Of a stretch of 26,961 bases of DNA, positions 1 to 26,961 are shown in pieces. Position numbers and translations under genes: made by a program. This DNA comes from Nostoc sp. GT001 (GTDB lineage Bacteria; Cyanobacteriota; Cyanobacteriia; Cyanobacteriales; Nostocaceae). Below the pieces are notes generated by a model that searched no databases, had not been told where the DNA came from, and saw only the letters and a list, made by a program, of their open reading frames with translations. The stretch spans positions 424,856-451,816 of the forward strand of contig NZ_JAUDRJ010000003.1 of assembly GCF_030382115.1 (NCBI RefSeq), written 5' to 3'. The number at the start of each line of letters is the position of its first letter. Position 1 is the first letter of the stretch.

Positions 1-3
1 CCA

Positions 4-282
4 ATGAGTACAGAAGAACAGATAAAAGCTGCGATCGTCGTCTTCCCTGAAGCGATCGGCATAGCTTCCCCAGAACTGAACAATGCGATTGAGATTGCTT
101 GCGAACAGCTAAACAAATTCGTCGATTACCTCCAAACCCTAGACCCAGAGCTAGAACGGCACGAGGCAACCATCTTGGGAGGCGCTATCTTGCAGGGATT
201 GCCAATGCTTTTTGAAGACAACCCAGAGATCATTGCTGGCATCAAAGCCGACTGCCAAAAGATAAGAGCTAATCGCCAATGA
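4..282 (+). CDS. Hypothetical 92-aa protein of the mobile element
   Basis: A short acidic, helix-rich soluble protein starting at an ATG. I recognise no domain. Its stop overlaps the next gene's start in an ATGA arrangement (279-282), so the two are probably translationally coupled and co-transcribed. Nothing upstream is visible, so it may be an internal gene of an operon that begins to the left. HIP1-like CGATCG motifs occur in it, as in the host chromosome. Its position before the primase-helicase suggests an early or accessory gene of the integrated element, but that is inference from place only. Confidence 0.7.
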   Translation: MSTEEQIKAAIVVFPEAIGIASPELNNAIEIACEQLNKFVDYLQTLDPELERHEATILGGAILQGLPMLFEDNPEIIAGIKADCQKIRANRQ

Positions 283-620
283 GTGACGAAATTATCGAAG
301 TAACTATCTACAAGCCAAAGCGAATACCTGATATTTATCGCCCACCACTGGGACTGCCTCTGAACTGGCAGGATGAAGCATCAGGAAAATTGCGATCGGC
401 GGTCTTCAAGTTTTTTAGCTATCAAACACTTTCCCCCAATGAAATCAGCCTTGTCGCCGAATACTGCCAGCATTACATCAACGCCCCTTGCTGGGATGCT
501 ACAGGGGAATTTCCTAATGAGCTAGCAGCGTTAAGGCAATCGGCTGCAACACTATCTACCGTTGATGAAATTGGACAGTGGATTAATGGCTGCCTTGAAA
601 TTGCGATCGACCCGTTTTAA
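279..620 (+). CDS. Hypothetical 113-aa protein, coupled to the preceding gene
   Basis: Begins within the stop codon of the upstream gene (ATGA), a layout typical of coupled phage and island genes. The product is soluble. Its N-terminus carries a basic, proline-containing stretch (KPKRIPDIYRPPLGLPLNW), and a Cys/His/Trp-containing segment (EYCQHYINAPCW) sits mid-protein. Four scattered cysteines do not form a zinc-finger pattern I can name. I recognise no family. It ends 204 bp before the primase-helicase gene, on the same strand. A role in control or replication of the element is possible but unsupported. Confidence 0.7.
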   Translation: MSDEIIEVTIYKPKRIPDIYRPPLGLPLNWQDEASGKLRSAVFKFFSYQTLSPNEISLVAEYCQHYINAPCWDATGEFPNELAALRQSAATLSTVDEIGQWINGCLEIAIDPF

Positions 621-761
621 AACCGAACTTGAAAGTGCGATCGCAAAACCAGAACTTCAGACAACAGTTAATAGATGCCTATCATCCTGTTACCTAACAA
701 AAAAAAAGACCCCAGGAATCAGCTAGAGTCAAAAGGAATAAAATATGAAAAATTACTTTCA

Positions 762-785
762 AAGAAAGATTAAAGAATCTTTCTT
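762..785. promoter_or_regulatory. Perfect 10-bp inverted repeat upstream of the primase gene
   Basis: Arms AAGAAAGATT and AATCTTTCTT are separated by AAAG, about 40 bp before the primase-helicase ATG. It is not followed by a T-run, so a terminator is unlikely. An operator or a 5'-UTR hairpin fits the position better. Confidence 0.5.
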
Positions 786-786
786 C

Positions 787-813
787 ATTAATGCCAATTC
801 TAGCATTAATTGG
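787..813. promoter_or_regulatory. Overlapping dyads abutting the primase ribosome-binding site
   Basis: Two alternative dyads overlap here. ATTAATGC (787-794) pairs with GCATTAAT (803-810), and CCAATT (794-799) pairs with AATTGG (808-813). The second arm runs into the GGAGGG Shine-Dalgarno at 812-818. This could be a repressor operator or mutually exclusive RNA hairpins that affect ribosome access. The pairing is seen directly; the function is inferred. Confidence 0.4.
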
Positions 814-824
814 AGGGTAGAGCA

Positions 825-3560
825 ATGACTTTATCTACTCCTCAAACAGTCGATACCATTGCATCTCACCACTGGGAAGAATGGCAATTAAGTGGTGTAT
901 CTGCAAAAATAATACAGCGAAATGTAAGAACCTTATATGACTCTAGAGAAGTCGATAAAGCTCTCAATCGCAATACAAAATCCAGACAAAAACACTCGGA
1001 GCATTTAGTACCTTGCTGGATGGTTTCAGGAGTAAATCCACTGACAGGAGAAAGCACCTTAGAAGGCGTACAAGCAAAGCCAGATGTCTCACCATTAGGT
1101 AAAGATGGAAAAGTAAACAAGTATTTGGGAGCAGTTGGTTATGGTGCTTCTCCCTTGTTCTTGGACACAGGGGTAGAGTATTTTTGGCAACAAGTCCTCG
1201 CTGATAAATCAATCCCTATAATCATTACCGAAGGAGCCAAGAAAGCAGGTACGGGTTTAACCATCGGACTTCCAACTATATCTATACCTGGTGTATCGAC
1301 TTGCCGAAAGATGGGCAGACTTCACTCATGGATAGAAGCCTTTGCTGGATTTGGCAGAACTTTCTACCTATGTTTTGACGCTGACATATTGCATAAACGT
1401 CCTGTCCAGCAATCCTTAATCAACATAGCCAGAGATTTAAGCGCGACAGGTTCAAAAGTTATGGTAATTAAATTACCATCAATTGAACTTAAAGGCATGG
1501 ATGACTTTATTGCTGCTAAGGGAGAAGAAACTTTCAAGCAACTAATAGAAGATGCTCCAACCATTGAAGAGTGGAAGAAGGATTTAGAGGAGCAACGTAA
1601 AAATGACACAGAATATGATGACGAGGAACGCACATCAAAAGTTTACCGCGCCTACAAAATCATCAAAGATGGATGGGGCGATAATCTCCGGTTAAACCAA
1701 CTCAAAAACATCATTGAACTGAACGACCAAAAAATAGACTTAAACCAATTACGGCTATACATAGCAATGGAGTTTGACATGGACGTACAAATAGGAGATG
1801 GACAGGCGATTGTTGAGGCGATCGCATCTCGAAATGCTTACCATCCAGTAGTGGAATATTTAGATGAAGTTGCCGCTAGATACAGTACAGTTGACCCTTC
1901 AATTCTTGACAACTTAGCGACTAAATACTTTGGTACAGACGACCCACTTCACAACATTTATCTGAAAAAGATGTTGATATCAGCCGTAGCTCGGACCCGT
2001 CGTCCTGGGTGTAAAGTTGATACCGCTTTAATCCTGGTAGGGGAACAGGGAATAAACAAATCCAGCTTTTGGCGGGAACTGTTCGGGCGTGACTGGTTCA
2101 CAGACGAACTCAGCGACGGCAACGAGAAAGACGAGCTAATGAAACTGCATCAGTTCTGGGGTTTAGAAATCCCAGAAATCGAACACATGTATAAGAGAAA
2201 GGACATCAGCAGCATCAAAAAATTCATGTCTTCGAGCGTTGATGCCTTCCGCGCTCCTTATGCCCGCGAGGTAAAAGAGCATCCTCGCGCCTGTGTCTTG
2301 GTTGGAACGAGTAACGAAACAGAACTTCTCAACGACCCCACAGGCAACCGACGATTTTGGATTATCCCTGTAATAGACGACATCCCAATTGATATCGAGC
2401 AGTTAGTCCGAGAACGCGATTTAATTTGGGCAGCTGCTAACGCCCTTTACGAGAAAGGGCATCAGTGGTGGCTATCGCCAGCCGAGTCGAAAGTCCACAA
2501 CGAAGCCAGCAAAGATTTCCAATCCGTTGACCCCTGGACAGACACAGTATTGGCTTACTCTCGCCAGCAAGGAGAGACAACCACCTCTGAAATTTTGAGA
2601 ATTGCGCTAGGAATTGAACTCGGTAGACAGGAGATGCTCTACACCAAAAGAGTTTCAGCTATTCTCCGGTCGAACGGTTGGGAACAGTACAGACAAAAAA
2701 TTGGGAACAGTCGCCCTTGGGCTTGGCGGTTGAAGTCATCATCAGAAAACCAAAAAAGTTTGGGTAACAAGGCAGATCAAGGCAGATCACCCGGATCACT
2801 TTCCCCAAATTCAGAAGTTGAAACTGAATTAGAAAATCAAAAAAGTTTGGGTAACAAGGCGGATCAAGGCAGATCACCTGGATCACTTTCCCAAAATCCA
2901 CAAAGTGATCCGCCTAGTGATCCGGCAAGGCAGATCACACCTCAGCCCTTACAGAATAAGACTTTCGAGCCGATTAATCCGCCCGTGATCCGCCTTGATC
3001 CGCCTACTTTACCCAACTTTTCTGAAAATAATTTTGTTGTACAAGCGGAAGTAACCACGACTGACACAGAAACCAAAAACGAGAGCAGCGCTATCACTTG
3101 CCCAGAGAAATGCAGCTATTACAAAACCTTTGAAGGAGTTAAACCTTTCATATTCAAAGTAGAGTCAGACTTTGGAGCGGTTGAGGTCAGCGCCGAACCA
3201 TATCACCGCTTCCAAACAAGTGGTGAGAGTAAAATCTGGTTGATATTCAAGACACCGGACGGGCAGACATTAACTAAGACCATCAAGGCAACCCCAGATA
3301 AAAAGGCGCTGCCCAGGCTGGCTAAAGAATGTGGTTCCATTCAACAGTGGGAAGAGAGGGTAAGAAAAGATTTCAGTTCCAAGATTGAGAATGCCAGCTA
3401 CAAGTTTAAGGTGCGGATTCTCGGAGATGATGACTACGAGTGGATTGAGGGTTGCATTCTCAAAACTGTGCCCAGTCGCCCATCTGTTAGCCATTTCATA
3501 TTTACAACTCCGAAGAAGACAGTGGTCACTTCTCACTTGGGCGAATTTGAGGAGATGTAA
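825..3560 (+). CDS. DUF3854/Toprim + VapE-type primase-helicase of the mobile element
   Basis: A 911-residue replication protein. The ATG at 825 is chosen over an in-frame TTG at 810 because a strong GGAGGG lies just before it. The N-terminal ~250 residues look like DUF3854, a Toprim-type primase domain: a glutamate in IIITEGAKKAG (about 131-141) and FDAD (about 184-187) would bind metal. A VirE/VapE-type superfamily-3-like helicase follows: Walker A GEQGINKSS (about 406-414), Walker B-like FWGLEIPEIE (about 444-453), sensor VLVGTSNE (about 489-496), arginine finger TGNRRFW (about 507-513). Residues about 640-730 form a low-complexity linker with a duplicated 29-residue block that coincides with a GATC repeat array in the DNA. 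The last ~150 residues form an unrecognised domain. Such fusions are typical replication modules of phages, satellites and plasmids. Confidence 0.9.
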   Translation: MTLSTPQTVDTIASHHWEEWQLSGVSAKIIQRNVRTLYDSREVDKALNRNTKSRQKHSEHLVPCWMVSGVNPLTGESTLEGVQAKPDVSPLGKDGKVNKYLGAVGYGASPLFLDTGVEYFWQQVLADKSIPIIITEGAKKAGTGLTIGLPTISIPGVSTCRKMGRLHSWIEAFAGFGRTFYLCFDADILHKRPVQQSLINIARDLSATGSKVMVIKLPSIELKGMDDFIAAKGEETFKQLIEDAPTIEEWKKDLEEQRKNDTEYDDEERTSKVYRAYKIIKDGWGDNLRLNQLKNIIELNDQKIDLNQLRLYIAMEFDMDVQIGDGQAIVEAIASRNAYHPVVEYLDEVAARYSTVDPSILDNLATKYFGTDDPLHNIYLKKMLISAVARTRRPGCKVDTALILVGEQGINKSSFWRELFGRDWFTDELSDGNEKDELMKLHQFWGLEIPEIEHMYKRKDISSIKKFMSSSVDAFRAPYAREVKEHPRACVLVGTSNETELLNDPTGNRRFWIIPVIDDIPIDIEQLVRERDLIWAAANALYEKGHQWWLSPAESKVHNEASKDFQSVDPWTDTVLAYSRQQGETTTSEILRIALGIELGRQEMLYTKRVSAILRSNGWEQYRQKIGNSRPWAWRLKSSSENQKSLGNKADQGRSPGSLSPNSEVETELENQKSLGNKADQGRSPGSLSQNPQSDPPSDPARQITPQPLQNKTFEPINPPVIRLDPPTLPNFSENNFVVQAEVTTTDTETKNESSAITCPEKCSYYKTFEGVKPFIFKVESDFGAVEVSAEPYHRFQTSGESKIWLIFKTPDGQTLTKTIKATPDKKALPRLAKECGSIQQWEERVRKDFSSKIENASYKFKVRILGDDDYEWIEGCILKTVPSRPSVSHFIFTTPKKTVVTSHLGEFEEM
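2751..3022. repeat. GATC-centred iteron-like array inside the primase gene (candidate origin)
   Basis: Eleven GATC tetramers lie between 2775 and 3000, mostly inside 10-bp units of the form AGGCRGATCA or its reverse TGATCYGCCT. GATC starts are at 2775, 2785, 2794, then 2862, 2872, 2881, then 2907, 2919, 2933, then 2987 and 2997. The first two triplets are two copies of an 87-bp direct repeat with the same 10/9 spacing. The outer ends are inverted: the motif AAAAGTTTGGGTAA near 2756 and 2843 reappears as TTACCCAACTTTT at 3010-3022. This matches an iteron origin embedded in its initiator gene, though no experimental or database support is available here. Confidence 0.55.
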
Positions 3561-3943
3561 ACAAGCATAGTAAAACGCGATCGCACTTCTACCTGAGAGA
3601 GCGATCGCGCAGTTGCAATTCATATTTCTACCCCAAGGTATTCGCCTTAGAGGGTAAAAGCAAGTGCGATCCTTTTTAAAGATTGTATAAATTCTTTTAC
3701 TGTCAAATTCAGTACAGATACTTATGATATCTGCCTTGTATTTTAGTTGAGTTCCTGTTTTACCTGTTTCTAGGGTTAAATAGGTATATTTTTTATCGTC
3801 AGAATAATCAATATCTCTGTAACTTAATCGCAGCAACACATACGGTAAGTGAAACTACTTCCTCTTTTACATAAAAGTGGAACATTTACACAATTTTCAT
3901 TGCCCCATAAAACTGAAGAGTAACTATTTATAAATCTCTTCAA
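3561..3943. other. 383-bp gap between primase and structural operon
   Basis: It holds HIP1-type GCGATCGC sites near 3580-3610, then AT-rich DNA from about 3680. A palindrome CTTTTACATAAAAG occurs near 3865-3880, and a dyad precedes the next gene. I see no convincing gene. A minus-strand open frame starting with GTG near 3839 looks protein-like for its first ~60 codons but has no well-placed Shine-Dalgarno and then runs antisense through the primase gene. The promoter of the structural operon is probably located here. Confidence 0.5.
3914..3942 (+). promoter_or_regulatory. Dyad directly before the first structural-operon start codon
   Basis: TGAAGAG (3914-3920) and CTCTTCA (3936-3942) are perfect 7-bp arms around a 15-nt AT-rich centre, ending one base before the ATG at 3944. 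It could be a repressor operator or an mRNA hairpin controlling initiation. No free Shine-Dalgarno is visible for the gene. Confidence 0.4.
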
Positions 3944-4249
3944 ATGACAGCATTTAATCCCGCAACAGATATTCCATCTCAAATAGATACATTAGAAAAA
4001 CTTGCGGCATGGTTAGGATCTGCATTATTTACCATCAATCCAACCTTGACAGTTATTGAGGGTGTTGGTTATACAGAACGCGCTTGCCAAGCAAATAATT
4101 ACTGGGTAGCAGCTGACGCGAAAACACGGATGATCGTTCGTCTTTCGCTCGAAGTCTCTGCCGATCAAGCCAGTGGCAGCAATAAGAACTGGACATACAT
4201 TCAGCCGTTGAGTAATACCGCGCTGCCCGCTTCATTTAAGGCAAATTAA
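3944..4249 (+). CDS. Hypothetical 101-aa protein, first gene of virion-like operon
   Basis: A small soluble protein with a helical N-terminal part (LEKLAAWLGSALFT) followed by a beta-prone half that contains GVGYTERACQANNYWVAAD. No family is recognised. It is first in a run of + strand genes reaching 10,913 and is followed after 22 bp by the 941-residue protein. Initiation may be controlled by the dyad that ends one base before its ATG. Its position suggests a structural or assembly component of the element's particle, but this is inference. Confidence 0.65.
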   Translation: MTAFNPATDIPSQIDTLEKLAAWLGSALFTINPTLTVIEGVGYTERACQANNYWVAADAKTRMIVRLSLEVSADQASGSNKNWTYIQPLSNTALPASFKAN

Positions 4250-4271
4250 AGGTAATTGGCGAAAAATCAGT

Positions 4272-7097
4272 ATGGAAAATCCACGCCAATTTGCTTCACT
4301 TGATGCCAGCGATGCGGCGTTACACGGCTCCCTTACAAATCGCCCAGCAAGTGCTGTCGCGGCTGGCGATCCAATTGATTTTGACGCCATAAATGCAAGA
4401 CGGCGATATGAGTTGAATTATGGGCTACGGAAATTCGCAGAAAGTGCCGGAGAACGCAATCTAAGGGAGGCTGTTTCGCGGAACAAGCACGTCAAAGCAA
4501 GGTATCAACGGCGTCTACTAACGAACAAGCCAGGGTATCAACCTCTCAGGCGCAAACGCAACGTGTTGAATTGCAGCAAGGGACAACCGAGTAGTGACGT
4601 TATAGAAGCGGAATTTGCCCAAACACGACGCGAGTCACCGCTTGCACAAAACCAGCGATCGACGCCGGAGCGTCAGCCATTGCCATCTACTGGTAGTCCA
4701 CCACCAACCCCAAGCGGTACATCTGCACGCGCTGACTCACTGGTAGAGCCAACCGCTACACCACGGCCAGCCGTAATACGTGAAGCGATCGGTAATACTG
4801 TTGGCGGCATCGGGCAATCCTTACCAAAAGCTTTACCCCAGGCGGCGGGAAGACTCATTATTCCTGGGGTCGGCGCTGGCCTGACCTTCGCGGGTGCGTT
4901 GATTGCTGGGCAGTCCGTTCAGCAAGCTGCTACAACTGCCGCAGTAGTAACAGCAGGTAGTGTCGCAGGCGGACTTATTGGTACTGCTGTTGGTGGGCCA
5001 ATTGGCGGATACGTTGGTTCAATGATCGGCGGTTTTGCGGGTGGTTATCTTGCGAATGCACTCTTTCCACAGCAATTACCATCGACAGCAGCAAGGCACG
5101 AGCAATACACGCCAAACTACCAACCCTACATAGGAGGGCAGGGGATCGGCGTATTGTATTATGTATTCTGGTCGATGAAGTTGGGTAATGGAACTGTCAG
5201 TAATTTCCAGTCAGCGCCAATTCCCGGACCTATCACTGCCTTTAAAACCACGCGATTAAGCGATGGACGTTGGCAAGTAGAAATTTTCTCTAACGATGTA
5301 AGCACGGGTGCTTCCGTCGTAGGGAACTCAACAACCAGTGAACCTTATGTGACCTCTATTTCCCGTGCAGACGGTCAACGGGATACCGCACCGGATAGAC
5401 GCGGGTACAATCCAGCGCCAGCGGACAATACGCCACCGCAATACAGTTATTCGCCAATCGGCGGCGACAACACAATCCCATCGGGTTTACCCGCGGCTGG
5501 CTTGAACAAAGGCAAGGATAAACAAATCGCTCCATCCATGCCGTCCAATAATACGCCGAACGGAGCGCCGTTTTTCCCCGGTCATGGTGGATTAGCACCA
5601 AGCTACTTGCCTAATCCAGAACACCAACCGTCAAACCTTGGCGGTATGTTGCCACAGATGCAGCCATTGCCTCAGCGAAAATCACTGCCATTCGCCGAAC
5701 CAGAGGATATCCCAGTACCAAGGACGGGGTTAACGATTACACCTTCAGAGGGCGGCGTCGTGCCTATCGGGTATGTAGAGGTAACAGCAGGCACCGTAAC
5801 GCAGTCAACAATAACTGTTTCAGAGGGAACAGACGCATTCGGCAATGATGTCTCTACCCGCGACAAAAACACGCTAATAACGAGTGTCCCGTCATCCGCG
5901 CCAACCACAGCGCAGCCCATACCGATGTCTGATGCGCTATCGCCCGTACCGAAATCGCGAACAGCGCCGATCACAAAAACGCCAACAGAATTGGCGAACG
6001 ATGGCATCAAAACGGCGTTAGACCAACAACAAAAGGATTTTAACGAAAAACTCGGACAACTGACTGCGATCGCAACCGCAATTGCGGCCCTAACACCAGC
6101 AATACAAGGTATCCCGAATGCGATCGCAAACAACCCAAATGTCCGCGCCGCAAACCGTGACGATGTGCAGGGTGCTGTGTGTGAAATTTCTCAGCCTACT
6201 GGTTGCCTTGGCGCGCCAATTAAGCAAGCCGAGGATGCTGCAAAGGCAAATGGAAATAAACTCAACGACATTTTAACCGGAATAAATACCGCAGGGAGTG
6301 CTGCACAACTAGCACTTTTGGATACCATCAACGGCAAACTTGGCGATCAATTGCCGGGTGGCATCGGCGGGAAGTTATCGCGTTTTGCGGATTGGATGCA
6401 CCTAGATCGGGTGCTAAATATTATGATTCTTGCCACTACTGTCCACAATGGCTTGATGTTAAGCAATGACATCGGTCAAACATTATTAGGAATTATTAGT
6501 AATGTTTTGACCTTAATTGGATTAAAAAAGGAAGATGGTAGCGCCTTTGATATTGGATCTGTAATTAGTGGCTCTATTGAAAATTTAATCAAAGGTGCAA
6601 TCGGAGTTGAAAATTATCAACAAATGACGGAAGCATGGGCCAAAGCCAATAGAATTTATCAAGCAACAAATAATGTTATAAATAGCTTTTTGAATTTATC
6701 TCAAACTATTCTCCAAGCTTCTGAATTAATCGCAGCCTACACAGGGAAGATAGGAAATGCTTTGAGAAAAGGTGGAATCATTCTTGAAAGTGCCTATGGC
6801 TGGATGAACCCGCAACCTAAATTTAATCGCGTCACGCAAACCTTGGAAAGTTTACAAAATGGAGCAAGCACCATACAAATGGTGACACAAGCCCCGCTAG
6901 ACGTGGTAAATGCCGTCACAGAATCAACAACGGCTGCAACCGAATTTGTAAAAGCGGTAAAAGAAGATGACAAACCTGTAAACAAAGCTACGCCTATCCC
7001 AGAACCAGACGAATTAAAAGCCAAAGAATCTCAGTCAAAGACTGATTCTCAACCATTGAATTTTGATTTTTCAGACTTATTCGATGGGGAGGATTAA
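4272..7097 (+). CDS. 941-aa glycine-zipper protein, virion-like or membrane-active
   Basis: The largest gene of the operon. Four parts can be seen. (1) Residues 1-115 are charged and basic, with LRRKRN near 92-97. (2) After a Pro/Ser/Thr linker, residues about 195-265 form a hydrophobic glycine-zipper stretch (repeated GxxxG, e.g. GGLIGTAVGGPIGGYVG), as in membrane-inserting pore or pilot proteins. (3) A long Pro/Asn/Gly-rich, beta-prone middle follows to about 575. (4) The remainder is helical, with hydrophobic segments near 705-745 (e.g. VLNIMILATTVHNGLML) and an acidic tail. The coding sequence changes style near 6420: GC-rich codons before, AT-rich after, suggesting a mosaic gene. A membrane-penetrating or tape-measure-like role is possible. 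No named family is recognised. Confidence 0.75.
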   Translation: MENPRQFASLDASDAALHGSLTNRPASAVAAGDPIDFDAINARRRYELNYGLRKFAESAGERNLREAVSRNKHVKARYQRRLLTNKPGYQPLRRKRNVLNCSKGQPSSDVIEAEFAQTRRESPLAQNQRSTPERQPLPSTGSPPPTPSGTSARADSLVEPTATPRPAVIREAIGNTVGGIGQSLPKALPQAAGRLIIPGVGAGLTFAGALIAGQSVQQAATTAAVVTAGSVAGGLIGTAVGGPIGGYVGSMIGGFAGGYLANALFPQQLPSTAARHEQYTPNYQPYIGGQGIGVLYYVFWSMKLGNGTVSNFQSAPIPGPITAFKTTRLSDGRWQVEIFSNDVSTGASVVGNSTTSEPYVTSISRADGQRDTAPDRRGYNPAPADNTPPQYSYSPIGGDNTIPSGLPAAGLNKGKDKQIAPSMPSNNTPNGAPFFPGHGGLAPSYLPNPEHQPSNLGGMLPQMQPLPQRKSLPFAEPEDIPVPRTGLTITPSEGGVVPIGYVEVTAGTVTQSTITVSEGTDAFGNDVSTRDKNTLITSVPSSAPTTAQPIPMSDALSPVPKSRTAPITKTPTELANDGIKTALDQQQKDFNEKLGQLTAIATAIAALTPAIQGIPNAIANNPNVRAANRDDVQGAVCEISQPTGCLGAPIKQAEDAAKANGNKLNDILTGINTAGSAAQLALLDTINGKLGDQLPGGIGGKLSRFADWMHLDRVLNIMILATTVHNGLMLSNDIGQTLLGIISNVLTLIGLKKEDGSAFDIGSVISGSIENLIKGAIGVENYQQMTEAWAKANRIYQATNNVINSFLNLSQTILQASELIAAYTGKIGNALRKGGIILESAYGWMNPQPKFNRVTQTLESLQNGASTIQMVTQAPLDVVNAVTESTTAATEFVKAVKEDDKPVNKATPIPEPDELKAKESQSKTDSQPLNFDFSDLFDGED

Positions 7098-7100
7098 TCA

Positions 7101-7946
7101 ATGTCATTACCAGAAGGCTTTGACAATATTGAACATCTCCAGAGAACCTGGAATCAAGAGCATAATCGTCGGGTTGATAGATACTTCAAAGATGTCCAAG
7201 GCAATGGTGATTTATCTGGCGTTAGACCATCTTTAAAGCTAGCTTGTCGGGCGTTAGATAATGATAATATGTACGCATCTTGGATGCGTTCAGATTTGTT
7301 TTACAACGTTATTGGCTACGGTAAAAAAAATCTCGCTGTTTTTTACGGTAATAGACTTGATACTGCTCCGCCCGTTGCTGGACATCCTCAGTTATTTTTT
7401 GTTTTCTCTCAAGATGAGTCAGCGTCACCTTCTGAAGAATCACCTATACAGCACGAAAAGTCTGTTAGATTGATGAAATTTTCTTGTTCATCTGGAAATG
7501 CAAAGCCAGCTATTTCCAAAGCCAATATGACAGAAATTGCTAACGAAATTAAAACCACTTTCTTGTCAAGCAGCAGAGGAATAACTTATACAACAGGGAA
7601 TAAATCAGCTAGTTACACCGATCCTGATAATGGATTTCCCAAGGGGAATTATTTATTGGTAAATTCTAGAACTGACGCAGTAGAAATTTATCAAAAAATT
7701 TGTAACGTAATTGATGTACCCTTTCAAGCAGAAAGGGTAATTGTGAACGATCCAGACAAACCCAGCACTACAACCGCATCAGCCGGGAAAGTCACGATTT
7801 TAGGCAAACAGGTACAGAACCGCAGGTATAGACCTGTAGCAGTCCTCAGATTCAGAAGCGCTTATATATCTTTGGGCAATCTTATCCCACCAGTCTTTTT
7901 GATAGATACAACGCTCCAGAATCAGGGATTAGTCAAATATCCTTAA
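7101..7946 (+). CDS. Hypothetical 281-aa protein of virion-like operon
   Basis: Starts 3 bp after the preceding stop, with a clear GGGGAGG upstream. The product is soluble and mixed alpha/beta: a charged N-terminus (QRTWNQEHNRRVDRYFKD), a central Ser-rich acidic stretch, and a C-terminal beta-prone segment (e.g. RPVAVLRFRSAYISLGN). There is no transmembrane segment and no recognised catalytic motif. Tight spacing and a strong ribosome-binding site fit a well-translated component made together with the 941-residue protein. A structural or assembly role is inferred from context only. Confidence 0.75.
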   Translation: MSLPEGFDNIEHLQRTWNQEHNRRVDRYFKDVQGNGDLSGVRPSLKLACRALDNDNMYASWMRSDLFYNVIGYGKKNLAVFYGNRLDTAPPVAGHPQLFFVFSQDESASPSEESPIQHEKSVRLMKFSCSSGNAKPAISKANMTEIANEIKTTFLSSSRGITYTTGNKSASYTDPDNGFPKGNYLLVNSRTDAVEIYQKICNVIDVPFQAERVIVNDPDKPSTTTASAGKVTILGKQVQNRRYRPVAVLRFRSAYISLGNLIPPVFLIDTTLQNQGLVKYP

Positions 7947-8007
7947 TTTGTAACAATTTTGCGAAAGTAGCTGTGGCTGAGAATAAAGGTAAAAACCTAT
8001 TAGGTTT

Positions 8008-8055
8008 CCACACAGAATTCTAAGGATTTTAAAGGGCTAGAGTTGGTGGAAACTG
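8008..8055 (+). promoter_or_regulatory. Inverted repeat upstream of the candidate shell-protein gene
   Basis: The arms GTTTCCAC and GTGGAAAC lie on either side of about 30 bp in the 130-bp gap before the gene at 8077. An AAACCTATTAGGTTT palindrome overlaps the left arm. The gap is the longest within the operon and may hold a promoter or leader for the next gene; this is inferred. Confidence 0.3.
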
Positions 8056-8076
8056 CAACTATCACCAATAAAAATT

Positions 8077-8658
8077 ATGGGTTTTAGAGACCTGAACCGA
8101 TATCCGCTGCAAAAGGCTCGGTACGACAAATATCAAGCTTGGCTAAATTCGACTCCTCAAGAACGTCAGCAGAAATTTGCAGCTATTACCGACGAAACCA
8201 AGCGGGCAAAGGCAGAAAAAATAGATGGCTATATTTCTCCCTTTGGTACAGCTGGTACTACGAAGATATATGTTCCTGCCCAATTGATCAAGAGCGATCA
8301 AACTGGACAAGGTTCTGGTGTGGCCAATGTACTTCGGGGGCTGCTTGCTAGCCGTACCACTACAGCTAGCGAATTTGCCCTACTAACCACGCCAATTAAG
8401 ATTGACGCGAAGAAGTTCAAGTTTGCCAGGCTAACACTTACTACTGTTGTGCCGGGAACCGTGAAGAAAGCCAGTCGGATTACTGGCGTCGAGTACAAAA
8501 AACCTGACGTAGATTCGGTCACTTCTCCTTTTGGTCAAGGTACTGGTGGTGAAGCTTATGATGCCGCTGTTTTAGCCATAGAAGAAACAACGGAGTATGT
8601 GACCTTCATTGAAGGAAACGGCGGCAAAAATCGGGTTAGATTCACTCCTGAAGGCTAA
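8077..8658 (+). CDS. 193-aa candidate major shell/structural protein
   Basis: It has a charged, helical N-terminal arm of about 55 residues (e.g. DKYQAWLNSTPQERQQKFA). The rest is Gly/Thr/Val-rich and beta-prone (e.g. FARLTLTTVVPGTVKKASR), and it ends in the acidic, Gly-rich ENGGKNRV-like region. There is no signal peptide or membrane segment. This plan, an N-terminal arm plus beta body in a gene with its own leader region, is common in coat or shell proteins, so it is my best guess for the main particle protein. No recognised family supports this. The stop overlaps the next ATG (TAATG). Confidence 0.7.
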   Translation: MGFRDLNRYPLQKARYDKYQAWLNSTPQERQQKFAAITDETKRAKAEKIDGYISPFGTAGTTKIYVPAQLIKSDQTGQGSGVANVLRGLLASRTTTASEFALLTTPIKIDAKKFKFARLTLTTVVPGTVKKASRITGVEYKKPDVDSVTSPFGQGTGGEAYDAAVLAIEETTEYVTFIEGNGGKNRVRFTPEG

Positions 8659-8921
8659 TGAGCAAGATAGCAGAACGAACTGGAATTATTTGGACTCCAG
8701 ATGATCCGTTAGACCTGCTATCTGTTGATGTTGATGGCAACTGTTCTGAGTCTGAGTTTCGGGGAATGCTTGCCATCAATCAAGCGGGTAGGGATTGGCT
8801 AACGGGGAAAATTGACATCGTTGAATACCTCGATAAGTTAGAGCATTACGGTATACCCAACCCATTCGAGATATTAGACGAATTTGCAGAACACGTTGAT
8901 TTTGTAATTGACCACGCTTGA
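8658..8921 (+). CDS. Hypothetical 87-aa acidic protein
   Basis: The start codon overlaps the stop of the preceding gene, indicating translational coupling. The product is strongly acidic and helix-prone (e.g. KLEHYGIPNPFEILDEFAEH) with no basic patch and no membrane segment. The stretch DVDGNCSESEF resembles the first half of a calcium-binding loop but lacks the canonical position-12 acid, so no EF-hand is claimed. Small acidic proteins just after a coat-like gene are often assembly or tail chaperone-like factors in phages, but nothing here proves that. Confidence 0.7.
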   Translation: MSKIAERTGIIWTPDDPLDLLSVDVDGNCSESEFRGMLAINQAGRDWLTGKIDIVEYLDKLEHYGIPNPFEILDEFAEHVDFVIDHA

Positions 8922-8922
8922 T

Positions 8923-9381
8923 ATGTCCCGAATTTTACAGCTAGGAATAGAAAGTAATTGGCAATTGCAATATAGTGATTCTTTTCCGGCTGTAAGTTAC
9001 TTAAATGATTCAGCAGGAAAGCCAATTTATCAAAGGATAACTGAGATAAATATTCCTGTAGTCTTTGATAAATCCATCATTGCCGTGGCTGTGAATACTA
9101 GTGTTCCTGTAGGGAAAATTTGGAAGTATGCGGGATACTTGCGCCGCAGCTTGACAACTGGTTTAGGTGCAAGTTTCGTAGGCGAACCGGAAAGCTTGTT
9201 TTTAGGGAAATTCAACTTAATCATTTTTGATGACTTGAATATTAATTACTTCCTATCACTTCAAGTGCCTAAATGGTTTATCAACGCTAATGTTGCTATT
9301 TACCAATACGAAGGTATAGATAGAAGCACGATAGAAGATGATATGCAAGCAATAAAATTAGCGCTAGGAATATCTTTGTAG
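8923..9381 (+). CDS. Hypothetical 152-aa protein of virion-like operon
   Basis: The ATG at 8923 lies one base past the previous stop (TGATATG), so I prefer it to an in-frame TTG at 8908. The protein is soluble, aromatic-rich and beta-prone (e.g. ESNWQLQYSDSFPAVSY, FNLIIFDDLNINYF), with a short helical C-terminus. No family or catalytic motif is recognised. The close spacing to neighbours on both sides places it in the same transcript as the structural-like genes. It could be a connector or minor structural component; this is inference from context. Confidence 0.7.
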   Translation: MSRILQLGIESNWQLQYSDSFPAVSYLNDSAGKPIYQRITEINIPVVFDKSIIAVAVNTSVPVGKIWKYAGYLRRSLTTGLGASFVGEPESLFLGKFNLIIFDDLNINYFLSLQVPKWFINANVAIYQYEGIDRSTIEDDMQAIKLALGISL

Positions 9382-9392
9382 GGTAGGAAGCA

Positions 9393-9707
9393 ATGATCAA
9401 CAACGTATCAGCAGGCGAGTCTAGTAATAAATTTACTACTTGTACTAATGATGAAAAAAGCTTATCAGCCAACAACAAAACTGAGATTTTAAATACTAAT
9501 CCCAACAGAAAATACTCAGCATTCATCAATAGTTCCAACGTAGATATTACTTTAATCTTGGGGGACACAAACCAAGGGGGAATAGGTAAAGGAATTATCC
9601 TTAATCCCCGTGGCAGCTACGAAATTAATGCTAATAACCTGTATTTAGGAAAGGTTACTGCTATTTCTGCATCTATTTGTAAACTTTCGTTTGTGGAGTG
9701 TGTCTAA
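9393..9707 (+). CDS. 104-aa beta-rich phage-type structural protein
   Basis: A clear AGGAAG Shine-Dalgarno precedes the ATG. The C-terminal two thirds carry a pattern I know from many phage genomes: NPNRKYSAFINSSNVDITL, an LGD turn, a glycine-rich loop, then GSYEINANNLYLG. This predicts a small beta-sandwich. The next gene has the same layout (NSSRKGATIWNDSTANLFI ... GGYFEVPFNYTG), so the two are probably anciently duplicated paralogues. Its stop overlaps the next ATG (TAATG). The role is probably a virion surface or head-tail decoration protein; the exact function is unknown. Confidence 0.75.
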   Translation: MINNVSAGESSNKFTTCTNDEKSLSANNKTEILNTNPNRKYSAFINSSNVDITLILGDTNQGGIGKGIILNPRGSYEINANNLYLGKVTAISASICKLSFVECV

Positions 9708-10018
9708 TGGCTCTTTATAATCCGGCATCAGTAACAGTAACCGAATCAACTAGTGGAACCTCAACGCCTGCCACTGTTGCTTCTAGCGCTACTAGTGTGA
9801 CAATCTTGGCTGCCAATTCCAGCCGGAAAGGTGCAACGATTTGGAACGACAGCACTGCTAATTTGTTTATTGAATTTGGTGCAACCGCAGCAACAAACGC
9901 TTTTACTGCCAAGTTATCAGCAGGTGGATATTTTGAAGTGCCATTTAATTACACTGGGGTAATTAGTGGTATTTGGTCAGCGGCTAACGGTAGTGCTTTA
10001 GTGCGGGAGCTAACTTAA
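9707..10018 (+). CDS. 103-aa beta-rich phage-type structural protein
   Basis: The ATG at 9707 overlaps the preceding stop and has GGAG eight bases upstream, so I prefer it to an in-frame GTG at 9698. The N-terminal ~30 residues are Ser/Thr/Ala-rich. The body follows a widespread phage pattern: AANSSRKGATIWNDSTANLF, LSAGGYFEVP, YTGVISGIW and a C-terminal ALVRELT. Proteins with this signature occur in tailed-phage structural modules and are usually annotated as hypothetical or virion proteins. It is the strongest sign in the window that the operon encodes phage-like particle components. Confidence 0.8.
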   Translation: MALYNPASVTVTESTSGTSTPATVASSATSVTILAANSSRKGATIWNDSTANLFIEFGATAATNAFTAKLSAGGYFEVPFNYTGVISGIWSAANGSALVRELT

Positions 10019-10019
10019 A

Positions 10020-10469
10020 ATGCCTTTATCCAATCCAGTATTTTCAGAATTATTACTTCCCACTAGTTTTGCTCACTGGCATGATGAAAGTTTGGTGGAA
10101 GTGGGCGGACAAATGAAAACTGACACAAACGCTAGTCTTGCTTATGGAGTTGAAATTTATCAAGATCCACCGGGAATTAATGATAGCTTTAGTTTCCTGA
10201 AGTTACTAGCAGTAGGAACTTACAATCTGTCTGTGCTAACCACTTTAAAAACCAATCTTGGAAGATTAAAACTAGAGATTGATGGTAATTTGGCTTTTGA
10301 CGATATGGATTGCTATAATGCATCTCTTGTTGTTAATGCAATACTTCAAAGAACTATTACCATCCCCACTGATGGGTTACATGAGTTTAAATTTACTGTG
10401 TTTTCAAAGAATGCAGCCTCTAGTAATTATTATTTTTCTGGTCGAAAAATCTGGGCAAGAAAAATATAA
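10020..10469 (+). CDS. 149-aa beta-rich virion-like protein
   Basis: Begins one base after the preceding stop with GGGAG upstream. The sequence alternates polar and hydrophobic residues typical of a jelly-roll or carbohydrate-binding-like fold: GTYNLSVLTTLKTNLGRLKL, ELKFTV-like strands and a C-terminal SGRKIWARKI. There is no signal peptide or membrane segment. The plan resembles phage appendage domains that bind host surfaces, but I recognise no named family. Its place at the end of the structural train supports a late-acting surface component; this is inference. Confidence 0.7.
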   Translation: MPLSNPVFSELLLPTSFAHWHDESLVEVGGQMKTDTNASLAYGVEIYQDPPGINDSFSFLKLLAVGTYNLSVLTTLKTNLGRLKLEIDGNLAFDDMDCYNASLVVNAILQRTITIPTDGLHEFKFTVFSKNAASSNYYFSGRKIWARKI

Positions 10470-10484
10470 TTTCAACTTAAATAA

Positions 10485-10913
10485 ATGGTTGCTACTTCGT
10501 CAACAATAGCTACAAACTCTAGTCCTTCTCCAGGAATAACATTAACTTTAGAAAGCACTGGTATATTTTTAGGGATTCTTGTTAGTGCTTCTGTTCTTGG
10601 TGGTGTAGCTGTTACCGTCATCAGCAAAATGAATCGAATTTCAAGTTCGATTACTCAAATTGAAAAGACTCTTGAAGAACAAGCGAGGAATGCTGAAAAA
10701 ATTCGTGAGATTGATAGGACATTAGCTTTACATATTCAAGAGTATGTGAATCGAAAAGATGTTGTCCAGATGGTTTTGGGTCAATTAAATGAGAAAATTG
10801 ACCACAAGTTCAAGCGAGTATTATTTTACACTAGAGATATCCAGCGGTTTCTTCAGCGTGATACTGATTTCAAGATCCGTGAGTACGAGGAAACGACTCA
10901 GCCGGATGAATAA
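10485..10913 (+). CDS. 142-aa one-TM coiled-coil membrane protein
   Basis: After a short Ser/Thr-rich N-terminus, a single transmembrane helix spans about residues 25-47 (e.g. GIFLGILVSASVLGGVAVTV). A coiled-coil-like stretch follows (e.g. SSITQIEKTLEEQARNAEKI) and then a charged, soluble tail rich in basic residues (HKFKRVLFYTRDIQRF). Small phage proteins with one TM plus coiled coil are often lysis-associated (holin or spanin-like) or tail-membrane factors. The sequence alone does not decide between these. It is the last + strand gene of the element, 15 bp after its neighbour. Confidence 0.7.
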   Translation: MVATSSTIATNSSPSPGITLTLESTGIFLGILVSASVLGGVAVTVISKMNRISSSITQIEKTLEEQARNAEKIREIDRTLALHIQEYVNRKDVVQMVLGQLNEKIDHKFKRVLFYTRDIQRFLQRDTDFKIREYEETTQPDE

Positions 10914-10918
10914 CTCAC

Positions 10919-11291
10919 TGGGGATTCAGGGTAACTGAAGCTTTTTGCTTGTCAATAGGAGAATTGATCGCTGCATGAGCAGTTTGCTATAAAGTTTTTT
11001 CAATCCCTTGCTAGTAAAGAGTTTCGGGAGATACAAATAACTTATGGGCAGTTCTCCCAGCACGGCTGTCACTCCTTATAAGACAAATGTAGTCTCGCGT
11101 GGGGATTCAGGGTAACTGAAACTTTTTTGCTTGTCAATAGGAGAATTGATCGCTGCATGAGCAGTTTGCTATAAAGTTTTTTCAATCCCTTGCTAGTAAA
11201 GAGTTTCGGGAGATACAAATAACTTATGGGCAGTTCTCCCAGCACGGCTGTCACTCCTTATAAGACAAATGTAGTCTCGCGTGGGGATTCA
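10919..11291. repeat. 181/182-bp tandem direct duplication near the element end
   Basis: Copy 1 (10,919-11,099) and copy 2 (11,100-11,281) are almost identical. The differences seen are one G-to-A change and one extra T in the T-run near the start. A third copy begins (TGGGGATTCA, 11,282-11,291) and then diverges. Each unit contains a small TTCAG/CTGAA hairpin. No protein-coding frame is convincing. Near-identity implies a recent duplication or a unit maintained by recombination. It lies between the last + strand gene and the minus-strand gene next to the att site. Confidence 0.9.
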
Positions 11292-11337
11292 CTCTAGACA
11301 ACTTAGGGTGCAGGGAGCAGGGAATGGGGCGTAACCT

Positions 11338-11565
11338 TCATTTTGTTTCATCAACGAATTCTTCATTGATGAAATCAGGTATAAGCTCAGGATCTAAGCC
11401 TTTTTCTACAAGCTGGAACTCTATAATCCTCGCTCTGGCTAAATCACCAACAAAAAGGGCTGAGGAATGCTCCCCTTCAACAATGCAGTACGTAATAAAA
11501 GGTTCCTCCCATTCTTGAAGATCATCCTCTTCTATTTCGATCACTGAATAAAGCATAATCTTCAT
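11338..11565 (-). CDS. Hypothetical 75-aa acidic protein
   Basis: A minus-strand gene at the right end of the element. I choose the ATG that begins MKIMLYSVIEIEEDDLQ. A longer frame beginning with TTG at 11,607 adds 14 residues without a ribosome-binding site. The product is small, strongly acidic and likely alpha/beta (LYSVIEIEED, PFITYCIVEGEHSSALFVGD, then a helix). No family is recognised. It is the only minus-strand gene in the element. Together with its place 100 bp from the att remnant, it could be a regulatory or cargo gene, but the function is unknown. Confidence 0.6.
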   Translation of the reverse strand: MKIMLYSVIEIEEDDLQEWEEPFITYCIVEGEHSSALFVGDLARARIIEFQLVEKGLDPELIPDFINEEFVDETK

Positions 11566-11668
11566 TTTGTCGCGTTTTAGCGCATCTACTAGGCAAGGTT
11601 TAGGCAAAAATTAGCGATAAAAATAAAACAATTGCTTGACTATACGGGAATAATGCCTAAAACTGGTC

Positions 11669-11714
11669 GGACTGAAAATCCTCGTGTCACTAGGTTCAAG
11701 TCCGGTTCCTGGCA
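11669..11714 (+). other. tRNA-Phe(GAA) 3' fragment, likely attR of the element
   Basis: The sequence from GGACTGAAAATCC through ...CCTGGCA matches the anticodon arm (loop CTGAAAA, anticodon GAA), variable region (GTGTC), T-loop (TTCAAGT) and 3' acceptor strand (TCCTGGC plus discriminator A) of a bacterial tRNA-Phe. The 5' half is absent: the bases before 11,669 do not continue the anticodon stem. The T-arm has one extra base and mismatches (ACTAGG opposite CCGGT), so it is not a functional half. This is the classic scar of tyrosine-recombinase integration into the 3' end of a tRNA gene. Confidence 0.85.
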
Positions 11715-11721
11715 CTATCTT

Positions 11722-11755
11722 AAACCCCTTGAAATCTAATAATTTCAAGGGGTTT
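11722..11755 (+). terminator. Strong hairpin, presumed native terminator of tRNA-Phe
   Basis: Perfect 14-bp arms AAACCCCTTGAAAT and ATTTCAAGGGGTTT close a CTAATA loop, followed by GTGGTTTGT. It lies 7 bases after the tRNA fragment, as expected for the tRNA gene's own terminator left on the chromosomal side. Chromosomal sequence therefore resumes here. Confidence 0.85.
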
Positions 11756-11800
11756 GTGGTTTGTAGGTACTAGCTTATATAGAAAAACTGTTGTAGCTTA

Positions 11801-11934
11801 GAGGGTGTTTATAAAATAAATATTAAGCAGTAGAGCAACGATGATTGCGGGCTAATCTACGTAACATAAGATTTGTCATAGCCGCATATATCAAGATTTT
11901 GTCTTGCAAGTGTAGTTTGTCCAAAAGACGAAAC
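11801..11934 (-). pseudogene. IS5-type transposase C-terminal remnant with IS end
   Basis: On the minus strand the frame ending at the stop 11,823-11,825 reads ...LHLQDKILIYAAMTNLMLRR and then LARNHRCSTA. This is characteristic of the C-terminus of IS5/IS1031-type DDE transposases common in Nostocales. Upstream of about 11,934 the frame hits two stop codons and homology is lost. The adjacent GAGGGTGTTTATAAA (11,801-11,815) resembles the terminal inverted repeat of these elements. Only one end survives, so this is a dead fragment inserted or left next to the tRNA terminator. Confidence 0.7.
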
Positions 11935-11970
11935 TACTAGCTCGGAATTTTGAAATTGAATCCTTTACTA

Positions 11971-12073
11971 ATACCAATTCAATTAATGATTGCAACGCAT
12001 TTTTGTGTAAAGACGCGATGAATCGCGTCTCTACAAATGGTCTATTTGTTGCATTCTTTTTTCTAATTGGTAT
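11971..12073. repeat. MITE-like palindromic repeat with inner HIP1-type hairpin
   Basis: Imperfect terminal inverted repeats (ATACCAATT...TGCAAC and GTTGCA...AATTGGTAT) bound about 103 bp. In the centre, GTAAAGACGCGAT pairs with ATCGCGTCTCTAC (12,007-12,034). Such non-coding elements are abundant in filamentous cyanobacteria. Confidence 0.75.
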
Positions 12074-12173
12074 AACAACTCTCGGCTATAGGACTCATAT
12101 TTGATTTTTAAGGGAGCTAGGTACACCTTTATTCCTTCTCCCCAGTCCCTGGTCTCTACGATTAATTCAGAAA

Positions 12174-13103
12174 TCAAATTGGATTGCTATATTTAGATAG
12201 ACGAGTCATTTCAAACAATTGCTGGGCATTACTTCCTAGAAAAGCATCAAAAAGCTGCTGCTTTTCAGATTCCACTTCTACTAGATAGCGCTGGGCAATT
12301 TCATAATAGGCATAAGTCCAAGGAATCTGAATTTCTGCACCACTGTTATCATCTAACACCGTCACCATTTCCGTTACTGCTTGAGTTGCAGTTTGCCGCA
12401 AACCACAAGCAACATTTCCCTCTATCTCTGCTTTCATTGGTACACCCAGGTTAGCCAAAGCACTGGCGGTAGTATCAATATCTGGATATTCTGGAGTATT
12501 CTGTCCGTTGATGTAGCCTGTAAAGTGGTTGACAGCATATCCGTGCAGCAACACCCAAGCCCCGTACTGAGTAACCTGATTCACCTCTTCAACGACAAAA
12601 CGCTGCGGAGGTAGCCAAGGGCGGGTGAAGATTTGCTGGAGTTGTTTGGCGATGGTTTCAAGGTTCCCGTCTTTTTGTAGCAGAGTAAGGGGTGAGGTCA
12701 GTTCTTTTGGGATTGAAGATACTGTTGTAGAGATAAGTTGAGCGATATTGCTAGGCAATTCATCGACAATCAACTCGCTGATAAACAGCTTGGGTAAGTT
12801 AAATTCCTCTTGCTGCAGATGACGATAATGACGGGCGTACAAATGAGTTTGAGCAAAAGTATACTCTCCAGCCGCCACGTAACCCAAAGCTTCTGCAAGT
12901 TGTCCAAGGTAGTCAATTCCTAAGTTAACTTGACCCTGTGGAGTATCTACTAATAAACGCAAAGACCGAAAGGCGATGTGGTCGTTGGCGACAGTCCCAC
13001 CCGCAGTAGTAATCATTTGCTGGTAGATACGAGCATGATTGACCCTGGCACTGTATTCTTGCCAAAGTAATTTCCATAAATCAAGGGTTATTTCGGGTTT
13101 CAT
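12174..13103 (-). CDS. DUF1338 protein, putative 2-oxoadipate dioxygenase/decarboxylase
   Basis: A 309-residue member of the DUF1338 family, vicinal-oxygen-chelate-like Fe(II) enzymes whose characterised member HglS turns 2-oxoadipate into D-2-hydroxyglutarate in lysine catabolism. NDHIAFRSLR supplies a probable metal ligand H42 and, four residues on, R46. NHFTGYI supplies H193 and YYEIAQRYL supplies E268. From memory these match the His, His, Glu triad and substrate arginine of HglS. The protein is shorter than HglS (about 460 residues), as in the plant/cyanobacterial branch. The next gene upstream on the same strand is a class-III aminotransferase (87-bp gap), so the pair may act on an aminoadipate-type substrate. 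Confidence 0.85.
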   Translation of the reverse strand: MKPEITLDLWKLLWQEYSARVNHARIYQQMITTAGGTVANDHIAFRSLRLLVDTPQGQVNLGIDYLGQLAEALGYVAAGEYTFAQTHLYARHYRHLQQEEFNLPKLFISELIVDELPSNIAQLISTTVSSIPKELTSPLTLLQKDGNLETIAKQLQQIFTRPWLPPQRFVVEEVNQVTQYGAWVLLHGYAVNHFTGYINGQNTPEYPDIDTTASALANLGVPMKAEIEGNVACGLRQTATQAVTEMVTVLDDNSGAEIQIPWTYAYYEIAQRYLVEVESEKQQLFDAFLGSNAQQLFEMTRLSKYSNPI

Positions 13104-13190
13104 ATTAGATTAGTTATTTGTCATTTGTCAAAGAAGGGTCAAAAGTTAGGAAATCTCCTTCTGCACCCTATTCCCCACTCCCTTCATCTT

Positions 13191-14510
13191 TTAAGAACTT
13201 AAAATCTCGCTGATAATCTGAAGGACTATCTGAATTTGGTCGCTGTCGATAACTAGAGGAGGACAGAAACGAATTGCTGCTTTACCGCAACCTAGCAATA
13301 ATAAACCGCGTAAAAAAGCTTCTTGGATAATGCGATCGCGCAATTTATAATCGAGATTACCCTGTTCATCCAATAAATCCACCGCTACCATCAATCCCTT
13401 ACCTCGTGGCGGCGATACCCTCGGAAATCTTTGATGCAACTGGGTAAGACTAGCTTGTAATAATTCTCCCATCTGGGTAGCGTTGCTCATCAAACCACTT
13501 TCTAGCAGTCTTAGTGTGACAATACCAGCAGCACAAGCTACAGGATTACCGCCAAATGTAGTAGCATGAGAGCCGGGAGGCCAAGTCATTAACTCTGGTC
13601 TAGCAAGTATCGCTCCTAACGGCATACCACTGGCGATACCTTTAGCAGTAGTAATGATATCAGGCATCACACCCCAATGCTCGATCGCAAATAAGCGACC
13701 AGTCCGCCCCATCCCTGCTTGTACTTCATCCACTACCATCAGAATACCGTGGCGATCGCATATCTCCCGAATTCGCTGCAAAAAACCATCTTCGGGTACG
13801 ATATATCCACCTTCTCCTTGAATCGGTTCGACGACGATCGCTGCTACTTCTTGCGGTGGTAAAATCGTCGTAAATAGCTGTTGTTCCAGATAATCTAAAC
13901 TTGCGTGAGTGCCATAAGGAATATGAGTTACCCCAGGAACTAAAGGCCCAAAATTAGCTCGCTGCACTACTTTGGAACCAGTTAGAGACATTGCTCCATA
14001 AGTGCGTCCGTGAAATGCACCTAAGAAGGCTACGATTAGCGATCGCTTGGTGTAATATCGAGCTAGTTTGATTGCTCCTTCGTTGGATTCTGCCCCGGAA
14101 TTGGTGAAAAATATCTTTGCAGGAAACCCACTATTACTATGTGGGTGGGGAAAGGGAGCGCGAATCGCTAATTGTTCCGCTAGTTCCACCATCGGCTCAT
14201 AATAAAAATCTGTCCCTGACATGTGCAACAGCCGCGCCGACTGTTCTTGAATTGCCTTGACGACTTCCGGGTGGGCGTGTCCGGTGGCTGTGACGGCAAT
14301 ACCTGCGGTCATATCCAGAAATACATTGCCATCCACATCTTCTACCATACAGCCCTGACCGCGAGATACAACTAACGGGTAATCGCGGGTATAAGAAGGG
14401 GAAGTTACGGCGCGATCGCGTTGTACAATTGCTTGAGCGCGAGGCCCAGGTAAGGAAGTTATTAAATGGGGTGTACGAGGTAAATTTAAGTTAATAGGAA
14501 TACTTAACAT
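13191..14510 (-). CDS. Class-III PLP aminotransferase (acetylornithine/GABA-type)
   Basis: A 439-residue fold-type I PLP enzyme of normal length. Landmarks: TNSGAESNEGAIKLAR (about 136-151) for the cofactor phosphate, FHGRTYGAMSLTGSK (166-180), VVEPIQGEGGY (226-236), DEVQAGMGRTG (261-271) with the pyridine-binding Asp261, and TTAKGIASG with the Schiff-base lysine K290, then THATTFGGNP-like phosphate residues. The ~45-residue N-terminal extension makes it more like the archaeal/cyanobacterial 'acetylornithine/4-aminobutyrate' subgroup than canonical ArgD. Substrate cannot be set from sequence. Being just upstream of a DUF1338 enzyme, it may supply a 2-oxo acid such as 2-oxoadipate, or act on an omega-amino acid. 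Confidence 0.9.
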   Translation of the reverse strand: MLSIPINLNLPRTPHLITSLPGPRAQAIVQRDRAVTSPSYTRDYPLVVSRGQGCMVEDVDGNVFLDMTAGIAVTATGHAHPEVVKAIQEQSARLLHMSGTDFYYEPMVELAEQLAIRAPFPHPHSNSGFPAKIFFTNSGAESNEGAIKLARYYTKRSLIVAFLGAFHGRTYGAMSLTGSKVVQRANFGPLVPGVTHIPYGTHASLDYLEQQLFTTILPPQEVAAIVVEPIQGEGGYIVPEDGFLQRIREICDRHGILMVVDEVQAGMGRTGRLFAIEHWGVMPDIITTAKGIASGMPLGAILARPELMTWPPGSHATTFGGNPVACAAGIVTLRLLESGLMSNATQMGELLQASLTQLHQRFPRVSPPRGKGLMVAVDLLDEQGNLDYKLRDRIIQEAFLRGLLLLGCGKAAIRFCPPLVIDSDQIQIVLQIISEILSS

Positions 14511-14635
14511 ATTTTTTTCGGGTTTTAAAGATTACTGATGATTAAACGCTAAAGCTTGATTGCTGACAGTAGCATTTGATTCCATTGCTGTAAGAATTAC
14601 GCATTTATCGAAAAATCAGAGTATACGTCAGCGAC

Positions 14636-14664
14636 TCAGGAAAAATACAGCTAATTTTTCCTGA
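14636..14664 (-). terminator. Hairpin between DUF2808 gene and aminotransferase
   Basis: The 11-bp arms TCAGGAAAAAT and ATTTTTCCTGA lie in the 271-bp gap after the minus-strand DUF2808 gene and before the aminotransferase start. No good T-run follows, so terminator function is only probable; it could also lie in the aminotransferase leader. Confidence 0.4.
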
Positions 14665-14781
14665 ATCCTCAAAAATATTTAACGAAAAAGCTTGATGGTA
14701 AGCCCTTTCGTATTGTTTAAGACTCTTGCCCGTTTTTATAACACAACTTTTAGAAAATATTCCCTATTCCCTTTATCGAAA

Positions 14782-15339
14782 CTACCAACTTCCCCAATTG
14801 CTGTAAAACTGAAACCGTCCAAAGCCAAGAAATTGACCGTGAGATTTTTCACCCACAGGGAATGCTGTAACACCCAATAAGTAAACACCAGAAAAGCTTG
14901 GATTACTTACAGGGCGAAGGGCGATGGTAATTGTCTGTCCTGGAGTTACAGGTGGGTCAAAGTTTACAGAAACCGTGCGTGTGTCGCGCTCGTTTGTGAC
15001 TGAGCCTAGTTTCAGTTGCGTTTCTTTGCGTAGGTGTGTGCCGACAAATGCACGGGTATCATCAAGATTGTAGCGGATGTATTCTGACCCCTCTTTTTGG
15101 GCGATCGTTACCTTTTGGAGGGATTCTCCAGCATTTTCCGGCACATTGATGGTGAAATAGTAAGTTGCGCCCCAAACATTCACCTCTTTGTAAGTAGTTG
15201 TTGCATTAACAAGTTTTGGCGGTTGAACGAAATAGACTAAGCCATCTCTAAGCTGCACAGCTTGAGTCATCGGAAGTGGAACTTCTCCAATGCCAATTGC
15301 TAATGAGAGTGTTATTCCAAACAAAGTTGCAAGGCGCAT
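14782..15339 (-). CDS. DUF2808 exported protein
   Basis: A 185-residue protein with an N-terminal signal sequence (MRLATLFGITLSLAIGIG, cleavage probably after about residue 25). The mature part has the features of the cyanobacterial DUF2808 family: YYFTINVPENAGESLQKVTI, an ...EGSEYIRYNLDDT... segment, NFDPPVTPGQTITIALRP and PSFSGVYLLGVTAFP. These proteins are predicted periplasmic or surface beta-rich proteins of unknown function. It follows the DoxX-like gene after 29 bp on the same strand, suggesting co-transcription. Confidence 0.85.
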   Translation of the reverse strand: MRLATLFGITLSLAIGIGEVPLPMTQAVQLRDGLVYFVQPPKLVNATTTYKEVNVWGATYYFTINVPENAGESLQKVTIAQKEGSEYIRYNLDDTRAFVGTHLRKETQLKLGSVTNERDTRTVSVNFDPPVTPGQTITIALRPVSNPSFSGVYLLGVTAFPVGEKSHGQFLGFGRFQFYSNWGSW

Positions 15340-15368
15340 GATTCAGATATAAAAAAACGCACTTATTC

Positions 15369-15800
15369 TCATTCTAGTTCCTTGGGAATCAATGATTTAG
15401 GAATGATCGAAGCTTGTTTTTCCCCAAATGAAGATTTTGTGTACCACCAAGCCCAAGCAATTAAAACAGCTTGAAAAGGAAGTCTCACTACGTGTACCCA
15501 AGGTGAGTTTGGTATATGTTCTAGCTGAATGTGATTAACCGCCATGTTGATATTGGCAGGGAAAACCGCAATAAAAAGAGTAATAAGTCCCCAAGCAGCA
15601 GCTTGACTTACAGGCGGAACTAATAACCCAATACCACCCAAAATTTCATAAAAGCCACTGAGATAAACTAACTCTAAAGGGTAAGGAAGTTGTGGTGGCA
15701 TAATTTTGACATACGGTTCTGGGATAACAAAGTGTGTCACTCCAACCACAATAATGGCTATAGCCAGGATGACACGTAATATTTCCTTATACTTCTTCAT
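15369..15800 (-). CDS. DoxX-like integral membrane protein
   Basis: A 143-residue, four-helix membrane protein. Hydrophobic helices lie at about 8-27 (ILRVILAIAIIVVGVTHFVI), 45-65 (VYLSGFYEILGGIGLLVP), 70-90 and 108-125. The THFVIPEPYVKIMPP segment after helix 1 and the GFYEILGGIGLL motif are typical of DoxX/DoxD-type proteins found across bacteria. Function is uncertain; some members associate with quinone or redox systems. It is the first gene of a probable two-gene unit with the DUF2808 protein. Confidence 0.85.
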   Translation of the reverse strand: MKKYKEILRVILAIAIIVVGVTHFVIPEPYVKIMPPQLPYPLELVYLSGFYEILGGIGLLVPPVSQAAAWGLITLFIAVFPANINMAVNHIQLEHIPNSPWVHVVRLPFQAVLIAWAWWYTKSSFGEKQASIIPKSLIPKELE

Positions 15801-16069
15801 GGTTTTTGCCTATTTATATACTTGCCCTATTACTTCAGTTTGACTGACGGATGTTAATCTGCATTGAGTCAATAGGAGTAAAAATCGACAAAATTTTCCA
15901 AAGTACTTACAAAAGCGATCGCGACCGATTCTCGGTTAAGTAGGTACAGAAACCAACCCCCAACCCTCTGGGCTATGATGTAACTTGTTTTATTAGGAAA
16001 CGCTATAATAACGCCAAATAATAGTTTTCCCTAGTTTTAACTATCGGGAAACTCAACGCTTAGAACTCT

Positions 16070-16426
16070 TTAAGCTAAATCTAATTTTTCTCGAACTATT
16101 CCCTCATCTCTAAAGCCAACCAGCACAGCTTTTCCATCCTTGACGAAAAGTGGACGTTTAAGCAGCATTGCATCGTGAGTGAATGCATCAACCCACTGTT
16201 CATCACCCCAAGTCTTCTTTTCATCTCCTAAAGCGCGGTAGGATTGACCGGAGGTGTTTCGCATAGGAGCAAAACCCAAAGACTTTACCCAGTTTTGAAT
16301 CATCTCACGAGTCGGCGGAGTATCTTTGGTATTGATAAATTCATGGTCAATGTTGTTGTGTTGGAGCCACATCATAGCTTTTTTGCAAGTGCTGCAATTG
16401 GGAATTCCGTAGACTTGAATAGACAT
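16070..16426 (-). CDS. ArsC/Spx-family thioredoxin-fold protein (YffB/Spx-like)
   Basis: A 118-residue protein; the ATG giving MSIQVYGIPNCSTCKKAMMW fits the family N-terminus, and the longer open frame to 16,567 is not supported. It carries the CxxC-type redox site (CSTC, Cys10 and Cys13) at the end of the first strand, then the arsenate-reductase-like helical insert (TREMIQNWVKSLGF) and a C-terminal KRPLFVKDGKAVLVGF motif. Members include YffB, Spx and MgsR. True arsenate reductases usually have a single N-terminal cysteine with distal arginines, so a redox or regulatory role is more likely. It is transcribed away from the helicase gene, with about 180 bp between them. Confidence 0.85.
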   Translation of the reverse strand: MSIQVYGIPNCSTCKKAMMWLQHNNIDHEFINTKDTPPTREMIQNWVKSLGFAPMRNTSGQSYRALGDEKKTWGDEQWVDAFTHDAMLLKRPLFVKDGKAVLVGFRDEGIVREKLDLA

Positions 16427-16603
16427 AAAATAATTAAGCAACAATCTCCATATATGACATAGAATGCTCTTGTCGTAGAATCTCCATAGCAGAAATTGAA
16501 GGTTAGCGATCGCTACTCCCAAGCATGGAACTGGTTGATACATGATTCGAGGGTTCTGAAATACCAAGGAGTAGTTTTACTAAAAATTTTATCCATAAAA
16601 AAT

Positions 16604-18778
16604 ATGAGCGATCCCTTTAGCCGACTTGCACCCTTCATCCAAGAATATATTTATCATCACCAGTGGACTGAATTACGTCCAGTTCAAATTGCCGCTTGTC
16701 AAGTTATATTTGACACTGATGCTCACTTGCTAGTTACTGCTGCAACTGCTGCGGGTAAAACAGAAGCAGCTTTTCTACCAGTTTTGACTCTATTACATGC
16801 CAACCCTGCTGCCACAATTGGCGCATTATACATTAGTCCAATCAAAGCTTTAATTAACGATCAATTTGAGCGTCTTAACGACTTACTCAAAGAAGCAGAT
16901 ATTCCAGTTTGGCACTGGCACGGCGATGTTTCGCAAACTCGAAAAAACAAGCTTTTAAAGAATCCTCAAGGCATTCTCCAAATTACCCCAGAATCTCTAG
17001 AAAGTTTGTTAATTAACAAAAATAGTGACATACCTCGCTTATTTGGTGATTTAAGGTTTGTGATCATTGATGAAATTCACGCCTTTATGGGTTCAGAACG
17101 CGGTTGTCAAATTATTTGCCAATTACAACGTTTAGCAAAGTTGACACAAAAACAACCGCGTCGTATTGGTTTATCGGCAACTCTGGGTGATTACTCAATA
17201 GCGGAAAATTGGCTGCGATCGGGAACAGATAAGCCAGTTATTACACCAAGAGTTGATGGTATAAAACGGCAAATAAAACTAGCTGTAGAACATTTTTATA
17301 TTACTGATGAAGTAGATGAATCAGAGGCGACATCTGATGAACAATATATTTTTAACCTTAGCAAATCTCGCAAATGCCTGATATTTGCTAATAATCGCAC
17401 ACGTACCGAGTCTGTAATTGCATCTTTGCGACAAATTGCCACGGAACAAGGATTACCAGATATATATCATGTGCATCATGGGAGTATATCTGCTAGTTTG
17501 CGGCAAGCTGCTGAAAATGCAATGCGTGAACCCAACAATCCAGCTGTTACCGCCGCTACTTTGACTCTAGAATTAGGCATAGATATCGGTTATTTAGAGC
17601 GAGTTATTCAATTAGAATCACCCTTGTCTGTAGCTAGCTTTTTACAACGTTTGGGACGAAGTGGCAGAAGAGGCGAAGCTGCTGATATGCGTTTTGTCTG
17701 CGCTGAAGATAAGCCATTAGCAGAAGCTTCTCTGCCAGAACAAATCCCCTGGCAACTTTTACAGTGTATTGCGATAATTCAACTTTATTTAGAGGAACAA
17801 TGGATTGAACCAATTAGACCAATTAAATATCCTTTGAGTTTGCTTTATCACCAAACAATGAGTATTTTAACGGCAGCAGGAGAAATTTCAGCTAATGCTT
17901 TAGCTAAACAAATTTTTAATCTGCCGCCCTTTGCTGCGATTTCCAAAGAAGATTTACAACTATTACTACGCTATTTAATTGATATTGGTCATATTCAGCA
18001 TACTGAACATGGTAAATTCATCCTGGGTTTGTCAGGAGAAAAGGTAGTAAGAAAATTTCAGTTTTATGCCGTCTTTGCTGAACAGCAAGAATATATTGTT
18101 AAGCAAGGTGCAACAGAAATTGGCAGTATTGTCACGCCACTTCCTGTTGGTAATCAATTTGCTTTAGCTGGCAGAAGTTGGGAAGTCGTAGAAGTTGACT
18201 TTAAAAAGAAGGTTATTTTTGTTAAACAAGCTGAGGGTAAATCTAGTATTTATTGGCGTGGTGGTGGTGGTACTATTCATACGAAAGTTTTGCAACGAAT
18301 GCAGCAAGTCTTATTTGAGAATATTGAATACAGTTACTTGCAAAAAAATGCTTTACAACGTTTATATCAAGTTCGCCAATTGGTGCAGCAGGTTGGATTA
18401 GATAAGCAGAATATTTTGCAATTAGAAAAAGGTAAATGCTGTATTTTTCCTTGGATGGGCACGCTTGCTTATCGCACCTTAGAAAGATTACTCAACTCAT
18501 ACTGTCGGGAATCATTGGAAATTACAAGTATTAGTGGAGTCAATCCCTATTATTTGACAATCAAATTAGGTAAGGATAAATTTAAATATCTTTATCGTGA
18601 AATTGCTTCATTGTGTGAACAAAGAATTACCTCAGAAGATTTAGTAAGTACCTCAGAAGCACCAGAAATTCAAAAATATGATGGTTTTATTCCTCATCCA
18701 CTTTTATGGAAAGCTTTTGCTCACGATTATTTGGATATGACGGAACTGAAAGAGCAAGTGGCATTGTGGAAAGAATAA
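16604..18778 (+). CDS. Lhr-like DExH superfamily-2 helicase
   Basis: A 724-residue SF2 helicase. I choose the ATG at 16,604 (MSDPFSRLAPFIQEYIYHHQ) because the family motif Q-like 'LRPVQ' follows at about 25-29; an in-frame upstream start at 16,496 would add unrelated residues. Motif I ATAAGKTEAAF (47-57), motif Ia ISPIKALINDQ (78-88), DEIH (156-159), SATLGD (motif III, ~185) and the motif V/VI stretch ATLTLELGIDIG and QRLGRSGRRGE mark an Lhr-type DEAD/DEAH helicase. A C-terminal barrel-like region (VTPLPVGNQFALAGRSWEVV) matches the Lhr core. Lhr helicases unwind RNA:DNA and DNA:DNA in repair. There is no close partner gene on this strand. Confidence 0.88.
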   Translation: MSDPFSRLAPFIQEYIYHHQWTELRPVQIAACQVIFDTDAHLLVTAATAAGKTEAAFLPVLTLLHANPAATIGALYISPIKALINDQFERLNDLLKEADIPVWHWHGDVSQTRKNKLLKNPQGILQITPESLESLLINKNSDIPRLFGDLRFVIIDEIHAFMGSERGCQIICQLQRLAKLTQKQPRRIGLSATLGDYSIAENWLRSGTDKPVITPRVDGIKRQIKLAVEHFYITDEVDESEATSDEQYIFNLSKSRKCLIFANNRTRTESVIASLRQIATEQGLPDIYHVHHGSISASLRQAAENAMREPNNPAVTAATLTLELGIDIGYLERVIQLESPLSVASFLQRLGRSGRRGEAADMRFVCAEDKPLAEASLPEQIPWQLLQCIAIIQLYLEEQWIEPIRPIKYPLSLLYHQTMSILTAAGEISANALAKQIFNLPPFAAISKEDLQLLLRYLIDIGHIQHTEHGKFILGLSGEKVVRKFQFYAVFAEQQEYIVKQGATEIGSIVTPLPVGNQFALAGRSWEVVEVDFKKKVIFVKQAEGKSSIYWRGGGGTIHTKVLQRMQQVLFENIEYSYLQKNALQRLYQVRQLVQQVGLDKQNILQLEKGKCCIFPWMGTLAYRTLERLLNSYCRESLEITSISGVNPYYLTIKLGKDKFKYLYREIASLCEQRITSEDLVSTSEAPEIQKYDGFIPHPLLWKAFAHDYLDMTELKEQVALWKE

Positions 18779-18807
18779 AAAGGTAATTTTAAATTATTGA
18801 AAATAAG

Positions 18808-19596
18808 CTATTTTTTAATTAATTCCTGGAGCGATCGCAAATCATAATTTAAGATTTTTCCAGTATTCAAAAGTTGATATCCTACGAAAAATAACGCAGA
18901 TGATGCCACAACAACTAAAAGATTAACTGACGCAAATACATTACCAGTAAAAGCTATGACTACAATGCCTAGCGCTATCAAAATCCATCCTAAGTTAGGG
19001 TTTATTCGCTGCTGACAAAGGACGAAAATACCGGAAATACATAGCAATAAACCAGGAATGCCAAAAAATATACCAACACGAATATTTGCAGTTAAAATGA
19101 TGATCCCTGCAATCATCAAAGCCAAGCCTATATACTTGCTTGTCTTCTTCACTGGAGGTTGTCTATTGTTAACAGCAATTTGAGCCTGCATTTTTGTGGA
19201 ACTTGCAAGGGGAAGAAGATTTTGTTGATGTTGTATATTATCTTGAAATATAAACGTGACTTTTTCTCCTTGACCAAGGTCTATTTTATCTCCTAAATTG
19301 ATTTGACAGGGTGTTCTAGGTTCTAATTTAGTGTTGTTGACAAATGTCCCATTAGAACTCCCTAAATCTTCAATAAAGTAATTGTTTTTGTAGATTTTAA
19401 TCTTTGCATGGATGCGAGACACTACATCTGCATCTGGCAAGTTGGAAACATCAATATCTGGCGGAATTTGGTCATTGGGTTTACCCATATGAAACACCGC
19501 AGTATTTGGTGCTAACTCAAAAGCAGTGTTGGTTTGGACATGAAAAAGTTCCAAACTCAGTCCGATAATAGCGTTGGATGTACTTAAATTTTGCAT
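18808..19596 (-). CDS. FHA-domain membrane protein
   Basis: A 262-residue protein with a phosphothreonine-binding FHA domain at about residues 25-115: VSRIHAKIKIY (the SxxH hallmark), then EDLGSSNGTFVNNTKL with the SNGTFVN signature. After a polar linker come three to four hydrophobic segments from about residue 155 (e.g. YIGLALMIAGIIILTANIRV, WILIALGIVVIAFTG, VVVASSALFFVGYQLL). It would anchor a cytoplasmic FHA reader at the membrane, presumably recognising a Ser/Thr-kinase target; cyanobacteria have many such kinases. It lies between the helicase (convergent) and the kinase remnant. Confidence 0.88.
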   Translation of the reverse strand: MQNLSTSNAIIGLSLELFHVQTNTAFELAPNTAVFHMGKPNDQIPPDIDVSNLPDADVVSRIHAKIKIYKNNYFIEDLGSSNGTFVNNTKLEPRTPCQINLGDKIDLGQGEKVTFIFQDNIQHQQNLLPLASSTKMQAQIAVNNRQPPVKKTSKYIGLALMIAGIIILTANIRVGIFFGIPGLLLCISGIFVLCQQRINPNLGWILIALGIVVIAFTGNVFASVNLLVVVASSALFFVGYQLLNTGKILNYDLRSLQELIKK

Positions 19597-19617
19597 AGTT
19601 TTTAGTCAATAATTTCT

Positions 19618-19895
19618 CTAGACTTTTGACTTTTGCAAATCAGTAAGCAATTTTAATCCGTTGTGGCTTACCGATTTCCCCACCTGATGCAAAGGAATTT
19701 CAATCCAAAACTCGCTTCCTTTGCCTAGTTCTGACTCACACCGCAGTACTCCAGAGTTTTTCTACACCACAATCTGATAGCTAATCGATAAGCCTAACCC
19801 TAACACTTGATTTAACTGCCCTGCATAACACTCTAACAGAGGTAACTCACCATATTCCTTGATTATTTCAATTTTGAGATATTCTGGTAGAGTCT
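19618..19895 (-). pseudogene. Decayed histidine-kinase 3' fragment behind the intact kinase
   Basis: The frame that follows the kinase stop reads IIKEYGELPLLECYAGQLNQ (equivalent to the N-box region of the intact kinase) and then jumps to [13 protein letters not shown], stop, KNSGVLRCESELGKGSEFWI and EIPL. A large piece of the ATP-binding domain is deleted between QV and LGLGL. The stop replaces the Glu of the 'VVEK' that follows. Sequence identity to the intact copy is clearly below complete, so this is a different, older paralogue rather than a recent duplication. The frame ends with a stop at 19,618-19,620. Confidence 0.85.
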
Positions 19896-19897
19896 TT

Positions 19898-22591
19898 TTA
19901 AATTGGAATTTGAATCCAGAATTCTGTGCCTTTTCCTGGTTCTGATAGACAATTCAAAATTCCACCATGTTTTTCTACTATAATTTGGTAGCTAATTGAC
20001 AGTCCTAAACCTGTTCCCTTACCTACTTGTTTCGTGGTGAAAAATGGATCGAATAACCGCTTTTTAATATCTTCTACCATTCCTAATCCGTTGTCAGCAA
20101 TTCGGATGACAACAAATTTACTCTCTAAAATTTCAGTACGAATTATAATTTGCGGTTTATAATTTGTTTTTATCTTAACCATTGACTCTTCTAAAGCATC
20201 GATCGCATTAGTTAAAATATTCATAAATACTTGATTTAGCTGCCCAGGATAACAATCAACTAGAGGCAAATCACCATATTCTTTAACTATAGATATATCT
20301 AACCCAATTCCATTATTTTTCCAGCGATGATGCAAAATTAATAACGTATTTTCAATTCCTTCATGAATGTCAACTAATTTTTTATCTGCTTCATCATGAC
20401 GAGAAAAATTTCGCAATCCCAAAACAATTTCCCGGATACGATTAGTACCCATATTCATCGAGGATAGGAGTTGAGAAAGGTCACTAGTAAGGAATTCTAA
20501 ATCAATTTTTTTAGCGAAATCTTCAATTTCTACTTCCGGTTGAGGATAATGTTGTTGATAAAGGTGCAAGAGAGTTAACATCTCTTGAAAGTATTCGTTA
20601 GCATAGGTTAAGTTACCATGAATAAAATTAACTGGATTGTTGATTTCATGAGCAACTCCGGCAACTAATTGTCCTAAGCTAGACATTTTTTCATTTTGGA
20701 TCAGTTGAGATTGAGTTTGTTGCAATTTATGCAAGGTTTCGGTGAGTTTTTCAGCTTGAGTTTGAGCTTCTAAAGTAGCAGTGCGACTTTGGATATAAAG
20801 TTGTGCATGATCGATTGCGATCGCTATTTGATCGCAAACAGCTTGTAACAGGTTGATTTCACTGTTATTCCAAATGCGATCGCCACTACAATGACTGCAA
20901 ACAATTGCTCCAATCTCTCCAGAATTGCTTTTAACTGGTAGCATTAGTTGAGAGGTGATCCCAAACTCAGTTAAAAGTTCTTGCATATCATAATCAAGTT
21001 GTGATTTATTATTAATATTTTCTATACAAATTAGCTCTTGAGAAAGAAGGTTTTGAGTCAAAAAAGTGCTTTTGTGCAGTGGAATACTGCCTAACATACT
21101 TGCCAAGTTAGGGTTTCGTGCTTCATAGGTAATAGTTAGGCTTGCTTGGGATGGGTGCGGTAAATAAGAAAGAAAGTAGCAACGGTCAATTTGTAATAAG
21201 CTGCGAATTTCGTTCACAGCAGTTTCTAGGATCATATCTAGGTCAAGAGAACTGCGGATTTGACTAGCTAGACGCAGTAACAAGGCTTCCCGACGGCTGA
21301 GGAGTTCTTCGCGCGCCCAGATTCGGTCAATAGCTACAGCAATATTATTAGCAATCCAATTTAATAGATTATGAGTTGGTTCGGTAAATAATTGCTTACT
21401 AAATAAAGCCATGATACCGATTATTTGCTGCTCTACTATTAGGGGATAAGCAGAAAATCGAGAAATTGAAAATGTAGACTCGATAAGCTTTTCTGAATGA
21501 TTAATTGACAGTTCTTGGTTAAAAATAGCTTGATGGTTTTGAATCATTAAGCCAATAGTATTATTGACTAAAGCGATATGCTCTGGGAAATCTTGAGTAT
21601 CGCTCAAAGTACTACAAGTAATATCTGTGCAATGAACGCCAGCTTGCAATTGTAGCTGGTTTGTCTGTCGTTCAAATGTCCAGATACAAACAAAGCCGAT
21701 ATCAAGGTATTGGGAAATAGTATTTGTACAATTTTGCAAAATTTCTGGAAGTGTGCCACTTTGAGATAATGCTAAACTGACTTCTGCACTCAAAACTGAC
21801 AAGCGCGATCGCTCCAATAAAGCTAACTCTGAAAGCTTACGCTGTGTAATATCTGTACGAATCGATACATATTGATAAGGCTTTCCATCTTGTCCCAACA
21901 TTGGGGCGATCAAAGTATCCACCCAATAAAAAGTGCCATCCTTAGCTTTATTTTGAATTTCTCCTTTCCAGATTTTCCCTTGGGCAATAGTTTTCCATAA
22001 GTTTGCAAAAAATTCTTTTGTGTGGTGTCCAGAATTGATAATCCGATGATCTTGCCCTAAAAGTTCTTCTGAAGAATATTTAGAAACTTCACAAAATAGG
22101 TCATTGACATAGGTAATTCTTCCAGTTCTATCAGTAATAGCTACTAGTGAATGGGCATTTAAAGCAAATCTAAAAGCTTCTAATTCTTGGATAGAATTTT
22201 TTAGTGCTATCTCATTCTGTTTATTAGCAGTGATGTCACGAGCTACTGCATAAATTAATTTTTCTTCACTGAAACTAGTCGCATTCCATGACAGCCATTT
22301 ATAAGAACCATCGCGACAAAGATAGCGGTTTTCAAAACTGACTGCATCTAGAGATTGTGTAATTTTTTGGGCTGCTGCAATAGTTAATTCACGATCTTCA
22401 GAGTGAATAAATTCGATGAAAGGTTTAGCAATAAGTTCACGAATTGACCAACCTAGTGTTTTTGTCCATACTGGATTTAAATACTTAAAATAACCATCAA
22501 AGTTAGCAATACACAATAAATCTATAGAAAGTGAGAAAAATCGAGAGTATTTTTCTTCGCATTTTTTGTACTCAGATTTAACTAGTTTCAT
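19898..22591 (-). CDS. PAS-PAS-GAF-GAF sensor histidine kinase
   Basis: An 897-residue hybrid-free sensor kinase with no transmembrane segment. PAS 1 (about 10-125) has [19 protein letters not shown] and ends with a PAC-like [17 protein letters not shown] 2 (about 135-255) has [18 protein letters not shown] and [13 protein letters not shown]. Two GAF-like domains follow (about 265-420 and 430-600, the second with [20 protein letters not shown] and [16 protein letters not shown]). HisKA is at about 640-710 with the phosphoacceptor in [12 protein letters not shown], and HATPase_c contains [18 protein letters not shown] and [11 protein letters not shown]. No cognate response regulator is adjacent. 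It is a cytosolic light, redox or small-molecule sensor; the GAF domains lack a clear bilin-binding Cys that I could assign. Confidence 0.92.
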
Positions 22592-23132
22592 CAGCTTTTT
22601 TTAGGTATGAATATTTTTGGAGAAAACTTAATACGTGTATTGTTAAAATTTAATAACCATTGCAATAGGATTTTCCAATCTAGAGACTCGCCTAATATCA
22701 GTTATGACGAAGACTGGTTAATGAGCTTGATAGTAAGGGATCTGCGGGTTAATAGTGTCCCAGCCAGGAGGGTTTCGACACTTCGACTGCGCTCAGTGCA
22801 TCGCTGCGCTCAACCCTCAGATGTCGAGAGTTGAGCGCACTCGAAACTCGGTTTATTGGTACTTTATTTTCACGCAAGTCCCTAAAGCCAATAAGTATCT
22901 ACTAGTTTTTACTGAGTAAGCTAGCTAGCTGTTGACTTAGTTCTCTACTAAGTAAAGGTTTCCCTAAAAAGCTGTAAAGTAAACATTTATATTTTAAATT
23001 TAAGATAAGAAGTGTTACGTAAACTGAATTAATCAGAATTTTTATCTGTAATTGTCCTTAAGTAGCTAAGAATTCAATTACGAATTACTTTAGCGTAGCG
23101 TTAGCGACGCAGGAGCGTTATTACAAATTATT
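22592..23132. other. 541-bp gap with palindromic repeat, no gene
   Basis: The region 22,769-22,851 holds a cyanobacterial-type repeat: TTTCGAC...TGCGCTCA followed by TTGAGCGC...TCGAAAC, imperfectly self-complementary, with an inner GCTCAACCCTC. A second low-complexity repeat, TAGCGTAGCGTTAGCGACGC near 23,091-23,110, ends the gap. The remainder is AT-rich without coding signal; the upstream + strand frame at 22,607 has no ribosome-binding site and no recognisable protein. Confidence 0.6.
22769..22851. repeat. Palindromic GCTCA-rich interspersed repeat
   Basis: Repeated, partly self-complementary units containing CTTCGACTGCGCTCA and TTGAGCGCACTCGAAAC. Typical of repetitive non-coding elements spread through Nostoc-like genomes. 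No function can be assigned. Confidence 0.55.
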
Positions 23133-24311
23133 TTAAGCAATACTCCCGCGCTTTCTGGCTTCTTTGTAGGAAGTTCCCACGTTTTTCAAACCAGCTTTAA
23201 TCATTTGTTGTTCGAGAAGAGCAAAGAAACGCGCCCGATCGCCACCTTTTACTACTGCTTGGTTATGGGCTTCAGCGATCGCTACAGGATAACCATACCC
23301 TTTTTGCACTTGTGCTAACATCAGTCCCAGTGCTTGGTCTAACATGGTTGCATTCTCCGCTACCCATGCCGGAACTTCGATTCGGGCGATTTCAGTGCCA
23401 ACGTGGACGTAGCAAAAGTAAATTGTCTGATCGCCATAAAGTTCGAGAATGGGAGAATTGCTGCGCCACAGAGTACTGCGTTGTCCTGGTTTGAGTCGAG
23501 TTGCCCAAACAGAAGTATCTCGCAACTGTTCAAAAATTTTACAAGGTACTTTTTCTAGCTGATTTGGGCAATGACTTTTACAGTCTGGCGCTGGATGGGG
23601 ACAAGCTAATAACCGTAAAAAGTTCATTGTTTCGATGCTGCGAGAGGCGCTAAGATAGCCCATTAAAGGAATTCGAGCATCACGCATCTGCTGCCAAGCT
23701 TCTAAGATGGGGGGTAAAATGCGATCGCGTGCATCCATCGGCAATTGTTCTAAAAACCAGTAAATTAGCGAACCATCTACCATTGCTAGTGCTGGCATTT
23801 CCGCTTGTGCTGCATCACACGCCAGTTCTGCTAACACCGTTGCTTCTGAAGCAGTGCGGCGAAAACTCATCCATTCCTCAGTTCTAATTCCCCACTGCCG
23901 AGACATATATAAATCTTCTGGGCGATAAAATACCTCTGGTAAACTATCGAGTAGCGGATGGCGATTTTGTCCATAGTGTAGGACGACTCTGCCAATATTT
24001 AGGAGATAACAGTAAGCAATTTCGTGATGGTTGGGGGCAATTTGAGAACCATCGGTAGCGATGACAGTATGGACTTTTGGGGGAACTGGGATATCAATGC
24101 AAGTTTCTAGTGGTTCAATTGGGGTAGCATTAGCAAAGAGAATGCGATCGCGCCATTTTTCCTGGCGATCGATTAAATCTTGTTGACACTCGTAAGCATT
24201 TTTTAAATGTTGTTGCGCCAATTCTAAACGCTGACGACTGGCAGCAGCTTCTAAGGTAAGATGCTGGCTTAAACCCTGCATTTGTCGCGCCAGTTTTGTT
24301 AGGTCAAGCAT
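23133..24311 (-). CDS. nurA: NurA-family nuclease
   Basis: A 392-residue protein; the ATG at 24,311 is preferred to an upstream frame that would add 15 non-family residues. It has the NurA pattern: an early catalytic aspartate in TVIATDGSQIAPNHHEIAY (about residues 80-98), a mid-protein MVDGSLIYWFLEQL with another acid, and C-terminal PVAIAEAHNQAVVKGGDRAR. In archaea NurA works with the HerA translocase in double-strand-break end resection. In cyanobacteria a related NurA is often found without an adjacent herA, and none is seen here. The N-terminal ~70 residues form helices (LARQMQGLSQHLTLEAAASR). Confidence 0.82.
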   Translation of the reverse strand: MLDLTKLARQMQGLSQHLTLEAAASRQRLELAQQHLKNAYECQQDLIDRQEKWRDRILFANATPIEPLETCIDIPVPPKVHTVIATDGSQIAPNHHEIAYCYLLNIGRVVLHYGQNRHPLLDSLPEVFYRPEDLYMSRQWGIRTEEWMSFRRTASEATVLAELACDAAQAEMPALAMVDGSLIYWFLEQLPMDARDRILPPILEAWQQMRDARIPLMGYLSASRSIETMNFLRLLACPHPAPDCKSHCPNQLEKVPCKIFEQLRDTSVWATRLKPGQRSTLWRSNSPILELYGDQTIYFCYVHVGTEIARIEVPAWVAENATMLDQALGLMLAQVQKGYGYPVAIAEAHNQAVVKGGDRARFFALLEQQMIKAGLKNVGTSYKEARKRGSIA

Positions 24312-24370
24312 AAAAGTAAGTGAGGAGTGAATACTTGTGATATCATGTCTGGGCAATTAAACATAATACC

Positions 24371-24443
24371 CGGAACCCCACCCCGCCAAAGCTGCGCTTT
24401 AGCTCCCCTCTCCGCAGGCGGGGAGGGGTTGGGGGTGGGGTTC
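24371..24443. repeat. GC-rich hairpin repeat between nurA and HAD gene
   Basis: GGAACCCCACCCCGCC pairs, with bulges, with GGCGGGGAGGGGTTGGGGGT and GGGGTTC, a long C-rich/G-rich hairpin of a kind common between cyanobacterial genes. It may act as a transcript end for the HAD gene on the minus strand. Confidence 0.65.
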
Positions 24444-24540
24444 TTTTATTATTATGGATAATTTGGCGGATATGATATGAGTTATTATTTCACCTAAATT
24501 TATAAAACACATAGTTTGATTTACATATATACGTCTACAA

Positions 24541-24613
24541 ATTAAATATGCGTTATTCAGAATCCTTGTAGAGACGTAGCACTACTACGTCTCTTTTTCA
24601 CTAGATATTTAAT
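24541..24613. repeat. MITE-like AT-end hairpin repeat
   Basis: ATTAAATAT and ATATTTAAT form 9-bp outer arms. The core AGAGACGTAG/CTACGTCTCT is a perfect 10-bp inner hairpin (24,570-24,594). The core shares TGTAGAGACG with the repeat at 11,971-12,073 (other strand), so both probably belong to one repeat superfamily. Confidence 0.65.
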
Positions 24614-24616
24614 ATA

Positions 24617-25402
24617 TTAAAGCCAAGCTGAGAAATCTTTGGCAAACTGTGAAAGTGATAACAACTGAATTCGCGGATCGTTTTGAGCCGATTCCCTTTC
24701 TGCTTGGGTATTATAGCCCCAGTCCGCAAGAAAAAGTTTCACATCTTCAAGGTCTGCTTGCTGTTGGACTAACTGTAATGTTTTGAGTCTATCTTCTACA
24801 AACCAGAGACTAACTGACTTGTCTCCTGCTGACTGAATTAAGTCTCGCAAAATTTCATATTTAGGACGCTTGACTTCTTTCCCAAAGATTGCTTCCGGTG
24901 GTAAATTCACTCCTTCTTGTTGCAACAACTGCTCTACAAAACGCCCTTCTTTAGTTGTCACAATGTATAGTTTAACTCCACTGTCAATAGTTAATTTTAT
25001 TTTTTCTATTACAGCCGGATAAAATCTATGCAGACTCAGCCAACCACTTAAATCAGTGGTAATCCATTCATCTCGCTGGTTATCTAGTTTCGCAGCAATT
25101 TCTCTTGCTTGGAGCTTATCATTTAACAAAATTTTTGGGGCAATGCTTACCCATTCATGCAGAATCTTTTCGTCAGGAATTCCATCTATCAAGGCTTTAA
25201 TTAAAATGGGCATTTCCCAACCTGTTTCAATAACAGGTCTTAGTCGATAGAATCTCAAAGCTAAATCATCTGGGGGTGTATCGTTAGCAGAAGACCAAAT
25301 TTCACAGTAGGTACGCCATGCTACCTCAAAATATTCAATTAATCCGTCGCAAATCACTCCATCAAAGTCCAGAGCTAAAATTTTGGGACTACTTGTGGTC
25401 AT
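24617..25402 (-). CDS. HAD-superfamily hydrolase
   Basis: A 261-residue HAD phosphatase-like protein. Motif I LALDFDGVICDG (9-20) has both aspartates (nucleophile and acid/base). Motif II is YIVTTKEGRF (about 145-154, Thr). The motif III lysine is plausibly in GKEVKRPKYE, and motif IV is WFVEDRLKTL (about 200-209) with an acidic pair. The ~100-residue alpha-helical cap (residues 22-120) is of the C1 type. Substrate is unknown. The gene is single on the minus strand with hairpins on both sides. Confidence 0.88.
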   Translation of the reverse strand: MTTSSPKILALDFDGVICDGLIEYFEVAWRTYCEIWSSANDTPPDDLALRFYRLRPVIETGWEMPILIKALIDGIPDEKILHEWVSIAPKILLNDKLQAREIAAKLDNQRDEWITTDLSGWLSLHRFYPAVIEKIKLTIDSGVKLYIVTTKEGRFVEQLLQQEGVNLPPEAIFGKEVKRPKYEILRDLIQSAGDKSVSLWFVEDRLKTLQLVQQQADLEDVKLFLADWGYNTQAERESAQNDPRIQLLSLSQFAKDFSAWL

Positions 25403-25539
25403 TGGTTTGAGAATGAAACTGCTGTTGTCAGCTTACCTGACAAATTTAAATCATGCAGTAATTTTTGTTAGTCTTTTATAATTCATAAATTTGCTGAAAA
25501 AGTATGGTGGCATTGTAAATTTGATTTGTTAATGCTAGG

Positions 25540-26106
25540 TTAACGAGGATCTACACCAGGTTTGCGATCGACTAAACGAATTTGGTTTTGCTTGACTACT
25601 ACGGTGATTAGTGGTATTAAGAGTTTAGCTGGGCCATGAACAACTCGACCTTGAGAATCGTATTGAGATCCATGACAAGGGCAAATAAAGTGATTTTTCT
25701 CAAGATCCCACTCGACTGTACATCCTAAATGGGTGCAGATTGGACTGATAGCGTACTCAGCAATTTGTAGCCCGTCTTGAATAATCAGATAATCAACGCT
25801 ACGATCTGGCAAGCCTTTCACGAGAATCGGAATTCCTGGCTTTGCGGTTGCTAATAGTGCATTAGCTTCAATTTGCTTGCCGTCTTCAGCCAGTGCCACC
25901 GACCCTGGAAGATAATTTTGACAGCGTGAATTCTTTGGATAAAGCGAAGATTGGGTTTCTAGGTCTATCTCACGACTTTGGCTGACTTTGGGAAAAAGAT
26001 ATCTAATAGCTACTGATGCAACTGTAGTACCTAGCATATAGGTTAAAAAATCCCGGCGTGTTTTTATCTTCGCTGGAATTTTGCCATTACTAGAAGAATC
26101 TTCCAT
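25540..26106 (-). CDS. Minor Rieske [2Fe-2S] protein with TAT-type signal
   Basis: A 188-residue protein; the ATG at 26,106 (MEDSSSNGKI) is used instead of a TTG six codons earlier. A twin-arginine KTRRDFLTYMLGTTV and hydrophobic anchor (about 17-36) suggest TAT-dependent membrane insertion, as in PetC. The cluster ligands are C-T-H-L-G-C and C-P-C-H-G-S-Q-Y-D. It lacks the usual PetC context (petA absent), is more divergent near the hinge, and ends KPGVDPR. It is probably one of the minor Rieske paralogues of cyanobacteria, for an alternative electron-transfer route. Confidence 0.87.
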   Translation of the reverse strand: MEDSSSNGKIPAKIKTRRDFLTYMLGTTVASVAIRYLFPKVSQSREIDLETQSSLYPKNSRCQNYLPGSVALAEDGKQIEANALLATAKPGIPILVKGLPDRSVDYLIIQDGLQIAEYAISPICTHLGCTVEWDLEKNHFICPCHGSQYDSQGRVVHGPAKLLIPLITVVVKQNQIRLVDRKPGVDPR

Positions 26107-26433
26107 GATGATTCGATTTACCAAGAAAGGTCTACTAATATACTACGGCGCGATCGCATTAGTATTAATGTACATTTATGTTTACTGTGGATTGATTTTC
26201 ATAAAATTGGCTTTTTTAAGAACTGTTCCTGAACTTTAATTTTTAATTATTATTTATTTCTGGAGTATGAGGTTATTTATAAACCTCAGAGCTAGGCTAT
26301 AACCTAAGATATGTTCCTCACAAAATCTCTTCAAAATATATTCTCAAACTCTCTCCAGGGAAAGAACTCTTTATGCTTTTGATTTTTTAAGCTGTTGTTA
26401 GTCAAGCAATATATTTTAATAACTGAAAGTGCC
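26107..26433. other. Intergenic region before a small hydrophilic gene
   Basis: An AT-rich 327-bp gap between divergent genes. It has a GCGATCGC site near 26,150 and a hairpin TGAGGTT/AACCTCA (26,268-26,288). No gene is seen. The promoters of both flanking genes should lie here. Confidence 0.55.
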
Positions 26434-26766
26434 ATGAGTGATAAAAATCAAGAAAACCAAATTAATCAACCAGTAAGCGAAGACCGGGATTCTCGTGAAA
26501 AGCCAGATGTGAACGAAAGAAACCTAACCGCGAATCCAGGAGATAGAATTTCTGATAAGCCTCAATCAATTGAAGAGAAGGCTAAACAGGCAGCGGTTGA
26601 TGATGTACCAGACATTACAGGCGATAGAATCACAGTACCGACTTACTTTGTTGTGGATGAACCCAACGGCGAAAAGAAGGCACTCCATCACGTTAAAGAT
26701 GCTGAAGAAATCTCTGACGTAATTCGGCAGGCACGACTTGATGAAAATGGAAATCGAATTTGGTAG
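26434..26766 (+). CDS. Small hydrophilic protein, 110 aa, unknown function
   Basis: The ATG at 26,434 gives MSDKNQENQINQ; a longer frame from 26,395 adds 13 residues without a ribosome-binding site. The first 60 residues are charged and disordered-looking, with many Asp, Asn, Glu and Lys. The C-terminus (YFVVDEPNGEKKALHHVKDA and IRQARLDENGNRIW) may form a small fold. No domain is recognised; proteins of this kind are common in filamentous cyanobacteria, often stress-associated, but no such role is shown here. Possibly monocistronic: the next hairpin starts 15 bp after its stop. Confidence 0.65.
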   Translation: MSDKNQENQINQPVSEDRDSREKPDVNERNLTANPGDRISDKPQSIEEKAKQAAVDDVPDITGDRITVPTYFVVDEPNGEKKALHHVKDAEEISDVIRQARLDENGNRIW

Positions 26767-26780
26767 TAGTAGTTTATGGA

Positions 26781-26831
26781 AGACGCAGGGATACAGAGAA
26801 GTTATCAAATACTCTCTGCTTCTTTGCGTCT
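26781..26831 (+). repeat. Imperfect inverted repeat after the small gene, possible terminator
   Basis: AGACGCAGGGATACAGAGA and TCTCTGCTTCTTTGCGTCT are arms of an imperfect inverted repeat 15 bp after the preceding stop. The AGACGC/GCGTCT ends resemble a common cyanobacterial repeat. It could end the transcript of the small gene. Confidence 0.5.
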
Positions 26832-26961
26832 CGCGCTGACAGCAGATTGAAGATATTTTCTTCTGACAGTAGAGTAACAGTAATTCTTTATTGACTGCAA
26901 CTGCGGCCCGTAACTGAGCGCTAGAAATTCGTGTTTTGATTTTGAGTTCAGTTAAAAATCT

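Follow-up and report, generated by a model that had tools for sequence, protein, structure and literature searches.

The window (the whole stretch of 26,961 nucleotides analysed here) contains a repeat array that belongs to an integrative element of ~18.7 kb in a Nostoc-like cyanobacterium. The right end of this element shares two exact 22-bp blocks with a tRNA-Phe gene (G000:C3:417756-417828) located ~7.1 kb before the window start. The array sits within the gene for an initiator protein (Rep), which comprises, in order, a DUF3854 primase-like domain, a VapE helicase domain, a winged helix, the array-bearing linker and a C-terminal domain (Table 1). A Pfam scan of Rep returned VapE and DUF3854 alone, with no C-terminal DEXDc-type helicase part. 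The closest solved structure is 7pds, which we take to be a SaPI protein (sequence E 1.1e-28, profile 2.2e-38, Foldseek 3.2e-21), and 7ola, a SaPI5 primase-helicase, also matches (3.6e-4). In the AF2 model, the winged helix consists of helices 577-587, 592-599 and 609-621 and strands 624-628 and 637-641, and it is this domain that probably binds the array. The placement of the array in a linker between folded domains, as proposed in an initial annotation of this DNA, is borne out by the disorder predicted behind the winged helix.

Table 1. Features of the rep locus and of the element that carries it (window coordinates).
Feature	Position	Strand	Basis or remark
Initiator (Rep) gene, 916 aa, TTG start	810..3560	+	Pfam, AF2 model, 7pds match
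DUF3854 domain, residues 125-240	1182..1529	+	Pfam 1.3e-32
VapE-like helicase domain, residues 364-571	1899..2522	+	Pfam 1.5e-75
Winged-helix-like domain, residues 575-642, proposed array-binding	2532..2735	+	AF2 model
Linker with array, residues 646-760, predicted disordered	2745..3089	+	pLDDT <50 (AF2)
C-terminal domain, residues 769-916	3114..3557	+	AF2 model
Iteron-like array, proposed replication origin	2770..3005	.	Layout, exact units, GATC positions
Forward array units	2770, 2780, 2789, 2857, 2867, 2928		10 bp each, <=2 mismatches to AGGCGGATCA
Reverse array units	2906, 2918, 2975, 2986, 2996		10 bp each, <=2 mismatches to AGGCGGATCA
Left AT-rich flank with AAAAAAGTTTGGG	2751..2769	.	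Copy again from 2838 in duplicated block
Right AT-rich flank with CCCAACTTTTCTGAAAATAATTTTG, 31% GC	3006..3050	.	4th GC percentile of gene
attR-like right end of ~18.7-kb integrated element	11669..11714	.	Repeats 3' part of tRNA-Phe gene

The initial annotation had described eleven GATC-centred units, mostly at 9-10-bp spacing, as a candidate replication origin. The GATC cluster is clear: 272 bp (2751..3022) contain 11 GATCs (at 2775, 2785, 2794, 2862, 2872, 2881, 2907, 2919, 2933, 2987 and 2997) compared to 0.82 expected from the GATC frequency elsewhere in the window (Poisson P 1.3e-9), where a 272-bp stretch contains 6 at most. The unit is not uniform, with exact GGCRGATCA or its complement found in only 8 units of the window array and the remaining three GATCs sitting in the variants CCGGATCA, CTGGATCA and TGATCCGGC; the described spacing fits only 5 of the 10 GATC-to-GATC steps. 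When units are instead called by similarity to AGGCGGATCA, a unit without GATC appears at 2975, and the unit around the GATC at 2881 has 3 mismatches. The array GATCs are spread over all three codon phases. The region includes an 87-bp duplication (2741-2821 vs 2828-2908, 89% identical) and inverted arms at 2837-2877 and 2985-3025, and the double unit GGCRGATCAAGGCRGATCA occurs without mismatch three times in the 7.9-Mb window genome, each time in the array.

Relatives of Rep were collected at E 1e-60 in 57 genomes, and we examined 29 of these loci (L018-L046) together with both copies in the window genome and three relatives added later (L067-L069; L053 and L069 encode an identical protein). 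We also fetched 21 of 253 plasmid records and 4 of 665 phage records with a match, scanned 8 of 11 viral contigs for arrays, and chose by hand 15 VapE loci outside the Nostocaceae from the plasmid and phage listings. One scan used the longest ORF of each stretch, which in L066 differs from the VapE relative of locus L003; the L060 frame is cut by the stretch end, and the L061 frame begins at an internal start. Names of units and ends of arrays were assigned by hand for the layout, flank, tree, domain-comparison, symmetry and C-terminal exchange analyses. The layout and 8-mer counts leave out L018-L020 (near-identical to L001), L044, L048, L057 and L066, while the tree leaves out L018, L044, L048 and L057 and includes L070-L072 and L077 as its only viral loci.

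The initial annotation had also named AT-rich DNA beside the array as something to look for. The unit sets of the window array face each other and AT-rich DNA was found at the flanks, of which the right one is a candidate melting region; a strongly AT-rich centre like that of PICIs is absent from the window array by both the GC content of its gaps (40%) and gene-wide GC windows. The right flank fell at or below the 10th GC percentile in 19 of 26 genes, the window's included (the value for L002 is not meaningful, a stray unit having pushed its array end too far right), and the lowest-GC window of the gene fell elsewhere in 18 of the 26. For the left flank, the 8-mer AAAGTTTG/CAAACTTT was present in 16 of 37 linkers, compared to 15 in the highest of 30 codon shuffles.

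At 13 of the 15 VapE loci outside the Nostocaceae, the densest repeat cluster lay between 54 bp before and 617 bp behind the rep stop, and no array was present around or behind the stop at the other two. Twelve of the 13 scored 0/100 against Markov nulls and one gave p 0.04, with L082 and L094 sharing one array; the 13 include a 3.1-kb plasmid. For L048 and L081-L084, the DNA downstream of rep had been inspected before this test, whereas for the other ten loci it had not. These loci suggest that an origin layout called special to PICIs in the excerpted text of PMC6092414 is common among VapE replicons. We also considered whether GC and TA skew in seven plasmids could independently point to an origin and rejected this line, since the extrema do not coincide with the array. 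In six of the seven, the extrema of cumulative GC skew lay 1.5 kb or more from the array, and the maximum 132 bp from the array in L049 was not significant. The next-nearest GC-skew extrema lay at 1.5 kb in L050 (p 0.018) and 1.8 kb in L047 (p 0.038), and the TA-skew maximum was 3.0-3.5 kb away in four plasmids. GC skew, put forward as a check in the initial annotation, thus does not mark the array in these plasmids.

The units could instead be Rep-binding sites for copy-number control, incompatibility or autoregulation (handcuffing), with the strands opening elsewhere, such as upstream of rep. This would be consistent with in-gene arrays lacking a strongly AT-rich centre, with the skew results, and with the finding, in the excerpted text of PMC10079941, that CyRepA2 (a DUF3854 protein of another family) needed its ORF and the upstream region for replication. 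We nevertheless consider it unlikely, because the array is the only 8-mer cluster with at least four copies in the window (the portion of the element preceding the window has just one that reaches this number, of GCGATCGC), its counterpart in a minimal 3.1-kb Microcystis plasmid (L048) has its halves on either side of a 15%-GC stretch that is the plasmid's lowest 40-bp window, and PICI and SaPI origins, as far as the excerpts of PMC6092414 and PMC7581432 describe them, occupy the corresponding place.

Unit distance correlated with domain distance across all four Rep domains (Mantel r 0.22-0.39), with a winged-helix partial r of 0.012 over all pairs, and we did not use this result as support for a link to the winged helix. 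In greedily chosen disjoint pairs, the median winged-helix deficit was 0.00 when units were the same (n=8) and 0.25 when they differed (n=10; p 7e-4, confounded by divergence), and L046 and L068 differ in unit with no winged-helix deficit. L001 and L021 have the same unit and a C-terminal identity of only 0.22, while L001 and L022 have a C-terminal identity of 0.89 despite different units. These sequence comparisons indicate that the C-terminal domain is swapped between relatives independently of the unit, and that unit identity tends to go with the winged helix and not with the C-terminal domain, a link confounded by relatedness because same-unit pairs are closer relatives too. The exchange of C-terminal parts immediately after the array shows that the region does recombine, and some Nostoc plasmids carry ParA, ParB or ParM genes, so the array might be viewed as a partition, recombination or packaging site rather than an origin. 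That it accompanies rep across several phyla, whether on plasmids, in integrated elements or in phages, with a unit that tends to follow the Rep winged helix, makes such a function very improbable.

Synonymous third positions were nearly invariant within units: 2/28 varied compared to 253/517 in the protein core for the GGC class (5 genes, p 4e-6), 0/35 compared to 265/363 for the TCT class (4 genes, p 7e-19), and 1/27 compared to 148/528 for the plasmid class (3 genes, p 0.002). The difference between units and the unit-free gaps of the array was not significant, so array-wide homogenisation may contribute to this signal. In 34 of 40 related genes, unit clusters exceeded all 60 synonymous-codon shuffles, with 2-5 orientation-frame classes per gene; the six that did not were L031, L033 and L034 (few units), L044 (truncated), L048 (array outside the gene) and L057 (no linker). 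Three of the eight viral-contig genes scanned exceeded their shuffles, two tied and three had no array. As a control, comparable arrays were found in 3 of 131 other ORFs of at least 200 aa, one being the second rep copy and another taken to be the terminal part of a rep gene that the start of its record cuts in two. Taken together, the array DNA is under selection beyond the encoded peptide. The initial annotation had suggested as much and had named synonymous changes that erase the repeats as an outcome that would count against its reading; we looked for this and observed the opposite.

The linker repeats could also be a peptide by-product, in which a Ser/Gly/Gln/Pro-rich linker grows by slippage and its DNA has no function, and both the predicted disorder and the 87-bp duplication would fit. 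This reading, to which we give hardly any weight, is contradicted by the synonymous-site data and by arrays of the same kind outside genes, and a single unit, being present in both orientations and in several reading frames, encodes different peptides. A possible second motif within arrays, CAGCAAG/ACAGCAA, occurred in 11 and 12 of 32 linkers (five further near-duplicates dropped), compared to codon-shuffled means of 4.8 and 4.3 and maxima of 11 and 8 in 100 shuffles; it is weak, the peptide explains part of it, and we keep it as a lead only. The DnaA-box-like TTTTCCACA, presumably a DnaA box, was marked in a few arrays.

As predicted in the initial annotation, the repeat unit and its count vary among relatives, and arrays of like kind are built of the GATC-free units CCTGGAACA, TCTGGGACA, GGTGTAACA, GGTGGCGA and GGTGGAACA. 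At least 21 unit changes were counted on a tree of 43 rows, 37 of them labelled, using hand labels and including one-letter differences. In at least one clade, every unit has been replaced while the outer spacing was kept. L002, L022 and L023 (TCTGGATCA) have the spacing 9,9,36,20,9,55,9,20,34,9,9; L025 (GGTGGATCA), which is nested among them on the tree, has 10,9,36,20,10,10,43,9,10,20,36,10,9, such that the outer spacing agrees within 0-2 bp and the centre is 7 bp longer with two extra units. Mirror pairing is complete in this clade (12/12 and 14/14 units). Across the 27 arrays of the symmetry test (L049, L050, near-duplicates and arrays with <6 units excluded), 12 were symmetric at p<0.05, some of them close relatives, and 15 showed no significant symmetry, among them L001 (p 0.087). 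In the Nostoc plasmids L047 and L051-L055, an array of GGTGGAAC, CTAGAACA or GTGTCAAC type is the densest repeat cluster of the examined stretch, whereas plasmid L050 has a denser cluster in a gene other than rep. Nostoc sp. TCL26-01 carries the same unit on two plasmids, which strict iteron incompatibility would disfavour. No array is present in L058-L060, three long DUF3854 genes of the window genome that do not match the query in VapE. The initial annotation's idea of a Dam-type methylation link, taken here as GATC methylation that ties replication to the cell cycle, although 24 of 31 linkers contain at least five GATCs, retains next to no probability because the arrays of 13 relatives (L028, L039, L042, L043, L045-L047 and L049-L054) are built of GATC-free units.

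A candidate replication origin thus remains the best reading, given the array, the predicted linker, the DNA-level selection, the altered units with retained geometry in at least one clade and the arrays near the rep stop of other VapE replicons, and we consider it very likely that the window array is the origin, or its core, of SaPI/PICI iteron type and enclosed by its own initiator gene. We infer Rep binding, melting, loading and priming, and the direction of evolution, as follows. Rep would bind the 9-10-bp units via the winged helix that follows its VapE helicase domain, the forward and reverse blocks of units would load a pair of helicase rings that face one another, these rings would open the AT-rich DNA beside the array, and the TOPRIM-like DUF3854 domain would prime. 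The layout may descend from, or parallel, the SaPI/PICI-type origin directly 3' of VapE rep genes, with the reading frame continuing across the origin to encode an additional C-terminal domain, and the origin would therefore be translated as a disordered linker. On balance, we also favour a broader reading in which widespread cyanobacterial initiators enclosed a SaPI/PICI-like origin in frame, such that the same DNA serves as origin and linker, with specificity rewritten ~20 times by our hand labels (in one clade at least with all units changed and outer spacing kept) and C-terminal modules swapped at the array edge. If true, replication of the window element begins within its rep gene, and the origins of related cyanobacterial plasmids and integrated elements could be read from the rep sequence, which would be useful for constructing vectors in a group where few replicons are known. 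Relatives that retain the geometry but differ in their units would allow a direct test of joint change in initiator and binding site, and would represent a natural record of initiator-iteron co-evolution.

The initial annotation had offered lambda O as a parallel, which holds for in-frame iterons inside an initiator gene; the VapE helicase and the position of the array just behind the winged helix point to the SaPI/PICI replicon as the closer relative. Lambdoid O-type initiators rely on another protein as helicase, in contrast with the window Rep, which has its own VapE helicase domain and 11 units of 9-10 bp. The in-frame iterons of lambdoid O, P22 18 and phage L 18 likewise vary between relatives, with four ~20-bp repeats in lambda and P22 and six 11-bp repeats in phage L (excerpts of PMC8022706). 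The cyanobacterial plasmid initiators CyRepA1 and CyRepA2 share the N-terminal DUF3854 with the window Rep but have a DEXDc-type helicase part where it has VapE, according to the excerpted text of PMC10079941. We found no report of an origin inside a VapE or DUF3854 gene among the titles and abstract starts listed in searches of open-licence literature. SCCmec Cch2 is also a helicase initiator and uses its C-terminal domain to bind a short direct-repeat region that lies downstream of its operon, although the excerpts describe three 5-nt iterons located outside the gene (PMC7581432). The same partial sources place PICI origins directly 3' of rep, with two iteron sets around an AT-rich region (PMC6092414), and have the C-terminal domain of SaPI Rep recognise iterons directly downstream of its gene (PMC7581432). 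Relative to these excerpted descriptions, the window array is part of the coding frame and is followed by an additional C-terminal domain rather than lying immediately 3' of rep, it lacks the strongly AT-rich centre of PICIs, and its Rep has DUF3854 where SaPIs have an AEP primase. It resembles them in having a related helicase initiator, as indicated by the 7pds and 7ola matches, and an array of short repeats, forward and reverse, that immediately follows the DNA-binding end of the helicase (PMC6092414, PMC7581432).

The window spans G000:C3:424856-451816 of a 7.9-Mb genome, and its rep gene has its closest named relatives in Nostoc and Desmonostoc. The array of GATC-centred units that the initial annotation described in the linker of its product is real, with 11 GATC sites in the 272 bp assigned to it compared to 0.82 expected, although the unit count needed correction, since only 8 units match GGCRGATCA or its complement exactly.

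The DNA of the array is conserved beyond the peptide that it encodes. Each of 40 related genes was compared with 60 shuffles that preserved protein and codon usage, and in 34 of them the top 8-mer cluster beat every shuffle. The winning clusters comprise 2-5 orientation-frame classes and follow the winged helix, at residues ~630-820. Erasure of the repeats by synonymous change had been named as a result that would refute the proposed origin, but among close relatives synonymous third positions are almost fixed within units, against free variation in the core (2/28 vs 253/517, 0/35 vs 265/363 and 1/27 vs 148/528 for the GGC, TCT and plasmid classes, respectively). Compared with the unit-free gaps of the arrays, the difference at synonymous sites was not significant (p 0.58, 0.19 and 0.08), with few sites available and the gaps also conserved, while over all sites variation was lower in units than in gaps (p 9e-4, 2e-17 and 8e-6). 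Comparable arrays occurred in 3 of 131 other open frames of at least 200 aa in the loci scanned, namely the second rep copy, a frame with which plasmid L055 begins and which we took for the end of its split rep, and an unrelated gene on the Microcystis plasmid L050. This last array, the only clearly non-rep one of the control scan, consists of ten CCGTCGCG in a single orientation and frame. Among eight genes on viral contigs, three exceeded their own shuffles, two tied and three had nothing. A further motif, ACAGCAA/CAGCAAG, is repeated within the linker arrays of several relatives, nearly always in the + orientation, has two copies in the intergenic array of the 3.1-kb Microcystis plasmid L048, and exceeds codon shuffles only weakly.

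Coordinates of the rep gene, its protein domains, the surrounding element and related loci
Feature	Location	Strand	Remarks
rep open frame	window 810-3560	+	916 codons; DUF3854 and VapE domains
Winged-helix-like unit	Rep residues 577-641		immediately behind helicase domain (model)
C-terminal domain	Rep, from residue 769		model
Integrated element	window 1-11714 plus G000:C3:417784-424855 (L064 12785-19856)		~18.7 kb
Repeat of tRNA 3' part	window 11669-11714		element boundary
HerA/DUF87-like ATPase	L064 15099-16295	-	weak match
Gene run	window 4272-10913		no Pfam match in those tested
Tandem block	window ~10920-11290		~180 bp, twice; just inside right end of element
Second rep copy	L002 / L065 (G000:C3:2201535-2204209)		interrupted
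Hypothetical gene	L057 4957-5931		no Pfam match
Array-bearing gene	L050 659-2593		Microcystis plasmid

The unit itself turns over. Relatives carry, among others, GGCGGATCA, TCTGGATCA, GGTGGATCA, CTTGGATCA and CATGGATCA, and some units (CCTGGAACA, TCTGGGACA, GGTGTAACA, GGTGGCGA, GGTGGAACA, GGTGTCAAC) lack GATC, leaving the suggested coupling to Dam-type methylation unsupported. At least 21 unit changes are required on a quick tree of residues 1-642 (37 of 43 rows labelled, 9 of 40 inner branches open), using our own labels and counting one-letter differences. L025, a relative with GGTGGATCA, is nested in the TCTGGATCA clade; its outer spacings equal those of the clade to 0-2 bp, its centre is two units richer and 7 bp longer, and every unit is mirror-paired in both arrays. 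Symmetry reached p<0.05 in 12 of 27 arrays tested, some of them from close relatives, and was not significant in the window array (p 0.087), whose left block is duplicated. The interrupted second rep copy of the same genome retains a perfect array of 12 TCTGGATCA units, and the mixture of GGTGTCAC and GGTGGAAC in relative L046 is possibly an intermediate of unit change.

Winged-helix identity to the relative L022 was 0.53 for L025, whose unit changed, and 0.65 for L026, which kept it, while elsewhere L025 is the closer of the two (helicase 0.80 vs 0.77, primase 0.87 vs 0.71). Relatedness confounds this link between winged helix and unit, and across all pairs the partial correlation was nil. 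Identity in the C-terminal domain varies independently of the unit (L001/L021, same unit, 0.22; L001/L022, different units, 0.89), and C-terminal parts of at least 40 aa form two large groups and five singletons. In a structure model built from a 74-sequence alignment, residues 646-760 have pLDDT <50 between mostly confident flanks. The sole Protein Data Bank match by sequence, 7pds ('PriRep1 with dsDNA'), presumably itself from a pathogenicity island, was matched by profile too and tops the fold search, in which 7ola (SaPI5 primase-helicase) matched more weakly.

The element around rep is bounded by a tRNA-Phe(gaa) gene, adjoined by a weak phage-integrase match, and a repeat comprising two exact 22-bp blocks with a one-base length difference between them. 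In the gene run, one gene had a weak tape-measure match and another a weak spanin match in PHROGs. Together with the HerA/DUF87-like ATPase, these matches raise the possibility of a viral or satellite element.

L061-L063 represent another type of initiator. They have the C-terminal domain in common with Rep and carry a single-orientation GGTGACGGGTCA array at the corresponding place; domains were looked up for L062, which has D5_N and DUF5906. The Phormidium plasmid L057 has a VapE gene without a linker and GTGGATCA units ~1.1 kb away, alternating and facing, inside a hypothetical gene whose product has a possible N-terminal helix-turn-helix (by eye). Three long DUF3854 genes of the window's genome, which we guess to be of CyRepA1 type, have no array and match the query in the DUF3854 domain only.

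Skew analysis lends the origin no support, and it also counts against this reading that AT-rich DNA is present at the flanks of the array rather than in its middle. Our search of the open-licence literature found no binding or replication experiment on this group. Outside Nostocaceae, the densest cluster had p <=0.04 against a first-order Markov null in 13 of 15 VapE loci (plasmids and phages), searched from 300 bp before the end of rep to 1.1 kb behind it; L088 and L091 had no array in this region. Relative to the stop codon, eleven of the 13 clusters begin in the range from 54 bp upstream to 130 bp downstream; those of L082 and L094, one and the same array, begin at 381 bp downstream, so distinct arrays number 12 of 14. 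Plasmid p2-NIES88 (Microcystis, 3.1 kb) has no array inside its rep gene, and nine exact CCCTACC units lie 78-384 bp behind the stop in facing sets that flank a 15% GC stretch, the plasmid's lowest window. Because these outside loci carry the array around or behind the rep stop, the Nostocaceae genes look as though their reading frame had grown across the origin, a direction of change that we infer. An excerpt of PMC6092414 gives the array-behind-rep layout for PICIs. It is very likely that the window array is an iteron origin enclosed by the gene for its initiator, as a variant of the SaPI/PICI type.
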